NCBI GenBank assembly: GCA_019694165.1
Contig: JAIBCL010000006.1
Location: 124,001 to 188,000, forward strand
DNA length: 64,000 nucleotides
DNA from: Verrucomicrobiaceae bacterium
GTDB taxonomy: Bacteria > Verrucomicrobiota > Verrucomicrobiia > Verrucomicrobiales > Verrucomicrobiaceae
Reading direction: 5' to 3'
The position numbers and the translations under genes were made by a program. The notes below the pieces were generated by a model that searched no databases, had not been told where the DNA came from, and worked only from the letters and a program-made list of their open reading frames with translations. Shown one piece after another: positions 1 through 64,000 of the stretch. Positions within the stretch are counted from its first letter, which is position 1. The number at the start of each line of letters is the position of its first letter.

Positions 1-1225
1 CGGCGCGCCAGTTCTTCACTGCATCGAATGCCGCTTCGTCGGGATTGTGCGCACGCAGCAGCACGAACGAGGCATACCTGCCCAGCGTGTCGTCCCAATA
101 TGGTCGCGCCCCCGCCACGGCGGCATCGGGCCACTCGATCTTCACCGGTGGCGGCGGATTCTCCGCGAGATAGATTTCCGGGTCGATGATCTCGGCCGTG
201 CTCGCCGGCGGGCGGCTGTAGGCCGAGGAGAGCTGCTTGAAGTCGCCCGCGCTGTGCAGCGACTGCGCAAACTCGAAGCCGCGGGTGAAGGCGAACAGGT
301 GCATCTCCCGCAAGAACAGGGGCAGCGGCACTTCATTGAAGGGATGATCGGGATCGGAAGGCGGGAGTTCGTTCGCATTCACCGGCACCGGGTTTTTCAG
401 GCTGTAAAGGAACCGCGTGAGCGCCGCGTCCCCGCCGATGACCGCCTCGCGCGCGACTTGCGCATCAGTCGTGAAGCGCGTCTGCGTTTCGGGGAAGAGC
501 GCGTTTTGATAGTCGCGGAGCACCTGTGCGAACGCCAGCGCCAGCACGGGATCGGTCGGCGGCGGGGGCTTGTCCGGCGCGGCCTGCGGATCGACGAGGA
601 ACACGGTCTCCGACTCCGCATCGAACCAGCCGCCGAGCTGCCGCACCATGAGCGCCGCGCGCAGCGGCAGGATGTCCACCGGCTGCGGGATCACTCCCAG
701 CGCGGCCAGCGCCTTGGACTGGCGCTGGCTCTCGTCGCCGGGAAAGCGGCGCCTGAGCCACGCGAGGATGGACTTCTCCACCTCCGCCTGCGGCGCGAGC
801 ACGGTGACCATGGGCACCGCGCGCAGCTTCCGCAGCGAGAGCAGCTCGGTGCCCAGCGTCACGTAGTCCGGCGGCTCGTCTTCCTTCAGGCCGGGCGTCG
901 ATGGCCTGTCTGCCATCGGCGCGCCTTTCATGCCGAGGCTGCCCAGCTTCTGGATCAGCCCGGCATTCTCGTCCTGCAAGGCCTTCACCTGGCCCTGCAG
1001 GTACTCCACCTGACCTTCCAGGAGCGTGATCTGCTTTTTCAAATCCTCCGTCGCCTCCACGGGGCGGGGCGCGGCGGGCTGCTCCTTCGCCGTGATCGTT
1101 TCTGCCGGCGCGCCGGGTGCGCCTGGTTGCAAAGCATCCGCGCGCGGCAGACCCGACCACAACCAGACCCCTGCGATGACACCGAGGGAGATGAGGATGA
1201 CGAGGAATGTCGCGGGCTTGGGCAT
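1..1225 (-). CDS. Membrane-anchored protein with degenerate metallopeptidase-like region (3' end beyond window)
   Basis: This reading frame is open from an ATG at 1225 to the left edge, at least 408 residues, with no stop inside the window. The N-terminus (MPKPATFLVILISLGVIAGV...) is a single membrane anchor, so the rest should be periplasmic. Residues about 60-100 (DLKKQITLLEGQVEYLQGQV) look like a short coiled coil. The later part has the layout of predicted zinc proteases that read HExxHALQDQHF, then a GDA block, then PPxSTEQILHPEKY. Here the last two are recognisable (GGDAALTRFLYSL; PPASTAEIIDPEIYL), but the HExxH helix reads AFAQVLRDYQNALF, with no zinc ligands. I infer a catalytically dead relative. 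The gene is divergent from the regulator at 1374. Coding support comes from codon-level consistency and the signal anchor; the family link is from memory of motifs only. Confidence 0.75.
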   Translation of the reverse strand, partial: MPKPATFLVILISLGVIAGVWLWSGLPRADALQPGAPGAPAETITAKEQPAAPRPVEATEDLKKQITLLEGQVEYLQGQVKALQDENAGLIQKLGSLGMKGAPMADRPSTPGLKEDEPPDYVTLGTELLSLRKLRAVPMVTVLAPQAEVEKSILAWLRRRFPGDESQRQSKALAALGVIPQPVDILPLRAALMVRQLGGWFDAESETVFLVDPQAAPDKPPPPTDPVLALAFAQVLRDYQNALFPETQTRFTTDAQVAREAVIGGDAALTRFLYSLKNPVPVNANELPPSDPDHPFNEVPLPLFLREMHLFAFTRGFEFAQSLHSAGDFKQLSSAYSRPPASTAEIIDPEIYLAENPPPPVKIEWPDAAVAGARPYWDDTLGRYASFVLLRAHNPDEAAFDAVKNWRA

Positions 1226-1373
1226 CGGTCAGCGTGCGGGTGCGGGTGAGGGCGGGGCAGGTGAATGTGGAGGGAGAATGAAAATGGGGAATGGAAAACT
1301 GCGGTCAATCATCCCGTTGCCCGGCATTGCCTCGGATGCATCGGGTGCTAGCATTCCGGCCCAAGGTCCGGCC

Positions 1374-2021
1374 ATGCTCTTCAACGTTCTGCGAGACATC
1401 CTCAAGACGCCCGCCATCGAGATCATCCTGCATCTCAAGCGCTCCACGGGCATGTCCGTGAACGAACTCTGCGGGCGCATGAAGATGAGCTACATGGGCA
1501 TCAAGCAGCACTGCGTGGCACTGGAAAAGAAGGGCTATCTCGACACTTGGCGCAGGCCGCGGCCCGCCGGCCGGCCTGAGAAGCTCTACCGCCTCACGCG
1601 CAAGACCGAGCCGCTCTTCCCCCAGACAGGAAACGAGCTGACGCTCGACATGCTCGTGACCGCCGCAAAGGTGTACGGAGAGACCGCGCCGCAGAAGCTC
1701 ATCTTCAGCTTTTTCCAGACACGCGGCGACCGCTACAGCGCAAAGCTGCGCGGCAAGTCCGTCGTCGAGCGCGCCGAGGAGCTGGCCGTGCTGCGCTCCG
1801 CCGAGGGGTGTTTCTCCACAGTCGAGTATGACGCCGCCGCCGGACTGCGGCTCGTGGAGTACCACGTCCCCTTCGGTGAAGTCGCGCGCCGTTTCCCCGT
1901 CATCCATGAGATGGAGCGCGAGATGCTCGCCCGCGTGCTGAACTACCCGGTCGAGCGCAAGGTCGAGGAAGCCGGCGGCCTAAACCGCGTGGTCTTCCGC
2001 GTGCGGGCGCTCGGCAGTTGA
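1374..2021 (+). CDS. Winged-helix transcriptional regulator, ArsR/SufR-like
   Basis: A 215-residue cytoplasmic DNA-binding protein. Residues about 1-75 form a winged helix: LKTPAIEIILHLKRSTGMSV, then the recognition region MKMSYMGIKQHCVALEKKGYL and a basic wing RRPRPAGRPEKLYRLT. The C-terminal half (VEYHVPFGEVARRFPVIHEMEREML) resembles the effector region of SufR/DeoR-like predicted regulators (COG2345 type). In some of these that region carries Cys ligands for an Fe-S cluster; none of the expected Cys cluster is visible here. I chose the ATG at 1374 because the helix-turn-helix starts directly after it; the frame is open further upstream but that part has no domain. The gene is divergent from the membrane-anchored gene (149 bp apart), and the downstream lipoprotein ORF follows closely. 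Confidence 0.85.
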   Translation: MLFNVLRDILKTPAIEIILHLKRSTGMSVNELCGRMKMSYMGIKQHCVALEKKGYLDTWRRPRPAGRPEKLYRLTRKTEPLFPQTGNELTLDMLVTAAKVYGETAPQKLIFSFFQTRGDRYSAKLRGKSVVERAEELAVLRSAEGCFSTVEYDAAAGLRLVEYHVPFGEVARRFPVIHEMEREMLARVLNYPVERKVEEAGGLNRVVFRVRALGS

Positions 2022-2065
2022 TGGATTCGTGGAATGGAGCCGGCGGCACGCCGCGTTGGTTGGAA

Positions 2066-2827
2066 ATGTCCAAGCTGTTTCCCGCCTCCATCGCTCTCGT
2101 CGTCCTCGCAGCGTTGACGAGTTGCGAGCATATGAAGTCCCCCGGCGCGAAACGCGCCGCTGCGGTGCCGCGCACCACCAGTCCGCTGCCGCCCTCCGCA
2201 TCGCGCCCGCCCTTCAGCCGGCACGATGCCACGGTGCCGTTCCTCACCGTGCGCGCCTGTTACGCGGATGCATCCGCCATGTGCGCGCTCATCGATGCGC
2301 AGGATGATCACGCCGTGCCTTTCCGCGGCATGAGACGTGCTGGCGATGGCATCATCTCGGTGGGCGTCAAAGACGGCCGCGGGCGGTGGCTGCAGAGCTG
2401 GGAGTGCGGCGGCCACATCTTCATCACCGGCGCGTCGGGCCAGCCGTGCCAGATCGTCCTCCGCAATGAAAGCAACGCCCGCCTCGAGATCGTCGCCGGC
2501 ATAGACGGCCGCGATGCCTTGAACGGCGGCCCATTCAGGGTCGAGAACGCAGGCATCATCCTCCCGCCGCTGCAGACCACGGTCATCGGCCGTGTGTCGC
2601 GCGGCAAGCCCGCGCCCCTGACCTTTGGCGCGGGCCGTTCTCCCTCCGCCGGTCCCGTCGTTGAGCGTGAGATCAAACCCGCGCCCGGTTCCATCCTCCT
2701 GGCCGTGTTTCACGAGAGAGACCGCTTTCCGTGGGAAGGCTCTGCCCGGCCGCAGCCGTCCGCCACCCCGGACAAATTTCCCCGGCGGAAGAGCCAGCCC
2801 GCGCCGTTCACCCACGAGTACAGGTGA
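2066..2827 (+). CDS. Hypothetical lipoprotein
   Basis: 253 residues starting MSKLFPASIALVVLAALTSC, a typical lipoprotein signal ending in the lipobox LTSC, so it is probably anchored in the outer or inner membrane. The frame also opens at 2018, overlapping the stop of the preceding regulator as TGATG, but only the ATG at 2066 puts the signal peptide at the N-terminus. The mature part contains a block (RNESNARLEIVAGIDGRDAL ... GIILPPLQTTVIGRV) that resembles a small conserved module of secreted proteins in which a variant reads 'VVSVDGLDVLDG'. No catalytic motif was seen. The C-terminus is rich in Pro, Arg and Ser. It is likely co-transcribed with the regulator; the function is unknown. Confidence 0.7.
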   Translation: MSKLFPASIALVVLAALTSCEHMKSPGAKRAAAVPRTTSPLPPSASRPPFSRHDATVPFLTVRACYADASAMCALIDAQDDHAVPFRGMRRAGDGIISVGVKDGRGRWLQSWECGGHIFITGASGQPCQIVLRNESNARLEIVAGIDGRDALNGGPFRVENAGIILPPLQTTVIGRVSRGKPAPLTFGAGRSPSAGPVVEREIKPAPGSILLAVFHERDRFPWEGSARPQPSATPDKFPRRKSQPAPFTHEYR

Positions 2828-2969
2828 ATGACAAGCGTCGCGGTTCAACTCGAGGAACCCAGCATGCTCCGGTCACGATCCGCGCCCCTGACGCGACCGC
2901 AAAGGGCGCGACGTCATCGACGAATCGTTTCCCCTCGCCACTTCACCCGCGTCCTGTCACACTCCCGCC

Positions 2970-5795
2970 ATGCCCGCTGCCCTTCCATCTGGCGACCACG
3001 ACATCTTCATCTCCTACGCGCACCAGGGTGACACTTCGTCGCGGGAGTCCGTCGCGGTGTTTGTGAAGCGGCTGCATGACGAGCTGGAGGCGGAGTTCTC
3101 CCGGCGCTTTGACCGCCCGCTGAGCATTTTCTTCGACCAGGAGGACATCCAGGACTTCGACCACTGGCAGGTTCGCTGCCATCGCGCGCTGCGTGGCTCG
3201 CGCTTCTTCATCGCCTGCCTCTCGCGCAGCTACCTGCGCAGTGATGCCTGCCGCTGGGAGTGGGAGGAGTGGTGCCGGCTTGAGGTGGAGCACGGCCTCG
3301 TCGGCCAAGGGGCCGCCTCGCTGTGGTTCGTGAGGCTGGAGGCGCTCGATGCGCCGGAAGACGCGGAACTGCTGCGCCAGTGGAAAGGCGATCTGCTCCA
3401 GCGCTTCCACATCCAGTGCCACGAATGGCGGCAGGACGATCCGTCCGCCTTTCTCGATGCCAGCGAGCGCGAGGAGCTGTCGCGCCTCACGCAGCATGTG
3501 GCGCAGCGGCTGCGGCTGCTCACGCTCGACCGCACCCGCAGCGGCAACCTGCCGTGGCCGAACGCGAACTTCGTCGGTCGCGAAACGGAGCTGGCGGCGC
3601 TGCGGAAGCACTTGATCGAGTCGCCTTCGCTCGTGCCCGCCGGCCTGCACGGCATCGGCGGCATGGGCAAGACCGCGCTCGCCCTCGCCTTCGCGCATCA
3701 CGAGGCGGATGCCTTCCCCGGCGGCTGCTGGCTGCTGCGCTGCGAGGGCCGCGACAATCTCACGGGTGTCTTCCGTTCCCTCGTCCACGATCTCGACCTC
3801 ACCGACAAGCTCACCGATGAGGAAAAGCAAAACGAAGCTCTCGCCGTGAAGCGCGTCCTCGCCCTGCTGCGCCCGCGCGGCCCCGCGCTCTTCGTGCTCG
3901 ACAACGTGGACCAGCCCGCCCTCCTCGCCCCTGCGCAGACCGCTTTCCTCAGCGCCGAGCCGTGGGCGCGGCTGCTCTTCACCACACGGCTCGCACCCTC
4001 TGAGTTCGAGACCGTAAACGCGGCGATCCATCCGATTGATGTGGACCGCCTGGCCGAAGATCAAGGCATCGAGCTGGTCCGCCGCTACCAGCCCGGCCAG
4101 ACCTTCGCCGCCTCATCCGACGCGGCCGCCGCGCGCGAGATCGTCCGCCTGCTCGACGGCCTCACTCTCGCCATCGAGACCGCAGCCGTCTATCTCGGCC
4201 AGAGTGACTCCCGCCTCGCCCCGCCCGAGCACGTCGTGAGCATCAGCGACTACGTCGAGCGCCTGCGCCACGACCTCGCCACCGGCGGCGCGGAAGGCGG
4301 GGCCAACCAGCTCAAGGAAATCACCGCCACCCTGCGCCCCACCCTCGCCCGCCTCGACGCCCCCGTGCGCACCGTGCTCCAAGTGTGCGCCCTCCTCGGC
4401 CCCGAAGCCATCGCCCTCCCCTGGCTCCGCGCCCTCGCCTCACAAAAACACCCCGAGCTGAAGGAAGCCGCCGATCTCCGCGAGAGCGACCCCTGGACCC
4501 GCCTCGTCCGTACCCTCATCGGCATGAGACTCCTCGCCACCACTCCCGAGCCGCGCGTCGTCACCATGCACCGCGTGCTGCATCGGGTGCTGGAGCGGGA
4601 GCTGAGGGACGAGCGCGACGATTTGCAAACTCAGTTGTCGAAACATGTGGAATCGCGCGCGGCTGAACTAGAGGGAACAATCCTTTGGAAGGATGCCCGT
4701 TGGGAACTCGAACCCTTAGGCGCATTGGCCGAATTGTGGGCAGACACGAATCATCTCCGTGCCGCCTGGCTGTGCAATCAAGCTGGTCGGCGCTGGAAAC
4801 ACCTCGCCAATTGGACGAAGGCGGAGCAGTTACTTCGCCACGCACTTGCGATTGGCGAGGCTAGCTTCGGGGCCGACCACCCCCAGATCACTGGAGACCT
4901 CAACGCTCTGGCGAGTTTGTTGCTCGTTACGAATCAACTGGGAGACGCCGAGGCTTTGATGCGGCGTGCACTTGCGATTGACGAGGCCAGTTTCGAGGCC
5001 AATCACCTCAACATCGCCAGAGACAGCGGCAATCTGGCGCAGTTACTGCAAGTCACGAGTCGGTTGGGTGAAGCCGAGATACTGATGCGGCGGACGCTGG
5101 CTATTTCCGAAGCCAGTCTCGGGGCCGACCACCCAGATTGTGCCGTCTGCCTCAACAATCTGGCGCTGTTGTTGCAAACGACGAATCGGTTTGCGGAGGC
5201 TGAACCGTTAATACGGCGGGCGCTGGCTATTACCGAAGCCAGCCTCGGGGCCGACCACCCAGATGTTGCGATTCGCCTCAATAATCTGGCGCTGTTGCTA
5301 CAAGCCACATATCGGCTGGGGGAGGCCGAGCCTTTGATGCGGCGTGCCGTGATTATTCTTGAGAAATCGATCGGAGAGAACCATCCAGATGTCGCCCGCC
5401 TCTTGAACAATTTGGCTCATTTGCTGATGACCATGAATCGGCTGGTGGAAGCCGAACCATTAATGAGGCGGGTGCTAGCGATTGACGAAACCAGCTTAGG
5501 AGCCGACCACCCCGAGGTCGCTAAAGACCTTAACAATCTTGCATTGTTGCTGGAAACAACGAATCGGTTTGCGGAGGCTGAGCCGTTATTTCATCGGGCG
5601 TTTTGTATCATCCAGGAGTTTCAACGCAGTACTGGCTATGCTCATTCCTCCCAGGCCCCGCTACGCCGTAACCTCCGAATGCATCTGGTGGCAAAGAGAA
5701 TGGGAAAAGGATTGGGAATTGGTTGTTTTGCCACGCTTTTCTTGGCGTTGATTGTTGTGATCGTTTGGTTCCTGCGCAGGCTGCTCTCTCTATAG
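2970..5795 (+). CDS. TIR-NB-ARC-TPR protein with C-terminal membrane helix (candidate NLR-type immune protein)
   Basis: 941 residues. Residues 1-150 are a TIR domain beginning DHDIFISYAHQGD; the SxxYxxSxxCxxE motif (85-97) supplies the expected catalytic Glu97, so NADase activity is plausible. Residues 195-480 are a STAND/NB-ARC ATPase: FVGRETEL, P-loop GIGGMGKT (228-235), Walker B ALFVLDN (306-312), LLFTTR, and an MHD-like TMHRVLH. Residues about 618-885 are kinesin-light-chain-type TPRs of exactly 42 residues with the signature ASLGADHP. A transmembrane segment (GIGCFATLFLALIVVIVWFL) ends the protein. TIR-STAND proteins are known phage-defence sensors in which the TPR part recognises a ligand and TIR depletes NAD+; that role is inferred here. 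The TPR half is visibly more AT-rich than the TIR/NB-ARC half. The protein stands alone, next to a RAYT/REP island. Confidence 0.93.
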   Translation: MPAALPSGDHDIFISYAHQGDTSSRESVAVFVKRLHDELEAEFSRRFDRPLSIFFDQEDIQDFDHWQVRCHRALRGSRFFIACLSRSYLRSDACRWEWEEWCRLEVEHGLVGQGAASLWFVRLEALDAPEDAELLRQWKGDLLQRFHIQCHEWRQDDPSAFLDASEREELSRLTQHVAQRLRLLTLDRTRSGNLPWPNANFVGRETELAALRKHLIESPSLVPAGLHGIGGMGKTALALAFAHHEADAFPGGCWLLRCEGRDNLTGVFRSLVHDLDLTDKLTDEEKQNEALAVKRVLALLRPRGPALFVLDNVDQPALLAPAQTAFLSAEPWARLLFTTRLAPSEFETVNAAIHPIDVDRLAEDQGIELVRRYQPGQTFAASSDAAAAREIVRLLDGLTLAIETAAVYLGQSDSRLAPPEHVVSISDYVERLRHDLATGGAEGGANQLKEITATLRPTLARLDAPVRTVLQVCALLGPEAIALPWLRALASQKHPELKEAADLRESDPWTRLVRTLIGMRLLATTPEPRVVTMHRVLHRVLERELRDERDDLQTQLSKHVESRAAELEGTILWKDARWELEPLGALAELWADTNHLRAAWLCNQAGRRWKHLANWTKAEQLLRHALAIGEASFGADHPQITGDLNALASLLLVTNQLGDAEALMRRALAIDEASFEANHLNIARDSGNLAQLLQVTSRLGEAEILMRRTLAISEASLGADHPDCAVCLNNLALLLQTTNRFAEAEPLIRRALAITEASLGADHPDVAIRLNNLALLLQATYRLGEAEPLMRRAVIILEKSIGENHPDVARLLNNLAHLLMTMNRLVEAEPLMRRVLAIDETSLGADHPEVAKDLNNLALLLETTNRFAEAEPLFHRAFCIIQEFQRSTGYAHSSQAPLRRNLRMHLVAKRMGKGLGIGCFATLFLALIVVIVWFLRRLLSL
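4822..5612 (+). repeat. 126-bp tandem repeats encoding TPR units
   Basis: Six in-register copies of a 126-bp unit lie inside the TIR-NB-ARC-TPR gene. The marker codons for (E/D)-x-S-x-G-A-D/N-H-P recur at 4857, 4983, 5109, 5235, 5361 and 5487, always 126 bp apart. Units around 5109-5320 share long near-identical stretches, which favours unit gain or loss by recombination. This would change the length of the ligand-sensing superhelix. Confidence 0.85.
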
Positions 5796-5806
5796 CAGCG
5801 GCAGCT

Positions 5807-6025
5807 ATGAGCACTACGTTCGAGCCATCAATGCGGAGAAAGGTGGTTGTCTACCTCAAATTCACCCGCGCCACGGGCCATCCGCATCCGCATCCGCACC
5901 TGCAAAGGGCCATCCGCAACTACGCCCGCTTGCTCACTGCCCTGGGCCGCAGCCCGCCCGAGGTGATGGCCCAGATCAACGCCCTCTGCCGCCCCTACGG
6001 CATCCAGCTCGGCGGCGGTTCATGA
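5807..6025 (+). CDS. Orphan C-terminal cap of a TPR protein (72 aa), probably a gene remnant
   Basis: 72 residues starting MSTTFEPSMRRKVVVYLK and containing FTRATGHPHPHPHLQ ... RNYARLLTALGRSPPEVMAQI. In kinesin-light-chain-type TPR proteins of cyanobacteria and the PVC group, a segment of this kind (FTRxTGHxHPHL...NYxxLLxxMG) is the usual C-terminal cap after the last TPR. Here it stands alone, 11 bp after the stop of the TIR gene, whose own end (FQRSTGYAHSS...) is a degenerate version of the same motif followed by a membrane helix. It may be a translated fragment or debris left when the C-terminus of the NLR was replaced. No convincing ribosome binding site was seen. Its recognition rests on motif memory, not an alignment. 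Confidence 0.5.
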   Translation: MSTTFEPSMRRKVVVYLKFTRATGHPHPHPHLQRAIRNYARLLTALGRSPPEVMAQINALCRPYGIQLGGGS

Positions 6026-6026
6026 G

Positions 6027-6278
6027 GTAGGGCGCTTGCTCCTGCAAGCGCCGCCGTGCGGAGGATAAAGCCTTGGTTGATGTTTTGCTTGATGCGGAGA
6101 TTGCGCGGCCCCTCACGGCGGATGGAGGCTTCGTTCACGCTTTGCTTGATGCGGAGATTGCACGGCCTCTCGCGGCGGATTGGGGACAATCCGCCCTACC
6201 ACGCCTGCTGCCTTCGTTCACGCTTTGCTTGATACGGAGATTGCGCGGCCCCTCGCGGCGGATGGAGGACCATCCGCC
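6027..6278. repeat. REP/BIME-like hairpin repeats, left of the RAYT gene
   Basis: GTAGGGCG leads into a hairpin at 6031-6052 (arms GGCGCTTGC / GCAAGCGCC, loop TCCT). Then come several copies of a spacer containing TTGATGCGGAGATTGCGCGG and two hairpins of the opposite type: 6174-6195 (GGCGGATTG / CAATCCGCC, loop GGGA) and 6257-6278 (GGCGGATGG / CCATCCGCC, loop AGGA). The second type ends CCGCCCTAC and is in essence the reverse complement of the first, as in bacterial interspersed mosaic elements. No gene was seen in this stretch. Confidence 0.85.
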
Positions 6279-6305
6279 CCACCTGTTGGACATTCCGCCC
6301 TGCCA

Positions 6306-6791
6306 CTACCACGCCCCGGCGACTAGGCCGCCGGAGGTCCAGTGCAGTTGATGCGGCCAGTCCTCGGGGCGGGTGCAGAGATTCTTCCGCACGGGATTGT
6401 GGCGGATGTAGTGATGCTTCTCGGTCACCTCGTTTTCATTCCGCAGGCGATGATCGAAAAAGCCGTCTTGCCAGGCGATGCCGATCGTGCGCGCGGTGAA
6501 TCGTTTCCAGGCTTTGAAGAGATCGCCCATCACCGCATCGCGCGGGAAGCTCATCAGCGCGTGAAAGTGATCCGGCATGAGCAGCAGCAGGGTGACATGC
6601 CACTTCTTCTGCTCGTGATAAAATCGCGCGGCATCGAGCAAGGCGGCGGCGGTCTGCGGCAGGGTGAGCTGGTGGCGACCGCGTTCAGCGCAGTTCACCG
6701 TGATGAAAAAGAGCGAGCCATCCTCGACCCAGTGCGGCACGTCATGGTGCAGGCGTCTGCGCTCGGGAAGATCGTCGTCGTAGGCAGACAT
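6306..6791 (-). CDS. REP-associated tyrosine transposase (RAYT), IS200-like HUH family
   Basis: 161 residues of the Y1 transposase fold (Transposase_17 family). In the protein counted from this start, the metal-binding HUH motif is the HFH of MPDHFHAL (residues about 75-77) and the catalytic tyrosine is in HHYIRHNPVRKNL (about residue 128). These enzymes nick and join single strands at REP hairpins and are thought to disperse REPs; they are usually single-copy and not part of a classic IS. The frame stays open 45 bp upstream of 6791 and reaches the REP array from its far side; I chose the inner ATG (MSAYDDDLPERR) because the family begins there. Hairpin arrays lie on both sides (6027-6278, 6816-7390), the expected context. 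All motifs are intact. Confidence 0.92.
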   Translation of the reverse strand: MSAYDDDLPERRRLHHDVPHWVEDGSLFFITVNCAERGRHQLTLPQTAAALLDAARFYHEQKKWHVTLLLLMPDHFHALMSFPRDAVMGDLFKAWKRFTARTIGIAWQDGFFDHRLRNENEVTEKHHYIRHNPVRKNLCTRPEDWPHQLHWTSGGLVAGAW

Positions 6792-6815
6792 GGTGGATGA
6801 TGCTGGCAAGGTTGG

Positions 6816-7390
6816 GTAGGGCGCTTGCTCCCGCAAGCGCCGCCGTGCGGAGATCGAGGATTTCGGTCATGCGTTGTTTGGTGCGGAGAGTTCGCGACGA
6901 GGTAGGGCGCTCAGTCCTCTGAGCGCCGCCGTGCGGGGGCAGAGGGCTTCATTCACGCATTGTCTGGTGCGGAGAGTTCACGGCCTCCCGCGGCGGACTG
7001 AGGACAGTCCGCCCTACCTTGGAGAATGGGAACCAGCGGCAGCCAGGTAGGGCGCTTGCTCCTGCAAGCGCCGCCGTGCGGAGATTGGGGCTTCGTTGAT
7101 CCGCAGCTTTGATGCGGACGGTTGGCGGCCCAACGCGGCGGATGGAGGACCATCCGCCCTACCTTGGCGGCTGTAGGCCGGTGGCAACCGGGTAGGGCGC
7201 TCAGTCCTCTGAGCGCCGTCGGGCGAGGGGAAAGGGCTTCGGTCACGCATAGCTTGATGCGGAGAGTTCACGGCCCCTCGCGGCGGGCTGAGGACAGCCC
7301 GCCCTACCCGGCGGACATCTTCGTTCATGCATTGCTTGATGCGGATGGTTGGTGGACCAACGCGGCGGCTGGAGGACCATCCGCCCTGCC
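6816..7390. repeat. REP/BIME-like composite hairpin array, right of the RAYT gene
   Basis: Eight 22-nt hairpins lie at 6820-6841, 6906-6927, 6992-7013, 7051-7072, 7137-7158, 7196-7217, 7282-7303 and 7364-7385. Type A reads GGCG-stem with a TCCT/TCCC loop after GTAGG. Type B reads GGCGG-stem with an AGGA loop before CCGCCCT. Most are arranged A-spacer-B as inverted pairs of about 110 bp. Stems differ between copies but stay paired: GCTTGC/GCAAGC or GCTCAG/CTGAGC in type A; GGATGG/CCATCC, GGACTG/CAGTCC or GGGCTG/CAGCCC in type B. The last copy (7364) has one C-T mismatch. It abuts the hrpB stop codon and may terminate transcription. There is no gene in this 600-bp stretch. Confidence 0.9.
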
Positions 7391-7391
7391 T

Positions 7392-10010
7392 TCAACGCCA
7401 CTCATGCTTCGGATAGCGTCCCTTGAGCTGGTTCTTCACGGCGGGGTAGCTCTCGCGCCAGAAGCGGCCGAGATCGCTGGTGGTCTGGATGGGGCGCTGC
7501 GCGGGTGAGAGGAGATGGACGGTGACCGTGACGCGACCGGCGGCCACCTTGGGGTTTTCGTTCACGTCGTAGAGCTGTTGCAGCACGACGGAGACGGACG
7601 GCTGCTGCTTTTCGTCATAGACGATCTTGGCGGTCTTGCCATTCTTGAGCGAGAGCCGCTCGGGTGCGTATCGTTCCAGCAGATCGCGCTGCATGGGATT
7701 CAGCCATTGGTGCAGGGCAGGGAAGACTTCCTTGTCCTTCAATTGCCGATACGCCGTCGCACCGTGGCAGACTTGCTCGATGATGATGCGGCGGTCTTCG
7801 TCGGTGATCGGCGGGATCTCCAGCTCGGGCATCCATTTGGCGAGGCAGTTCACGCGTGTGATCCATTGCTCGACGCGTTCGTTCCAGAGATTGAGCACGA
7901 GACGACCGGCGACGACTTCATCGGCGAGAAGCGTGGCGGCCGTGGCTTCATCCGGCTCGCCGCGCTCGCGGGAGGAGAGAACAAGGTCGCGGAAGCGCGT
8001 CTCTTCGACATTCACCACGCGGCGGTTGATCGCGTCGAAAAAGGCGCGCTTGCCGGTGACGATGTCGTCGGGGAAAAGCTCGCGCAGCCATTCTTCCTCG
8101 ATGCGCGTGACATTGCCGAGCTGCACCTGCAGAGCCTTGCCCTGAATCTCGGTGATCTCCGACGCGACGAGCAGACGCGGCGGCTTGATGTGCGCGTCTT
8201 TGGCGAGATGGCCGCGATTGCCGCCGGTGAGATTGTAAACTCGCGAGCCCTGACCGGTCTCGCAGCCGACGTGATCGGAGAAGCCCGCGAGGATCGTCTT
8301 CGCGAGCGCCTCGGGCGTGCCAGGCGATTCGGAAAAAGGAAGACCATGCCGCTGGCAGAGTCGGAGGAATTGATCGGCGCTTCTCGCGGCCTCGCGTGAA
8401 GCGAGCGCGTGGATGCCGTGCTGCGAGCAGGCGTTCGTGTCGAAGTTCAATGCGACGGCACGCTCGAAGGCTCGGAGCAGCGCCTGGAATTCGCTGATGT
8501 CGCCATTCTCCCAGAAGTCTTCGTTCTTGCGGTTCGTGTTGTCTTTGGTCGCGAGCAAAATCTCGCGGCCCTGCGCGATGGCAGCGCATTGCGCGGCCTC
8601 ATGCAGACAGCCTTGCTCCGCTGCGGCGAGCAACATTCGCGAGAAGCGCGGATGCAACGGGAAACCCGCCATCTTGCGGCCGATGGGCGTGACGTTGCTG
8701 TCGTGATCGAGCGCGCCGAGATCGTGCAGCAGCCGTTCGGCGCGATTGAGCGCATTGTCGGACGGTCGCTGGAACCATTCGATGTTTAGCGCGGCTTTGT
8801 CGGATGCCGTTCGGAGAGCGAGCATGGCCTCGGACAAATCGAGCCTCGCGATCTCCGGAGCCTCGCTTTCCGGGCGATGCAAATGCTCGCGCTCGGGCCA
8901 GAGACGAATGCAAACGCCAGGCCCTGTGCGGCCCGCGCGACCGGCGCGCTGCTCGGCGGAGGCGCGGCTGATCTTTTGAATCGTGAGCGTGTTGATGCCG
9001 CGACGCGGATCGTAGGCCGCGACGCGCGCGAGGCCGCAATCGACCACCGCACGCACGCCTTCGATCGTGAGCGACGTTTCAGCGACATTCGTCGAGACGA
9101 TGATCTTCCGATGATCACTCGGCGCGACGGCCGCATCCTGCTCCTGCGGCGGCAGCTCGCCATGCAGCGGAAGGATGCGGTAGTTGCGCGCGAAGCTGCG
9201 ACCGCTCAGCGCGGCGATCGTTTTCCGAATCTCGTAACCGCCCGGCATGAAGACGAGGATGTCTCCATCGAACGACGAGGACTGAAGGGACGATGGGGAC
9301 AAAAGGGATTCGCATGCGCGTGCCGCCTGATCCCAGACGGCTTCGTCGTAGCCGAGTTTGTTTTTTTGCGGGGGCTGGTAGCGCACATCTACGGGAAAGG
9401 TGCGGCCTTCTGACTCGAGCATTTTGCACGGCTTCAAAAAGTCGTGCAGCGGCCCAGGCACCAGCGTGGCCGACATGACGATGATCTTGAGGTCGGGCCG
9501 TCGCGCCTTCTGCATCGCATGTGCCCAGGCCAGACACAGATCGCCATCGAGATGCCGCTCGTGGAATTCATCGATCACGAGACAGCCGACCTTCGAGAGC
9601 GTGGGATCTTCCAGCAAATGGCGCAGCATCACGCCTTCGGTCACATACATGAGCCGCGTGTCCTTGCTGCTCACATTCTCAAAGCGCACCTGATAACCCA
9701 CCTCTTCGCCGAGCCGGCCACCGCGCTCCTTCGCCACACGCGCCGCTAGCATTCGCGCGGCGATGCGCCGTGGTTGCAGTACCATCACGCGTTTGTCGCC
9801 GAGAATGCCGGAGTCGAGCACGAACTTCGGCACCTGCGTCGATTTGCCCGAGCCCGTCGGCGCTTTGATCAGCAGATTCGGCAGTGCGGGATCGCGCATC
9901 GCCGTGAGTACGGCATCGCGGATTTCGTAGATGGGAAGCTGTTCGGGCGAGGGCAAGGCGGTGGAGATCGTGGGTAGTGGAGATGGTGGCTGGTGGTGAT
10001 GAGGCGTCAA
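7392..10010 (-). CDS. hrpB: ATP-dependent RNA helicase HrpB
   Basis: 872 residues, a DEAH-box superfamily 2 helicase. Motif I is PTGSGKST (51-58), motif II DEFH (147-150), motif III MSATL (about 179-183), and the helicase C-terminal block SAEQRAGRAGRTGPG is clear. The end of the protein (PAQRPIQTTSDLGRFW ... RYPKHEWR) is the diagnostic HrpB C-terminal domain. HrpB is a conserved but non-essential cytoplasmic helicase of uncertain substrate, and the length fits the family. The N-terminus is His/Pro-rich (MTPHHHQPPSP) and not conserved, so the true start could be slightly later. It is divergent from guaA with 146 bp between them; its 3' end abuts a REP hairpin. Confidence 0.95.
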   Translation of the reverse strand: MTPHHHQPPSPLPTISTALPSPEQLPIYEIRDAVLTAMRDPALPNLLIKAPTGSGKSTQVPKFVLDSGILGDKRVMVLQPRRIAARMLAARVAKERGGRLGEEVGYQVRFENVSSKDTRLMYVTEGVMLRHLLEDPTLSKVGCLVIDEFHERHLDGDLCLAWAHAMQKARRPDLKIIVMSATLVPGPLHDFLKPCKMLESEGRTFPVDVRYQPPQKNKLGYDEAVWDQAARACESLLSPSSLQSSSFDGDILVFMPGGYEIRKTIAALSGRSFARNYRILPLHGELPPQEQDAAVAPSDHRKIIVSTNVAETSLTIEGVRAVVDCGLARVAAYDPRRGINTLTIQKISRASAEQRAGRAGRTGPGVCIRLWPEREHLHRPESEAPEIARLDLSEAMLALRTASDKAALNIEWFQRPSDNALNRAERLLHDLGALDHDSNVTPIGRKMAGFPLHPRFSRMLLAAAEQGCLHEAAQCAAIAQGREILLATKDNTNRKNEDFWENGDISEFQALLRAFERAVALNFDTNACSQHGIHALASREAARSADQFLRLCQRHGLPFSESPGTPEALAKTILAGFSDHVGCETGQGSRVYNLTGGNRGHLAKDAHIKPPRLLVASEITEIQGKALQVQLGNVTRIEEEWLRELFPDDIVTGKRAFFDAINRRVVNVEETRFRDLVLSSRERGEPDEATAATLLADEVVAGRLVLNLWNERVEQWITRVNCLAKWMPELEIPPITDEDRRIIIEQVCHGATAYRQLKDKEVFPALHQWLNPMQRDLLERYAPERLSLKNGKTAKIVYDEKQQPSVSVVLQQLYDVNENPKVAAGRVTVTVHLLSPAQRPIQTTSDLGRFWRESYPAVKNQLKGRYPKHEWR

Positions 10011-10156
10011 TTCGAGCCGTTTGCTATTTTGATTTCGCCAGGAGGCGCGGGCCTCGACAATTGTGGTGGTGACGCCTGGCGTCGATCTCTGCTAGGCGAA
10101 ACCGCGGCCGCACGGCTCGTACGTTTGCTTGCAGGGGCGGGTCTGCTCCGTAAAGC

Positions 10157-11695
10157 GTGTCCCTTTCCATGACACCGAATGAAGTAGCCGTCCTCGACTA
10201 CGGCGGACAATACTGCCAGCTCATCGTGCGCCGCGTGCGCGAGCTTGGCTTCGCCTCGCACCTCTACGCGCCGGAGCGGCTCGCGGAGCTGAACCGGCCG
10301 GGTGCGATCATTCTCGGCGGCGGCCCCCGCAGCACGTCGGATGCGGATGCGCCGGACGTGGATTTTGCAAAACTGATGTCCTTCGGCGTGCCGGTGCTCG
10401 GAATCTGCTACGGCATGCAATTGCTCAACATCAAGCACGGCGGCACGGTGAGGCCCGGCGTGACCCGCGAGTACGGGCCGGCCAAGCTCGTCGTGGCCGA
10501 CGCGGAGTGCCCGATGTTTCAAGGTGTGTCCCGCGAATCGCAGGTGTGGATGAGCCACAGCGACACATGCCAGGATCGCAGCGGCGGGACGAAGGTGGCG
10601 GCCACGAATGAGGACGGCGTGCCGGTGGCGTTGCAATGGAGCCCGACGTGCTTTGGCATCCAGTTTCATCCCGAGGTCACGCACTCGCACGAAGGCACGT
10701 CGATTCTGCGGAACTTCCTCACCCACACGGGCGCGAAGCTGGCGAAGTTTGACATCCAGGCGTTCAAGGCGCGGATGCTCGAGCAGATCAAACTCGACGT
10801 CGGCTCGCGCGAAGTGATCTGCGGTGTGAGCGGCGGCGTTGATTCCACGGTGCTCGCCGTCCTGCTGCAGCGCGCCGGCGTGAAAGTGCGCGCGCTTTAC
10901 ATTGACACGGGCCTCATGCGCCTGAACGAAACGCCGGAGGTGAAGGCGCAGTTCGAGGAGGTCGGCGTGCCCATCGAGGTCGTCGATGCCAGCGAGCGCT
11001 TCCTTGCGGCGCTCAAAGGTGTGACCGATCCCGAACAGAAGCGCAAGATCATCGGCAACCTTTTCATCGACGTCTTCTGGTCCGCGGCGGGCGAAAAGGT
11101 GCAGCTGCTCGCGCAGGGCACGCTCTACCCTGACGTGATCGAGAGCGCCACGAGCGGCAGCATTGCCAGCAAGATCAAGACGCACCACAACCGTGTCGAT
11201 CGCATCATGGAACTCAAGGCGCAGGGCAAGGTGCTGGAGCCTCTGGCCGAGCTCTTCAAAGACGAAGTCCGTGCGCTCGGCCAGAGCCTGGGGATTCCGC
11301 ATCGCGCCCTGTGGAGGCATCCATTCCCCGGCCCCGGCCTGGCCGTACGCGTGCCGGGTGAGATCACTCCCGAAAAGCTCGCCATCTGCCGCGCCGCCGA
11401 TGACATCTGGATCAAGGAACTGCGCCGCAGCGGTGAGTACGACCGCGTCTGGCAAGCCTACGCCGCGCTGCTGCCGGTGAAGACCGTCGGTGTAAAGGGC
11501 GACGAGCGCAGCTACGAGGCCGCCATCAGCCTCCGCGCTGTGATCAGTGAGGATGCGATGACCGCCGACTGGGTCGAGCTGCCCTTCGATGTGCTGCGCG
11601 CCGCTTCAAACAAGATCCTTAACACCGTCAAAGGCGTGAATCGAGTGCTCTACGACATCAGCACCAAGCCGCCCGCCAGCATCGAGTGGGAGTGA
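10157..11695 (+). CDS. guaA: GMP synthase (glutamine-hydrolysing)
   Basis: 512 residues. Converts XMP + ATP + glutamine to GMP, the last step of guanine nucleotide synthesis, in the cytoplasm. An N-terminal class I glutamine amidotransferase has the nucleophile Cys84 in GICYGMQ and His171/Glu173 in FHPEVTHS. The ATP-pyrophosphatase P-loop is SGGVDS (225-230). The C-terminal dimerisation domain ends NRVLYDISTKPPASIEWE, the canonical GuaA terminus. All key residues are present and the length is normal. Start could be the ATG at 10157 or the one at 10169 (MTPNEVAVLDYGGQY), which fits the family better; neither has a clear Shine-Dalgarno sequence. It is monocistronic: a 216-bp gap follows before the next gene. 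Confidence 0.97.
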   Translation: MSLSMTPNEVAVLDYGGQYCQLIVRRVRELGFASHLYAPERLAELNRPGAIILGGGPRSTSDADAPDVDFAKLMSFGVPVLGICYGMQLLNIKHGGTVRPGVTREYGPAKLVVADAECPMFQGVSRESQVWMSHSDTCQDRSGGTKVAATNEDGVPVALQWSPTCFGIQFHPEVTHSHEGTSILRNFLTHTGAKLAKFDIQAFKARMLEQIKLDVGSREVICGVSGGVDSTVLAVLLQRAGVKVRALYIDTGLMRLNETPEVKAQFEEVGVPIEVVDASERFLAALKGVTDPEQKRKIIGNLFIDVFWSAAGEKVQLLAQGTLYPDVIESATSGSIASKIKTHHNRVDRIMELKAQGKVLEPLAELFKDEVRALGQSLGIPHRALWRHPFPGPGLAVRVPGEITPEKLAICRAADDIWIKELRRSGEYDRVWQAYAALLPVKTVGVKGDERSYEAAISLRAVISEDAMTADWVELPFDVLRAASNKILNTVKGVNRVLYDISTKPPASIEWE

Positions 11696-11911
11696 GGCAT
11701 CGGCGGCTCGGGGAAGGAGCGCTTTCGTGCAGGGACGGCGCGTTGTCGTCGCCCGGGCGTGGTCGGCCGCATCCGCCGTTCGGTTGTGGATGATCCGCAC
11801 TGAGGCCCCTTCCGTGTGATTTCCAAAGCGGAGACCGGTGCGCCGACTTGCGCGACAGATCACGGCGATCCAAGGCGTTTCCGAGGCCCACCACCCGACC
11901 CACACCGACCG

Positions 11912-14900
11912 ATGAAAGCATTCGCCCTCGCGTTCGCCCTCGCCGCATCCCTGCCCGCAATGGCAGAAGACGCGGGCCTCTTGATCCAACTCGGCATCAC
12001 CGACAAGGAGCCGGCCGTCTGGGACGGCAGCATCAAGGTGACGCCCGGTGAAGTACAGGACATCACTGGCTGGCGCTTTGAAAAAACCGATGCCCTTGAC
12101 GGCAAGTCAGGCTGGAAGGCATCGACGCGCACCCAGGCCGTGCAGGGGCGCACGAACCGCCTGCAAAAGAAGGCCGCCGTGCAGAACGAGCCGGCGAAAG
12201 GCAAAGGCAAGGGTCAAGGCAAGGGACAGGGGAAGGGACAGGGGCAGAACAAGAACGCCCAGCAGCTCGCGGCAGGTCAGATGACGGACAATGGCGTCTT
12301 CGTGCGCCTGCACGACGTGACGAACGACTCGCTCATCGAGGTGACGACGGCGCAGGGGAATTTCAGCTTCAAACTCGGCGATGTTAAAGATGGCGATCCG
12401 CTCGATTTGCTGGATGGCCGCGCCGCCGTGCAGCGAACCGCGGTGCTCGGTCGTCGCCTCTCGCCCGAGCGCGCGGACGATGATTATCCTGCGATGACGA
12501 TCGCGAAGGATGGCACAGGCTATCTGGTGTATCAGAGCTTCACGCCCGGCATCGACCGCGACGAGCGCGCGAAGCGCTGGGAGACGGAGCCGGCGGATTT
12601 GTCGTTCCTCAACAAACCGGCCGGTGGCGACCAGCTCTGGCTGCATGTGCGCAAGGACAACAAGTGGGACGAGCGCATCGCCGTGACAGACCCGGGGCGC
12701 GACATCTACAAGTCGGCGGTCGCCGTCGATGGCAAAGGTGCGGCATGGATCGTGTGGAGCGAGCGTGTGAACGGGAATTTCGACATCTTCGTGCGCTCCT
12801 TTGCCGGTGGAAAACTCGGCGGGACCACCAACGTGTCGAACACGCCGGGCAACGACGTTTCTCCAGTCGCGACGACCGATGCGACGGGGCATGTGTGGAT
12901 CGCGTGGCAAGGTGCGGAGAAGACAATGTTTGCCATCAAGTCGCGCCGTCAGACGGATACGGGGTGGTCGGAGACAGTGGCGGTCTCCTCGAACACCGGA
13001 AACTGCTGGCTGCCGGCCATCGCTGCGGGCAAGACAGGCGTGGCGATCGCGTGGGACACCTATGAAAAGGGCGACTACGACGTGTGGCTGCGCGAGTTCT
13101 CGGACGGCGGGGAAGGCAAGGCTGCATGCGCCGTGGCGAACAGCGGACTCTACGAGGCGCGTCCGTCGCTGACCTACGACAACGACGGCGCACTGTGGAT
13201 CGCGTGGGAGAAGAGCGGCCAGACCTGGGGCAAGGACTGGGGCGCGTACGACAGCGCGGATGGCATCGGCCTTTATCGTGACCGGCAGATCGGCCTCATC
13301 GTCCTCAAGGACGGCCAGTGGAACCAGCCGGCGGGTGACATCACGAGCGCACTGCCCGGCGCACAGCCGCGTGGGAAGGGCAAGAAGGGCAAGGCACGCG
13401 GCACGGACGCCACCGCGCCGCCGCCGCCGGTGAGCCCGGAAGTGGCCGATGGATTCAATCCACAAGCGTTCCTCCAGCCTGCGCAGCGCCGGGGTGCGCC
13501 AGGAGAGCACGCCGCCGCGCAGGGTTGGAACACGTTCAACAATCTCGGCCGCCTCACCTGCGACGCCGAAGGCCGCATCTGGTGCCTCGTGCGCACACGC
13601 CTGAACAGCTTCCGCGGCCCCGTCGGCTCCACCTGGGTGACGTATGCGACCTATTTGAATGGAGACGAATGGGTCGGCCCGATCCTCGTGCCCCACTCGG
13701 ACAATCTGATCTACAATCTGCCCGCGCTCGCCGCCGGCCGGCAGGCGCTGTTTGTCGCCCACTCGACCGACCATCGCATGGATCGCTACGGCGAGTTCAA
13801 CAAGGCCAGGGACCCGAAGGGCAAAGGCGGCAATGCCGCGCTCGATGCGAACAAAGACCCCTTCGACAACGATGTTTACTTCACTCGCCTCCAGGCGCAA
13901 AACGACGCGAAGCCAGCCGTGCTGAAGCCGGCAGCCACGCCTCCGGCTGACAATCCCCCGCCCGGGGCACGCACCGTCGCCGAGCGTGCAGACCTGAAGG
14001 CCATCCGGGACTTCCGCATGGACCTCAATGGTGCGAAGCTGCAGATCGTGCGCGGTGAATTCCACCGCCACACCGAGATCAGCGGTGATGGCGCCGGCGA
14101 CGGTCCTCTCGAAGACATGTGGCGCTATGCCGTCGACGCCGCGTCGATGGACTGGCTCGGCAATGGTGACCACGACAACGGCAATGGCCGCGAGTACACC
14201 TGGTGGCTCACGCAGAAGACCACGGATGCATTTCATCTGCCCGGCACGTTCACCCCGATGTTCAGTTACGAGCGCAGCGTCAGCTATCCCGAAGGACACC
14301 GGAATGTCGTCTTCGCCCAGCGCGGCGTGCGTACGCTCCCGCGGCTGCCGATCAGTGATCCGCGTGTGTTCGCTCCCGCGCCCGACACGTTGATGCTCTA
14401 CAAGTATCTCAAGCTCTTCGGCGGTGTTTGTGCCAGCCACACCAGCGTCGGCACCATGGGCACCGACTGGCGGAACTGGGACGCCGAGGTGGAGCCGATG
14501 GTCGAGGTTTACCAGGGCGCGCGGCAAAACTACGAGTATCCGGGCTGCCCGCGCTGCCCCACGGAGCGCGATGCCATCGGTGGCTGGGAGCCCGCCGGCT
14601 TCATCAACAACGCCTTCGCCAAGGGCTGCAAGTTCAGCTTCCAGAGCAGCAGCGACCACGGCAGCACGCACATCAGCTACGCGATGGTGTACACCGATGA
14701 CTTCAGCCGCGAAGGCATCGTCAAGGCGATGAAACTGCGCCACACCTATGGTGCCACCGACAACATCATCGCCGATTTCTGCTGCAAGGCCGCCGACGGC
14801 AAATGGCGCATGATGGGTGACGACGTCACGGTGAAAGGCGCGCCCGAGCTGGTGATCAAGTTCATCGGCACCACGCCCATCGCGAAGGTGACCATCGTGA

Positions 14901-15070
14901 AGGACAACGTGGAAATCCCGCTCGAGGTGAAGCCCGGCAGCAAGACGTTCGAAGCAAAATGGACCGATCCGAAACCCGAAGCCGGCAAGACCAGCTACTA
15001 CTACGTCCGCGCCGAGCAGGACAACAGCGAGCTGTGCTGGGCCTCTCCGATGTGGATCAAGAGCGAGTAA
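11912..15070 (+). CDS. Large secreted protein with beta-propeller-like region and C-terminal PHP-like domain
   Basis: 1,052 residues with a Sec signal (MKAFALAFALAASLPAMA), so probably periplasmic or extracellular. Residues about 190-680 contain repeated D-x-x-G-x-x-W-I-A-W units (AAWIVWSE, HVWIAWQG, ALWIAWEK), which suggest a sialidase- or propeller-like fold. Residues about 715-1000 hold GEFHRHTEISGDG, GNGDHDNG and SSDHGS, the histidine/aspartate pattern of PHP-type metal-dependent hydrolases (DUF3604-like 'GELHGHT' proteins). Two basic low-complexity tracts, KGKGQGKGQGKGQGQ near residue 100 and RGKGKKGKARG near 490, look like linkers. The ATG at 11912 was chosen because it places the signal peptide at the N-terminus. 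It converges on the copper oxidase gene with only 7 bp between stops. The substrate is unknown. Confidence 0.82.
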   Translation: MKAFALAFALAASLPAMAEDAGLLIQLGITDKEPAVWDGSIKVTPGEVQDITGWRFEKTDALDGKSGWKASTRTQAVQGRTNRLQKKAAVQNEPAKGKGKGQGKGQGKGQGQNKNAQQLAAGQMTDNGVFVRLHDVTNDSLIEVTTAQGNFSFKLGDVKDGDPLDLLDGRAAVQRTAVLGRRLSPERADDDYPAMTIAKDGTGYLVYQSFTPGIDRDERAKRWETEPADLSFLNKPAGGDQLWLHVRKDNKWDERIAVTDPGRDIYKSAVAVDGKGAAWIVWSERVNGNFDIFVRSFAGGKLGGTTNVSNTPGNDVSPVATTDATGHVWIAWQGAEKTMFAIKSRRQTDTGWSETVAVSSNTGNCWLPAIAAGKTGVAIAWDTYEKGDYDVWLREFSDGGEGKAACAVANSGLYEARPSLTYDNDGALWIAWEKSGQTWGKDWGAYDSADGIGLYRDRQIGLIVLKDGQWNQPAGDITSALPGAQPRGKGKKGKARGTDATAPPPPVSPEVADGFNPQAFLQPAQRRGAPGEHAAAQGWNTFNNLGRLTCDAEGRIWCLVRTRLNSFRGPVGSTWVTYATYLNGDEWVGPILVPHSDNLIYNLPALAAGRQALFVAHSTDHRMDRYGEFNKARDPKGKGGNAALDANKDPFDNDVYFTRLQAQNDAKPAVLKPAATPPADNPPPGARTVAERADLKAIRDFRMDLNGAKLQIVRGEFHRHTEISGDGAGDGPLEDMWRYAVDAASMDWLGNGDHDNGNGREYTWWLTQKTTDAFHLPGTFTPMFSYERSVSYPEGHRNVVFAQRGVRTLPRLPISDPRVFAPAPDTLMLYKYLKLFGGVCASHTSVGTMGTDWRNWDAEVEPMVEVYQGARQNYEYPGCPRCPTERDAIGGWEPAGFINNAFAKGCKFSFQSSSDHGSTHISYAMVYTDDFSREGIVKAMKLRHTYGATDNIIADFCCKAADGKWRMMGDDVTVKGAPELVIKFIGTTPIAKVTIVKDNVEIPLEVKPGSKTFEAKWTDPKPEAGKTSYYYVRAEQDNSELCWASPMWIKSE

Positions 15071-15077
15071 TCCTGCC

Positions 15078-18000
15078 TCAGCCCGAAATCGTCGGAATCT
15101 TCACGCGATAAAATCCCTTCGAACCGCCTAAGCGGGTCTGGTCGGTTTCAGTGAACGTCGCGCTCGTGCCGTCGCTGGTCACGGAGCCGACGTCGGTCCA
15201 GTTCGTCAGATCGGGCGACCATTGGAGCGTATAGGTGGTGCCGGGCGTGGATTTGAAATCGAGCTGGATGAAGCTGTTGCTTCCGTAGCGAGTAAAGCTG
15301 GCCACGCTCAGATCCTCGGTTGCATTGTTCACGACGACGAACTGACCCATCAAGCCGGCGTCCTCGTGATTCGGGAAGTGGCAGTGATACATGAAGGGGT
15401 TCGTGTTGCTGGCGAAGTGATCGAATTTCGCGATGAAGGTGACGGTCTGGTTCTGACCGATGAAGAGCACGTCCTTCCAGCCCTCCTCATAGGTCTTCAC
15501 TCCCGCATTGTTCCCGCCGGTGCGTGAGGTGATGTGAAACTGGATGTCGTGAATGTGGAAGGCGTGGCTGAAACCGGACGAGTTCGTCAGCGTCCACTTT
15601 TCGACGGCGTTGAGGCCGAGCGTCTGATTGATCACGCTGGGCGAATAGACCAGGTGGTCGAAGCTGAACGGCGCACCGCCGGGGAAGCCGTCAGTGAGGG
15701 TGAGCGTGCGGTTGTTCGTGACCTGCGCGTCGGTGTAGAACGTGTTCGTCGTCAGCGTGGCCGGGCGAGTGGTGACGGGACTGGCCGTCTGCGCTCCTAC
15801 ATTGCAGTGCAGGATGGTGAAGGTCGTGTTGTTCAAGAGGCTGCCGAAGCGTCCCGTCGTGGCGGGTTCGCCGCCGGGGTAATCGTTCGCCTGGCCGGAG
15901 TTGTAAGCCTTGATGTCGAAGCTGCTGCCGACCGTGTCCCCGGTAAGATCGACGAGAATCTCCACTCGCTCGCCGACCGCGAGATACATGCGCGTCACGG
16001 CGATGGGTGCGCTCACGAGGCCGCCGTCGGTGCCGATGACGTAGAACGTGCGATCCGCGCCCGCGGCGGTGGTGATGCCGAGATTGTAGCTGCGCTCCAT
16101 TTCGGCGTTCAGGATGCGGAAGCGCACGTATTGCCTCGGCAACGTGACCTGCGCGTTCAGCGTGCCATTGACCAGCATCACATCGCCGTACTCGGAGTTG
16201 GTGGTGACGAGCTGATTGTTCGTGAAGCGACGGCTCGTCAGCCCCAGTGGGATGTCATCGACGCCATAGGTGCGCGGCAGATTGAGCGCGGCCTCCTGCT
16301 CGTCGCGGATGATGATGAGACCGCCCGCACCCATGCTCATCTGGAACTGTGTGGTCTCGTGCAGATGCGGGTGGAACCAGTAGGTGCCGGCGTTGTTCGC
16401 CACCGTGAAGCTCGGAGACCATGTGGTGCCCGCCGGAATCGTCTGATGCGGCCCACCGTCCATGATCGCGGGAATGTGGAAGCCGTGCCAGTGAGTTGTC
16501 GTGGTGTCCGGCAGGTTGTTCGTGACATTGAGCTTCACCCAGTCGCCCTTGTTCATGATGAGCGTCGGCCCCCAGAATAGCATGTTGTTGTAGGCGTAAG
16601 TGTTCGTCGCCGCGCCGGAGTAGAACTGTTTGCTGGTGGCGTGCAGGTTGAGATTGAAGTTCGTGCCGGTCATCACTTCGGGGATGACGAGCGGATTGTA
16701 GGTCTGCGCGGTGGTGAGCGTGACATTCACCGGCGCGGTGGTGGTGGCATTGCCCGCATTGTCGTAGGCGACAGCGGTGATGCCGTTGGTTCCAAAGCCA
16801 AGCGGCGTGACGATGCTCCATGTGGCGAAGTTGTCGGATGTTGTCGCCGTCGCTCCGTTCACCGTGACCTTGCTGATGCCGGAGAGCGCGTCGGAGGCCG
16901 TGCCGGTGACGGTGACGCTGTTCGTCGCCGTCGAGGTGCCGCTGGCGGGAGACGTGATCGCCACAGCCGGGGCTGCACCGTCCTGCATGGAGGAAACCAC
17001 ATTGCTGTAGGATGACGAGCCGACGTTGTTCGTGGCGAGCAGGCGATAGTAATATGTGGCGCCGCTGGTGAGGTTCGAGAACGAAGCACTCGTGCCAGCG
17101 ACCGTCTGCGATGCGAGCACCGTGCTGAAGTTTGACGTGGTGGAAACCTGGATGGTGTAACTCTGCGCACCGGCCACAGCAGTCCAGGAAATGGTCTTCG
17201 ATGATCCCTGGCTGTAGGCCCCAAGCGCCGCCAACGCAGGCGTGGATGGTACCGTCAGAGCGTTCACGGCGAGGCTCACGCCGCGCGTCGCATTGCCCGT
17301 GCCATTGCTCGTGTTCGTGAAGGTGACCGTGTCCGTGTAGCTGCCGATGGCGAGCGAGTTCGCCGCCGTGTTGATGCTCGCGGTGACAGTCGTGTTCGCT
17401 CCCGCAGCCAGCGTGCCGCCCGTGCCGCTGAGGGTGAGCCACGGCTGCGTCTTTGCCGCCGTCCAGTTCATCGAAGCGGTGCCGGTGTTTGTGATCGTGT
17501 AGGTCGCGCCCGACGGCGTGAAGGGTCCGCCCGCGAATCCGCTTGAAGCGAGCGTCGTCGCAGGCGTGACGTTCATCGCAGGCGTGCCGGTGGTGACGGT
17601 GTAGCTGTTCGTCGCGCTCGTCGTGGATGCGCTGCTGCTGTCCGTCGCCGTGATGGAATACGTGACCGTGGTGCCCGACGTCTGCGCGGGAATGCTCGCG
17701 GCGTAGGTCGATCCAGACGAGTTCGACATGTTCACCGTGACCGGCGTGCTCGTGCCGCCGACGGTGACCAGCACGTCATCGAGATAAGTGCGCGGCACCT
17801 GATTGGTGCCGGCGCCGGCGAACCGGAAGCGCAGCTTCAGCGTGCTCACCCGCTCGGCACCAGTGAGCGTGTAGCTGAACTGCTGAAAGGCGTGATTGAT
17901 GCCTGTGAGTTCGCTCAGCCGGGTGGTGAACGTCGCACCGTCCGTGGCCGTTTGAAAATCCCAGCCCTGCGTGCCGGAGAGGCCGCTCGTCGCGATCCAG

Positions 18001-20252
18001 AACGTCACCGTGCCGGATGTGCCCGTGGCGTTGATGTTGTTCGTCGTGGTCATCGTCGAGTTGGCGATGTTCGGTGCATTCGCGATCAACTCGACACCCG
18101 TCTGATTGCCTTGTCCGACCGGCGTGTGGTTCGATGCAGTCGTCAGGTTGAAGGGCGAAGCAGGCGGACCGCCGAAGGTGATTGTCCACGGGTTCTGCGA
18201 GCCCGCGCCGGTCCAGTTGTTCGCGGCGGTGGCGGCGAAGGTCTCGCTGAACACCGTCGTCGGCGTGGTCGAGCCGTTGTTGTAGGTGAGCTGCACGGTC
18301 GAGATCGAGCGGCCGGCGGGAGCAGTGATGTCCGCGCTCACGGCGACAGTGTCGCTGCTCGTCGGAGCAGCGGGGCTGATGGCGATGTTGCTGATCGTCG
18401 GTGCATTCGCCGTCACGGTGAGCAAAAACGTGGTGCTCGTGCTGAGCGAGCCATCACTGACCGTGCAGGTAATCGTGCTCGTGCCGGTTTGATTCGTCGC
18501 CGGGGTCACCGTCACCGTGCGATTCGCACCGCTGCCGCCAAAGACGATGCCCGCATTCGGCACCAGCGTCGTGTTGGAAGACGAGCCGCTCATCGTGAGC
18601 GATGCCGCCGCCGTCTCTGCATCGCCCGCCGTGATCGTGATGGCGCTAGTCGCAGTGTTTTGCGTAGTGCTTTGATCCGGGATCGTCGAGATGGTCGGCG
18701 GCGTGTTTGGCGTGCCGTTCGCCTGATAGCTCGTCGTCGCCGATTGCGCGACGGTCGCCGTGCTGAAGCCGTTCGTGTCATACGTCGCCAGCGCCGTGCG
18801 GTTCACTCGACCATACTCGGTGCCTGACGAACTGAGCATCGCATAGGTCGAGTTGGCCGATGTTCCCGTCGCCACGATGCCGGTGGCTTTGCTGGTGAAA
18901 GGCGAGAAGGCAGCGTTCGTCGCCGCATCGACCGAATACGTGCCGCCTTCCACTGCGCTCCACGTCAGCGTGACGTTCGGCGAGTTCACCGACGGAGTAT
19001 TGATCGCAATGGGCTTGCTCGGGCCGCCGAGAAACTGCTGCGTCAGCGGCGTGTCCGCATTCATCACCGTCGTGGTCGTGCCGCCGCCCGTGGGACTGCC
19101 GTAGTACTGGCGGCCGGTGGTGTAAGGGTATGCCGGCGTGCCGTCGGCATTGATCGTGGTGAAGTAGGCCCAGGTGCCGGCGGGATAGTCCGGCGTCACG
19201 CAAAAGCGCGCGTTCTGCTCGTTGAGATCGTAGTCGCGGATGGTCGCACCCGTCGTCTGAATCTGGCCGAGGTCGCCGCGGAAATCGTAGTCCTCGATGT
19301 AGTGGCCGAGCTTGTAGGTCACCGTGTCCACCACCGGACCGTACTGAGAGGCGGTGAGCGTCGTCTTGTTTTGCACGCGCTGCGCCCATAATGGCAGCAC
19401 CTGGCGCACGGTGATGGCGGTGGTGCCGTTCGTGCCGTCACGCAGCACGAAGCCCGAAACCATGCGGCGGATGCTGCTCGCGGCATTCGTCGGATCGCTG
19501 TAGCCATACGGTCCGTAAACCGGCAGGCCGTCCGCCGCCCAGGCAAGAATGGGCGAATGCTGCGCCGGCGCGGCCGCGCTCTCGGTGTAGCGGTTCGTCG
19601 TCGCATTGTAGTCCACATGGTCGCCGAGCTGGTAACGCAGGGCGATGGGGTGCGCGTGGTAGTGGTAGTTGTTGCCGGCCTGATGGGCGAGGCCCGGATC
19701 GAAGGTCACGCCCTCGTTGTGCCAGCCGTCGCGGTTCCAGATGCCATCGCCGGTCAGGCCGTTCGTCGGCGTCGCATCCGTGGCGATCGCATTCACATAC
19801 GAGAATGCATCGCGCGAGTCGAACATGGACACGCCATTGACCATGCGGCCGATGGCGCCGAGGCCCGTGAGCGTCTTCGTTGCCGGGATCGTGGGTGTGC
19901 GCGGGATGCGGTACACCACCGTCGTGTTCGACGGGTAATTCGGGAACAACTGCGTCTTCGCCGTGTCCAGATACCACGGCCCCATGATGTGGGATGCCAG
20001 GCCCGAGCTGCGGATGTAAACCCAGTTTGCGGAGGAGTTCACCTCGCTCACGTCGGCATAGACCGGGCTGCTTTGCGTGCCCGAGCCGCGGGACCATGTC
20101 GTCGAGGTCGTGCCCGCCGTCTCGGCCGCCGTCGTCTGATACAGGCGCGCATATTTGCCGGAGTTCGCGGTGAACCACGACGTGATCTGAGGGTCGGCGT
20201 GCGCCACGAGCGTGGCACCGCCCAGCGCGAGAATGATGGAGAATGATTTCAT
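15078..20252 (-). CDS. Giant secreted YHYH-domain / multicopper oxidase fusion
   Basis: 1,724 residues with a signal peptide (MKSFSIILALGGATLVAHA). Order of parts: N-terminal YHYH domain with the motif NNYHYHAHP near residue 195; Ig/cadherin-like repeats (PPTISTIPDQSTTQNTAT...); a jelly-roll-like segment; a BACON-like domain (WTAAKTQPWLTLSGTGGTL); a fibronectin type III domain (SKTISWTAVAGAQSYTIQVS); and a bacterial Ig-like domain. From about residue 1220 follows a complete multicopper oxidase with the copper-ligand blocks HWHGFH, WFHPHLHE, HAFHIHDIQFH and YHCHFPNHEDAGLMG. All four blocks keep their His and Cys ligands, so laccase/metallo-oxidase activity is likely. The C-terminus (TYTLQWSPDLTNWTDVGSVTSDGTSATFTE) is a common Verrucomicrobial C-terminal module. 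The ATG at 20252 was picked for the signal peptide. Confidence 0.9.
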   Translation of the reverse strand: MKSFSIILALGGATLVAHADPQITSWFTANSGKYARLYQTTAAETAGTTSTTWSRGSGTQSSPVYADVSEVNSSANWVYIRSSGLASHIMGPWYLDTAKTQLFPNYPSNTTVVYRIPRTPTIPATKTLTGLGAIGRMVNGVSMFDSRDAFSYVNAIATDATPTNGLTGDGIWNRDGWHNEGVTFDPGLAHQAGNNYHYHAHPIALRYQLGDHVDYNATTNRYTESAAAPAQHSPILAWAADGLPVYGPYGYSDPTNAASSIRRMVSGFVLRDGTNGTTAITVRQVLPLWAQRVQNKTTLTASQYGPVVDTVTYKLGHYIEDYDFRGDLGQIQTTGATIRDYDLNEQNARFCVTPDYPAGTWAYFTTINADGTPAYPYTTGRQYYGSPTGGGTTTTVMNADTPLTQQFLGGPSKPIAINTPSVNSPNVTLTWSAVEGGTYSVDAATNAAFSPFTSKATGIVATGTSANSTYAMLSSSGTEYGRVNRTALATYDTNGFSTATVAQSATTSYQANGTPNTPPTISTIPDQSTTQNTATSAITITAGDAETAAASLTMSGSSSNTTLVPNAGIVFGGSGANRTVTVTPATNQTGTSTITCTVSDGSLSTSTTFLLTVTANAPTISNIAISPAAPTSSDTVAVSADITAPAGRSISTVQLTYNNGSTTPTTVFSETFAATAANNWTGAGSQNPWTITFGGPPASPFNLTTASNHTPVGQGNQTGVELIANAPNIANSTMTTTNNINATGTSGTVTFWIATSGLSGTQGWDFQTATDGATFTTRLSELTGINHAFQQFSYTLTGAERVSTLKLRFRFAGAGTNQVPRTYLDDVLVTVGGTSTPVTVNMSNSSGSTYAASIPAQTSGTTVTYSITATDSSSASTTSATNSYTVTTGTPAMNVTPATTLASSGFAGGPFTPSGATYTITNTGTASMNWTAAKTQPWLTLSGTGGTLAAGANTTVTASINTAANSLAIGSYTDTVTFTNTSNGTGNATRGVSLAVNALTVPSTPALAALGAYSQGSSKTISWTAVAGAQSYTIQVSTTSNFSTVLASQTVAGTSASFSNLTSGATYYYRLLATNNVGSSSYSNVVSSMQDGAAPAVAITSPASGTSTATNSVTVTGTASDALSGISKVTVNGATATTSDNFATWSIVTPLGFGTNGITAVAYDNAGNATTTAPVNVTLTTAQTYNPLVIPEVMTGTNFNLNLHATSKQFYSGAATNTYAYNNMLFWGPTLIMNKGDWVKLNVTNNLPDTTTTHWHGFHIPAIMDGGPHQTIPAGTTWSPSFTVANNAGTYWFHPHLHETTQFQMSMGAGGLIIIRDEQEAALNLPRTYGVDDIPLGLTSRRFTNNQLVTTNSEYGDVMLVNGTLNAQVTLPRQYVRFRILNAEMERSYNLGITTAAGADRTFYVIGTDGGLVSAPIAVTRMYLAVGERVEILVDLTGDTVGSSFDIKAYNSGQANDYPGGEPATTGRFGSLLNNTTFTILHCNVGAQTASPVTTRPATLTTNTFYTDAQVTNNRTLTLTDGFPGGAPFSFDHLVYSPSVINQTLGLNAVEKWTLTNSSGFSHAFHIHDIQFHITSRTGGNNAGVKTYEEGWKDVLFIGQNQTVTFIAKFDHFASNTNPFMYHCHFPNHEDAGLMGQFVVVNNATEDLSVASFTRYGSNSFIQLDFKSTPGTTYTLQWSPDLTNWTDVGSVTSDGTSATFTETDQTRLGGSKGFYRVKIPTISG

Positions 20253-20443
20253 GAACGGAAGAGGTTGGGGTCGAGGAGACTGCGCGCCGTCGATGGCAGC
20301 ATCAGAAGTCGGCGGGCACCCCGGGAGAAAATGGCGCGCACGAAGACGAGACTGGCGGACGGCTGGCATGATGGACGATCGAGAACTGCGAGGAACCAAG
20401 CCCGGCCCACCTTAAAGAAAGATTAAGCGCAAAAAGTATTTTC

Positions 20444-20457
20444 ACGGACCGGTCCGT
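20444..20457. promoter_or_regulatory. 14-bp perfect palindrome upstream of the copper oxidase gene
   Basis: ACGGACCGGTCCGT is self-complementary over 14 bp, about 190 bp upstream of the oxidase start and about 65 bp after the end of the HU-like gene, in a locally AT-richer stretch (TTAAAGAAAGATTAAG). It could be a dimeric repressor site or a hairpin. No regulator can be assigned. Confidence 0.35.
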
Positions 20458-20522
20458 CGAGGATGCCGTCGCCGCAGGGGAAGCGTCTTCGACAGGTTGC
20501 GGCCGCATCCGACCCCGGTGCC

Positions 20523-21236
20523 TCACGCATCCGCCTCGAGCGGCGAACTGAGACGTCCGGAACGAAGCTGCCTGCCGCCACGCACGCGCGCGCGCACTTC
20601 GAGCAGCCAGTTGCCTTTCTCCAGGCCGTCGGGCACTTGAAAGAGGATTTCAGTCGGATGCACCACTGCATAGACCTTTGAGCGCACCTCTCTCTTCGGA
20701 TCCGCTGTGCTGACGAAAAACACTCCTTCGTCGGCCATCTTCGGATCAAACGCCAGCCGCCTGCCGTGAAGAGTTCCGATGTTCCCGGCGATGACCTTGC
20801 CCTCCGCCACCCGAACACCGGTCTCCTTGTAAAAGGTGGGCGCCGGCAGCAGTTCGGCGGGCTTCTGCTTCTCCACCGCAGCGCGCGACTTCACATCACC
20901 GACGAGACTCACGTCCACCGCTGCCGCCACGCCGATCTCATGACGCTTCTTGTCGAACTCGTCGTCCGCGTTGCGGAATTTTCCGTTCATCACTGGAAAA
21001 AAGTGCGCCAGACCGGCCACGTTCACACGGCAGCCGTCCGCGAGCAGTCCGGTCACCACTTCCCGAAGCCTGCGCATCACCGGCTCGATTTGCGCGCGCG
21101 GGAGCGGCGGCTCGCCGCCGGTCATTCGCTCGATGAGGGCATCTTCGTCGAGGGATTCAACGCTCACCACCTGTGCCATGTGGTGGGACTCGCGCCCCGG
21201 CAGCGGATTCGGTCGCAAATAGAACTGGACTGGCAT
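20523..21236 (-). CDS. HU-like DNA-binding domain protein (DUF4469-type)
   Basis: 237 residues starting MPVQFYLRPNPLPGRESHHMAQV. The N-terminal 125 residues have the layout of the HU/IHF-like family common in Bacteroidetes and PVC bacteria: ALIERMTGGEPPLPRAQIEPVMRRL, then VTGLLADGCRVNVAGLAHFFPVMNGKF. The C-terminal part (GNIGTLHGRRLAFDPKMADEGVFFV ... VYAVVHPTEILFQVPDGLEKGNWLLEVRARV) matches the Ig-like DUF4469 module often fused to it. It is probably a nucleoid-associated or DNA-architecture protein; the target is unknown. The frame extends 102 bp upstream, but that stretch lacks domain similarity, so I chose the ATG at 21236. It stands alone between the oxidase gene and the DUF1501 gene, on the same strand. 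Confidence 0.8.
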   Translation of the reverse strand: MPVQFYLRPNPLPGRESHHMAQVVSVESLDEDALIERMTGGEPPLPRAQIEPVMRRLREVVTGLLADGCRVNVAGLAHFFPVMNGKFRNADDEFDKKRHEIGVAAAVDVSLVGDVKSRAAVEKQKPAELLPAPTFYKETGVRVAEGKVIAGNIGTLHGRRLAFDPKMADEGVFFVSTADPKREVRSKVYAVVHPTEILFQVPDGLEKGNWLLEVRARVRGGRQLRSGRLSSPLEADA

Positions 21237-21413
21237 GGGCGGGAGAATAGCGGACAGCCTTGTGTCATGGCAAGCACGGTGTTGACGATGCTCCGCGGGC
21301 GGCAAGGCCCCGGCCCTCCGCCGAAACTGTGCGGCCAACCGTCCCTCGCCCGCGGAACGAGCCGAACCGGCCTGCCGCGCTGCATGCTTGGGCTGCGGAC
21401 GTCCGCGATCACT

Positions 21414-22865
21414 TCAGGCGAGAATATCCCTGATCACCCGCCCGTGCACGTCGGTGAGCTTGCGCTCGATGCCGTTGTTGTAAAAGCTCAGGCGCTCGTG
21501 ATCGAGGCCGAGCAAATGCAGCATCGTCGCGTGTAGTTCGTAGATCGTCGTCACGCGGTCCACGGCCTGGTAGCCAAACTCATCAGTTGCCCCGTGGCTA
21601 TACGCCGGTTTCACGCCCGCACCGGCGAGCCACACGGTGAAGCCCTTCGGGTTGTGATCACGACCATTCGCCCCTTTCTGAAATGTCGGCATGCGACCGA
21701 ACTCGGTGACGAAGACGATCAGCGTATCGCGAAACAGCCCGCGAGCCTTGAGGTCTTTGATCAACGCTGCGCAGGGTTGATCGAGGATGGGCGCATGCAC
21801 CGCATACTGATCGTGGATCTTCTTGTGGCCGTCCCAATTGCCCACGCCTTCGCCCATCGCGTAGGAGCCGTTGAAGAGCTGCACAAAGCGCACGCCGCTC
21901 TCGATGAGGCGACGCGCCATGATGCAGTTCTTCGCGAAGCCAGCCTTGTTCGCGTTCGTGTCGTTCACGCCATACAGGTCCTGCGTGGCCTTTGACTCGC
22001 TGCTCAGATCGCTGATCTCGGCAGCGGCCAATTGCATCCGCGCGGCGAGTTCATACGCGGAGATGCGCGCGGCGAGATCGCTGTCTCCGGGGTACTGTTC
22101 GAGATGCTTGTCGTTCATCCGACGCAGGAAATCGCGCGTCGCACGCTCGGTGCTCTCGCTGATCGAACCGGGCCGCGCGAGATTGGGAATCGGCTTCTGC
22201 GCGTTGAACGATGTGCCTTGAAACGCCGCAGGCAAAAACGCGCTGCCCCAGTGCCTCGGTCCGATCTGGGGCACGCCACGCGGATCGGGGATGGCGACGA
22301 ATGCGGGCAAGTTCTGATTCTCACTGCCGAGCGCATACGTCACCCACGCGCCGCAGCTGGGAAAGCCATCCAGGATGTAGCCGGTGCCCATCTGGTTCTC
22401 GGCGGGGCCGTGTGTGTTCGATTTCGCGGTCATCGAGTGGATGAAGCACATGTCGTCCGCGAGTTCGGCGATGTTCGGCAGCAGGTCCGAGATCATCTTG
22501 CCGGACTGCCCGCGTGGTTTGAAATCGCGGATCGGCTTGATGAGATTGCCCTGCTCGCCTTGGAACGTGATGAGCCCGCCCGCGCCGGGCATCGGCGTGT
22601 CGTGGCGTTTGAACAGGTCGGGCTTGTAGTCCCAGGTGTCCACGTGGCTGAGCGCACCGGAGCAAAAGATCATGAGCACCTGCTTCGCCTTCGGCGCAAA
22701 GTGCGGCGCTCGCGGCGCATACGGGCGCGCGGGGTCGATCAAAGGACGAATCGGTGACTCGCTGGCGAGCAAGCCGTCATCTTTGAGCAACGAAGCGAGC
22801 GCGATACTGCTCAGGCCCGTCACGCTGCGCTGAAGGAAGGATCGGCGGTGGAGGAGGTGGTTCAT
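21414..22865 (-). CDS. DUF1501 family protein (Tat-exported)
   Basis: 483 residues. The N-terminus [14 protein letters not shown] has a twin-arginine motif, so export in folded form is expected. The family signature is clear: [18 protein letters not shown] near residue 70, [16 protein letters not shown], and the end [25 protein letters not shown]1501 proteins belong to the alkaline-phosphatase/sulfatase-like superfamily and in PVC bacteria are almost always encoded next to a DUF1549/DUF1553 cytochrome protein; their reaction is not established. That pairing holds here: the partner ends 4 bp upstream, so the two are translationally close and probably form a complex or sequential step in the periplasm. 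Confidence 0.93.
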
Positions 22866-22869
22866 GGCA

Positions 22870-25415
<2,546 letters not shown>

Positions 25416-25419
<4 letters not shown>

Positions 25420-26123
25420 CGGCGGGCGGAGCGCTTGGGTTTGAGGCCGAGGTCGTCGCGGGCAGTAGTGAGATGGTCACGCATGGCTCTGGCGGCGGCG
25501 TTTCTGTCTCCACGCTCAATGGCTTTGACGATGGCCCGGTGTTGTTTGATTGCCGTGTCGGGCGCCACGCGTTTGTAGCCACGCATGAGGCTGGCGTGCA
25601 GCAGATCGGACAGTGAGTTTAGAAGGAGCGCCGCGATTTGATTCCCGGATGCCTCGGCGAGGGAACGATGGAAGTCCATGTCCGCCGTCACGGACTCCTC
25701 GAATACTGTTGCGGTGGCGAGCCGCTCAAGCGCTTCATTCAAGCGCGCGAGCTGCGGCTTCGTCGCCCGCTCGGCAGCGAGGCGCGCGTTCTCTGGTTCC
25801 ACCATGAACCGCACCTCGGTGAGCTGGCGCAGGCGCTCGGCCTCGTCGGGGAGCGCCAGTTCGAGCGCGCCGTTCAAGGGCTTGTGCAAACGATTGACCG
25901 TGCGGGTGCCACGTCCCTGGCGAATCTCCAGCAGGCCCTGCTGCTCCAGCCGTTTCGTGGCCTCGCGTACCACGCCTCGGCTCACGCCGAGCTGGGTGGC
26001 GAGGGATCTTTCCGTGGGCAGCCAGCCGTCGTCCTGTTCCAGGTCGCGCTGGGCGATGCTGGCGAGACTCTGGCAGACTTTTTCCACGAGTGTTGGCGGT
26101 CTGGCGACGGCGTCGAGGAGCAT
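25416..26123 (-). CDS. GntR-family (FadR/FCD subfamily) transcriptional regulator
   Basis: 235 residues. The N-terminal winged helix includes WLPTERSLATQLGVSRGVVREATKRLEQQGLLEIRQGRGT, and the C-terminal FCD all-helical effector domain carries the metal/ligand residues D..FHRSLAEASGN and the closing H of HRAIVKAIERGDRNAAARAMRDHL. FCD regulators usually bind sugar acids or other organic acids. The frame continues 33 bp upstream to an ATG at 26156, but a TGGT-N3-ACCA operator lies in that stretch, so I prefer the ATG at 26123. Its stop overlaps the start of the DUF1553 gene by 4 bp, so it heads a three-gene operon with that gene and the DUF1501 gene and likely controls it. Confidence 0.88.
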
Positions 26124-26129
26124 GATGAG

Positions 26130-26152
26130 ATTGGTCGGGTGGTAGGACCAAT
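26130..26152. promoter_or_regulatory. Probable GntR/FadR-type operator at the GntR gene start
   Basis: The stretch contains ATTGGTC and GACCAAT as 7-bp inverted arms (26130-26136 and 26146-26152). Inside it, TGGTAGGACCA at 26140-26150 fits the FadR-subfamily consensus TNGTNNNACNA exactly. It ends 7 bp before the preferred start codon (26123) of the GntR gene, where a bound dimer would block its own transcription. This is an inference from consensus fit and position. Confidence 0.6.
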
Positions 26153-26240
26153 CCACTACGCAGCCGTTCGTTGCTTCTTTCCTGGTGCGGCGCGGCCACG
26201 ACGCGGTCCGGGTGAGGGTGCGATCGCGGATGCGGGGAGG

Positions 26241-27062
26241 TCAGATCTTTTCCGCCGTGATCACGAAGCGGAAGGGGCTCTCGTCATTGCCGAGCAGCAG
26301 GAGGTTCTCTCCGTCGTGCAAAGGAGCGGAAAACGCCTCGGCGTGCGAGCCGATGGACACGTTGTTCACCACCGTGCCCACGCGGCTGCCGCGGTCCCGC
26401 ACGACGAGGCCGTGCTCGCCGAGGTCGATCTCGCAATGATTGCGCGAGACCTGATAAGGCTGGCTGTCGGCGATGGAGAGTTCATTGCGCGCAAACAGGG
26501 CGGCATTCGTGTCCGCATAGGCGCGGCCGATCCGAAACGGGAGCGATGGCACCTCGAGGTCGAGCTGCACAGGGGTGTCATCCGCCGACCTGATGCGGAT
26601 GCGGTGCTGCAGCGCCGGCTCCGCCGTGCGCCGCGGCGGCAGTCCGTGCAGGGCGGCCCGCTCCCGCCGCGCGACAGCGGGCGCAGTGTGCTCTCCGGCG
26701 GCGTGAGACTTCTGCCACTCCATCTGCAGCAGCAGGTCCGTGGTGCGGATGCGGTCAAAGAGCGTGCCGAGGTAGGCGTGCAGCCGCTCGGGGCGCGCGA
26801 GGATGGCGTGCTCAAACTCCGCTTCGTCGATGCACTCCACGGTCGTGTTTTCGATGGCCGTGGCCGTTGCGGAGCGCGGCCGGTCGGTGATCATGCCCAT
26901 CTCGCCGAAGATCTCGCCCGACCCGAGGCGGCCGAGCACCACCGCGCCCTCGCCGCTCTTGATGCTGATCTCGACGGTGCCCGAGATGAGGAAGAACGCC
27001 TCGTGCGAGATCTCGCCCTCGTGAAAAATGGCCTCGCCCGCGTGGTAGTGTCGTGTGTTCAT
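26241..27062 (-). CDS. Cyclic-nucleotide-binding domain plus FHA domain protein
   Basis: 273 residues, cytoplasmic. Residues 1-125 are a cNMP-binding domain: HYHAGEAIFHEGEISHEAFFLISGTVEIS and the phosphate-binding cassette region SGEIFGEMGMITDRPRSATATA. Residues about 175-270 are an FHA domain: PFRIGR, SRNHCEIDL, DRGSRVGTVVNN, the phosphothreonine-recognition loop residues (R, S, H, and N of NN) all present. A linker of about 50 residues rich in Ala and Arg joins them. No output domain such as a helix-turn-helix or kinase is visible, so it may act as an adaptor integrating a cyclic nucleotide with Ser/Thr phosphorylation. It lies on the same strand upstream of the GntR operon, 118 bp from its preferred start. 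Confidence 0.9.
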   Translation of the reverse strand: MNTRHYHAGEAIFHEGEISHEAFFLISGTVEISIKSGEGAVVLGRLGSGEIFGEMGMITDRPRSATATAIENTTVECIDEAEFEHAILARPERLHAYLGTLFDRIRTTDLLLQMEWQKSHAAGEHTAPAVARRERAALHGLPPRRTAEPALQHRIRIRSADDTPVQLDLEVPSLPFRIGRAYADTNAALFARNELSIADSQPYQVSRNHCEIDLGEHGLVVRDRGSRVGTVVNNVSIGSHAEAFSAPLHDGENLLLLGNDESPFRFVITAEKI

Positions 27063-27173
27063 GCGCCGTGCACCGTAGCGACCAGGGCAGGGAGGGTCAA
27101 GGCGGGGCGAACCTTCCGGCGCGGCCAGCCACGCGTCTCGCCTGCACCGGCGGCAGGCAGTCCGCCTCGCCCG

Positions 27174-27926
27174 TCACTTCGCCGGTGCGGAGTTGAAGAC
27201 CTTGATGTCATCAAACCAGCCGCTCTGGCCGGCGACGCCGAGTTCGATCTTGGACTTCGTCTCGTGGCCGATGCCGGGTGATTTGAAACATGCCACGGCA
27301 GCACCGTCGATGCACACGCGCATTTCCTGGCCGACAGTCTCGACGGCAAGGTTGTACCATTTGCCCGGCTCCAGTTTGGTCGTCAGAGGAAAAGTCGCGG
27401 TGTGCGCGGCCATCGCCTTGACGGCCTCGGCCTTCGTCGCAGGATCCTGCATCTTCTTCTTCAGTTCCTCGTTCTGACTGCCCTCGCGCTCGTCCATGAT
27501 GACGACCTTGTCGAGATGCACGCGAGCACGACACAGGTGGCCGTAGTGCGAGCCAGTGTACTTTCGGTCGTCAAACTCCACGTCCACCATAGTGCAGCCG
27601 TCGAACTTGATCTTTACTTCCACGACGCTGTCCTTCGTTGGCAGTTCGAGTCCATAGACGGCGGCGTGTGCGGTGATCACACCTTTCCCATCTTTCGCGG
27701 GCATGTCCTTCACACGCGTCTGCGTGCCTTTCAGCGCGCCGTCTTCCCACGTGAACGTATCCACCACGCGATGCCACTTCGCGTCGTGGTCAGGTCCGTT
27801 CATGTTGTCCTCGAATAGCAGTTCCTTCTTCTTCGCGATGGGTTCCGCCGGAATGGGCGGAGCATCAGCGGCAAAAGCGGCGGTGGTGATGACGAATGGC
27901 AGGGCGAGGAGAAGGCGGGCGTGCAT
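27174..27926 (-). CDS. Secreted DUF1080-like / laminin-G-like protein
   Basis: 250 residues with a signal peptide (MHARLLLALPFVITTAAFAA). The fold looks like a concanavalin-A-like lectin/glucanase: LLFEDNMNGPDHDAKW at the N-terminus, GALKGTQTRV, VVEVKIKFDG, and WYNLAVETVGQEMRVCIDGAAVACFKSPGIGH near the end. This pattern is typical of the DUF1080 ('3-keto-disaccharide hydrolase') group and its relatives, common in PVC genomes near carbohydrate genes. No catalytic residues can be assigned from sequence alone. The ATG at 27926 was chosen for the signal peptide; the open frame continues to 28100 without one. It is probably monocistronic. Confidence 0.78.
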   Translation of the reverse strand: MHARLLLALPFVITTAAFAADAPPIPAEPIAKKKELLFEDNMNGPDHDAKWHRVVDTFTWEDGALKGTQTRVKDMPAKDGKGVITAHAAVYGLELPTKDSVVEVKIKFDGCTMVDVEFDDRKYTGSHYGHLCRARVHLDKVVIMDEREGSQNEELKKKMQDPATKAEAVKAMAAHTATFPLTTKLEPGKWYNLAVETVGQEMRVCIDGAAVACFKSPGIGHETKSKIELGVAGQSGWFDDIKVFNSAPAK

Positions 27927-28053
27927 GAGCGATGGAGTGATTGTGTTTTTGGACGAGTGGAATCGTGATCGTGGGCCGATGGGAACGGCGGCGCGCCGGA
28001 AATCATTCACCGTCCTGCATGGAACGGATACACTCATGCACGCGGCGCGGCGA

Positions 28054-29478
28054 TCATGCGCCTGCGGCAGGTTTCGCCGGCTTTGTTGCCACCTCCGCAT
28101 CTCCTGCCATCTGCGGCGCGATGCGAGCGCGCCAGATGTAGCGCTGGAAGAGGACCTTGATGGATGCTGTCATCGGCACGGCGAGGATGGCGCCGAGCAG
28201 GCCGCCGAGAATGAGCGCCCAGAGGAAGACGGAGACGATCACGGTCATCGGATGCAGGCCGACGGATTCCCCGACGACCTTCGGCGTGATGAAGAGTCCG
28301 TCGATCTGCTGCACGATGGCGAAGATGCCGCTGACGACGAGCGGCAGCGCCCACCAGGGAGAGTCGGCAGTAAAGAAGGTGCTCGCGCCCTGCACGGAGG
28401 CGATGACGACGGCGGGAATCCAGCACACGGCGATGCCGAGATACGGGATGATGCCGAGGAGGCAGAGCATGAGGCCGATGAGCAGACCGAAGTCGAGTCC
28501 CACAACCATGAGGCCGATGCCGGTGGCGATGCCGTTGATCATGCTGACGAAAAGCTGGCCGCGGAAGAAGGCGATGAGGTAGCCATTGATCTCGGTGAGG
28601 CAGCTCACAACTTCGTCTTTGAATGCGGATGCGCGCAGCGGCAGGTAGTGCGCCCACGTCTCCTTGATCTTCGCGCTCTCGATGAGGAAATAGAAGAGAT
28701 AGAGCGGCACGATGATGAAGGAGAGCATGAAGCCAAAGACGCCCATGAATCCGCCGACGGATGTCTTCACGAACGACCACGCGTTTTTTAAAACGGCAGG
28801 CAGCGAAGTGCGCACCCAGTCACCGGTGAGGAATTGCTGGAGATCGAAGTCGGCATCGCCTGTGCTCGCGCCCGCCTGAGCGCGATCGGCCGCGGCGGTG
28901 GACTGCATGGCATCCGTGTCGGTCGCGGATTCAGGGTGTGCAGCCGCCGCCGAATCGGGTGTGGCAGGAGCGGGAGGTGTGTCCGGTGTTTTGGACGTGC
29001 CCGCCGCATCCGGTGTGGTCTTCGTTTCGTTTGTGTCGCCGGTCTTCGTCTCGGGCAAGTGCGGCAGCAGGGCGACACCGTATTTTTTCTCGACATCCAG
29101 CGCCCAGCCCGTGACTGCGTTGCGCGCCTTCACCGTGTAGCTTGGCACCTTCTTGGCGAGGTTTGCCGTCTGCCGGCTCAGCGTTGGGATCACCCACAGC
29201 GCCACGCCCGCGAGCGCGAGCGTGAAGGCCGCGAAGACCACGAGCACCGCCTTCTGTCGCGAGAGGCCGCGCTTCTCGATCCAGCGCACCGCGGGATCGA
29301 GAAGATAGGCCAGCACACCCGCGACGGCGAAGGGGATCAGGATCGGCTGCAAGAATGCTATGAGCCGTGTGACGAGATAGATGAGGCCGATGGCAATGGC
29401 ACCGACGGTCGTGAGCGAGAGCGCGGTGATCGCGGTCCACAGGGCATTGCGTTGGAAGGCGGTGGGCAGATTTTTCAC
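28054..29478 (-). CDS. AI-2E family transporter (PerM-type permease)
   Basis: 474 residues, integral inner-membrane protein with about eight transmembrane segments (for example ALSLTTVGAIAIGLIYLVTRL, LVVFAAFTLALAGVALWVI, GVFGFMLSFIIVPLYLFYFL). Family motifs present include PFAVAGVLAYLLDPAV near the N-terminus, and IGLMLCLLGIIPYLGI and PKVVGESVGLHPMTVIVSVFL toward the C-terminus. The family exports or imports diverse small molecules; only some members move autoinducer-2. Residues about 150-215 are an unusual low-complexity Thr/Pro/Ala/Asp insert (TGDTNETKTTPDAAG...) in the region where members normally have a periplasmic coiled segment. It is divergent from the LOG-family gene with 123 bp between them. 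Confidence 0.9.
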   Translation of the reverse strand: MKNLPTAFQRNALWTAITALSLTTVGAIAIGLIYLVTRLIAFLQPILIPFAVAGVLAYLLDPAVRWIEKRGLSRQKAVLVVFAAFTLALAGVALWVIPTLSRQTANLAKKVPSYTVKARNAVTGWALDVEKKYGVALLPHLPETKTGDTNETKTTPDAAGTSKTPDTPPAPATPDSAAAAHPESATDTDAMQSTAAADRAQAGASTGDADFDLQQFLTGDWVRTSLPAVLKNAWSFVKTSVGGFMGVFGFMLSFIIVPLYLFYFLIESAKIKETWAHYLPLRASAFKDEVVSCLTEINGYLIAFFRGQLFVSMINGIATGIGLMVVGLDFGLLIGLMLCLLGIIPYLGIAVCWIPAVVIASVQGASTFFTADSPWWALPLVVSGIFAIVQQIDGLFITPKVVGESVGLHPMTVIVSVFLWALILGGLLGAILAVPMTASIKVLFQRYIWRARIAPQMAGDAEVATKPAKPAAGA

Positions 29479-29601
29479 GGGAGTGCGTGGTCTGGTCGAG
29501 GACGCGCCGAGTGTAGCCGCCGGCCCGTGAATGTGAAATGCAAATACGCGCTGGTTTTACATCCGCGCCGCCGCCGTGTAAGCTCCGCGCGACCAACCAA
29601 G

Positions 29602-30753
29602 ATGAACGAAAGACAACCGAACGGCGCCGCGACGCCGGCCCTGCCCGCCCAGCTCGAGATGCAGGATCGCGACTTCACCGGCGGCAACATCGCCTCCATC
29701 CCCGCCCACGAGCGCACGTCAGTGGGGGACATTTCCACCGACCAGACTATCCGTCGCATGGTCGATGACTGGTTGGGCGACAGCGAGCGCTCTGATCTCG
29801 TCTCGGAACTCGTCGGCACCGCGCTCAAGACCGGCCGCGACAACACGGCGGTGGCCGACTTGAAACTCATGAACCGCGCCCTGCGCGAGATGCGCCGCGC
29901 GAACAAGATATTCGAGAGCTACCGCCATGTGAGGAAGGTGTCCGTCTTCGGCTCCGCACGCACGCGGCCCGACGAGCCGGCCTATGCCACGGCGGTCGAG
30001 TTTGCGCGCCGCATGGCGGCAGCCGGCTACATGGTCATCACCGGCGGCGGAGACGGCATCATGGGCGCGGCGCAGCACGGCGCGGGCCGCGAGAACGGCT
30101 TCGGCCTGAACATCCAGCTCCCCTTCGAGCAAAGTGCGAACGCGACGATCACCGGCGATCCGAAGCTGCTCTCCTTCAAATACTTCTTCACGCGCAAGCT
30201 CTCGTTTGTGAAGGAGGCCGACGCGTTCGCATCATTCGCCGGTGGTTTCGGCACCATCGACGAAACGTTTGAAGCCCTCACACTCATCCAGACCGGCAAG
30301 GCCACCGTCATGCCCATCGTGCTCATCGACGCGCCCGGCGGCGACTACTGGCAGCAGGTGCTCTATTTCTGCGAGACGCAGCTTCTCGCGCGGCGGCTCA
30401 TCTCGCAGGAGGACCTCCAGCTTTTCAAAGTGACGAGCAATCTCGATGATGCCGTGCGCGAGATCACGGGCTTCTACAAGGTCTTCCACTCGTATCGGTA
30501 CGTTGGAAAGAAGCTTGCCGTGCGCCTGAAGTGGCGGCTCACGCCCGCGGCGGTGGCGACGTTGAACGAAAAATTCTCCGATCTCTTCCGAGGCACCCTC
30601 GAGCAACGCTCCGCGCTCCCCGAGGAGACGAACGAGGAAGGAATTCTGCATCTGCCGCGGCTGACGGGAGTGATGACGAAGAAGAGCTTTGGCCGCCTCC
30701 GCCATTTCATCGACGCCATCAATACGGCGGAACTGGTGAAGGTGAAGACGTAG
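29602..30753 (+). CDS. LOG family protein (lysine-decarboxylase-like Rossmann fold)
   Basis: 383 residues. The Rossmann-like LOG domain spans residues about 108-300: KVSVFGSARTRPDEPAY, GYMVITGGGDGIMGAAQHGA, and the active-site block SFAGGFGTIDETFEALTLIQ. Canonical LOG enzymes read PGGxGTxxE here; the Pro is Ala in this protein, while the Glu is kept. LOG proteins remove ribose 5-phosphate from nucleoside monophosphates; bacterial long forms of this type (TIGR00730-like) are mostly uncharacterised. N- and C-terminal extensions of about 100 and 80 residues flank the domain. The ATG at 29602 is the first in a well-conserved-looking frame; the open frame upstream overlaps the divergent permease gene. 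The stop TAG is immediately followed, in the same frame, by an isochorismatase-like fragment. Confidence 0.88.
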   Translation: MNERQPNGAATPALPAQLEMQDRDFTGGNIASIPAHERTSVGDISTDQTIRRMVDDWLGDSERSDLVSELVGTALKTGRDNTAVADLKLMNRALREMRRANKIFESYRHVRKVSVFGSARTRPDEPAYATAVEFARRMAAAGYMVITGGGDGIMGAAQHGAGRENGFGLNIQLPFEQSANATITGDPKLLSFKYFFTRKLSFVKEADAFASFAGGFGTIDETFEALTLIQTGKATVMPIVLIDAPGGDYWQQVLYFCETQLLARRLISQEDLQLFKVTSNLDDAVREITGFYKVFHSYRYVGKKLAVRLKWRLTPAAVATLNEKFSDLFRGTLEQRSALPEETNEEGILHLPRLTGVMTKKSFGRLRHFIDAINTAELVKVKT

Positions 30754-31338
30754 CCGCGTTCACTTTCGTCCCTGCCGGGCAAGGCGGATGCCATCCGCAC
30801 GAAGGCCTATCGCACGCTGGATCGGGCCCCTTCTGCCGAAGAGCGCAGTGCAGGTTATGCGGAGTTGAAAGCCAGGCTGCGCGCCTTCGATTATCGTGGC
30901 GAGCCGCTGCCGAAATCCCTCACGCTGGATCGCGACACGCCGGTGGCCAGTTACTTCAAGCAGTTCCCCGGACTCGATGCGAGTGCGCGCTTCAACAATG
31001 CCGGCTTCTGGGATCTGCCCATCCCGCTCACCGTCGATGTGCGCGCTGCGGCGGAGGACATCGTGGTCTTCGATGGCGAAGGCTATCCGAAGCTGCGCGA
31101 CTGGCTGAAGGCGCATCACATCCGGCACATTCTGCTCACCGGCTACGCCACCGACATGTGCTTCGCCAAGACCTGCGCGGGCTACGTCAATCTCTCGCAG
31201 GACTTCAATGTCTTCCTCGTCGGCGACGCCACGCTCGCGACCTTCCCCGCGCACGTCACCCCACGCTTCGCCACCAGCGCCCACATCGCGTTTGCCTCGC
31301 TGAATCAACTCGTGACCCAGATCTCCTGGATCAAATGA
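30754..31338 (+). pseudogene. 5'-truncated isochorismatase-family hydrolase
   Basis: Directly after the LOG stop codon, in the same frame, about 190 codons read SLPGKADAIRTKAYRTLDRA ... RAAAEDIVVFDGEGYPKLRDWLKAHHIRHILLTGYATDMCFAKTCAGY ... FNVFLVGDATLATFPAHVTPRFATSAHIAFA. The second half is the C-terminal two-thirds of an isochorismatase-like cysteine hydrolase, with the nucleophile Cys in TGYATDMC. The N-terminal strand with the catalytic Asp (usually LxxIDxQxxF) and the Lys region are missing, and there is no ATG; the first possible start is a TTG at 30865, which would give 157 residues. I infer a deletion that fused the 3' part to the end of the LOG gene. The stop codon sits at the edge of a palindromic repeat. 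Confidence 0.72.
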
Positions 31339-31344
31339 ATCCCC

Positions 31345-31452
31345 AATCCGTGGGTAAAAGCAGTTTCCCACGGATTCAGGGCGACCACGGATTGATTGAA
31401 CAGCTCAGAGCCCAAACCCAAATGGAATCCGTGGTCACTCCCCAAGTCTGTG
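31345..31452. repeat. Palindromic element, copy 1 (partial), plus diverged half copy
   Basis: AATCCGTGGG (31345-31354), a 12-nt loop, then CCCACGGATT (31367-31376), an 8-nt link and a further CCACGGATT (31385-31393). The left arm is shortened compared with the complete copies. After it comes GATTGATT ... AACCCAAATG and a diverged half arm beginning AATCCGTGGTC near 31427. The same flanks occur at copy 4 (41298). The element starts right after the stop codon of the truncated isochorismatase gene; the string AAATGAATCCCCAATCCGTGG is split as gene stop plus element. Confidence 0.8.
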
Positions 31453-31485
31453 GGACTCTCAGTCGTGGCAACGACCGTGCGCTGC

Positions 31486-32340
31486 TCAAATCTGGGCTTT
31501 GCGATAGTGCTGAGGGGAGCTGCCGAAGCGGCGACTGAAGGTCTTGGAGAAGTAGAAGGGGCAGTTGAAGCCGCAGGCTGCCGCTATTTCCTGGATGGGG
31601 CGGGCGGTTTGTTCCAGCAGGCTTGCGGCTCGGCGCAGGCGTTGTTCGTTGAGCCATTCCATGGGGCTGCGACCGGTCTCTTGTTTGAAGATGCGACCGA
31701 AATAGACCGGGTTGAGACCCACGCTGGCGGCCCAGGTGTCGAGCCTCACGGCACCTCCGAGCTGCTCGTCGGCCCAGCGCTGGGCGTGCAAAACTTTGTC
31801 CACGGCGGAGCGTCCCTTTACGGCTGCTGATCCGCTGATCAAAGGGGCTTTCAAGTGCGAGAGCAGGTAGCCGAGCCACATCAGCACCGCGCCAGAAATT
31901 CGAAAATCGCGGCCTGTGCCGACAGTGGGAAGCACGGCGAGCACCTTCTCGAATTCATGCCGGTAGTCTTCGGGGGAGGGCCAGCGCATCCGACGCGGGA
32001 GGCGGCGTTGCAACAGGATGTTTGGCTCGCCTGGCTGTCCCAGCGCAAGGCAGGCGCTGAGACTGGTGACGGGTCGTCGTGGATTGTGGCGGAATTCAAA
32101 CTCGTCGCCGCCCTGCACGATGAAGAGGTCTCCAGGGGTCAGCTTCTCAACCACGCCGTTGATCTTGCAACTGCATGTGGAGTTCTCAATGAAGATGAAG
32201 GCGATCATGTGAGCGGTGAGGCGGGTCCGGTCGATGCGCCAATCAGGACTCACCGCAAACCGGCGGAACCAATGCACCTGCAAACGCAAATGATCGTCCA
32301 GCAGCAGCGGCCAGTCGTGATGGAAGGGGAGATAGTTCAT
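31486..32340 (-). CDS. AraC-family transcriptional regulator
   Basis: 284 residues. N-terminal cupin-like sensor (residues about 1-140; CKINGVVEKLTPGDLFIVQGGDEFEF), C-terminal double helix-turn-helix (residues about 185-284): LDTWAASVGLNPVYFGRIFKQETGRSPMEWLNEQRLRRA and IQEIAAACGFNCPFYFSKTFSRRFGSSPQHYRK. The second block is the AraC signature. I chose the ATG at 32340 (MNYLPFHHDWPLLLDDHL); the frame opens 42 bp earlier but that part has no similarity. The gene is divergent from the long catabolic gene row beginning at 32434, with 93 bp between the starts, so it is the likely local activator responding to a sugar-like ligand. Confidence 0.93.
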   Translation of the reverse strand: MNYLPFHHDWPLLLDDHLRLQVHWFRRFAVSPDWRIDRTRLTAHMIAFIFIENSTCSCKINGVVEKLTPGDLFIVQGGDEFEFRHNPRRPVTSLSACLALGQPGEPNILLQRRLPRRMRWPSPEDYRHEFEKVLAVLPTVGTGRDFRISGAVLMWLGYLLSHLKAPLISGSAAVKGRSAVDKVLHAQRWADEQLGGAVRLDTWAASVGLNPVYFGRIFKQETGRSPMEWLNEQRLRRAASLLEQTARPIQEIAAACGFNCPFYFSKTFSRRFGSSPQHYRKAQI

Positions 32341-32433
32341 GGTTGAAATAATACATGGATTGGCCCGCCAGCTTCCATTCAAACACCATCTTCAACGTGC
32401 CACACTCGCGGGCTTGATCACCCGACTGCCCTT

Positions 32434-35019
32434 ATGTGTTCCTCTCGCTTTGCATCGTCTGCCGTCTTGCTGTTGAAGGTGTGCGTGTTCCACTGGCTGG
32501 CCTGCCATGCGGATGCGCAGACGATTGGTGATTCCTATGACAAGCCGGGAGAAGTTCAGAAGTCGCTGGTGCCGCGTGAGCTGATTCCTCCTTCGCCAGC
32601 ATTGACTCCAGAAGACGCCATCAAGACCATGCGGATCGCGCCGGGGTTCCGCATCGAACTGGCGGCGGCTGATCCTCTGGTGCGTGATCCGGTGGCGATG
32701 ACCATGGGGCCGGACGGTCGCATGTGGGTGGTGGAGATGAGCAACTACATGCCCGACATCGACGGCAATGGGTGTGATGAACCCGTGGGACGGGTGGTGA
32801 CTCTGGCTGACACGGATGGCGACGGGCGCATGGATAAACGCACAGTCTTTCAGGATGGTCTCATCATGCCGCGGGCACTCATGCTGGCGGGCGATGGTGC
32901 CTTGATCGGCGCGCCGCCGAAGCTGTGGTTCTGCCGTGACAAGGATGGCGACGGTCAAGCGGACGAAAAGATCGAGCTGGCGTCGGATTTTGGCGTGCAG
33001 GTTGACCCGAAGCACGTCGAGCGAGCCAGCTCTGACCTCGCGCCTAACTCGCCGACATGGGCGCTGGATAACTGGATCTATTGCGCGGCCTATACCAGAC
33101 GCATGCGCTTCAACGGCGGTCAGTGGATTACCTCACCGACGGCCTACCGCGGCCAGTGGGGTTTGAGTCTTGATGACGAAGGGCATCTTTTCTACAACTC
33201 GTCGCAAGACCAGCTCCGGGCAGACATCCTGCCCGCGCATTATCTCAGCAGGAACCCTGCGGCATACGCACTGCAGGGGACCAACGTGCAGGTGGCCACG
33301 GATCAGTCGGTGTGGCCTGCGCGGGTGACGCCTGGAGTCAATCGCGGCTACCGGCCCGGGGTGCTGCGGGATGGGCGGTTGAAGGAGTTCACGGCCTGCT
33401 GCGCGCCGTGGCTGTATCGTGCCGCCCTGTTTGGTCCTGAGTTCTATGGGAATGCCTTTGTCTGCGAGCCGGCGGGGAATCTGGTGAAGCGCAACATTCT
33501 CACCGCCAGCGGCGGCACGATCACGGCGAAGAACGCCTATCATGAAAGCGAGTTCCTCACGTCCACCGACGAGCGCTTCCGTCCGGTCAATCTCTACACG
33601 GGCCCGGAAGGGGCGCTGTATGTCGTGGACCTGTATCGAGGCGTGCTGGAGAGCCGCCTCTACCAGACCAGCTACCTGCGCACCCAGATTCGCGAGCGCG
33701 GTCTGGACAAGCCCATTGGTCTCGGACGCATCTACCGCATCGTGCCAGAGGGCATGCCCTCGCCCCGCAGTCAGCCGCAGATGCACCGCGAAACTGCCGC
33801 GCAACTCGTGGCGCATCTTTCACACGCGGATGCCTGGTGGCGCGCGACTTCCCAACGTCTGCTCGTGGAACGCAACGACAGGAGCGTCATACCTGCGCTC
33901 AGGACTCTCGCTACGAACGGCGCGAGTCCGCTGGGCCGCCTTCATGCTCTGTGGACTTTGGAGGGCACGAGGCTTCTCGACGTCAGCACGGTCACCGCCG
34001 CATTGAAGGATAAGGAAGCCACTGTCCGCGCTGCTGCCGTGCGGTTGTGCGAGGTGTTCTTCAAGACCGAAGGCCGGACCACCGTCCTTCCGAAGCTCAT
34101 CGCGATGACAGGTGAGTCCGCGCCTGCTGTGCAGCAACAACTTGCCCTCACTCTTGGTGAAGCAGCCGACCCACAGGCGGACCAGGCGATCACCGAACTC
34201 GTGCGCATGGCCCCCGACACCACTTACCTCCGTGATGCGGCGCTCAGCAGCCTCGCAGGCCGTGAGCTGGCTGTGGTGCGCGAGTTGCTGCTGGACTCTC
34301 GTTGGACCAGCGCAGGCGCTCACTGCACCGGCTTCCTGCGCAGTCTCGCCCGGTGCATCTTCGTCAGCCGCCGTGCTGATGACATTGATGCTCTGATCGC
34401 ACTCGCCAGCGCACAGCCGGGCACGGCGGCGAACGCCCAGGCATTGTTCAATGGCATGACCGACACCGGTGCCGTGACGACGAAGTTTCCAGTCAAGTTC
34501 AAGGCGGAGCCTGCATCAGTTGCCAGCTTGCAAAAGCAGGATGCGAAGCGCGCTGCCGCGCTCACGGCACTCATGACGTGGCCCGGCAAGCCAGGCGCAC
34601 TGCCGGAGCCGCCGGTGGTGCCGCTGACGGCTGCGCAGCAGGCGCGCTTTGATCTCGGCAAAACCTTGTTCACCAGCATCTGCGCCGCATGTCATCAGTT
34701 GAACGGACGCGGTGCCACGGGGCTCGCGCCGCCGCTGGTGGACTCCGAGTGGGTGCTCGGTTCGGAGCAGCGGCTCACGCGCATCATGCTGCACGGATTG
34801 AGCGGCCCCATCAGCGTGCAGGGCCTTTCCTACAATCTCGAAATGCCTGCGTTCGGAGCATTCAACGACGAGCAGACTGCCGCCATACTCACTTACATCC
34901 GGCGCGAGTGGGGACACACCGCCGCGCCTGTCGAAGCCGCAACCGTGAAGGCAATCCGTGATGCGACAAGTGATCGCTTCGAATCGTGGCTCTCCGAGCA
35001 GCTCCTCAAGATTCCGTAA
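32434..35019 (+). CDS. PVC-type haem-binding membrane-bound dehydrogenase with C-terminal cytochrome c
   Basis: 861 residues with a signal peptide ending near HADAQ. Residues about 50-440 are the membrane-bound-dehydrogenase-type beta-propeller (MRIAPGFRIELAAADPLVRDPVAMTMGPDGRMWVVEM ... LADTDGDGRMDKRTVFQDGL ... NLYTGPEGALYVVDLYRGV). Residues about 450-690 are HEAT-like helical repeats. The C-terminal domain has one haem site ICAACH (residues about 749-753) with a downstream axial Met in LEMPAFGAFNDEQ. In this family a sugar or alcohol is thought to be oxidised by the propeller domain and electrons passed to the haem; the substrate is unknown. It is the first gene of the plus-strand locus, divergent from the AraC regulator. 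Confidence 0.93.
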   Translation: MCSSRFASSAVLLLKVCVFHWLACHADAQTIGDSYDKPGEVQKSLVPRELIPPSPALTPEDAIKTMRIAPGFRIELAAADPLVRDPVAMTMGPDGRMWVVEMSNYMPDIDGNGCDEPVGRVVTLADTDGDGRMDKRTVFQDGLIMPRALMLAGDGALIGAPPKLWFCRDKDGDGQADEKIELASDFGVQVDPKHVERASSDLAPNSPTWALDNWIYCAAYTRRMRFNGGQWITSPTAYRGQWGLSLDDEGHLFYNSSQDQLRADILPAHYLSRNPAAYALQGTNVQVATDQSVWPARVTPGVNRGYRPGVLRDGRLKEFTACCAPWLYRAALFGPEFYGNAFVCEPAGNLVKRNILTASGGTITAKNAYHESEFLTSTDERFRPVNLYTGPEGALYVVDLYRGVLESRLYQTSYLRTQIRERGLDKPIGLGRIYRIVPEGMPSPRSQPQMHRETAAQLVAHLSHADAWWRATSQRLLVERNDRSVIPALRTLATNGASPLGRLHALWTLEGTRLLDVSTVTAALKDKEATVRAAAVRLCEVFFKTEGRTTVLPKLIAMTGESAPAVQQQLALTLGEAADPQADQAITELVRMAPDTTYLRDAALSSLAGRELAVVRELLLDSRWTSAGAHCTGFLRSLARCIFVSRRADDIDALIALASAQPGTAANAQALFNGMTDTGAVTTKFPVKFKAEPASVASLQKQDAKRAAALTALMTWPGKPGALPEPPVVPLTAAQQARFDLGKTLFTSICAACHQLNGRGATGLAPPLVDSEWVLGSEQRLTRIMLHGLSGPISVQGLSYNLEMPAFGAFNDEQTAAILTYIRREWGHTAAPVEAATVKAIRDATSDRFESWLSEQLLKIP

Positions 35020-35051
35020 CCGGCTCCACCACACCTCCACCTGACGAAACA

Positions 35052-36005
35052 ATGCACCCTGGCCACAGCAGCGGCATGACACCCTCCATCTTCTCCATCA
35101 GCTACGCCGGTTTCTGGGGTCAGACCACCCTGGGCCTTTGCGACTTTATCCAGCACGCGGGCAAACTCGGCTATCCATCCGTGATGATCGCTGGCAAGCG
35201 CCCGCATCTCTCGCCGCTGGACGCCACGCCGGAGTTGGTAAAGCCGGTTCAAGACGCGCTCGCTGCCGCGAAGGTGCGTTGCGATGTGCTCGGCGCTTAC
35301 ACGAATCTCTCTCAGCCCTCGGTGGTCGGTTGCGAGGTGCCTTACATCGAGATGCAGATCGCGTATGTCGAATCGCTGGCGCGCATCGCAGTGCAGATCG
35401 GCGCGAAGATCGTTCGCATCTTCACCGCGTATGAAATTGAGGGCCAGGACCCGCAGTCGCAGTGGAAACGCTGCACCACCGCCATCCGCGAGATGTGCGA
35501 CCGCGCTGCGGCGCATGGCGTGACGATTGCGATCCAGAATCATCACGATGTCGGCCTGCACACCGAGGCCTTGATCGAGATGCTCGCCGACATCGACCGG
35601 CCGAACTGCAAACTCGGCTTCGATGCGTGGTCACCCGCACTGCGCGGCGAGTCGCTCTACGAAGCCGCGAAGATGGCCGCGCCGCACACCGTCATCACGA
35701 CGAATGCCGACTACATCAAAGTGCCGCGACATCGCTATCGGCCGGAGCTGGTGAACTACGAGCGCCAGTCCACCGACTGGGTGCGCGCCGTGCCCTTCGG
35801 CACCGGCTTCATCGACTACGCCGCCTTCTTCAAGGGTCTGCGCGATGGCGGGTTCAAAGGCATCGCGACCTATGAGATGTGCTCGCCGCTGCGTGGCGGC
35901 GGATCGCAGGAGAACCTGGATGCTTGTGCGATCGGCTACCTGAAATGGATGCGGGATCACGTATTCCTCGCACCAGCGGAGCACGTCCAAGCCCAGCCAC
36001 TCTGA
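35052..36005 (+). CDS. Sugar phosphate isomerase/epimerase (xylose-isomerase-like TIM barrel)
   Basis: 317 residues without a signal peptide. AP-endonuclease-2-type TIM barrel: FSISYAGFWGQTTLGLCDFI at strand 1, GKIVRIF/GAKIVRIFTAYE in the middle, HGVTIAIQNHHDVGLHT with the metal-binding residues, and GFKGIATYEMCSPLRGGG near the end with the closing Glu. Enzymes of this family isomerise or epimerise free or phosphorylated sugars and inosose-like compounds. ATG at 35052 or 35076 (MTPSIFSISY) could be used; the second begins where the family begins. It lies 32 bp downstream of the dehydrogenase stop and is probably in the same transcript; it may process the oxidised sugar. Confidence 0.88.
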   Translation: MHPGHSSGMTPSIFSISYAGFWGQTTLGLCDFIQHAGKLGYPSVMIAGKRPHLSPLDATPELVKPVQDALAAAKVRCDVLGAYTNLSQPSVVGCEVPYIEMQIAYVESLARIAVQIGAKIVRIFTAYEIEGQDPQSQWKRCTTAIREMCDRAAAHGVTIAIQNHHDVGLHTEALIEMLADIDRPNCKLGFDAWSPALRGESLYEAAKMAAPHTVITTNADYIKVPRHRYRPELVNYERQSTDWVRAVPFGTGFIDYAAFFKGLRDGGFKGIATYEMCSPLRGGGSQENLDACAIGYLKWMRDHVFLAPAEHVQAQPL

Positions 36006-36030
36006 TTCAACCCATTCGATCCACTCAGCC

Positions 36031-36981
36031 ATGAACCCTTCACATTCCTTCTCTCGCCGCGACTTCCTCACCACCTCCGCTCTCGCTCTCGCTGGCACCA
36101 CGTTTGACCTGCACGCAGAAGCAGCAGAGCCGATCATCGACATCCACCAGCACACCAGCTACAAGGACCGGACCAATGAGCAGTTGCTCGCCCACCAGAG
36201 GGAGATGCGGGTGACGCGGACGATCCTTTTGCCAGCAGGGAGCAACGTGAATCGCCCCTCAACTGGCGACGGCAAATACAACGGCCTCGGCGGCGTGCAG
36301 GTAGGCGGCAATGCCACTGCCCTCGAGATGGCGAAGCAATATCCGAAGGAGTTCCTTTTTGGTGCAAATGAGGTGACCGACCTGCCCGAAGCGCGCACTG
36401 AGATTGAAAAGTATCTCAAGCTTGGAGCCATCATCATCGGCGAGCAGAAGTTTAAGGTGGAGTGCGACTCGAAAGAGAGCCAGGCGCTCTACGAACTCGC
36501 GGCGGAATACCGTGTGCCCATTCTGCTGCACTTCCAGCACGAGACCTACAACCTCGGCTTCGAGCGTTTTCACACCATGCTGGCGAAGTTTCCCAGGACA
36601 AACTTCATCGGCCACGCCGTGACTTGGTGGGCCAACATCGACAAGCATCACCCCGATCAAAAGGTGTTCTACCCGCTGGGCAAAGTCACTGCTGGCGGCA
36701 TCACCGACCGCCTGCTTTCCGACTACCCGAACATCTACGCCGACATGTCCGCTACTTCTGGCTTGCAGGCATTGACCCGCGATGAAGACCACGCGCGCGG
36801 CTTCCTCGAACGGCATCAAGACAAGATGCTCTTCGGCAGCGACTGCTACGATCACTTCGGTCGTGGCCCTGCCTGCCAGGGAGCACAAGGCATCGCCGCC
36901 ATCCGCAAACTCGCGCCATCGAAGGCCATCGAGCGGAAGATTCTGTTCGAGAACGCAAAGAAGCTGTTCCGCCTCGCCTAA
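36031..36981 (+). CDS. Amidohydrolase family protein (Tat signal)
   Basis: 316 residues. N-terminus SHSFSRRDFLTTSALALAGT is a twin-arginine signal, so this member is predicted to be exported. The mature part opens with the metal-binding motif IIDIHQHTSYK (HxH) of the amidohydrolase_2 TIM-barrel group, followed by ILLPAGS, VPILLHFQHET (third His) and NFIGHAVTWW, and ends with MLFGSDCYDHFG, which carries the catalytic Asp. Such enzymes hydrolyse or decarboxylate small acids and lactones. A lactonase-like role after sugar oxidation would fit this operon, but that is inference. It follows the isomerase gene by 25 bp. Confidence 0.88.
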   Translation: MNPSHSFSRRDFLTTSALALAGTTFDLHAEAAEPIIDIHQHTSYKDRTNEQLLAHQREMRVTRTILLPAGSNVNRPSTGDGKYNGLGGVQVGGNATALEMAKQYPKEFLFGANEVTDLPEARTEIEKYLKLGAIIIGEQKFKVECDSKESQALYELAAEYRVPILLHFQHETYNLGFERFHTMLAKFPRTNFIGHAVTWWANIDKHHPDQKVFYPLGKVTAGGITDRLLSDYPNIYADMSATSGLQALTRDEDHARGFLERHQDKMLFGSDCYDHFGRGPACQGAQGIAAIRKLAPSKAIERKILFENAKKLFRLA

Positions 36982-37006
36982 GCCACTGCCGCCCATCCAT
37001 TGTCAC

Positions 37007-37774
37007 ATGAAGTATTTCATTCTCACACTCGCACTCTTCGCCACCCACCTGACGTGCCTCGCCGCAAACATCGTCATCCTGACGGTCGAAGACCCCAACA
37101 ACTACGATGCCGTGAACTCCATGCGCGGCTTTGCCGAGAAGGAACTGCGTCCGCTCGGGCATCGAGTCATCATCCTCGAAGGCAACCAGCCCAAGCCCAC
37201 CCACTTCGAAGGTCTCGTCACCGCGGTCAAGGACGCCGACTTGCTCGTGCTCTTCGCGCGGCGTTGCACGCTGCCGAAAGAACAGCTCGACGCCATCCGC
37301 GCTCATCTTGATGCGGGCAAACCCCTGCTCGGCATCCGCACCGCCAACCGCGCCTTTCTCCCGCTTCCCACGGAGCCCGTGAAAGACCCAAAGCTCGCCA
37401 TCTGGCCGGAGTTCACCCCCGAAGTGCTCGGCGGTGAGAACACAGGCTATGAAACCAAAGGCATGCCCTACAGCGTCAGCATCTTCCCAGGCTCCGCGGG
37501 AAACCCGCTGCTCAACGGCGTGAACGCGGAGAAGATTCGCGGCCATATCGCCCTCTACAAAGTTCTGCCGCTCGCCGCTGACACCACTCCACTGCTCATC
37601 GGCACCGCACAAGGCCAGCAGCCCGCGCAGCCCGTTGCGTGGACGCGGCTCTACGGCAGAAACAAAGCCCGCATCTTCTATACCAGCCTCGGCGCACCCG
37701 AGGACATGCCCCAGCCCGACGTGCGCCGCCTGCTGCTCAACGGTTTGGCATGGACGCTGAAAAAGATGCCATAA
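37007..37774 (+). CDS. ThuA-like domain protein, secreted
   Basis: 255 residues with a signal peptide (MKYFILTLALFATHLTCLAA). It has the flavodoxin/glutamine-amidotransferase-like fold of ThuA: NIVILTVEDPNNYDAV, ADLLVLFARRCTLPKEQLDAIRAHLDAGKPLLGIRTANRAF, and RIFYTSLGAPEDM near the end. The ThuA group includes bacterial trehalose/disaccharide utilisation proteins and many PVC periplasmic forms; the reaction is not established. In this locus it probably acts on 3-keto sugars or related intermediates (inference). The ATG at 37007 gives the signal peptide directly. It is 25 bp after the amidohydrolase stop. Confidence 0.85.
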   Translation: MKYFILTLALFATHLTCLAANIVILTVEDPNNYDAVNSMRGFAEKELRPLGHRVIILEGNQPKPTHFEGLVTAVKDADLLVLFARRCTLPKEQLDAIRAHLDAGKPLLGIRTANRAFLPLPTEPVKDPKLAIWPEFTPEVLGGENTGYETKGMPYSVSIFPGSAGNPLLNGVNAEKIRGHIALYKVLPLAADTTPLLIGTAQGQQPAQPVAWTRLYGRNKARIFYTSLGAPEDMPQPDVRRLLLNGLAWTLKKMP

Positions 37775-37805
37775 AAAAGACGCCAAATAAGATGACACAA
37801 ATAAG

Positions 37806-40406
37806 ATGACAGGCATTTCGCACATCATCCCGCTGTTTTTCGTGCCGTTGGCGGCGCTGTGCGCTGGTGACTCGTCAGTCGTGCGCTACAACCGCGATGT
37901 GCTGCCGATCCTGGCGGATCAGTGTTTCCAGTGCCACGGCTTTGACAAGGCCAACCGCAAAGCGGGGCTGCATCTGGATCAGCGCGAGGGTGCGATGGCG
38001 GAGCTGGAGTCTGGCGCACGCGCGATCGTGCCGGGGGATGTGAAGGCGAGTGCGCTGGTGGAGCGTATCTTCACGAGCGATGCGGATGAGGTGATGCCGC
38101 CGAAGAAGTCGGGCAAGACGCTCACGGTGGCGCAGAAGGATGTTTTGAAGCGCTGGATCGAGCAGGGGGCGAAGTATGAGCCGCATTGGGCTTACGTTTC
38201 GCCGGTAAAGGTGGAGCCGCCCGTGGTGGCGGGTGTGACGCAGCCGGTGGATCGTTTCATTCGCGCGCGATTGGCGAAGGAAGGCATCGCGCCCGCCGCG
38301 GAGGCGGATCGCGCGACATTGATCCGCCGCGTGACGCTTGATCTGACCGGCCTGCCGCCTGCGCCGCTGGAGGTGGATGCGTTTGTGAATGATGCGCGGG
38401 CGGACGCGTTTGAGCGCGTGGTGGATCGCTTGTTGAAGTCGGAGCATTTCGGCGAGCGCTGGGCGCGTTGGTGGCTCGACTTGGCGCACTATGCGGACAG
38501 CGACGGCTATTTGCAGGACTTCATCCGACCGGTGGCGTGGCGCTGGCGGCAGTGGGTGGTGGACGCGTTCAATCGCGACATGCCGTTTGATCAATTCACC
38601 ATCGAGCAGCTCGCAGGCGATCTGCTGCCGGGCGCGACGGTCTCGCAGCGCATGGGCACGGGTTTCCTGCGCAACACGCTGAGCAATCGCGAGGGTGGCG
38701 CGGACCTGGAGGAGTATCGCGTGAACCAGGTGCTCGACCGCACTGCGACTCTCGGCACGACGTGGCTGGCGCTCACCACCGGCTGCGCGCAGTGCCACGA
38801 TCACAAGTTCGACGCCATCTCGCAGCGCGAGTTTTACCAACTGTATGCCTTCTTCAACAATGCGGACGAGGTGAACTTCGATGCGCCTCTGCCCGGCGAG
38901 CGTGAGCCGCGCGAGGCCGCGCAGGCGGAGCATGATCGCAAGCGCGCGGAGCTGATCGCGCCTCTTGCGGCCCAGATGGCGGAGTTGCAGGCGGATTGGG
39001 AAAAGCGGCTGCTTCATGCGGAGGCGCATCCCGACGAGGACTTCACCTGGGATCGTGCGTTGGAGCTGCTGGGATTGCAGTGGGGACAAAGCCTCGGCGA
39101 AGGACAGCTCGAAGGCATCAACATCATCAAGACGCCGCTCGCGCAACGCACGCAGGATCAGAAGGATCGTCTGCTCGACTACTTCCTCAAAGCAGCGCCC
39201 GCGGCCTACGCGGAGAAGTGGAAGACGCTGAAGCTCGCCGAACTCAAATCAAAGCTCGATGCGCTGGCGAAGGAGCTGCCGCCCGTGACACGCGCGCCGG
39301 GCATGATGAGTTTTTCGCATCAGCGGACCACGCATCTTTTTGAACGAGGCGACTTCCGCCGGAAGGGTGCTGAAGTGAATCCAGGGACGCCTGGAGCACT
39401 GCCTCCTTTGTTTTCTTCTCCCACGGATTCAGGGCGACCACGGATTGGGGAAGAAAAAATAATCCGTGGTCGTCCTGAATCCGTGGGAAAACCCGACCGC
39501 CTCACACTCGCGCGGTGGCTTGTCACTTCAGAGCATCCGTTGACCGCGCGCGTAGTGGTGAACCGCCTGTGGCAGGAAATGTTCGGGCGCGGCATCGTGG
39601 CCACGTCGGAAAACTTTGGCGTGCGTGGAGACCGGCCCGCGCATCCCGAGCTGCTCGACTGGCTGGCAGTGGACTTCATGCGCGGCGGCTGGAGCATCAA
39701 ATCGACACTGCGGCAGATCGTGCTCTCGGAGACGTATCGCCAATCCTCCAAAGCGCGGCCCGAACTCGCAGAGGGCGATCCTTTGAATGTGCTCGTGGCA
39801 CGGCAGCAGCGCTTGCGGCTCTCAGCGGAGGCTGTGCGCGACGCGTCGCTGGCAGCGAGCGGATTGCTCACGCGCACGATCGGCGGCCCGAGCGTGAAAC
39901 CGCCGCAACCAGCGGCAGTGTCAAAGGACGGCTACAAGAACGACTGGACGACATCCAACGGCGCGGACCGCTACCGGCGCGGGCTTTACACGTGGCTGCA
40001 ACGCACCTCGCCCTTCGCGCAATCGGTCACCTTTGACCTCCCCGACCTCAGCCGGAGCTGCACACGGCGCGAGCGGTCAAACACGCCGCTGCAATCGCTC
40101 AATCTCCTCAACGATCCAGCCTTCCTCGAAGCTGCGCAGGCTCTCGCCTCACGCGTGCGCCGTGAATGCCACGGCGATGATGCCAAGCGTCTGCACCATG
40201 CCTTCCAGCTCACGCTCTCACGCCCGCCGCGCGAGGAGGAGCAGAAGCGTCTGCTCGGTTATCTGCAACAGCAGCGTGCGATCTTTTCCAGCGATCCGAA
40301 ATCCGCCGCCGATCTCCTCCAAGACCAGTCCGCCAGCAGCGACGCCGCATGGATCGCGCTCGCCAGCGTGCTGTTGAATCTTGATGAGTTCATCACCCGT
40401 GAATAA
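37806..40406 (+). CDS. Cytochrome c / DUF1549 / DUF1553 protein carrying an in-frame palindromic-element insertion
   Basis: 866 residues with a signal peptide. Haem site CFQCH (residues about 39-43) and VMPPKKSGKTLT form the N-terminal cytochrome domain. DUF1549 follows (FGERWARWWLDLAHYADSDGY ... CAQCHDHKFD, second CxxCH), then a coiled-coil-like linker and DUF1553 (HPLTARVVVNRLWQEMFGRG ... SNTPLQSLNLLNDPAF ... LLNLDEFITRE). Between FERGDFRRKGAEVNPGTPGA and the DUF1553 start, about 25 residues (SPTDSGRPRI ... IIRGRPESVG) are encoded by the 68-bp palindrome at 39420-39487, read in frame without a stop. The rest of the protein looks intact, so it is probably still functional. It pairs with the DUF1501 gene at 41379, but an intervening GxxExxY unit separates them. 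Confidence 0.93.
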   Translation: MTGISHIIPLFFVPLAALCAGDSSVVRYNRDVLPILADQCFQCHGFDKANRKAGLHLDQREGAMAELESGARAIVPGDVKASALVERIFTSDADEVMPPKKSGKTLTVAQKDVLKRWIEQGAKYEPHWAYVSPVKVEPPVVAGVTQPVDRFIRARLAKEGIAPAAEADRATLIRRVTLDLTGLPPAPLEVDAFVNDARADAFERVVDRLLKSEHFGERWARWWLDLAHYADSDGYLQDFIRPVAWRWRQWVVDAFNRDMPFDQFTIEQLAGDLLPGATVSQRMGTGFLRNTLSNREGGADLEEYRVNQVLDRTATLGTTWLALTTGCAQCHDHKFDAISQREFYQLYAFFNNADEVNFDAPLPGEREPREAAQAEHDRKRAELIAPLAAQMAELQADWEKRLLHAEAHPDEDFTWDRALELLGLQWGQSLGEGQLEGINIIKTPLAQRTQDQKDRLLDYFLKAAPAAYAEKWKTLKLAELKSKLDALAKELPPVTRAPGMMSFSHQRTTHLFERGDFRRKGAEVNPGTPGALPPLFSSPTDSGRPRIGEEKIIRGRPESVGKPDRLTLARWLVTSEHPLTARVVVNRLWQEMFGRGIVATSENFGVRGDRPAHPELLDWLAVDFMRGGWSIKSTLRQIVLSETYRQSSKARPELAEGDPLNVLVARQQRLRLSAEAVRDASLAASGLLTRTIGGPSVKPPQPAAVSKDGYKNDWTTSNGADRYRRGLYTWLQRTSPFAQSVTFDLPDLSRSCTRRERSNTPLQSLNLLNDPAFLEAAQALASRVRRECHGDDAKRLHHAFQLTLSRPPREEEQKRLLGYLQQQRAIFSSDPKSAADLLQDQSASSDAAWIALASVLLNLDEFITRE
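39420..39487. repeat. Palindromic element, copy 2, inside the DUF1553 coding region
   Basis: Arms of 27 nt at 39420-39446 (starting CCCACGGATTCAGGGCGA) and 39461-39487 (ending GAATCCGTGGG) pair with a single G/A difference around a 14-nt loop. Read in the frame of the host gene it codes for a hydrophilic Arg/Gly/Pro-rich peptide. It is nearly identical to copies 3 and 4, which sit between genes. Confidence 0.92.
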
Positions 40407-40414
40407 TCCATTCC

Positions 40415-40479
40415 AATTCGTGGTCGTCCTGAATCCGTGGATAAAAACAGTTTCCCACGGATTCAGGACGACCACGGAT
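40415..40479. repeat. Palindromic element, copy 3
   Basis: Arms at 40415-40440 (AATTCGTGGTCGTCCTGAAT...) and 40455-40479 (CCACGGATTCAGGACGACCA...) enclose a 14-nt loop. It begins 8 bp after the TAA of the DUF1553 gene and ends about 23 bp before the GxxExxY start codon. It could act as a terminator-like hairpin, though no T-run follows. Confidence 0.88.
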
Positions 40480-40502
40480 GGGATCAACAGAGGACTTCAA
40501 TC

Positions 40503-41291
40503 ATGACTCAAGACAATCCGGTGAGCAGGCTCGTTATCGGCAAAGCGATGGAAGTTCATCGGCAGCTTGGACCAGGACTGGTTGAAGCGTTTTATCATCA
40601 ATTGCTGGCTGAGAAGCTGGCAGCCTCAGGTTTGCAGCACGAGGTGAAACCGCGCCGACAGTTGATTTATCGCGGGCATGTCGCCGATGAGTTTGAGCCT
40701 GATCTCGTGGTGACCGGCCACTTCATTCCCGAGCTAAAGGCGCTGCGAGGCACCTTTGCGTCGGCTCACTTCACGCAATTGCTCGCCTACCTGAAGTTTT
40801 GGAATCTGGGGTTCGGTCTGCTCATGGATTTCGCCAAGGAGAGCCTCGCCCTCAAACGCGTCCTGCCGCCAGCAGATGGCAGTCCCGAATTTCAGAAGGC
40901 CGCGCTGCCAGCCTTCGTCCATGATCATGAACTGGCTCATCAGATGCTGGAGTTCATCGAGCACATTCAGCGAGATCACGGCCTGGGTTATCGCGAGACC
41001 ACCTATCGCGGCCTTTTCGTGGCTTGTCTGAAGCACGCGCAAATGGTTCATGTCGCCGACCCGATGGCGCAGGTCGCGCATCTGGGCATGAGCACCTTGC
41101 GCTGCATCGTCGTCGAGAACCGCTGTGTCGTCTCCATCTCCGCGCTCGGCGAAGGACTCACCGCCGCTGACCGGGCAGTTTTGCAAACCAGCCTCAAATG
41201 GCTCCGCCTTCCCTGGGGCATCGCCGTCCACTTCGGCAAGAAACGCTGCGACGCCCGCTTTGTAGTCGCTCCTTCATCAACCCAGAAATGA
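40503..41291 (+). CDS. Tandem GxxExxY protein (PD-(D/E)XK-nuclease-like), second domain degenerate
   Basis: 262 residues, about twice the usual 125-130 of the family. Domain 1: GLVEAFY (G25, E28, Y31), then ADEFEPDLVVTGHFIPELKA with D67 and E77-x-K79 of the nuclease-like core, and FTQLLAYLKFWNLGFGLLMDF. Domain 2: GYRETTY (G162, E165, Y168), VADPMAQVAHLGMSTLRCIVVENRCVVSI, and LQTSLKWLRLPWGIAVHFG; here the E-x-K is replaced by S-x-S (211-213), so the second core looks inactive. The function of GxxExxY proteins is unknown; they resemble Vsr/lambda-exonuclease-fold nucleases and are abundant in PVC genomes. A palindromic element copy lies on each side (40415-40479, 41298-41364), and the unit splits the DUF1553/DUF1501 pair. 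Confidence 0.85.
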   Translation: MTQDNPVSRLVIGKAMEVHRQLGPGLVEAFYHQLLAEKLAASGLQHEVKPRRQLIYRGHVADEFEPDLVVTGHFIPELKALRGTFASAHFTQLLAYLKFWNLGFGLLMDFAKESLALKRVLPPADGSPEFQKAALPAFVHDHELAHQMLEFIEHIQRDHGLGYRETTYRGLFVACLKHAQMVHVADPMAQVAHLGMSTLRCIVVENRCVVSISALGEGLTAADRAVLQTSLKWLRLPWGIAVHFGKKRCDARFVVAPSSTQK

Positions 41292-41297
41292 ATCCCC

Positions 41298-41364
41298 AAT
41301 CCGTGGTCGCCCTGAATCCGTGGGAACTCTAAATACTCCCACGGATTCAGGGCGACCACAGATT
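41298..41364. repeat. Palindromic element, copy 4, followed by a half copy to about 41409
   Basis: Arms at 41298-41324 (AATCCGTGGTCGCCCTGAAT...) and 41338-41364 (CCCACGGATTCAGGGCGACC...) with a 13-nt loop. It begins 6 bp after the GxxExxY stop. Beyond it, GATTGATT..AACCCAAATG and a diverged half arm (AAATCCGTGGCC) repeat the layout seen after copy 1. The ATG in AAATGAAATCC (41379) is used as start codon of the DUF1501 gene. Confidence 0.9.
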
Positions 41365-41378
41365 GATTTAAAACCCAA

Positions 41379-42797
41379 ATGAAATCCGTGGCCGATCCAA
41401 TTTCGTGTGACTCCAGCACCCGCCGCTCCTTTCTCGCCCACAGCTCGCACGGCATTGGTGCGGCTGCCTTGTGGCATCTGCTCGCGCGCGATGGATTCGC
41501 CGCGCAGCCGCATTTTGCGCCGAGGGCGAAAAACGTGATCTTCCTCTTCATGATGGGCGGTCCGTCGCAGGTCGATCTGTTTGATCCGAAGCCGAAGATG
41601 GCCGCCATGCACGGCCAGCCGATGCCGAAGTCCATCCTCGGCTCCGCGAAGAAGAGCGCCACCGGAGGCGTGCTTGAGACCGTGATGGCCAGTCCGCGGA
41701 AGTTTGCGCGCCACGGGCAGTGCGGCATGGAGTTCTCCGAGCTGCTGCCGCACACCGCTGCGCTCGCCGACGAGATTTGCATGATCCGCTCCATGCACTG
41801 CGAGCAGAGCAATCACGATCCCGCGCAACTGCTGCTGCACTGCGGCACGCCGTTGTTTGGCAATCCCAGCATGGGCGCGTGGGTGAACTACGGCCTCGGC
41901 AGCGTCAGCCAGAACCTGCCCGGCTACCTCGTGATGCTTTCGGATGACACCCACGGCCTCGAAGGCGCGGGCGCGGCTCTTTGGGGCAGCGGCTTCATGC
42001 CATCGACGTATCGCGGCGTGACCTTCCGTGGCTCCGGTGATCCCATTTTACATCTCAGCAATCCTCGCGGGATCAGCACGGCCACGCAGCGCGCGCGACT
42101 GGATGCGTTGCGTGATTTGAACTCGATGAACCAGCAGCGCACCGGCGATGCCGAGATTGCCTCGCGCATCGCCGCGTATGAGATGGCCTTCCGCATGCAA
42201 AGCGCCGCGCCCGACCTCATCGACCTGAGCGGAGAGAGCGAGGCCACGCGCGAGATGTATGGCCTGAACCGCGACACGACGCGCGCTTTTGGCACGAACT
42301 GCCTGCTCGCCCGCCGCATGGTGGAGCGCGGCGTGCGCTTCGTGCATCTCGTGCACAGCTCATGGGATCATCATGGCAAACTGACCGAGCGCCTGAAACA
42401 CAACTGCGAGATGACCGACCAGGGTGCCGCCGCGCTGCTGAAGGATCTCAAACAACGCGGTCTGCTCGATGACACGCTCGTCATCTGGGCCGGCGAGTTC
42501 GGCCGCACGCCGATGGGTGAGGTGCGACGCGGCGTGAACGGCGACGGACGTGATCATCACCCGAACGCCTTCACGATCTGGATGGCTGGTGGCGGCGTGA
42601 AACGTGGCCATGTCCACGGAGCCACGGATGATTTCGGCTACGGCGTCGTCAGCGCTCCCGTCCACGTCCACGACCTCCAGGCGACGATCCTGCATCTCCT
42701 CGGCATCAACCACGAACAACTCACCTATCGCCACGCAGGCCGCGACTACCGCCTCACCGACGTGCATGGGCATGTGGTGAAGGAGGTGCTGGCGTGA
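41379..42797 (+). CDS. DUF1501 family protein
   Basis: 472 residues. N-terminus MKSVADPISCDSSTRRSFLAHSS holds a twin-arginine-like motif, followed by the family core NVIFLFMMGGPSQVDLFDPKP, ICMIRSMHCEQSNHDPA, WDHHGKL and the end YRHAGRDYRLTDVHGHVVKEVLA. It is probably the exported partner of the cytochrome/DUF1553 protein upstream. The start codon and the first four codons lie in the half-copy of a palindromic element; the ATG at 41379 is the only start before the RRSF motif, so the repeat has apparently supplied or replaced the original N-terminus. Normal members begin closer to the RR motif. Confidence 0.92.
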   Translation: MKSVADPISCDSSTRRSFLAHSSHGIGAAALWHLLARDGFAAQPHFAPRAKNVIFLFMMGGPSQVDLFDPKPKMAAMHGQPMPKSILGSAKKSATGGVLETVMASPRKFARHGQCGMEFSELLPHTAALADEICMIRSMHCEQSNHDPAQLLLHCGTPLFGNPSMGAWVNYGLGSVSQNLPGYLVMLSDDTHGLEGAGAALWGSGFMPSTYRGVTFRGSGDPILHLSNPRGISTATQRARLDALRDLNSMNQQRTGDAEIASRIAAYEMAFRMQSAAPDLIDLSGESEATREMYGLNRDTTRAFGTNCLLARRMVERGVRFVHLVHSSWDHHGKLTERLKHNCEMTDQGAAALLKDLKQRGLLDDTLVIWAGEFGRTPMGEVRRGVNGDGRDHHPNAFTIWMAGGGVKRGHVHGATDDFGYGVVSAPVHVHDLQATILHLLGINHEQLTYRHAGRDYRLTDVHGHVVKEVLA

Positions 42798-42961
42798 CTT
42801 GTTCGCGCACAAACAGGCAGCAGAACGGGAGCGAAGGCGGTCTCCATTTTTCCCCTCAAATCTCATCCACGCATTGATTCATGACACGCACTTCCATTTC
42901 GCTCAGCAGCATCCGTCTCACAGAACTCAGCGTTGTTCGTCGCAGATGCTTCGTGAGAGGA

Positions 42962-45514
42962 ATGCGGTGCTTTGAAAAGTGGCTGTCGCTGCTGGCCGTG
43001 ATGCTCGTCGGCGCGGTGTCCGCTGCGGATTCATTGTCCGTGAAGGCTCCGCGTGGAGCCTTCATTCGTGGTGAGCAGGTGCCCGTCACCGTGACGCTTC
43101 CCGAGGGCGTGCCACAGGCGACGATCACGATCTCTGGCGCCAATTTCAAGCTCGCCTCCGGAGCAGCCGTCGATGGGCACGCCACGGTGATGGTGCCCAC
43201 GGAAAAACTCTCCTCCGGACGGCACGCGCTGTCCGTGCGCGCGGAGATCAACGGCGGCGCGAGCGTTGCGGAGCTTCCCGTGATCATCTGCCGCCCGGTC
43301 GATCCGCACCGGCTTGATATCTGGCAGTGGACGGATGGATACGGATGGGATTTCTACCTCGATCTCGGCTTCACCTGCTCAGGCGGTCCGAGCACCCGCT
43401 ACTTCCGGCCACATCAGGCCGCTGATCTTGTGAAACGCTTCGACAGCCTGCTGGAACGCGGCGGCACCGCCATGGGCTGGTTCAGCGGCGGCATTCAGCG
43501 GAGCGACCTTCCTGGTCTCGACCCATCGACGCCCGACATCTCGTATCTCGGAGCCGGTCGGAATGCCGACAAGTATTACAACCCCTTCCATCCGCTCGTG
43601 GAAGCCAGACGGTCGGAGATCAATCGCGCGCTGCTTTCCGCCATCGGCGACCATCCCGCGCTGCGCTGGGCGTTCATCAACACGGAGATCGTCGATGATC
43701 TGTGGCTCGATAATCAAAACGAGGCGGGAAAGAAACTGCGGGAAGAAAAACTCGGCTTCACTCGCGACGAGAGGCAAGCGCCAAACTTCAAGGCCCCAGG
43801 CATCCTCGCCAGCAACGACCGCGGCTACCTCTACGACAAATTCGTCTTCCAGCGCGGCAATGGCATCGCTCACGCCAACGCCAGCACCGCCCGCGAACTG
43901 CGGTCCATTCGTCCGGGACTGCGAGTGCTCACCGATCCCTACCGTCAGGTCGCCTACACCGACATGTTTCCCGATCTCGACGCTGTCAGCACCTGGACCT
44001 ACACCAGCAACGACCCGAAATTGATGCTCTACATCGAAACACTCCGGGCCGCCGTCCGCGACACCGCCCAGGAGCCGCTCCAGACCATCACCATGCTCAA
44101 CTATCCGGGCATGATCGTGCCCAAGGCATTGAGCGCCACCACCGCGCCGGCAGATGCGAACTCAGGATGGATGATGTCCGGTCCAGACCGGGTCAAAGAG
44201 TGCTCATGGATCACGCTCTCACGCGCGCCGAAGACGATCGGCTACTATTTCAGCAGTGCCTGCGACCCCGTGAAATACTCCAAGCCCGAGGACCAGTTCC
44301 GCGTGCCGCGAGCCACGCCGCTGGCGATCAAAGAGCTGTCCGAGAAAGTCTTCCGCCCGCTGGGCCCCATCGTCACACGGCTCTCCGTGGCACCACGCGA
44401 TGGGGCGGTGCTCTCCTCGCAGGTCAGCCGCCTCTACGGCAAATCACCCCGTGTGGTCACCGCTTACCCCAACGATCAAATCTATGCCTTCTACTCCGTG
44501 CTCGCGATGACACACCGGCAGGCCGACGTGATCTTCGACGAGCACATCGAGCGTGGCGATCTCAGCCGCTACAAGTATCTCGTGCTGCCGAAGTGCGACG
44601 TGATCACCGAGACCATACATGAGCAGATCCGCGACTTCATCCGCCGTGGCGGTCTCGTCATCGCCGATCAATACCTCGGCGCCAGCATCCCCGAGGCGGT
44701 GAAGGTGGACTTCGACTTCACCTACCGGACCAAGGTCAACGCCGACGCCATCTCCACCGGAGTGATGTATGCCGAGTGGCATGACCAACTGCAGCCGAAT
44801 ACCGCCGCCCTCGCAAAAGCAAAAGGCGTGACCGCCGAAGAAGACCAGAAGCTGCTCGACTCCTACGCCGCACAGCTCGACAAAAAACTCGCCGCCTGGC
44901 CGGTGACCACGCGCATTGATACCCCGCACGTCCTCGTCAACGAACTCGAGCACCACGGAGTCCGCTACCTCGCGCTGATCAACGACCACCGCGCCTACGA
45001 CGACCGCACCGGCCCCTACAAGGCGACCCTCGATGCCTTGCGCCCCATCAAGGCCACCGTCTCAGTGGCCGCAGGCGTTCCGCTCCATCCCCACGATCTC
45101 GTGCGCGGCACCGCGCTGCCCGTTCGCCAGACGCCGGGACGCCTCGAGTTCGAAGTGGAACTCGACAGTCTCGGCGGCACCCTCATCGCCCTCTACCCAA
45201 CCGGCATCGACCGCGTCACCATCACCACGCCCGAACCAGTCGTCCTCGGCGGAACTGCAAGCGTGGAGATCGAAGTCGTCGATGCAAACGGTCGCCCCGT
45301 GCCGGGACTTCAACCTCTTCAGTTGACCGTGAGCGATCCCACAGGAAAACCCGCCGACGGCACCGGCCCCTGTGTCGCCGAGAACGGTCGTCTCATCGTC
45401 CCCATCACCCCAGGCATCACCGACACCGTCGGCACCTGGTCGATCCAAGTCGAAGAACGCTCCACACACCGGAAGGCCCAAGCCATCCTGAAAGTGAATC
45501 CCAGCGCGCCGTGA
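42962..45514 (+). CDS. Putative secreted glycoside-hydrolase-like protein with GATase-like domain
   Basis: 850 residues with a signal peptide (MRCFEKWLSLLAVMLVGAVSAAD). Residues about 25-125 look like an Ig-type domain (SVKAPRGAFIRGEQVPVTVTLPEG). The central part is TIM-barrel-like (DIWQWTDGYGWDFYLDLGF ... WAFINTEIVDDLWLD ... HANASTARELRSIRPGLRVL). After it comes a segment like the beta-galactosidase trimerisation (GATase-like) domain: RQADVIFDEHIERGDLSRYKYLVLPKCDVITETIHEQIRDFIRRGGLVIADQYLG. The C-terminus has Ig-like modules. I infer a GH42-like or related retaining enzyme, but I cannot name the catalytic pair with certainty (Glu of NTEIVDD is a candidate). Another ATG at 42881 adds 27 residues in front of the signal peptide and is less likely. 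It is 164 bp after the DUF1501 gene. Confidence 0.72.
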   Translation: MRCFEKWLSLLAVMLVGAVSAADSLSVKAPRGAFIRGEQVPVTVTLPEGVPQATITISGANFKLASGAAVDGHATVMVPTEKLSSGRHALSVRAEINGGASVAELPVIICRPVDPHRLDIWQWTDGYGWDFYLDLGFTCSGGPSTRYFRPHQAADLVKRFDSLLERGGTAMGWFSGGIQRSDLPGLDPSTPDISYLGAGRNADKYYNPFHPLVEARRSEINRALLSAIGDHPALRWAFINTEIVDDLWLDNQNEAGKKLREEKLGFTRDERQAPNFKAPGILASNDRGYLYDKFVFQRGNGIAHANASTARELRSIRPGLRVLTDPYRQVAYTDMFPDLDAVSTWTYTSNDPKLMLYIETLRAAVRDTAQEPLQTITMLNYPGMIVPKALSATTAPADANSGWMMSGPDRVKECSWITLSRAPKTIGYYFSSACDPVKYSKPEDQFRVPRATPLAIKELSEKVFRPLGPIVTRLSVAPRDGAVLSSQVSRLYGKSPRVVTAYPNDQIYAFYSVLAMTHRQADVIFDEHIERGDLSRYKYLVLPKCDVITETIHEQIRDFIRRGGLVIADQYLGASIPEAVKVDFDFTYRTKVNADAISTGVMYAEWHDQLQPNTAALAKAKGVTAEEDQKLLDSYAAQLDKKLAAWPVTTRIDTPHVLVNELEHHGVRYLALINDHRAYDDRTGPYKATLDALRPIKATVSVAAGVPLHPHDLVRGTALPVRQTPGRLEFEVELDSLGGTLIALYPTGIDRVTITTPEPVVLGGTASVEIEVVDANGRPVPGLQPLQLTVSDPTGKPADGTGPCVAENGRLIVPITPGITDTVGTWSIQVEERSTHRKAQAILKVNPSAP

Positions 45515-45545
45515 AGAACTGACTCGCAGGATCATCGGTGATGCC

Positions 45546-45615
45546 ATGAGGCACACAGGCCGATGATCGCCTCACCGATGTGGCAGGAAAGGTGGTGAAG
45601 GGGATCATCACTTGA
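45546..45615 (+). pseudogene. 3' remnant of a DUF1501 gene
   Basis: Read from 45559, the sequence gives ADDRLTDVAGKVVKGIIT and a TGA stop; read one frame over, the bases just before give RHTGR. Joined, they match the end of DUF1501 proteins (compare RHAGRDYRLTDVHGHVVKEVLA of the complete gene at 41379). A one-base shift separates the two parts and nothing else of the gene is recognisable upstream. I infer that a DUF1501 gene once stood here and was lost, or that this tail was left by recombination. Confidence 0.7.
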
Positions 45616-45641
45616 GTTCGTTGTGCTTCATCTCACTGCCC

Positions 45642-47339
45642 ATGAAACTCACCTGCCTCGCTCTCCTCGTCTTCGCTGCCGCAGCACACGCCGACGTAAA
45701 GATGGAATCCATCGCGCTGCCGATGCGCGATGGCGTGAAGCTCTCGACTGATGTTTATCGCGACGACGCTGTGGCGAAGGCACCCGTGGTGCTCATGCGC
45801 ACGCCGTATGACAAAGCGAAGGCGAAAGGCAATGCCGAGCGATTCGCGAAGGCGGGCTATGTCGCGGTGATGCAGGACTGCCGCGGCACTCATGCATCGG
45901 AGGGCGTGCTCGCGCCTTACAACAACGAAGGACAGGACGGCTTCGACACCATCGAGTGGATCACGCGCCAGCCCTGGTGCAGCGGTAGCGTGGGCACGAT
46001 CGGTGCGTCTTATGTCGGCGCGGTGCAGTGGCAGGTGGCGGTGGAGAATCCGCCCGCGCTCGCCGCGATGGTGCCACAGGCGACGTGGAGCAGCTTTTAT
46101 CGCAATCTCTACCTCGGTGGCGCGGTGCGTTTGCAACTCATCGCCGGATGGATCGCCAGCAACACACCGAAGCCCGATGGTGTGACGCCCGCCGACATGA
46201 ATGACGCGCTGATGCGACTGCCTTTGAGCAATGTCGATGAAGCCATCGGCTGGCCCATGCCATGGCTCGACGCCTACCTCACGCATCCGCAGCCAGACGG
46301 CTTCTGGACGCGGCTCGAACTCACTTCGCGTCTTCCTGACTTGAAGCTGCCAGTGCTGCACATGGTCGGCTACTACGACTTCTTTTCGCGCGAGTCGGTG
46401 AGCAATTTCATGGTGATGCAAAAGCAGGCGCGTGATCCAAAGACGCGCGCTCAGCAACGTCTCGTGCTCGGTCCGTGGGATCACGGCACGATTGGCAAAA
46501 CCAAGGTCGCCGAAGTGGACTTCGGAGCGGAGGCAGCGGCGGATGTGTTCGCCTTGCAGCTCGATTGGTTTGATCGTCATCTCAAACAAGACGCCGCTGC
46601 TCAAGCCCAGCCGTTCGCGCCAGTGCATTACTTTTCGATGGGCGACAACGTCTGGCGCGATGCGCAAACGTGGCCGCCCGAGGGCTTCACTTCGACTTCG
46701 TTCCACCTCCACTCCGATGGCAAGGCGAACTCGAGCAAAGGCAGCGGTCGTCTCACACGCGAAGAGCCAAAGAGCAACGAAGCCAGCGACACCTTCCGCG
46801 CTGATCCGGCGAATCCCGTGCCCGCCTGTCCCGTCACCGAGGCACGACCGATCAAGGCTGTCGTGTGGGGTCCTGTCGATCAAACCGCGCTCGAGGAACG
46901 CGACGACGTGCTCGTTTACAGCAGCGAGGTGCTCGCCGAGCCGCTCAGCTTTGCGGGCAACATCGAAGCGAAGCTCCACGTCAGCACCGACACACCGGAT
47001 GCCGACTGGGCCGTGAAGCTCGTCGATGTGCGGCCCGATGGCTTCGCGCAAAACCTCGCCACAGGCATTCTGCGCGGACGTTATCGGGACTCGCTGATGA
47101 AGCCCGAGTTGATGAAGCCAGGGCAAGTCTATGAAATCGCCGTCGATCTCGGCCCCTGCGCCGCGACCATCGCAAAAGGCCATCAACTTCGCGTGGACAT
47201 CTGCGGCTCGCTCTTCCCGCTCTATGATCGCAACCCCAACACTAGCGAAGGCATCTTCGGCAGCAAAACTGCCATCGCGAACGAGCAGGTGCATCACCGT
47301 GCTGGCGCGTTGTCGCGGATCGTGTTGCCTGTGAAGTGA
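45642..47339 (+). CDS. CocE/NonD family hydrolase (X-Pro dipeptidyl-peptidase S15-like)
   Basis: 565 residues with a signal peptide (MKLTCLALLVFAAAAHA). Alpha/beta-hydrolase core: VKLSTDVYRDD, VLMRTPYDK, GYVAVMQDCRGTHASEG, the nucleophile serine in GTIGASYVG, and the catalytic His in LVLGPWDHGTIG. The C-terminal jelly-roll domain of the family is present (LHVSTDTPDADWAVKLVDVRPDG ... LRVDICGSLFPLYDRN). Relatives cleave esters such as cocaine or beta-lactam precursors, or X-Pro peptides; here an acyl-sugar or ester substrate would fit the neighbourhood (inference). The ATG at 45642 was chosen for the signal peptide; a TTG 30 bp upstream is also in frame. The GH5-like gene follows. Confidence 0.92.
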   Translation: MKLTCLALLVFAAAAHADVKMESIALPMRDGVKLSTDVYRDDAVAKAPVVLMRTPYDKAKAKGNAERFAKAGYVAVMQDCRGTHASEGVLAPYNNEGQDGFDTIEWITRQPWCSGSVGTIGASYVGAVQWQVAVENPPALAAMVPQATWSSFYRNLYLGGAVRLQLIAGWIASNTPKPDGVTPADMNDALMRLPLSNVDEAIGWPMPWLDAYLTHPQPDGFWTRLELTSRLPDLKLPVLHMVGYYDFFSRESVSNFMVMQKQARDPKTRAQQRLVLGPWDHGTIGKTKVAEVDFGAEAAADVFALQLDWFDRHLKQDAAAQAQPFAPVHYFSMGDNVWRDAQTWPPEGFTSTSFHLHSDGKANSSKGSGRLTREEPKSNEASDTFRADPANPVPACPVTEARPIKAVVWGPVDQTALEERDDVLVYSSEVLAEPLSFAGNIEAKLHVSTDTPDADWAVKLVDVRPDGFAQNLATGILRGRYRDSLMKPELMKPGQVYEIAVDLGPCAATIAKGHQLRVDICGSLFPLYDRNPNTSEGIFGSKTAIANEQVHHRAGALSRIVLPVK

Positions 47340-47393
47340 ACCGCGTTCGTGCGTGGCTCCATGCCGCGCCATATCGTTTTCAGGATGCTCACC

Positions 47394-48506
47394 ATGCTTC
47401 GTCGCTCACTTCTGATCGCCACCTTTGCGATCACATTGCCATCGATCTCCATTGCCCAGCTTACGTCTGGCCCAAACGCCACCGTGCTCAAGGATGGCAA
47501 ACCGTTTCGCGGCATCGGCATCAACTACTTCGATTGCTTTCTGCGCACGCTGAAGAAGGGCGATGACACGAGTTATGACGCTGGTTTTGCGACGCTGAAG
47601 TCGAAGGGAATTCCGTTCGCTCGCTTCTGCGCCACCGGCTTCTGGCCGAAGGACATGCAGCTCTATCAAAAGGATCGCGCGGAGTATTTTCGGCGGCTCG
47701 ATGGCGTGGTCGAGTCGGCGAGAAAGCACGGCCTGGGGCTGATTCCATCGTTGTTCTGGCTCTACTCCTGCGTGCCCGATCTCGTGGGCGAGCCGATGGA
47801 CCAATGGGCGAATCCGCAAAGCAAGACGCAGGCCTGGATGCGCGAGTATGTGCGCGAGGTGGTGACACGATATCGCGACAATTCAGCGATCTGGGCTTGG
47901 GAACTCGGCAACGAATACTCGCTCTCCGCGAACCTGCCGAACGCAAAGGATCATCGCCCGCAGATCGTGCCCGCGCTCGGCACACCCACGACGCGCAGCG
48001 AGCACGACGAGCTGACCTTCGACATCGTGCGCAAGGTCTTCGTCGCCTTTGCCAGCGAGGTGAAGAAGCATGACCCGCGGCGGCTAATCTTCACCGGCGA
48101 CAGCTTCCCGCGACTCTCCGCGTGGCATCAGGAGCACCAGAACAAGTGGACGCACGACACGATGGATCAGTTCGCCGAGATGCTGACCAAGGCGAACCCC
48201 GATCCCATCAGCGGTATCGGCCTCCACGCGTATGAGGACGACGACCAGCGCTTCGCGAAGTCGATGGAAGTCTCGCGTGCTCTGAACAAGCCGCTCTTCA
48301 TCGGCGAGTTCGGCGCGCAAGGTCGCACGCCAGAGCAGGGAGCGAAGTGCAAGCGACTGCTCAATGCAATCATCGAACATCAAGTCCCGCTCGCCGCGCT
48401 GTGGGTCTTCGATTTGAAAAGCCAGCCCGACTTCACCGTCACCGCCGACAACGACCGATCCTGGCAGCTCGACCTCATTTCCGAGGCGAACAAGCGACTG
48501 CGGTGA
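47394..48506 (+). CDS. GH5-like glycoside hydrolase (cellulase/mannanase-type), secreted
   Basis: 370 residues with a signal peptide (MLRRSLLIATFAITLPSISI). TIM-barrel glycosidase of clan A: GKPFRGIGINYFDCFLR near the N-terminus, acid/base Glu in WAWELGNEYS, GIGLHAYED, and nucleophile Glu in LFIGEFGAQG. Members of this type hydrolyse beta-1,4-mannan, glucan or related glycosides; the exact substrate cannot be inferred. Several ATGs are in frame (47349, 47361, 47385, 47394). The last is best: AGGA at 47382-47385 lies 8 nt upstream and the signal peptide begins at once. Last gene of the plus-strand locus; the next gene converges. Confidence 0.88.
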   Translation: MLRRSLLIATFAITLPSISIAQLTSGPNATVLKDGKPFRGIGINYFDCFLRTLKKGDDTSYDAGFATLKSKGIPFARFCATGFWPKDMQLYQKDRAEYFRRLDGVVESARKHGLGLIPSLFWLYSCVPDLVGEPMDQWANPQSKTQAWMREYVREVVTRYRDNSAIWAWELGNEYSLSANLPNAKDHRPQIVPALGTPTTRSEHDELTFDIVRKVFVAFASEVKKHDPRRLIFTGDSFPRLSAWHQEHQNKWTHDTMDQFAEMLTKANPDPISGIGLHAYEDDDQRFAKSMEVSRALNKPLFIGEFGAQGRTPEQGAKCKRLLNAIIEHQVPLAALWVFDLKSQPDFTVTADNDRSWQLDLISEANKRLR

Positions 48507-48583
48507 GCGCGATCACTGCGCGTTGCTCGGAATGCGGGGGAACCGCGCCCTGAATCGGCGTGCCGTGCGCAAAGCGGAACGCC

Positions 48584-49762
48584 TCACGATGCGCCGCCGA
48601 CGCAGCGCAAGATGAGATTCACCACGGGGCCCGGTATGAACCAGCGTGAGCGTTCCAGCACCTTGCCGGTCCTTTGCTTGATGAAGGTGGAGGCGCGGGT
48701 GATGCCCTTCGAGCGGCCCGTCGGCTGGAACTCGGGATCGGTGGGATCGACCAGCAGCGTGTCCACAATGAAGACGTTGGCCGCAGTTTTGGAGGGGGTC
48801 ACGGTGTGCTTGATCACGAGGTTCCCCGTGGCCTTCGCGCCGCCGGTGACAAAGTTGTAAGTGTGGTAGCCATCGGTGTCGGTTTCGTTGTTCACGCGCG
48901 TGCGCGAGGCGGAGTCGATGAGCAGCACGCTTACGATCTGCTCGTCGCTGTCGGTGACGAGCAGGATGCGGTTGAAGCCGCCAGGGAAGACGCCGCTGAA
49001 GGCATGCGCGCTGAATGAATCGACAGGGAAACCTGGAGTGGCGACCTTCGATTTCGTCGATGCGGCGCCATCAAGGTTCAGAGCCTTCTTGGCATTCGTG
49101 AGGGGCGAGAGGAACGGCACGCCGGGGTAAATCTCCATGGAGGCGTCCACGTCGGTGGTCTCGCTGGGCTTGCCCGCGCTGCCGAAGAGACGCGCGAGGT
49201 CTTTGCGCACCATGTCGCCGCCGCGGCGCGTGCTGCTCCAGCCCGAGGACAGTTCGATCTTGCCCGCGCGCTTTGCCGGTGATTCCTCGACGACCCGTGT
49301 CATGGCTGGCGGTGTGGCGGAGGGCGCGGGTTTGGACGAGGGCGATGGCGTGGCTGCGACTGGTGCCGGCGCGGGCGGGGGTGTGGCCGGCGCGGGAGGC
49401 GGCGTGCCGGCGAGCTTGATCTGATCCGTGCCCTTGATCACGATCTGCGGCTTCTTGTCGGGTCCGGCCTCGATGCGGCCGCTGAGGGATACTTCTTTGC
49501 CTTCATACTGCTTCAAGTCACCGACCGTGGCAGTATTCCCCGCGAAGATGATGCCGCCAAAAACGTGCTTTGGATAGCTGGCACCGAAATTCAGGAATGT
49601 CGTTCCTTTGCTGGAAGTGAAGACAGAGAAGACCTTGCCGGTGACGGTGGCTTCCTCGCCGATGTGCTGCGCGGCCTCGGCGTCCGTGTAGGCGGGCTTC
49701 GATTGTCCGAAGGCGGCCGCTCCGATAAGGGCGGTGATGAGCGAGAGAAGTTTCGATTTCAT
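48584..49762 (-). CDS. Secreted protein with N-terminal OB-fold-like domain
   Basis: 392 residues with a signal peptide (MKSKLLSLITALIGAAAFGQ). Residues about 25-115 resemble bacterial OB-fold nucleic-acid-binding-like domains of exported proteins: YTDAEAAQHIGEEATVTGKVFSV ... GTTFLNFGASYPKHVFGGIIFAG ... YEGKEVSLSGRIE. A Pro/Ala-rich linker (about 120-160) joins it to a C-terminal domain of about 220 residues (SSGWSSTRRGGDMVRKDLARLFGS ... NLVIKHTVTPSKTAANVFIVDTLLVDP) that I do not recognise. It is monocistronic, converging on the GH5 gene. Function unknown. Confidence 0.78.
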   Translation of the reverse strand: MKSKLLSLITALIGAAAFGQSKPAYTDAEAAQHIGEEATVTGKVFSVFTSSKGTTFLNFGASYPKHVFGGIIFAGNTATVGDLKQYEGKEVSLSGRIEAGPDKKPQIVIKGTDQIKLAGTPPPAPATPPPAPAPVAATPSPSSKPAPSATPPAMTRVVEESPAKRAGKIELSSGWSSTRRGGDMVRKDLARLFGSAGKPSETTDVDASMEIYPGVPFLSPLTNAKKALNLDGAASTKSKVATPGFPVDSFSAHAFSGVFPGGFNRILLVTDSDEQIVSVLLIDSASRTRVNNETDTDGYHTYNFVTGGAKATGNLVIKHTVTPSKTAANVFIVDTLLVDPTDPEFQPTGRSKGITRASTFIKQRTGKVLERSRWFIPGPVVNLILRCVGGAS

Positions 49763-50121
49763 GCGGTCTCCGGTCCGTAGGTTTAGCCGCCCGGCGCGGA
49801 AGGTGCAATCTTTTTGGCAAGCGCGTGGCGCAGGCTGGCCGGGACGCCGTTGTACAGATGACCGGTCGAGTGAACCGCGAGCATCCGGGAGTTGCAGAAG
49901 ACAGCCCTCTTGCTCCGGCTTTTCCCCAATGAAGACGGGGACGATGGTGCTGCCGCGCCGTGCCAAGGAGCAGGCGATTCCGTGTCCCTTCGGGCGCTCG
50001 GTGCGATGCCTCGCGCAGCCGGGCGGCAGTTCGTTTTGCTCCGCTCCCAATGAGAGGGCGGGTGGCTGCCCGTTCGCGGAGGTGCTCCGTGTTCCAGCCC
50101 GATGTTTCGCCGTGCACCGCG
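49763..50121. other. Intergenic stretch, 359 bp, no gene recognised
   Basis: It lies between the OB-fold protein gene and the TauE/SafE gene, both on the minus strand, and presumably holds the promoter of the former. Open frames on both strands are short and show no domain or signal. A GC-rich segment CCCCAATGAAGACGGGG near 49927 is weakly palindromic. I see no tRNA or clear terminator. Confidence 0.4.
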
Positions 50122-50880
50122 TCATCCGTGATGCCACTGGTCCCAGAGGAGCTTTGCCACCATGGCGAGCACTGCCGCGAGAAACACGACGCGGATGAGC
50201 GGCGCGCCGTGACGCACCACCAGACCCGCGCCGAGCCGCGCGCCGGCGAGCTGGCCGCAGATCATCACAGCGCCCACGTCGTAGCGGATGCGTGCGGCAA
50301 GCGCGAAGGCGATGAGGGCGGCGATGTTGCTGGCGAGATTCACGACTTTGGTGAAGGCGGTGGCCTTGGTGAGTTCCAGTCCGGCGAGCGTGATGCAGGC
50401 GATGGTCCAGAAGGAGCCCGTGCCGGGGCCGAAGAAGCCGTCGTAGAAGCCGATCGCCGAGCCGCAGATGAGTGCGAATGGCAGCGGCGCGAGGCGCGCA
50501 TGACGCTCGTGGCTGCCGAGGCGCGGACTGGCGAGCGTGTAGCCGGCGACCCCGAGGAGCATCCAGGGCACGATCTTCTTCAGCACCGCATTGCTCACCA
50601 GCGTCACGGTCACGGTGCCGAGAGCGGCGCTGATGAAGGTGACGGCCACCGGTACGGTCATGCGCCGCCAGTCCACCAGGCCCGCCGTCGCATAGCGTCG
50701 CACGGCGACGATGGTGCCGAAGGAACTTTGCAACTTGTTGGTGCCCAGCGCCAGTTGCGGCGGCAAGCCCGCCCACAGCAGCGCCGGCATCGAGATCAGG
50801 CCGCCGCCGCCGGCGATGGCATCGATGAAGCCCGCGCTCATGCCCGCGACGGCCAGCAGCAGCAGTGTGGAGGCGTCCAT
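50122..50880 (-). CDS. TauE/SafE family permease (sulfite/organosulfonate exporter-like)
   Basis: 252 residues, integral inner-membrane protein with about seven to eight transmembrane segments. The family motif GFIDAIAGGGGLISMPALLWAGLPPQLALGTNKLQSSFGT occurs near the N-terminus and its second-half counterpart GFYDGFFGPGTGSFWTIACI ... ATAFTKVVNLASNIAALIAF in the middle. This matches the YfcA/TSUP branch, which moves sulfur-containing or other small anions; the substrate is not predictable. ATG at 50880 gives MDASTLLLLAVAGM; an ATG 21 bp upstream would overlap the preceding gene. It begins 4 bp after the stop of the NHL protein gene, so the two are probably co-transcribed. Confidence 0.92.
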   Translation of the reverse strand: MDASTLLLLAVAGMSAGFIDAIAGGGGLISMPALLWAGLPPQLALGTNKLQSSFGTIVAVRRYATAGLVDWRRMTVPVAVTFISAALGTVTVTLVSNAVLKKIVPWMLLGVAGYTLASPRLGSHERHARLAPLPFALICGSAIGFYDGFFGPGTGSFWTIACITLAGLELTKATAFTKVVNLASNIAALIAFALAARIRYDVGAVMICGQLAGARLGAGLVVRHGAPLIRVVFLAAVLAMVAKLLWDQWHHG

Positions 50881-50884
50881 CACG

Positions 50885-51916
50885 TCAGTGGATGCGCTCA
50901 AACTTCAGCAGCGGCGCGGCGGGTGAAGAAAACTGCGCGACATAAAGATTGCCGTCCGCATCCACCGCGATGCCGTGCGGATGGATGAAGGGCGCGCCGG
51001 TGGAGCGCATCGGCAGCATCGCGCCGGCAGTGTCGTATTCGGGCGGGGTGCCGCCGATGTTCGAGATCACGCGGTTGGTCTTGTCGAGCACCGACACGAA
51101 GCCAGGCGCGTTCTTGTCCTTCGGCCACTGGTCGCCGAGATGGGGCACGAACATGAATTCACCGAAGATCACGGCATCGCGCGGATTGCCGCCGGGCATG
51201 GCGAACTTGTCGATGAACGTGCCATCGAGCGTGAAGCGCTTCACCTCCTGCTTGTCGCTCATGCACACGAAGACCACAGGGTGCGCCGCGTCACGCGTAT
51301 CGACCACGCCGCCGTGCGGGCCGAAGTGCGCTAGCTGCGCCTCGCCCTCGCCGATGGTGCCGCCCCACGAGCGGACGAGCGTGCCGTCCGCGGCGTAGTG
51401 ATGGACGAAGTCTTTGCCGTAGCCGTCGAAGACGTAGAATTCGCCGCCCTTCGGAGAGAGCAGCACTTTGGAGGGTTTGTACTCCGCCGCCGTCTTGTAG
51501 AGGCCGGTCTTTTCCGGCCACGGCAGGTGCATCAGCTCCTCGCCCGTGAGCGTGAGCTTCCTCACCTCATGCAGTGCGGTGTCGGTGATGAAGAGGACCT
51601 CGCGGCCGGTCTCCTCGGCCCGAGTGAGTCCATGCGCGCCGGGCATGCGTGCCGTCCATGTGCCGAGCAGCCCGCCGGCGGCGCTGAGGATGACGATGTT
51701 GTTCTCCGGCTGATCGGTGAGAAACAGGATGCGTCCCGCGCGGTCGATGGCGAGGCCGTGCCCATTTTTCACCATTACCTTCGCCAGCGCATCGCGTGCC
51801 CAGCCATCGACAGCACGGTAGCGGAACTCTCCCTGGCCGAGCACCGCCGGCTCGGCGGCGGGAGCGATGCGCGAGAGCAAATCGAGGAAGCAACAGATGA
51901 GCAGAACGGCTTTCAT
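50885..51916 (-). CDS. Secreted NHL-repeat beta-propeller protein
   Basis: 343 residues with a signal peptide (MKAVLLICCFLDLLSRIAPA). Six-bladed-propeller repeats of the NHL/PAL type: NGHGLAIDRAGRILFLTDQP, PSKVLLSPKGGEFYVFDGYG, HVGPHGGVVDTRD-like FGPHGGVVDTRDA, and HPHGIAVDADGNLYVAQF. The layout resembles the lyase domain of peptidylglycine alpha-amidating monooxygenase but no catalytic assignment is possible. Probably periplasmic. It is the first gene of a two-gene unit with the TauE/SafE permease and is divergent from the lipoprotein gene at 52124 (207 bp apart). Confidence 0.85.
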   Translation of the reverse strand: MKAVLLICCFLDLLSRIAPAAEPAVLGQGEFRYRAVDGWARDALAKVMVKNGHGLAIDRAGRILFLTDQPENNIVILSAAGGLLGTWTARMPGAHGLTRAEETGREVLFITDTALHEVRKLTLTGEELMHLPWPEKTGLYKTAAEYKPSKVLLSPKGGEFYVFDGYGKDFVHHYAADGTLVRSWGGTIGEGEAQLAHFGPHGGVVDTRDAAHPVVFVCMSDKQEVKRFTLDGTFIDKFAMPGGNPRDAVIFGEFMFVPHLGDQWPKDKNAPGFVSVLDKTNRVISNIGGTPPEYDTAGAMLPMRSTGAPFIHPHGIAVDADGNLYVAQFSSPAAPLLKFERIH

Positions 51917-52123
51917 GGCCGTGCATCGTGGCAGAAGGCCGCAGGGATGCCAAGCGCGACGAGCGGAAATGCCGCGTAATGGCTTGCCCGCCCGTCGGCT
52001 GTGGCACTGCGCTTCCGGGGCAAGGTATGGCGAAGTCCGGCGCGGCGGCCGCGTCGAGCGGGCGTTTCCACAAGACCGCGGCAAATCGGTTGAGCGGCAG
52101 TTCTGCGGGTGGAGAATCCCTGC

Positions 52124-53086
52124 ATGACGAACGACCACGCTCCCAAATCCCGCCGCAAATGCGGGCACCTCCGTGCATGGCATTGCTGCGCCGCGTTGTT
52201 GTGCGTCGCCGCCTGCAAGCGGCAACCGGACCCCATGTCAGCCACCCGGGAGGAGCGCATGGCTGCGGCGCGAAGCGAGGCGCGGCAGATGCTGCTCGAT
52301 CCAGGGAAGGCGCTGCTCGGGCGTGCGGAGTTCGTCATTCGTGAGGAAGGGCTTGTCGGGCCGGCGCTCGATCAAATCATGCGCAACGTCGAGTCCGTGC
52401 TGGGCGGCGATGCGGAGAGGCTGCATTTCCAACTCAGCGTGCAGGCGGACCTGGCGCGCAACGAGATGCTCGTGAGTGATGCGGGGCTGGCCGTGGTGTC
52501 GCGGCAGGCGGCGGCCCGCTTTGCCGCGCCGGAGATCAAGCGCCGCGAGATCGCCACGCCGGGTGTGAAGGCGGGCGCGTTGGAGAAAAAGCTCGGCGAG
52601 GTGGCGGGCATTGTCTTGTCCGGTCGTCCCGCCGTGCCGCGCGACATACCGCCTGAGCGTCACGTCGAGATCGAGGCGGACTACGGGCTGCTGCCCGCGC
52701 CGCTGGAGAAGAACAGCCGGGCGAAGGGCTACGTCACACCCGTGCGTCCTCGGGCTGACGATGGCGGCTGGCTCGAGCGCGACCATCCGGACCGCCCGCA
52801 TTCCGCGGTGGTCGCGCGTTGCGCGCTCGACTTGATCCGGCAGCATCCTGAGGCGGCGCGGCTCGTGTTGCGCTTCATCGTCTTGCGCCGCATGGGCCAG
52901 CCGGTGGAGTGGCAGTTCACCGTCGAGACCGAGCCCGAGGCCGGTGCCTTCGTCATCGAAGGTGCCGGCAGATCACCGGGCTTCGACGAGAAGTCACCGT
53001 CCTTGCGCCTGGTGATCTCGCAGCTCCGCGAACTCGCGGCCAAGGCACCATCGGCACCCTCCGCCGCGCCCATCAGGGCACCTTGA
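52124..53086 (+). CDS. Hypothetical lipoprotein
   Basis: 320 residues. N-terminus with basic residues, then a hydrophobic stretch WHCCAALLCVAAC that fits a lipoprotein signal with Cys as lipidation site. The mature protein is helical and charged (EERMAAARSEARQMLLDPGKA ... GEVAGIVLSGRPAVPRDIPPERH), with a C-terminal alpha/beta part (ARLVLRFIVLRRMGQPVEWQFTVETEPEAGAF). I recognise no family. GGAG at 52111 lies nine bases ahead of the ATG and supports this start. An 8-bp hairpin 60 bp downstream may be its terminator. Confidence 0.7.
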   Translation: MTNDHAPKSRRKCGHLRAWHCCAALLCVAACKRQPDPMSATREERMAAARSEARQMLLDPGKALLGRAEFVIREEGLVGPALDQIMRNVESVLGGDAERLHFQLSVQADLARNEMLVSDAGLAVVSRQAAARFAAPEIKRREIATPGVKAGALEKKLGEVAGIVLSGRPAVPRDIPPERHVEIEADYGLLPAPLEKNSRAKGYVTPVRPRADDGGWLERDHPDRPHSAVVARCALDLIRQHPEAARLVLRFIVLRRMGQPVEWQFTVETEPEAGAFVIEGAGRSPGFDEKSPSLRLVISQLRELAAKAPSAPSAAPIRAP

Positions 53087-53658
53087 AGCCGGGCATTTTG
53101 TGGTGGGGCGCCTCACAAACAGTGTGATGCGTCTTCTTCATGAGTGTCGGAAGTCCAGGCAGAGAAGGCGACTTCCGGGGCGGAAGACCATCATTGAGCG
53201 GCGAGATCGCGGCGGCACCGGCACATGGGTGGAATGGCGGAGCCTTTTCCGAAATCATCTGCCCTCGCCGGGAAGATTTTCCTTGTCGGATTTCGGGCAT
53301 TATGAAATAAACATGCCCTTGCCTTGCTTCGCAGAGGCGCTGCGGTGTTCCCGAGACCCGCGAGTCTGTCGTCGCGTTTCCTGTTTCCCGCCTGTCAGGT
53401 CGAGCCGATGAACATTCCCGCACTTTTCCGCAAGTCCGCTCATTCAAGGGCACGCAGCCCTGCGAAGGCGCGTGCCCTCCGGCGAAAGGCGCAGGCGAAA
53501 GTCCGTCATCGCACCGTATTGATGCGCCAACAGCGTGCCGCGCGTGCCAGCGCGGCGGCTGCATTTGCCATGGTCTGGCACTCGCGCGCCGCGCCGGCCT
53601 TTCCTTGATCGGACATTCCATCTTCCACCACATCACCCCACACCCCGCTGCTCCCCCC
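53087..53658. other. Intergenic stretch, 572 bp, with two perfect hairpins
   Basis: No convincing gene. CGGAAGTC (53148-53155) pairs with GACTTCCG (53170-53177) and AGGGCACGC (53447-53455) pairs with GCGTGCCCT (53470-53478), each around a 14-nt loop. The first could end the lipoprotein transcript; the second lies about 180 bp ahead of the giant propeller/collar gene and might be in its leader. A basic 66-codon frame at 53408-53608 spans the second hairpin but lacks coding features. Confidence 0.45.
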
Positions 53659-56600
53659 ATGCAAACAAATCGTCACCTCCTCTCGCGGTGCTTGCTCGCC
53701 GCTGTCACCTTGGTCCTGCCGCATCTGGCAAGTGCTCAGCCCTTCACAACCGGCTTGGCCGCAGGCCAGGTGCTGGGGCAGGCAAATCTGACCACGGTGA
53801 ACACCACGCCTAGCCAGAGCGTGATGCGCGGGCCGACTTGCGTGGCCTTCAGCTCCACAGGGAAGATGGCCGTGGCCGATGCTCTTGGAAATCGGGTGCT
53901 GCTGTGGAATTCCATTCCCACCTCGGACGGACAGCCGGCGGATGTGGTCATCGGGCAGACGACATTCACCGGGACGACCGGCGGCACGAGTGCCACCCAG
54001 GTGAGGACTCCCATAGCGGTCGCGTTTTCACCAGACGGATCGAAACTTTTGGTGGCCGACTCAAACAACATCCGCGTGCTGGTCTTCAACACGATCCCCG
54101 TGACGAATGGTGCCGCCGCAGATGTGGTGATCGGCCAGCCCAATTTTACGTCGAGCACGGGCACAACGACGCAGACGGGATTGAAGGCACCGTCGGCACT
54201 GTTGGTCACGCCTGCTGGAAAACTTCTGATAGCCGATCAAACCAACCAACGCGTTCTGATCTTCAATTCGATTCCGGTGACGAATGGCGCGGCTGCTGAT
54301 GTCGTCATCGGGCAGACAGACTTCGTCTCGTCCACAGCGGGCACCACGAGTTCGACATTCAACAATCCAGAAGGACTGGCGCTCGCGCCTGATGGTCGAT
54401 TGCTGGTGGCGGATTTTGCCAACCATCGCGTGCTGATTTTCAGCGGCGTCCCCACCTCGAACGGCGCGGCGGCGGTGAACGTCATCGGACAGACGACGCT
54501 GACGTCTGGGGCCGCTGCGCCACCTGCGGCGAACAGTCTGGATGGCCCTTGGGGCCTGGCTGTCTCGCCCTCGGGCCAGCTCGCCATCAGCGACATCAAC
54601 GACAACCGCGTGCTCATCTTCAATTCGGTGCCGACGACGAACGGCGCATCGGCCGATGTGGCGCTCGGTCAGCCGGACCTGGCGAGCGATGGTGTGTACA
54701 ATCCCGGCGGCACGCCTTCGGCCACGAACATGAATACGGCGGACCAGTCGGCCTTCTCCGCTGATGGCCGGCTCTGGGTGCCGGGGCGGACCATGCGCCG
54801 CGTGATGGTCTTCGGCACGGCGGCTCCGCCCACTGACACGGGTCCGACGGGCGGCGGTCTTGCGGCAGATGCGCGCGCGCCCACGCTCTCCACCACCTGG
54901 GCCATTTGCACGCAGGGCATCTATCCCACCTTCGGTGCCGGGCCACTGGGCGGCGGCACTGACTTTGCCTATTTCGGCGAGATCCGCTGCATGGGCTTCG
55001 AGACCACGAATCCGAGCTTCACCAGCATGTGGACGCCTTGCGATGGGCGGCTGCTGAGCCGGACGACTTACTCGAATCTTTTCGCCCTTATCGGCACCAC
55101 GTTTGGCGCAGGCGATGGCTCCACCACGTTTGCCGTGCCAGACTTGCGGGGCCGCATTCCGGTGGGCCAGGACGGAGCCACGCTGCCCATGGGCACCACA
55201 GGCGGAACCGAGTCTGTCACGCTGGGAGTGACGAACCTGCCGAGCCACAAGCACACGATCACCGGGGGCGACACGGGCTTGACGGGCGGTGGCCAGGCTT
55301 ACAACCACCAGCAGCCTTATCTCGTGCTGAACTTCGCCATGCAGAACTCGGGCAGCTTCGGTTCGACGATGACCTGGATTCGGCTCTTCGCCTTCGGCAA
55401 CACGCCGGACGGATTTTTCCCCTGCACGGGCGGCACGGCCTCCACCGCCTTGTACTCCGCGCTCAATGCACTGATCTTCAATACCTTCGGCGGGGATGGT
55501 TTCGCCACCTTCGGCATTCCCGATCTGCGCGGGCGCAGCCCGGTCGGCAAAGGAACGGGACCTTCGATGACACCGCGCACGATCGGTGTGTCGGGCGGCT
55601 CCAGCACGCACACGATGACGGAGTCTGAGATGCCTGCGCATCATCACTCGCTCACGTCGGGAAACACGGGTGACACCGGTGGCTCGGCGGCCATCGATCA
55701 AATGGATCAGTTTCTGCCGCTCACGCACGGCATCGCGAATGTCGGCATGTTCTTGTTCAGTGATGACAGTCCCGCGCTCGGCGAGATGCGTTGGTATGCG
55801 CGGTCGAATGTCCCCGCAGGCTACCTTCAGTGTGATGGCGCATCCCTGTCCACTTCCACCGAGGCATCCCTTTTCTCCGTGCTGAGCAATGTCTTCGGCG
55901 GCAACGGCACCTCGAACTTCAATGCGCCGGATTTCCGCGGCCGCTTCGTCGGCGGCACGGGCACTGGGACAGGGCTGGGCACCTACGCGCTCGGCCAATA
56001 CTCGGGCGCGGAGAGCCTCGTGCTGTCCGCCAACGAGCTTCCTTCACACACACACAGCCTCGTCACGGCACCGGAGATCGATGTCGAGCAGCCGAGCGGC
56101 ACGCATCTCGTGGATGGCGCGTCGAATCTCGTGTTCGGCGTGGAGAACGTGGGCGTCACAGGCGCAGCGAAGGTCTTCACCATCACGAACACCGGCTCCG
56201 CTGATCTCACCGGACTCAACGTCACCGCCGATGGCAGCAATCCGGGTGACTTCATCATCACGCAGCCGCCGGTCACGACCGTGGCGCCGCTGGCTTACAC
56301 CACCTTCACCGTGGCCTTTGCGCCGACGGCGAATCTCGGACGCAATGCGGTGCTTCACATCGCCAGCAATGACGCGGACGAGAACACCTTCGACATCGGC
56401 ATCGCCGGCGTGGGCAATGTCGCGCCGACAAACATCACGCTCACGCCCTCGAGCGTGCCGGAGGGCAATGCGGGGAATCTCACCGTCGGCACGCTCGCCG
56501 CGACGGACCCCGATGCCTTCAACACGCACACCTTCTATCTCGTGACGGGCACAGGCGATGCGGACAATGGCAGCTTCACCATCAGCGGCTCTGATCTCAT

Positions 56601-59600
56601 CCTGGTGCCGGTGCCCGACTTTGAAACGAAGAGCAGCTACAACATCCGCGTGTCCGCCACGGATCAGTATGGCCTGAGCTTCGAGAAGGCGCTCGTCGTC
56701 ACGGTGGTGAACAAGAACGAGCAGCCCTCCTTCGTGATGGGGCCGAGTCAGCGCCACCCGCTCGGCACCTCCGGCGCGCAAACGGTGAACGGCTGGGCCA
56801 CCGCGATCAATGACGGCGACAGCACCGTGACGCAGACGCTCACCTTCCTCGTCTCGAACGACAACAACGGCATGTTCACCACGCAGCCGGCGATCAATGC
56901 CACCACCGGCACACTGACCTACACGCTCAACGGCACCAGCGGCACGGCGGTCGTGAGCGTGCAATTGCAGGACGACAACAGCATCAACGGCGACGCGCCG
57001 AACACGACGGCGATGCAGACCTTCACCATCATCGTCGATCCGCTGCCCGATTATCAGATCACGCTCGCCGCCGGCGCGCTCACGATCACCGATCTCTCGG
57101 GCAACAGCGATTCGACATCGCTGATCGAAAACACGGGCGAAGCCGGCTCTGTGCGCTTCTTCGCACCCGGCCGGACGATCAGCGTGAATGGCGCGCTGAA
57201 CATCAACAGCCTGACTGCGCCGTTCGTGCTCTCATCACTCACCAGCATCACGATCAATGAAGGAGCGGGAGCGAACACGACGAGCATCCTGTCGCAGATC
57301 GCCGCCAGCACGATGAATTTTCCGAGCCTCACCATCAATGGCGGCGCTTCGAATGACGTCGTCAGTTTGAACAACGACATCGTCTTCAATCCCGGCGCGA
57401 GCCTCGATTTGAATCTGCAGAACGACGGCGGTGGTGGCGGAGAGGACACGGTGTTCTTCAGCAATTCGTGCGACGTCAGCCTCTCGGGAGCGGGCGCTGC
57501 CACGATCAAGTGCAGCAAGAACATCTTGTTCAACCCCGGCAGCACCCTCACCACCGTCGATGGCGATCTCGTGCTGGAGGCCAATCAGCAGGCCGTGCGC
57601 ACGCCCGGCAGTTTCTACGGTGTCTATTTGCAAGACAATGCGCAGGTCAAGACCACCGGCACCGGACAGGCAACCGTCAAAGGGCGTGGCGGTGACACGG
57701 GAGGTGCTCACGGTGTTCTTCTCTCATCCGGCACCGCAATCCAGGGTGGCACCACCGGCACGCTCACCATCGTGGGTGAAGGCTCCGGAACTTCGCCCGC
57801 CAACGTGAGCAGCGGCGTGGTGACCTTCACCAACACCACGACCGGCATGAGCATCACCACGCTCGGAGCGAACATCGTCATCACCGGCACCGCCGGCAAT
57901 GCAACTGGTCTCGGCAGCGCGGGCGTCTTCAATGACGGCTGTCTCATCTCCGCCGGCGGCAGCGGCACCGTGCAGGTGACGGGCAATGGCGGCACGGGCC
58001 TGAGCAGCTACGGCGTGTATGTGTGGCAATTCCAGGGCGCGGCGAACGCGCAGATCACTTCCAATGGCGGCAATGTGACCGTGATCGGCAATGGCGGCTC
58101 GAGCGCGGCCGGCGTCAATCACGGCGTCGCCATCCAGAGTCCCGGCAAGATCACGGCCGGCGGCAATGGCAGCGTGTCCATCACCGGCACATGCAGCACG
58201 CTTGTGACGAGCGGATCAGGCATCGGCGTCACCTCGGGCACCGCCATCTCGGTGCCCGGCACGGGAAACGTCACCATCGATGGCACTGGTGCCTTTGGCG
58301 GCAGCGGTGGCAATGCCGGCGTGCTCCTGACTGCCTCCGTCAGCAGCCAAGGGGGGAACATTTCGATCACCGGCCGCGGCAAGGGGCCCGGCAATACGCT
58401 CAACTGCAACGGCGTGACCATCGCAGGCACCACCACCACGGGCGCGGGGGCCATCACCATCGACGGCACCGCCGCGGCGAATGACACTGGCTACGGTGTG
58501 CGGTGCAATGCGTCGGTGACCACCGCCGGCGGCAGCGTCTCCATCACCGGCATTGGCGGTGGCGGCACGGGCGACCACGCGCGCGGCGTTCTCTTGAGCA
58601 GCAACGTGACGGTCTCCGGTCCTGCCGCGGGATCGGCGCTCACCTTGAATGGCACCGGCGGGACCAGCACGGGCGATTATGTCATGGGCGTCGAACTTTT
58701 CGACAACACCAAGCTGCTCACCTCCGGCGGCGACATCTCGGTGACGGGTGTGGGAGGTGCCAGTAGCGCCATGCAGTTTGCCAACGGCATCATGATGGCG
58801 CTCTCCCCCGTCTCCATTAGTGCTGGAGGCACGGGCAAGATCACTTTCAACGGCACGGGCGGCACCTCCGCGGCGACGAGCACCCACGGCATCGCCATCT
58901 TCACCGGCACCATCAGCACGAACAATGGCGACATCGGGATGACTGGCATCGCCGGAGGACAAACGGCATCGCCGGGCAGCGTCGGCATCGTACAGGGTGC
59001 CACGGTCACGGCAGGAGGCAGCGGCAATGTCACGTTCACGGCCGACAGCATGGGGCTGGGGGCCGTCTCCGCCGTCGGTGACACCATCAACATCCGCCAG
59101 CGCACCGCCGGTACGCCTGTCAATCTCGGCACCACTGACATCCTCGCCGGCACGCCCACGCTCGGACTCTTTAGCAGTGAAGTCACCTCGCTCGCGTGTG
59201 CCACGCTGAACATCGGCAATGCATCCACCGGTCCCATCACGGCAACGAGCTTGGTGTCCTTTGGCTCCACCACCGGCGTCGTCAACATCACCAGCGCCGG
59301 AGCCATCGACATCAGCGTCGGCCAGCTTTCCTGCCCGACCGGTGCCAACGTCAAGCTCACCGCGGGCGGCGCTGGCGTGATCCCCACGCTGCCATTCTAT
59401 GACGTGGACACCAATCTCGTCGGCACGCTGAGCTTCGGCTCCGGCACGCAGCTCTCCATCGCCATCAATGGCAACGCTTTCAACTCCGGCTATCAGGTGC
59501 TCGACTTGCGTTCGCGCGTCGATCTCACCGGCGTGCCGCTCGTGCTCTCCGGCAGCTATGTCCCGGTGCCTGGCGACACCTTCTTCATCGTCAGAAACGA

Positions 59601-61764
59601 ATCCGCCTTCCCGACCGTCGGCACTTTCAACGGCCTCCCCGGAGGCAGCCTGGTCACCTTCAATGGCGTGCCGCTGGTCCTCAGCTACGTCGGCGGCACG
59701 GGCAATGACGTCACGCTCACACCGCTCCAGGAGAATGTGAACGTCGGCGGCGCGTATGTCGCGAACGTGCCCGACTTTGGCTTCCCCACCTTCGTGCCCG
59801 GCACGCTCACCGCCACGACCGTCGTCTCCGGCGCGGTGAGTTACGGCGATCTCGATGCCGTCCTGCTCACGCTTCCGGCCGGCAAGACCGTCACCGCCGC
59901 CAGCGCCGTGCTCACCGGCGTCACGGGTGCCACCGGCGGAGCCACGAACTCGCCCGGCATCATCGAGTTCCGCGACGCAGGCGGCACGGTGTTGCTCAGC
60001 AGCACGAACTTCACGGCCGATGGCACCATCGCCTCGCTCAACCTGCCCGTGAGTCCCATCACCGGCGGCTTCCGCGTCGCCATGGTTTCTCCTGTCAGCA
60101 CCAGCCCCACCGCCGGCAGCGCGACCTATGTGATCACGCTCACCATCGGCAATGTGACGGGCGGTGCCGCGCCGGCTCCGGTCACTTCGGCCATCGGCGA
60201 TGTCGTCACCGGCAATGCAGCGCCAGACGCAGCCGGCACCGGCAACGTGGGCACCTTTGATGTCCTCAAACGCGGCGGCTTCCTCGCCGAGAACGGCAAC
60301 CTCGTCTTCCCCGGCACGCTCCTCATCGGCAGCGGCACGCCGCCCGTCACGCTCAGCCCGAACACCTTCATGGGCCTCTGGAAGAACACCGGCTCCGGCT
60401 CGCAGCTCCTCGCCCGCAGCGGCAATGACGCGATCGAAACCGGCGCGCCCGCAGCGAAGTGGGACGTGCTTCCACAGACGCCGGCCATCAACGACAGCGG
60501 CGAGGTCACCTTCCTCGCCTCGCTCGTCGTCAGCGGCACCAGCTCACCTGCCACTACCGTCGATAATGACACCGGCCTCTGGAGCGAGTTGGGCGGCACT
60601 GGACTCGGCCTCCTCATCCGCGAAGGCGATCCCATTCCACCCGTCAGTCCCATTCAGATCGGCGCCTTCGCCAGCGGCGCATACGCCACCGCACACACCG
60701 GTGCCACCACCGGCGAGGCGGCCTTCGCCGTGACGATGAAAAACGGCAGCACCGACACCGCCATCCTGCGCGCCAGCATCAACGGCGCGAGCACCGCCGT
60801 CGGCATCGTCGCCCGCCAGAACACCGCCATGCCCGGCGTGGCGGGCGAGTCGTTCGGCAATCTCGCCGGTGCCTACACCGACTCCATGCGCATGGACGCC
60901 ACCGGCAACCTTTGCTTCGTCGCCCTCTCCGTCAGCGGCCGCGAGAGCATTTGGTACCAACCCGTCACCGGCGGCGCACCGGTGAAGGCATTCATCGCCG
61001 GCACCGCCGCCACGGGTGATACGGCACCCGGCACCGGCGGAGCGACCTTCAAGAACATCAAGTCACCCTCCATCGGCAGCGCCGGCACCATCAGCTTCCG
61101 AGGCTTCCTCAACAACAACGGCGACAACACGCTGGGCAAGAAAGGCGACGGCATCTGGCGCGGTACCACTGCCGGCGGCTTCGCGTGCATCCTGCGCGCC
61201 GGTGATGACAACACCGCCCGCCCCGGCCTCGGCCTGCCCGCCGGAGCGCTCGTCGGCAACGTCTGGCACAGTTGGCTGACAAACGCGAATCACGGCGCAT
61301 GGAAGGCTTGGCTCGATGTGAACGGCAACGGCACCAGCTCCACCGCCGATGGCGACGTGAACGCCATCTACACCGACCTCAGCGGCACGATGACCCTCGC
61401 GCTCAAAGTCGGCGACGCCGCACCCGGCATCGCCAGCGCGACGTTCTCCGGCTTCGATCTTCCAGTCGTCGGCGGCACCGAGCAAATGGCCTTCCTCGGC
61501 ACGGTGACCGGCGGCGGCACAACGAGCGCGAACAACAAAGGCGTGTGGCGCAGCGCAGCCAATGGCGGAGCGCTCACCCTCGTCCTGCGCACTGGCGACA
61601 CGATGAGCACCACGCAAGGCGTGAAGACCATCTCCAACGTCGATTTCCCCGGCAGCGGCACCACCGACCGCCGTTGGGAGCAGCCCGTGATGGACTCGAC
61701 GGGCCGCCTGCTCGTGCTGGTCACCTTCATCGGCGGCGCGACCACGGAAGTTATCGTGCCATGA
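53659..61764 (+). CDS. Giant secreted protein: beta-propeller, three phage-tail-collar domains, cadherin-like and haemagglutinin-like repeats
   Basis: 2,701 residues with a signal peptide ending near ASAQPF. Order of parts (approximate residues): 34-390 NHL-like propeller built from repeats such as NRVLLWNSIPTSDGQPADVV; 430-535, 570-667 and 702-804 three tail-collar domains (FGAGDGSTTFAVPDLRGRIP, FGIPDLRGRSPVG, FNAPDFRGRFVGG, each followed by a LPSHxH or MPAHHH histidine motif); 807-917 an ASH-like 'choice-of-anchor' domain; 920-1130 cadherin-like repeats; 1130-2030 a glycine-, serine- and threonine-rich parallel-beta-helix region resembling filamentous haemagglutinin; 2175-2701 repeats of NDSGEVTFLA type (NxxGxVxFxA). 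It is probably a surface or extracellular adhesin-like protein. ATG at 53659 (MQTNRHLLSRCLLAAV) gives the signal peptide. A paralogue follows 202 bp downstream. Confidence 0.88.
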   Translation: MQTNRHLLSRCLLAAVTLVLPHLASAQPFTTGLAAGQVLGQANLTTVNTTPSQSVMRGPTCVAFSSTGKMAVADALGNRVLLWNSIPTSDGQPADVVIGQTTFTGTTGGTSATQVRTPIAVAFSPDGSKLLVADSNNIRVLVFNTIPVTNGAAADVVIGQPNFTSSTGTTTQTGLKAPSALLVTPAGKLLIADQTNQRVLIFNSIPVTNGAAADVVIGQTDFVSSTAGTTSSTFNNPEGLALAPDGRLLVADFANHRVLIFSGVPTSNGAAAVNVIGQTTLTSGAAAPPAANSLDGPWGLAVSPSGQLAISDINDNRVLIFNSVPTTNGASADVALGQPDLASDGVYNPGGTPSATNMNTADQSAFSADGRLWVPGRTMRRVMVFGTAAPPTDTGPTGGGLAADARAPTLSTTWAICTQGIYPTFGAGPLGGGTDFAYFGEIRCMGFETTNPSFTSMWTPCDGRLLSRTTYSNLFALIGTTFGAGDGSTTFAVPDLRGRIPVGQDGATLPMGTTGGTESVTLGVTNLPSHKHTITGGDTGLTGGGQAYNHQQPYLVLNFAMQNSGSFGSTMTWIRLFAFGNTPDGFFPCTGGTASTALYSALNALIFNTFGGDGFATFGIPDLRGRSPVGKGTGPSMTPRTIGVSGGSSTHTMTESEMPAHHHSLTSGNTGDTGGSAAIDQMDQFLPLTHGIANVGMFLFSDDSPALGEMRWYARSNVPAGYLQCDGASLSTSTEASLFSVLSNVFGGNGTSNFNAPDFRGRFVGGTGTGTGLGTYALGQYSGAESLVLSANELPSHTHSLVTAPEIDVEQPSGTHLVDGASNLVFGVENVGVTGAAKVFTITNTGSADLTGLNVTADGSNPGDFIITQPPVTTVAPLAYTTFTVAFAPTANLGRNAVLHIASNDADENTFDIGIAGVGNVAPTNITLTPSSVPEGNAGNLTVGTLAATDPDAFNTHTFYLVTGTGDADNGSFTISGSDLILVPVPDFETKSSYNIRVSATDQYGLSFEKALVVTVVNKNEQPSFVMGPSQRHPLGTSGAQTVNGWATAINDGDSTVTQTLTFLVSNDNNGMFTTQPAINATTGTLTYTLNGTSGTAVVSVQLQDDNSINGDAPNTTAMQTFTIIVDPLPDYQITLAAGALTITDLSGNSDSTSLIENTGEAGSVRFFAPGRTISVNGALNINSLTAPFVLSSLTSITINEGAGANTTSILSQIAASTMNFPSLTINGGASNDVVSLNNDIVFNPGASLDLNLQNDGGGGGEDTVFFSNSCDVSLSGAGAATIKCSKNILFNPGSTLTTVDGDLVLEANQQAVRTPGSFYGVYLQDNAQVKTTGTGQATVKGRGGDTGGAHGVLLSSGTAIQGGTTGTLTIVGEGSGTSPANVSSGVVTFTNTTTGMSITTLGANIVITGTAGNATGLGSAGVFNDGCLISAGGSGTVQVTGNGGTGLSSYGVYVWQFQGAANAQITSNGGNVTVIGNGGSSAAGVNHGVAIQSPGKITAGGNGSVSITGTCSTLVTSGSGIGVTSGTAISVPGTGNVTIDGTGAFGGSGGNAGVLLTASVSSQGGNISITGRGKGPGNTLNCNGVTIAGTTTTGAGAITIDGTAAANDTGYGVRCNASVTTAGGSVSITGIGGGGTGDHARGVLLSSNVTVSGPAAGSALTLNGTGGTSTGDYVMGVELFDNTKLLTSGGDISVTGVGGASSAMQFANGIMMALSPVSISAGGTGKITFNGTGGTSAATSTHGIAIFTGTISTNNGDIGMTGIAGGQTASPGSVGIVQGATVTAGGSGNVTFTADSMGLGAVSAVGDTINIRQRTAGTPVNLGTTDILAGTPTLGLFSSEVTSLACATLNIGNASTGPITATSLVSFGSTTGVVNITSAGAIDISVGQLSCPTGANVKLTAGGAGVIPTLPFYDVDTNLVGTLSFGSGTQLSIAINGNAFNSGYQVLDLRSRVDLTGVPLVLSGSYVPVPGDTFFIVRNESAFPTVGTFNGLPGGSLVTFNGVPLVLSYVGGTGNDVTLTPLQENVNVGGAYVANVPDFGFPTFVPGTLTATTVVSGAVSYGDLDAVLLTLPAGKTVTAASAVLTGVTGATGGATNSPGIIEFRDAGGTVLLSSTNFTADGTIASLNLPVSPITGGFRVAMVSPVSTSPTAGSATYVITLTIGNVTGGAAPAPVTSAIGDVVTGNAAPDAAGTGNVGTFDVLKRGGFLAENGNLVFPGTLLIGSGTPPVTLSPNTFMGLWKNTGSGSQLLARSGNDAIETGAPAAKWDVLPQTPAINDSGEVTFLASLVVSGTSSPATTVDNDTGLWSELGGTGLGLLIREGDPIPPVSPIQIGAFASGAYATAHTGATTGEAAFAVTMKNGSTDTAILRASINGASTAVGIVARQNTAMPGVAGESFGNLAGAYTDSMRMDATGNLCFVALSVSGRESIWYQPVTGGAPVKAFIAGTAATGDTAPGTGGATFKNIKSPSIGSAGTISFRGFLNNNGDNTLGKKGDGIWRGTTAGGFACILRAGDDNTARPGLGLPAGALVGNVWHSWLTNANHGAWKAWLDVNGNGTSSTADGDVNAIYTDLSGTMTLALKVGDAAPGIASATFSGFDLPVVGGTEQMAFLGTVTGGGTTSANNKGVWRSAANGGALTLVLRTGDTMSTTQGVKTISNVDFPGSGTTDRRWEQPVMDSTGRLLVLVTFIGGATTEVIVP

Positions 61765-61966
61765 CCTCGTATTGCGACCATTCCTCCTTGGCGGCATTCC
61801 GACGGCTGTACTCCAGGCGACACTGGCCGGGAATGCGAAGCTGGTGCCGGCGGCTGATAGGAGCCGCAGACATGAATCACGCCTCAATATCCCTGAAAAA
61901 GATGTCACCCTGTCATTCGATTCACCCGTGAAAATCTGCCAACAACTCCTCAAATCCATCATCATC

Positions 61967-64000
61967 ATGAACCCACATCGCTCTCGCCGTCTCGGCACCG
62001 CGCTTTCGCTGCTCGTCCTTGTCTCAAGTGCAAGCGGCCAGCCCTTCACCAACAACATGGACGCCGCCCTCGTCGTCGGGCAGCCAAATTTCACCGCCCA
62101 AAACACCACCCGCGATCAATCGACGACCGTCGCTGCGACTGGCTGCGCGGTAAGTGCGACTGGCAAGCTGGCCGTCGTCGATCTATCCATTGGCCGGATA
62201 ATGCTCTGGAACGCAATTCCGACGGCAAATGGTGCGCCCGCCAATGTGGTAGTAGGCAAGTCTAGTTTTACCGACACGACGACCGGCACGTCAGCCAGCG
62301 TGATGATGAGGGGCTATGATGTGGCCTTTTCACCAGATGGCTCGAAGCTCATAGCCAGCGACACGCTCAACAACCGGGTGCTCATCTGGAACACGGTGCC
62401 CACTGTCAACGGCGCCGGTGCGAGTGTGGTGATCGGACAGACGGATTTTGTGACCGCCACGGCCGGAGCGACGGCTGCCAAGCTGGACACACCCACGGGT
62501 GTTTTTGTCACGTCTGGCGGCAAGCTGATCATCGGTGACAGGGGAAATAACCGGCTGTTGGTTTTCAATTCAATTCCAACCACCAATGGAGCGGCGGCGG
62601 ATGTTGTCATTGGCCAACCTGACATGACGACCAAGACGTTTGGCAATACGGCAAACAAGATGAACGCTCCTGCCCGTTGCACGTTGAGCAGTGATGGGAA
62701 ACTTCTGGTAGCGGACGAGATCAATCATCGTGTCCTGATCTTCAATACCGTCCCGACCACAAACGGAGCCTCTGCGGATGTGGTGATCGGCCAGACAGGC
62801 TTTGGCAGTTCCACCTTCGGCACCAGCGCAACGAAGTTTGCGAACCCGGCTGGTGTCAGCGTGTCACCCACCGGACAGTTGGCTGTGAGTGACTTCAACA
62901 ACAACCGGGTGCTGATTTACAATACCGTTCCCACCGCACATGGCGCGACGGCGGACTTTGTGCTCGGTCAGCCAGATTTCACATCCAGCGCCGCCTTCAA
63001 TGGTGGTGTCTCCGCCCACTCGATGGCTTCGTTGCAATCAGTGCTGTTCATTCCGGATGGACGCCTGCTGGTGGCTGGCAATGTCATGCATCGCCTGATG
63101 ATCTTTGGCGCGCCCACCACGCCTGGACCTGTCGCCTCGAGTTTCGGCGGTGGTGCGGTGACTGCGGCCAATTCACCGGATGCCGCCGGTGCGGACAGCG
63201 GTACGAAGTTTGATGTGCTCAAGCGCGGCGGCTATATCGCGCAGAATGGCAACATCATCTTTCCCGGCTTTCTTCTCGTCGGCACCGGTGGTGTGACGCT
63301 CAGTCCAAACAACTACATGGGCCTCTGGAAGCACAATGGCACCAGCCTCAATCTGCTGGCCCGCAGCGGCAACGATGCCGCCGAAACCGGCACCACGGCG
63401 GCGAAGTGGGACGTGCTGCCGCTGACACCGGCCATCAACGACAGCGGCGAGGTCACATTCCTTGCCTCGCTCGTCGTCAGCGGCGCGAGCACGCCGGCCA
63501 CGACCGTGGACAATGACACCGGCCTGTGGAGCGAGCTGGGTGCCACGGGCCTCGGGATTCTCATGCGCGAGGGTGACACCATCCCGCCCGTTAGTCCGTT
63601 GCAGATCGGTGCTTTTGCCTCCGGGTGCTTTGCCACAGCGCACACCGGTGCCTCGACGGGTGAAGCGGCTTTTGCGGTGACGATGAAAAACGGCAGCACC
63701 GACACCGCCATCCTGCGTGCCAGCATCAACGGCCCGACGGTCACGACCGTCGGCGTCGTCGCCCGTGAAAACACAGCGATGCCTGGCGTGGCGGGCGAGC
63801 TGTTCGGCAATCTCGCCGGCAGCTACACTGACTCCCTGCGCATGGACCCCACCGGCAATCTTTGCTTTGTGGCCCTCTCGGCTTCCAATCGCGAGAGCAT
63901 CTGGTATCAGCCGGCAAGTCCGGCGGGCAGCCCGGCGGCGAAGGCCTTCATCGCCGGCACAGCGGCCACCGGCGACACTGCACCTGGCACCGGCGGCGCG
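61967..64000 (+). CDS. Paralogous secreted propeller protein, short form (3' end beyond window)
   Basis: At least 678 residues, open to the right edge. Signal peptide MNPHRSRRLGTALSLLVLVS. Residues about 25-385 are the same NHL-like propeller as in the gene upstream (RIMLWNAIPTANGAPANVVV, NRLLVFNSIPTTNGAAADVV, NRVLIYNTVPTAHGATADFV). It then passes at once into the C-terminal module (SGTKFDVLKRGGYIAQNGNI ... INDSGEVTFLASLVVSGAS ... AGELFGNLAGSYTDSLRMDP). The collar, cadherin and haemagglutinin parts of its neighbour are absent. The C-terminal module is very similar to that of the neighbour also at DNA level, for example around 60480-60540 versus 63425-63482. This points to recent duplication or gene conversion. 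Confidence 0.88.
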   Translation, partial: MNPHRSRRLGTALSLLVLVSSASGQPFTNNMDAALVVGQPNFTAQNTTRDQSTTVAATGCAVSATGKLAVVDLSIGRIMLWNAIPTANGAPANVVVGKSSFTDTTTGTSASVMMRGYDVAFSPDGSKLIASDTLNNRVLIWNTVPTVNGAGASVVIGQTDFVTATAGATAAKLDTPTGVFVTSGGKLIIGDRGNNRLLVFNSIPTTNGAAADVVIGQPDMTTKTFGNTANKMNAPARCTLSSDGKLLVADEINHRVLIFNTVPTTNGASADVVIGQTGFGSSTFGTSATKFANPAGVSVSPTGQLAVSDFNNNRVLIYNTVPTAHGATADFVLGQPDFTSSAAFNGGVSAHSMASLQSVLFIPDGRLLVAGNVMHRLMIFGAPTTPGPVASSFGGGAVTAANSPDAAGADSGTKFDVLKRGGYIAQNGNIIFPGFLLVGTGGVTLSPNNYMGLWKHNGTSLNLLARSGNDAAETGTTAAKWDVLPLTPAINDSGEVTFLASLVVSGASTPATTVDNDTGLWSELGATGLGILMREGDTIPPVSPLQIGAFASGCFATAHTGASTGEAAFAVTMKNGSTDTAILRASINGPTVTTVGVVARENTAMPGVAGELFGNLAGSYTDSLRMDPTGNLCFVALSASNRESIWYQPASPAGSPAAKAFIAGTAATGDTAPGTGGA

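Follow-up and report, generated by a model that had tools for sequence, protein, structure and literature searches.

The window, a 64,000-nucleotide stretch of a Verrucomicrobiaceae genome, contains on its forward strand a gene (2970..5795) for a 941-aa TIR-NB-ARC-WHD-TPR protein (TIR-NLR) with a hydrophobic C-terminal segment. The frame runs through 941 codons without interruption. Pfam assigned TIR_2 (residues 12-125, E 1.4e-11) and NB-ARC (residues 205-406, E 9.4e-13) above cut-off, together with a weak DUF7779-like match (residues 459-549, E 0.04) and seven stretches of TPR_10 (E 1.5e-55), confirming the exact coordinates and the TIR-NB-ARC-TPR composition given in a first-pass annotation. 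The TIR domain and linker occupy 2997..3575 on the forward strand, and homology to relatives starts at ~2997, at or near the relatives' start codons. The NB-ARC and winged-helix-like segment follows on the same strand (3582..4592), ends with HRVLHRVL (residue 541) and carries the P-loop GIGGMGKTA and the Walker B motif ALFVLDNVD, both as intact as had been claimed. The kinesin-light-chain-like TPR array (4860..5590, forward strand) is built of 42-residue (126-nt) units and was modelled by AlphaFold as a solenoid with pLDDT >90 in most blocks; the earlier description of a '42-residue TPR sensor' therefore holds for the unit and its type, but there is an array of seven such repeats rather than one. 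Judged from its sequence, the protein is a real TIR-NLR (TIR-STAND), a known antiphage kind, with an N-terminal TIR domain, a putative catalytic glutamate, an NB-ARC domain with P-loop and Walker B, and C-terminal repeats.

The glutamate expected to be catalytic, E97 (codon 3258-3260, in 'CRWE'), is invariant across 10 aligned TIRs and lies opposite the glutamate of AbTir 'WTNYEL' in a profile alignment. AlphaFold modelled the TIR domain at pLDDT 75, and VIA-align, used to re-examine Foldseek matches rather than as an independent search, scored this model at Z 12-13 against the RUN1 and SPARTA TIRs and at 11.7 against AbTir. The structure prediction proposed with the first-pass annotation thus returned a fold like that of known TIRs, including these NADases, and the alignment shows the matching glutamate position. 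However, IL-1-receptor-type TIRs score as high against the model as NADase TIRs do, so the fold alone is no proof of NADase activity, and the position of the glutamate is the better argument for a predicted NADase.

At an E value of 1e-40, the TIR part was found only in the window's own genome among 388 genomes of the phylum, and another order yielded more. No plasmid record covered 80% of the whole protein, with all matches below 60% identity, and no TIR match was found in phage records. Viral contigs gave a single match (33%, to residues 10-99), and PADLOC models matched the protein only weakly and in part. Truncated TIR modules occur at L042 (contig 13 of the same genome as the window), L050 and L051, the latter two sharing ~620 bp with L042 at 91-92% DNA identity and breaking off at different points. 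Behind the TIR fragment in L042 and L050 lies a DUF4062-NACHT gene, with TPRs in L042 and WD40 repeats in L050, followed in both by an NB-ARC fragment that is 94% identical over 205 bp; at these loci (L042 5844-10897, L050 4690-12526) the middle gene differs and the flanking fragments are shared. A 241-aa TIR fragment is common to L051, from a record titled as an Akkermansia muciniphila MAG (a name that may be wrong), and L072, found when searching an order other than that of the window. L073 (267-2947) encodes a second-clade TIR-NLR with an apparently frameshifted TPR array, the 3' part of which retains the ordinary tail.

Comparison with the relatives suggests that sensor cassettes have been exchanged at a fixed junction. 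At this putative constant/variable junction (4586..4620, forward strand), L048, L049 and L070 cease to show contiguous DNA homology to the window gene. Between L048 and L049, a stretch of 1,601 bp reaching from the gene start as far as the WHD end is 86% identical, with nothing contiguous on either side. The L070 contig starts within the gene, and its sequence is 87-88% identical to each of the other two, with homology ending at the same place. Across the three pairs, nucleotide identity drops from 0.86-0.89 to 0.46-0.55, with maximum-likelihood change points at residues 535, 533 and 540 and the WHD motif ending at 531, such that identity collapses no further than about nine residues past the winged-helix motif. 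In a second TIR-NLR clade (L073-L075), the change falls at 539 and the motif ends at 535, with smaller steps. Relationships on the two sides of the junction are discordant, as L048 and L049 are the closest pair before it (87% identical) and the most distant after it (36%); there the window protein is 48% and 42% identical to L048 and L049, respectively, both above the L048-L049 value, with identities in this part blurred by the shared TPR consensus.

The relatives' sensors could alternatively differ through fast evolution of the TPRs in place, a process that would accommodate both the smaller steps of the second clade and the blurring of the break in older comparisons (window protein versus L048 and L070). 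It accounts poorly for nucleotide identity falling from 86-89% to ~50% over a handful of codons, at the same place in three pairs, and for the discordant relationships on either side, and we regard it as rather doubtful. Against L049 the break in the window protein is sharp; that it is not so against L048 or L070 suggests that the window sensor may be older than the tail, and as the TPR part is ~52% identical to that of L070, exchange in the window protein need have involved no more than the tail, without necessarily extending to the entire sensor. The sensor part is low in GC in the window gene, but since the same drop occurs in L049 and L070, low GC was rejected as proof of a foreign sensor.

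More general than the tail is the fixed junction, which is based on the window protein, its three close relatives and three second-clade members; we infer that recombination underlies the exchange of sensors. As a tentative extension, a constant TIR-NB-ARC-WHD cassette may be joined to interchangeable TPR cassettes at one DNA junction, with 3' exchange also able to convert a receptor from soluble to membrane-anchored, which would amount to a combinatorial repertoire produced by recombination. If true, sensor exchange in bacterial NLRs would have a concrete example that can be mapped, its junction usable for experimental sensor swaps, and a receptor might change its location in the cell by exchanging its last segment. 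Sequence diversification of STAND C-terminal sensors is known, for example via diversity-generating retroelements (PMC10907252), and no published description of a fixed junction of this kind was found in the part of the literature covered.

At its C-terminus, the window protein carries a predicted transmembrane helix (residues ~914-937, around IGCFATLFLALIVVIVWFL; 5709..5780, forward strand) with positive residues on both sides. The best Kyte-Doolittle 19-mer scores 2.83 at residue 917, compared with a maximum of 1.45 before residue 900; none of 4,024 open shuffles of the segment's DNA reached 2.83, and a C-terminal segment of at least 2.5 occurs in only 2 of the 262 window frames of at least 100 aa. 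The C-terminal transmembrane segment claimed in the first-pass annotation is thus borne out by hydropathy, on which alone membrane topology was judged, and because the segment is above chance the membrane tail may be used. AlphaFold placed helices at residues 895-914 and 920-940 with low confidence. The membrane tail is absent from all ~25 relatives with a readable C-terminus, the orthologues ending in a soluble tail, and had no convincing match across 384 genomes of the class; searched alone, it had no match among 72,556 plasmids. Marginal tail matches at L064 and L065 were judged to be chance, as no related protein is present there.

Two sites in the window region match a profile built from the ordinary C-termini of ten relatives, one in frame and one in another frame. 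The in-frame copy of the family tail motif (FHRAFCIIQEFQRSTGYAHSS...; 5591..5708, forward strand) is a partial match that stops shortly before the membrane segment. The out-of-frame match is complete (~5820-6005; 61 bits, E 2e-20) and belongs to a stranded ordinary C-terminus, also on the forward strand (EPSMRRKVVVYLKFTRATGHPHPHPHLQ...GIQLGGGS, then a stop; about 5820..6025), which most resembles the L070 C-terminus (VVIFLKFTRATGHPHPHLH...PYGVHFGGNS). In its own frame the stranded copy has a GC3 of 0.80, near that of the TIR-NB-ARC part (0.87), whereas the in-frame tail has 0.55. As the tail motif is found in both the in-frame and the out-of-frame stretch, two tails are present, and the idea that the membrane tail arose by a simple frameshift was rejected. 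With a complete ordinary C-terminus stranded downstream, the membrane tail appears derived, a one-off substitute for that C-terminus rather than a conserved sensor anchor, and recombination was probably the cause. The simplest reading of the sequence is that recombination set the ending of another TPR protein, with a membrane helix, before the gene's own ending.

Taken together, we favour, at a probability of roughly 65%, a single-gene TIR-NLR (STAND) immune protein that would act by cleaving NAD+ and that gained its membrane tail within this lineage by 3' recombination. The TPR array would recognise a component of an intruder, upon which the NB-ARC/WHD switch would exchange nucleotide and oligomerise, and the clustered TIR domains would cleave NAD+ via E97, arresting or killing the infected cell; both the NADase activity and the phage trigger are presumed. 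Recombination at the 3' end would have replaced the ordinary C-terminus by the membrane tail in this lineage, and the tail, if made and inserted, would yield a tail-anchored protein with the TIR, NB-ARC and TPRs in the cytoplasm.

The first-pass annotation had instead read the C-terminal helix as a tether holding the TPR sensor at the inner membrane, from which the TIR-NLR would watch membrane-associated phage events. Of that interpretation, the TIR-STAND architecture, the motifs and the non-random hydrophobic segment stand, but the membrane tail finds no support as a property of the system, given its absence from relatives and the ordinary tail stranded downstream. A tether would agree with hydropathy far above chance and with positive residues N-terminal of the segment, which would fit a tail anchor with a cytoplasmic sensor; against it, the tail occurs in this copy only, orthologues end soluble, and the stranded tail suggests a newly acquired ending, making such a function unlikely. 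A membrane-sensing role for the window protein is possible but unsupported, and should not be read from a tail in a single copy.

Equally unlikely is that the gene is decaying, its 3' end broken by recombination, its membrane tail accidental and its product inactive or silent. The stranded tail, the truncated TIR copies in its own and other genomes (L042, L050, L051) and the apparent frameshift in the TPR array of L073 would all suit decay, but the uninterrupted reading frame, the intact catalytic and P-loop motifs, the strong codon-position bias of the TIR-NB-ARC part and a hydrophobic tail that is not chance-like speak against it.

The surroundings form no clear defence island; as the directly adjacent genes are not defence genes, the defence-island check proposed with the first-pass annotation came out weak. 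Immediately upstream are two genes without Pfam matches, in which PADLOC likewise found nothing, and downstream the opposite strand encodes a Y1-type (RAYT-like) transposase and HrpB. The stop of the stranded tail is immediately followed by an intergenic repeat (6025..6060) with ~40 further matches in the genome; with further repeats at 6129-6283, 6306-6836 and 6900-7387 beside the Y1-type transposase gene, this looks like a REP/RAYT arrangement. To the left of the window, the contig encodes a NUDIX protein, a kinase, a C5 methylase and an SLFN-g3 helicase; of the defence-type genes that PADLOC brought up, the closest is this kinase, with PD-T4-6-like matches and ~6 kb upstream of the gene, followed at 18-21 kb on the same side by the C5 MTase and the SLFN-g3 helicase. 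PADLOC matches to the SLFN-g3 helicase and C5 cytosine methylase were strong (L066 1-1197 and 1512-2753, 15-18 kb before the window start). Upstream of the orthologues, an Hsp90-like ATPase gene is followed by a TPR gene (L048 631-4300, L049 4449-7728; ATPase 69% DNA identity). The Hsp90-like gene was rejected as a fixed partner, as it is near L048 and L049 only and the window's genome offers no better match than one of 25% identity on a different contig.

Among known systems, AP-ATPase (NB-ARC)-TPR proteins with an N-terminal TIR (NCBIfam FxsC/FxsT) have the same domain order, TIR - AP-ATPase - TPR, and genes of this kind occur beside FxSxx-COOH/VMAP-type conflict systems (Kaur et al. 2020, PMC7159879). 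Membership of the window protein in such an FxSxx-COOH (FxsC/FxsT) peptide-processing or VMAP ternary conflict system, in place of a stand-alone NLR, is highly improbable, since the matches to FxSxx_TPR (E 6e-60) and FxsC_Nterm (E 7e-12) reach 203.6 of 300 and 45.6 of 130 bits, far under the curated cut-offs, and the flanking genes tested on both sides showed no FxsA or radical-SAM FxsB domain and no other peptide-processing partner. The stand-alone TIR-NLR reading finds its counterpart in the TIR-NLR of P4-like satellites, which conferred phage protection on E. coli (Rousset et al. 2022, PMC9122126); by domain composition, both combine a TIR effector with an NLR-type NTPase, and a membrane tail, as in the window protein, is not mentioned in the accessible part of that report. 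Swarozyc, in which DUF4062 proteins are reported to be TIR-like NADases (Osinski et al. 2026 preprint, PMC13174449), has an effector of the NADase type predicted for the window protein, and DUF4062-NACHT genes sit directly behind the truncated TIR copies in L042 and L050, but the window protein has a canonical TIR_2 rather than DUF4062. With the plant TIR-NLRs RPP1, Roq1 and RUN1, the window protein shares the TIR-NB-ARC order and the TIR fold across a distant sequence relation. The sensor of the plant TIR-NLRs is an LRR, where the window protein has TPRs.

Follow-up and report, generated by a model that had tools for sequence, protein, structure and literature searches.

GTAG REPs, palindromes with a GTAG or GTGG tag, have been sorted into 24 families whose hosts include the verrucomicrobium Opitutus terrae (Di Nocera et al. 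2013; PMC3733652). The available text of that survey describes stems of 6-13 bp with short loops, complementary alternatives among the stem residues, dimers in head-head order, in some families also heterodimers, and RAYTs (REP-associated tyrosine transposases) nearby, all of which recur in the system reported here. The same text proposes heterodimers as a protection against perfect inverted repeats and records REPs inside ORFs, the GTAG cases being mostly from O. terrae; the majority of the ORF inserts are dimers or groups coding for 20-30 amino acids. Intragenic REPs were not seen in the available portions of PMC2817692, PMC3686654 and PMC6006769.

Further related systems are the RAYTs and BIMEs of Stenotrophomonas and enterobacteria (Nunvar 2010; PMC2817692). 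As in the locus analysed here, inverted GT[AG]G REPs with perfectly complementary palindromes lie on both sides of a RAYT, and their paired changes are there called 'selection for complementary mutations'. In the accessible part of that paper, RAYTs as defined by its criteria occur only in gammaproteobacteria, whereas the present locus belongs to another phylum and has in-gene copies. REPINs (Bertels and Rainey 2011; PMC3116915), as far as their description was available, share the inverted REP doublet as moving unit, here a putative one, but the doublets reported below have unequal stems and hence would form no single perfect long hairpin. In-frame insertion in genes is shared by the Rickettsia palindromic elements (RPE); the available text of PMC3733652 describes them as CGTC repeats (RPE-4, RPE-6) or as the longer RPE-1, in contrast to the GTAG tag and the RAYT locus in the same genome found here.

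Judged from the available text of PMC3733652 and PMC2817692, it is already known, also for a verrucomicrobium, that the stems of GTAG REPs can change in a complementary way, form heterodimers, have RAYTs as neighbours and occur inside genes, and a verrucomicrobial RAYT/REP/BIME system is of a known kind. Compared with the families in the available part of PMC3733652, the present system has another host and the stem family GGCG-N5-TCCY, which may coincide with one of the 24; it also shows no gene avoidance in one genome and recurrent entry into one loop of Ser/Thr kinases. Within the literature searched, the missing gene avoidance beside mostly extragenic relatives and the repeated entry into the kinase loop appear to be new. 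No report of REP inserts in kinases was found in that literature, subscription journals and preprints lying outside its coverage.

A RAYT gene surrounded by eleven inverted REPs

The locus lies in a stretch of 64,000 nucleotides (the window). Eleven hairpins of two reciprocal types had been proposed to flank a transposase, and all of them are present between positions 6027 and 7389, five of A type on the plus strand and six of B type on the minus strand. Each consists of a tetranucleotide tag and a stem of 9 bp that is closed by a loop of 4 nt. The A-type hairpins have the inner stem CTTGC at 6027..6053 (loop TCCT), 6816..6842 (loop TCCC; overlapping the 5' end of the longest RAYT ORF) and 7047..7073 (loop TCCT), and CTCAG at 6902..6928 and 7192..7218 (both with loop TCCT). 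The B-type hairpins are located at 6173..6199 (GATTG, loop TCCC), 6256..6282 (GATGG, loop TCCT, tag GTGG), 6991..7017 (GACTG, loop TCCT), 7136..7162 (GATGG, loop TCCT), 7281..7307 (GGCTG, loop TCCT) and 7363..7389, the last being in decay with tag GCAG and one A.G mismatch. The other ten stems are perfectly paired.

GGCG/CGCC and the loop are constant in these hairpins while the five inner pairs vary. The initial annotation had described the loop (TCCT) and the GTAGG edge as fixed. This holds in a relaxed form: the loop is TCCY, with nine TCCT and two TCCC, and the tag is GTAG in 9/11 hairpins, the exceptions being those at 6256 and 7363. The segment 6902..7307 is a tandem array (BIME) of three A-linker-B doublets with a period of 145 (repeat spacings 145 and 145). 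At 6072..6172 the doublet linker occurs twice in succession, the first copy without an intact B hairpin, as judged from repeat families and the 119-nt linker; this double linker is likely the remnant of a lost REP. A degenerate REP-like remnant at 6283..6304 was recognised by its repeat family and has no covariance-model match. A search of positions 5700-7600 against Rfam revealed no known RNA family.

The gene itself extends over 6306..6836 on the minus strand and codes for 176 amino acids if translation begins at the listed TTG; an ATG within the frame (MSAYDDD..) at 6791 is an alternative start. Its frame scored 97.9 bits against the curated RAYT family NF047646 (cut-off 80), in agreement with the earlier designation as a RAYT, and 21.2 bits against Pfam Y1_Tnp, just under the 23-bit cut-off. 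The closest PDB match is 4er8, TnpA-REP of E. coli (E 2.5e-8). The protein contains the HUH motif as HFH (PDHFHAL), a tyrosine in YIRHNPV and the motif WQDGFFDH, and alignment showed that the HUH and tyrosine motifs are kept in relatives. By alignment with 4er8, the tyrosine of YIRHNPV is presumably the catalytic one.

The locus is bounded by a TIR/NB-ARC/TPR gene (2970-5795, plus strand) and an hrpB helicase gene (7392-10010, minus strand). The former encodes a large protein, possibly of signalling or defence, for which FxSxx-type models scored under the cut-off.

Although 17 RAYT-like places exist in the genome, recurrent GGCG..TCC hairpins adjoin only the RAYT of the window, which has inverted REPs of its own class on both flanks. 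In IS200/IS605 elements the transposase gene itself is multiplied along with the element; the RAYT here is a single-copy gene, the next-best matches in its own genome being 36% and 29% identical. The other 16 RAYT-like genes were considered as owners of the REPs and rejected because none has such REPs adjoining.

The REP family across the genome

A first loose pattern gave 82 matches, compared to 52 for its reversed control, and was thus unspecific by itself. Its 82 rows yielded 21 distinct hairpins after omission of (i) repeats; (ii) rows of another spacing (one with a 3-nt loop); (iii) three ill-paired rows of CGTCG type; and (iv) non-hairpins. The covariance model built from these 21 distinct stems was run on the 7.8-Mb genome and found 105 matches at E<=1 and 98 at E<=0.01, which excludes that the locus is without further copies in its genome. 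A total of 102 full-length matches were tallied after omission of the weak match C6:358052 and then, for their length, of two of the remaining 104. The tag is GTAG in 69 of them and GTGG in 20 (GT[AG]G in 89/102), the loop TCCT in 69 and TCCC in 29, and 25 distinct inner stems occur. Out of 918 stem cells, 902 are Watson-Crick pairs, two are G.U and 14 are unpaired. The family thus has many copies per genome, in which a GC-rich palindrome directly follows a 5' GT[AG]G, as in GTAG REPs. Head-head pairs, as in BIMEs, number 42 among 107 hairpins, in addition to the array of period 145.

A chance origin of the hairpins was rejected on the basis of a stem-shuffle test (see below) and a tight sequence pattern, which matched 285 times in 11 relatives and not once when reversed; the loosest pattern alone would be insufficient. 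The REPs are mostly arranged in inverted A-linker-B doublets with differing stems, in line with the BIME-like inverted pairs noticed before. The verrucomicrobial host that had been suspected is borne out by the named relatives with related RAYT loci, which belong to the Verrucomicrobiota.

We therefore read the locus and its copies as a RAYT/REP system of Verrucomicrobiaceae (a REPtron) with paired-stem doublets, which are probably mobilised by the RAYT; judged from comparison of sequences, we give this reading a probability of about 0.82.

REP numbers and RAYT presence among relatives

Co-occurrence was surveyed in 68 genomes of the family, among which G001 is the only other one of the same genus. 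A close RAYT is present in nine, namely the own genome and eight others whose RAYTs are 54-76% identical to it, one of the eight being interrupted by an internal stop. REP matches (5 to 82 each) occur in all nine, compared to 26 of the 59 others (Mann-Whitney p 7e-6). Within the largest genus, g8, REP number was related to RAYT as well (p 0.0016), while presence or absence alone (6/6 versus 26/42) was not significant (p 0.16). Since 26 of the 59 genomes without this RAYT have REPs, with up to 33 matches (G059), REPs either persist without the RAYT or are served by another enzyme. Several genomes without a close RAYT, including G059, G047 and G019, have 19 to 33 REP matches.

Six related RAYT loci (L048-L053) have the same flanking architecture with other stem pairs, and four loci of Opitutaceae type (L057, L059, L060 and L065) have equal hairpins on both flanks; at the threshold used, some of the 23 related RAYT loci have no hairpins. 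A strict agreement between RAYT tree and stem type was considered. Each of the two stem groups requires one change on the tree, a result equalled by 47 of 500 shuffles, so no such agreement is claimed.

Compensated changes in the stems

As a covariance model rewards pairing, the tight pattern, which imposes no pairing rule and leaves the five inner stem pairs free, provides the fairer covariation test. Among its 284 listed matches in 11 related genomes, 240 hairpins are fully paired, and Watson-Crick pairs at positions 5-9 were found in 272-278 of the 284 as opposed to 86-264 expected with independent arms. In the own genome, the 21 distinct stems gave a covariation score of 0.580 versus a mean of 0.134 for shuffled stems, and 0/500 shuffles scored as high. 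The pairwise change of stem bases that had been noticed in the single locus is borne out, and copies lacking paired substitutions, which would have contradicted it, are excluded as an account of these data.

The initial annotation had seen selection or templating at the level of structure in these changes. The paired changes stand, with both processes as candidate causes. In a templating process (quasipalindrome correction), replication would use one arm as the pattern for the other, with no selection acting on the helix. The high degree of pairing favours such a process, as 267 of 302 exact template matches have 9/9 pairs. However, one-armed intermediates exist. Stem pair 3 is C-G in 222, A-T in 52 and A-G in 10 of the 284 matches, and one A.G was seen among the model matches of the own genome (G000). 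Moreover, at an intergenic site common to four genomes and identified by alignable flanks, the stem foot reads GGCG/CGCC in G033, GGAG/CGCC (A.G) in G020 and GGAG/CTCC in G059, so that the intermediate is found beside both end states. This site would represent a stepwise compensated pair; copy-to-copy orthology is likely, short of certain because the arrays differ in unit number. The existence of mismatched intermediates argues against obligatory templating of both arms and suggests that stem changes arrive one arm at a time. We thus regard templating as quite improbable.

The mismatches at pair 3 are biased: a 5' A facing a 3' G occurs in 10/284, the opposite, a 5' C facing a 3' T, in none. 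This is explained neither by simple two-way templating nor by the RAYT/REP reading.

Under the RAYT/REP reading, single-stranded DNA would be recognised by the RAYT through tag, foot and loop, with the stem needed only as a 9-bp helix. Any fully paired stem would leave a copy mobilisable, and mobility would end with loss of pairing. The copies offer a natural covariation set for the RAYT substrate, with tag, foot and loop fixed and the stem free, from which it is predicted that the stem is read by its shape and not by its sequence.

Doublets are formed by unlike stems

The composition of doublets was determined in 158 regions from 11 genomes. Hairpins with at least 7/9 pairs were used, 381 out of 410. 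No inverted neighbours shared the same 5' stem arm (0/151, comprising 0/93 head-head and 0/58 tail-tail pairs), compared to 23/38 neighbours in the same orientation. Shuffling within genomes gave a mean of 26.1 inverted neighbours with a shared stem and a minimum of 13 in 2000 trials. The elements are accordingly no REPINs, in which two like inverted REPs make one long hairpin, as none of the 93 head-head pairs has a stem arm in common. One exception to the rule was encountered outside the set of 381: the two stems of the degenerate doublet C38:146267 are identical, and one of its halves has a mutated tag and loop.

Stems split into two sides in 10/11 genomes, while no such split was obtained after pooling the genomes. 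The notion of just two fixed stem classes failed at this point. The doublet rule may reflect plain descent from an unequal ancestral doublet. That the side taken by a stem can vary between genomes hints at a possible extra pressure against perfect inverted repeats. In the proposed mechanism the doublet would be the unit of copying and movement, and its unlike stems would keep the two hairpins apart and prevent formation of one long hairpin. Pairing between the loops of a doublet was also considered and dropped, as the loops of inverted copies are complementary by construction and mixes of TCCC and TCCT occur.

REPs inside genes

REP clusters were counted as lying in genes when within an ORF of at least 300 amino acids with coding-like base composition. 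By this rule 39 of the 53 clusters of the own genome are in genes (32/53 with at least 600 amino acids), as are 193 of 264 random stretches of the same regions, i.e. the clusters do not avoid genes. As the ORF rule can include frames that are not genes, a firmer count is provided by the 21/53 clusters that lie in one open frame with Pfam or kinase-fold evidence to either side of them. Applied to relatives, the ORF rule gave 9/40 in G034, 2/21 in G020, 3/20 in G033, 2/15 in G059, 4/17 in G001, 0/5 in G019, 0/7 in G031, 1/8 in G003, 2/3 in G045 and 0/3 in G047; with controls of 56 to 89%, the fractions of most relatives are far lower. The extragenic position implied by the name REP does not apply to most clusters of the own genome. 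Published GTAG repeats, however, include intragenic ones (available text of PMC3733652), so that position does not serve to define them in that survey.

These positions bear on another explanation of the hairpins, by which they would be kept for a local RNA function, e.g. at transcript ends or in mRNA stability, under selection on the RNA at each site and with an incidental RAYT. It would fit the location outside genes in most relatives and the linkers between paired hairpins, which have drifted far while the hairpins remain paired. Against it stand the clusters of the own genome, whose share in genes matches that of random stretches, the conservation of tag (GT[AG]G) and loop (TCCY) beyond what pairing requires, the REP numbers that track the presence of the RAYT, and the rarity of G.U pairs. 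We consider a local RNA function very unlikely as the main explanation.

Unpaired stem cells are more frequent in intragenic REPs (20/621) than elsewhere (2/315; p 0.012), and hairpin upkeep thus seems weaker there. In the RAYT/REP system as proposed, frame-keeping insertions would survive in tolerant loops and in linkers rich in Ala and Pro, chiefly those of the kinase family, and the TAG within the tag would rule out one of three reading frames.

Empty sites in relatives were found for individual genes. An HrpA-type helicase (C34:61986) contains a 38-amino-acid REP stretch in frame that has no counterpart in 29/29 aligned orthologues (29 loci out of 35 other genomes with a match). A proline racemase (C32:68610) has an in-frame insert as well. 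Its gene was matched in 26 other genomes, of which 25 have both halves and the 26th has one half only; none has a REP-coded middle in that gene. With palindromes linked to a RAYT entering genes in frame and empty sites in relatives, the survival of REPs in coding sequence and their effects on proteins become addressable gene by gene.

Six-codon in-frame repeats were observed beside in-gene REPs of the own genome (G000), at C34:81037 (L096), C57:282535 (L108) and C32:68610 (L094). GRALGE is present three times and TIASRP/AVASRP several times, as if a REP edge had seeded tandem growth in 18-nt steps.

G000 (C22:377409; L089) and G003 (C13:841; L196) share an N-6 methylase gene that carries a REP doublet, one stem of which has a G.T pair. 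The identity of 91-97% in stretches between these two different genera points to a putative recent transfer of the gene together with its REPs.

Recurrent inserts in one loop of Ser/Thr kinases

Nineteen of the 53 REP clusters (20 with one weak match) are located in kinase frames, where about one would be expected; for this estimate, made by hand, the 51 kinase frames were taken as about 1.9% of the genome. In 9/51 Ser/Thr kinases of the genome the REP insert is at the same loop. Alignment with PknB (1mru) placed it between the two strands preceding the hinge, presumably beta 4 and beta 5. The excess is in part due to gene duplication, which in the proposed mechanism would multiply inserts within the kinase family.

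The inserts might all descend from one old insertion in an ancestral kinase that was spread by duplication and gene conversion. In favour of this, three pairs of inserts (C9, C56 and C57) are identical or nearly so, and the C9 and C66 inserts have a common sequence just upstream. A tree was made of 32 of the 51 kinase rows, i.e. 27 with a GGMG glycine loop and five insert rows; C22:353989, which is cut short, was omitted. On this tree the insert requires five gains or losses, at least four being forced by well-supported branches, though losses could replace gains. Kinases C9:32170 and C9:39513 carry the insert and their sister C9:47176 on the same contig is without it. In the C20 insert the first hairpin is read in another frame, as VGR instead of GRA, and the helicase, the racemase and other unrelated genes hold inserts too. 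The tree, the differing frame and the inserts in unrelated genes speak against a single origin, which we consider doubtful. The converse and far-reaching reading is that in this lineage the RAYT/REP system generates in-frame protein inserts, with doublets entering coding sequence freely, and that it entered the kinase loop several times independently, thereby diversifying signalling kinases, possibly to the benefit of the host; taken as a whole, this is unlikely.

A further kinase gene, C22:354273 (L088), contains five REPs, four of them in an array of 96-nt period, before the second part of the kinase domain. The kinase, in a frame of 372 amino acids, looks truncated.
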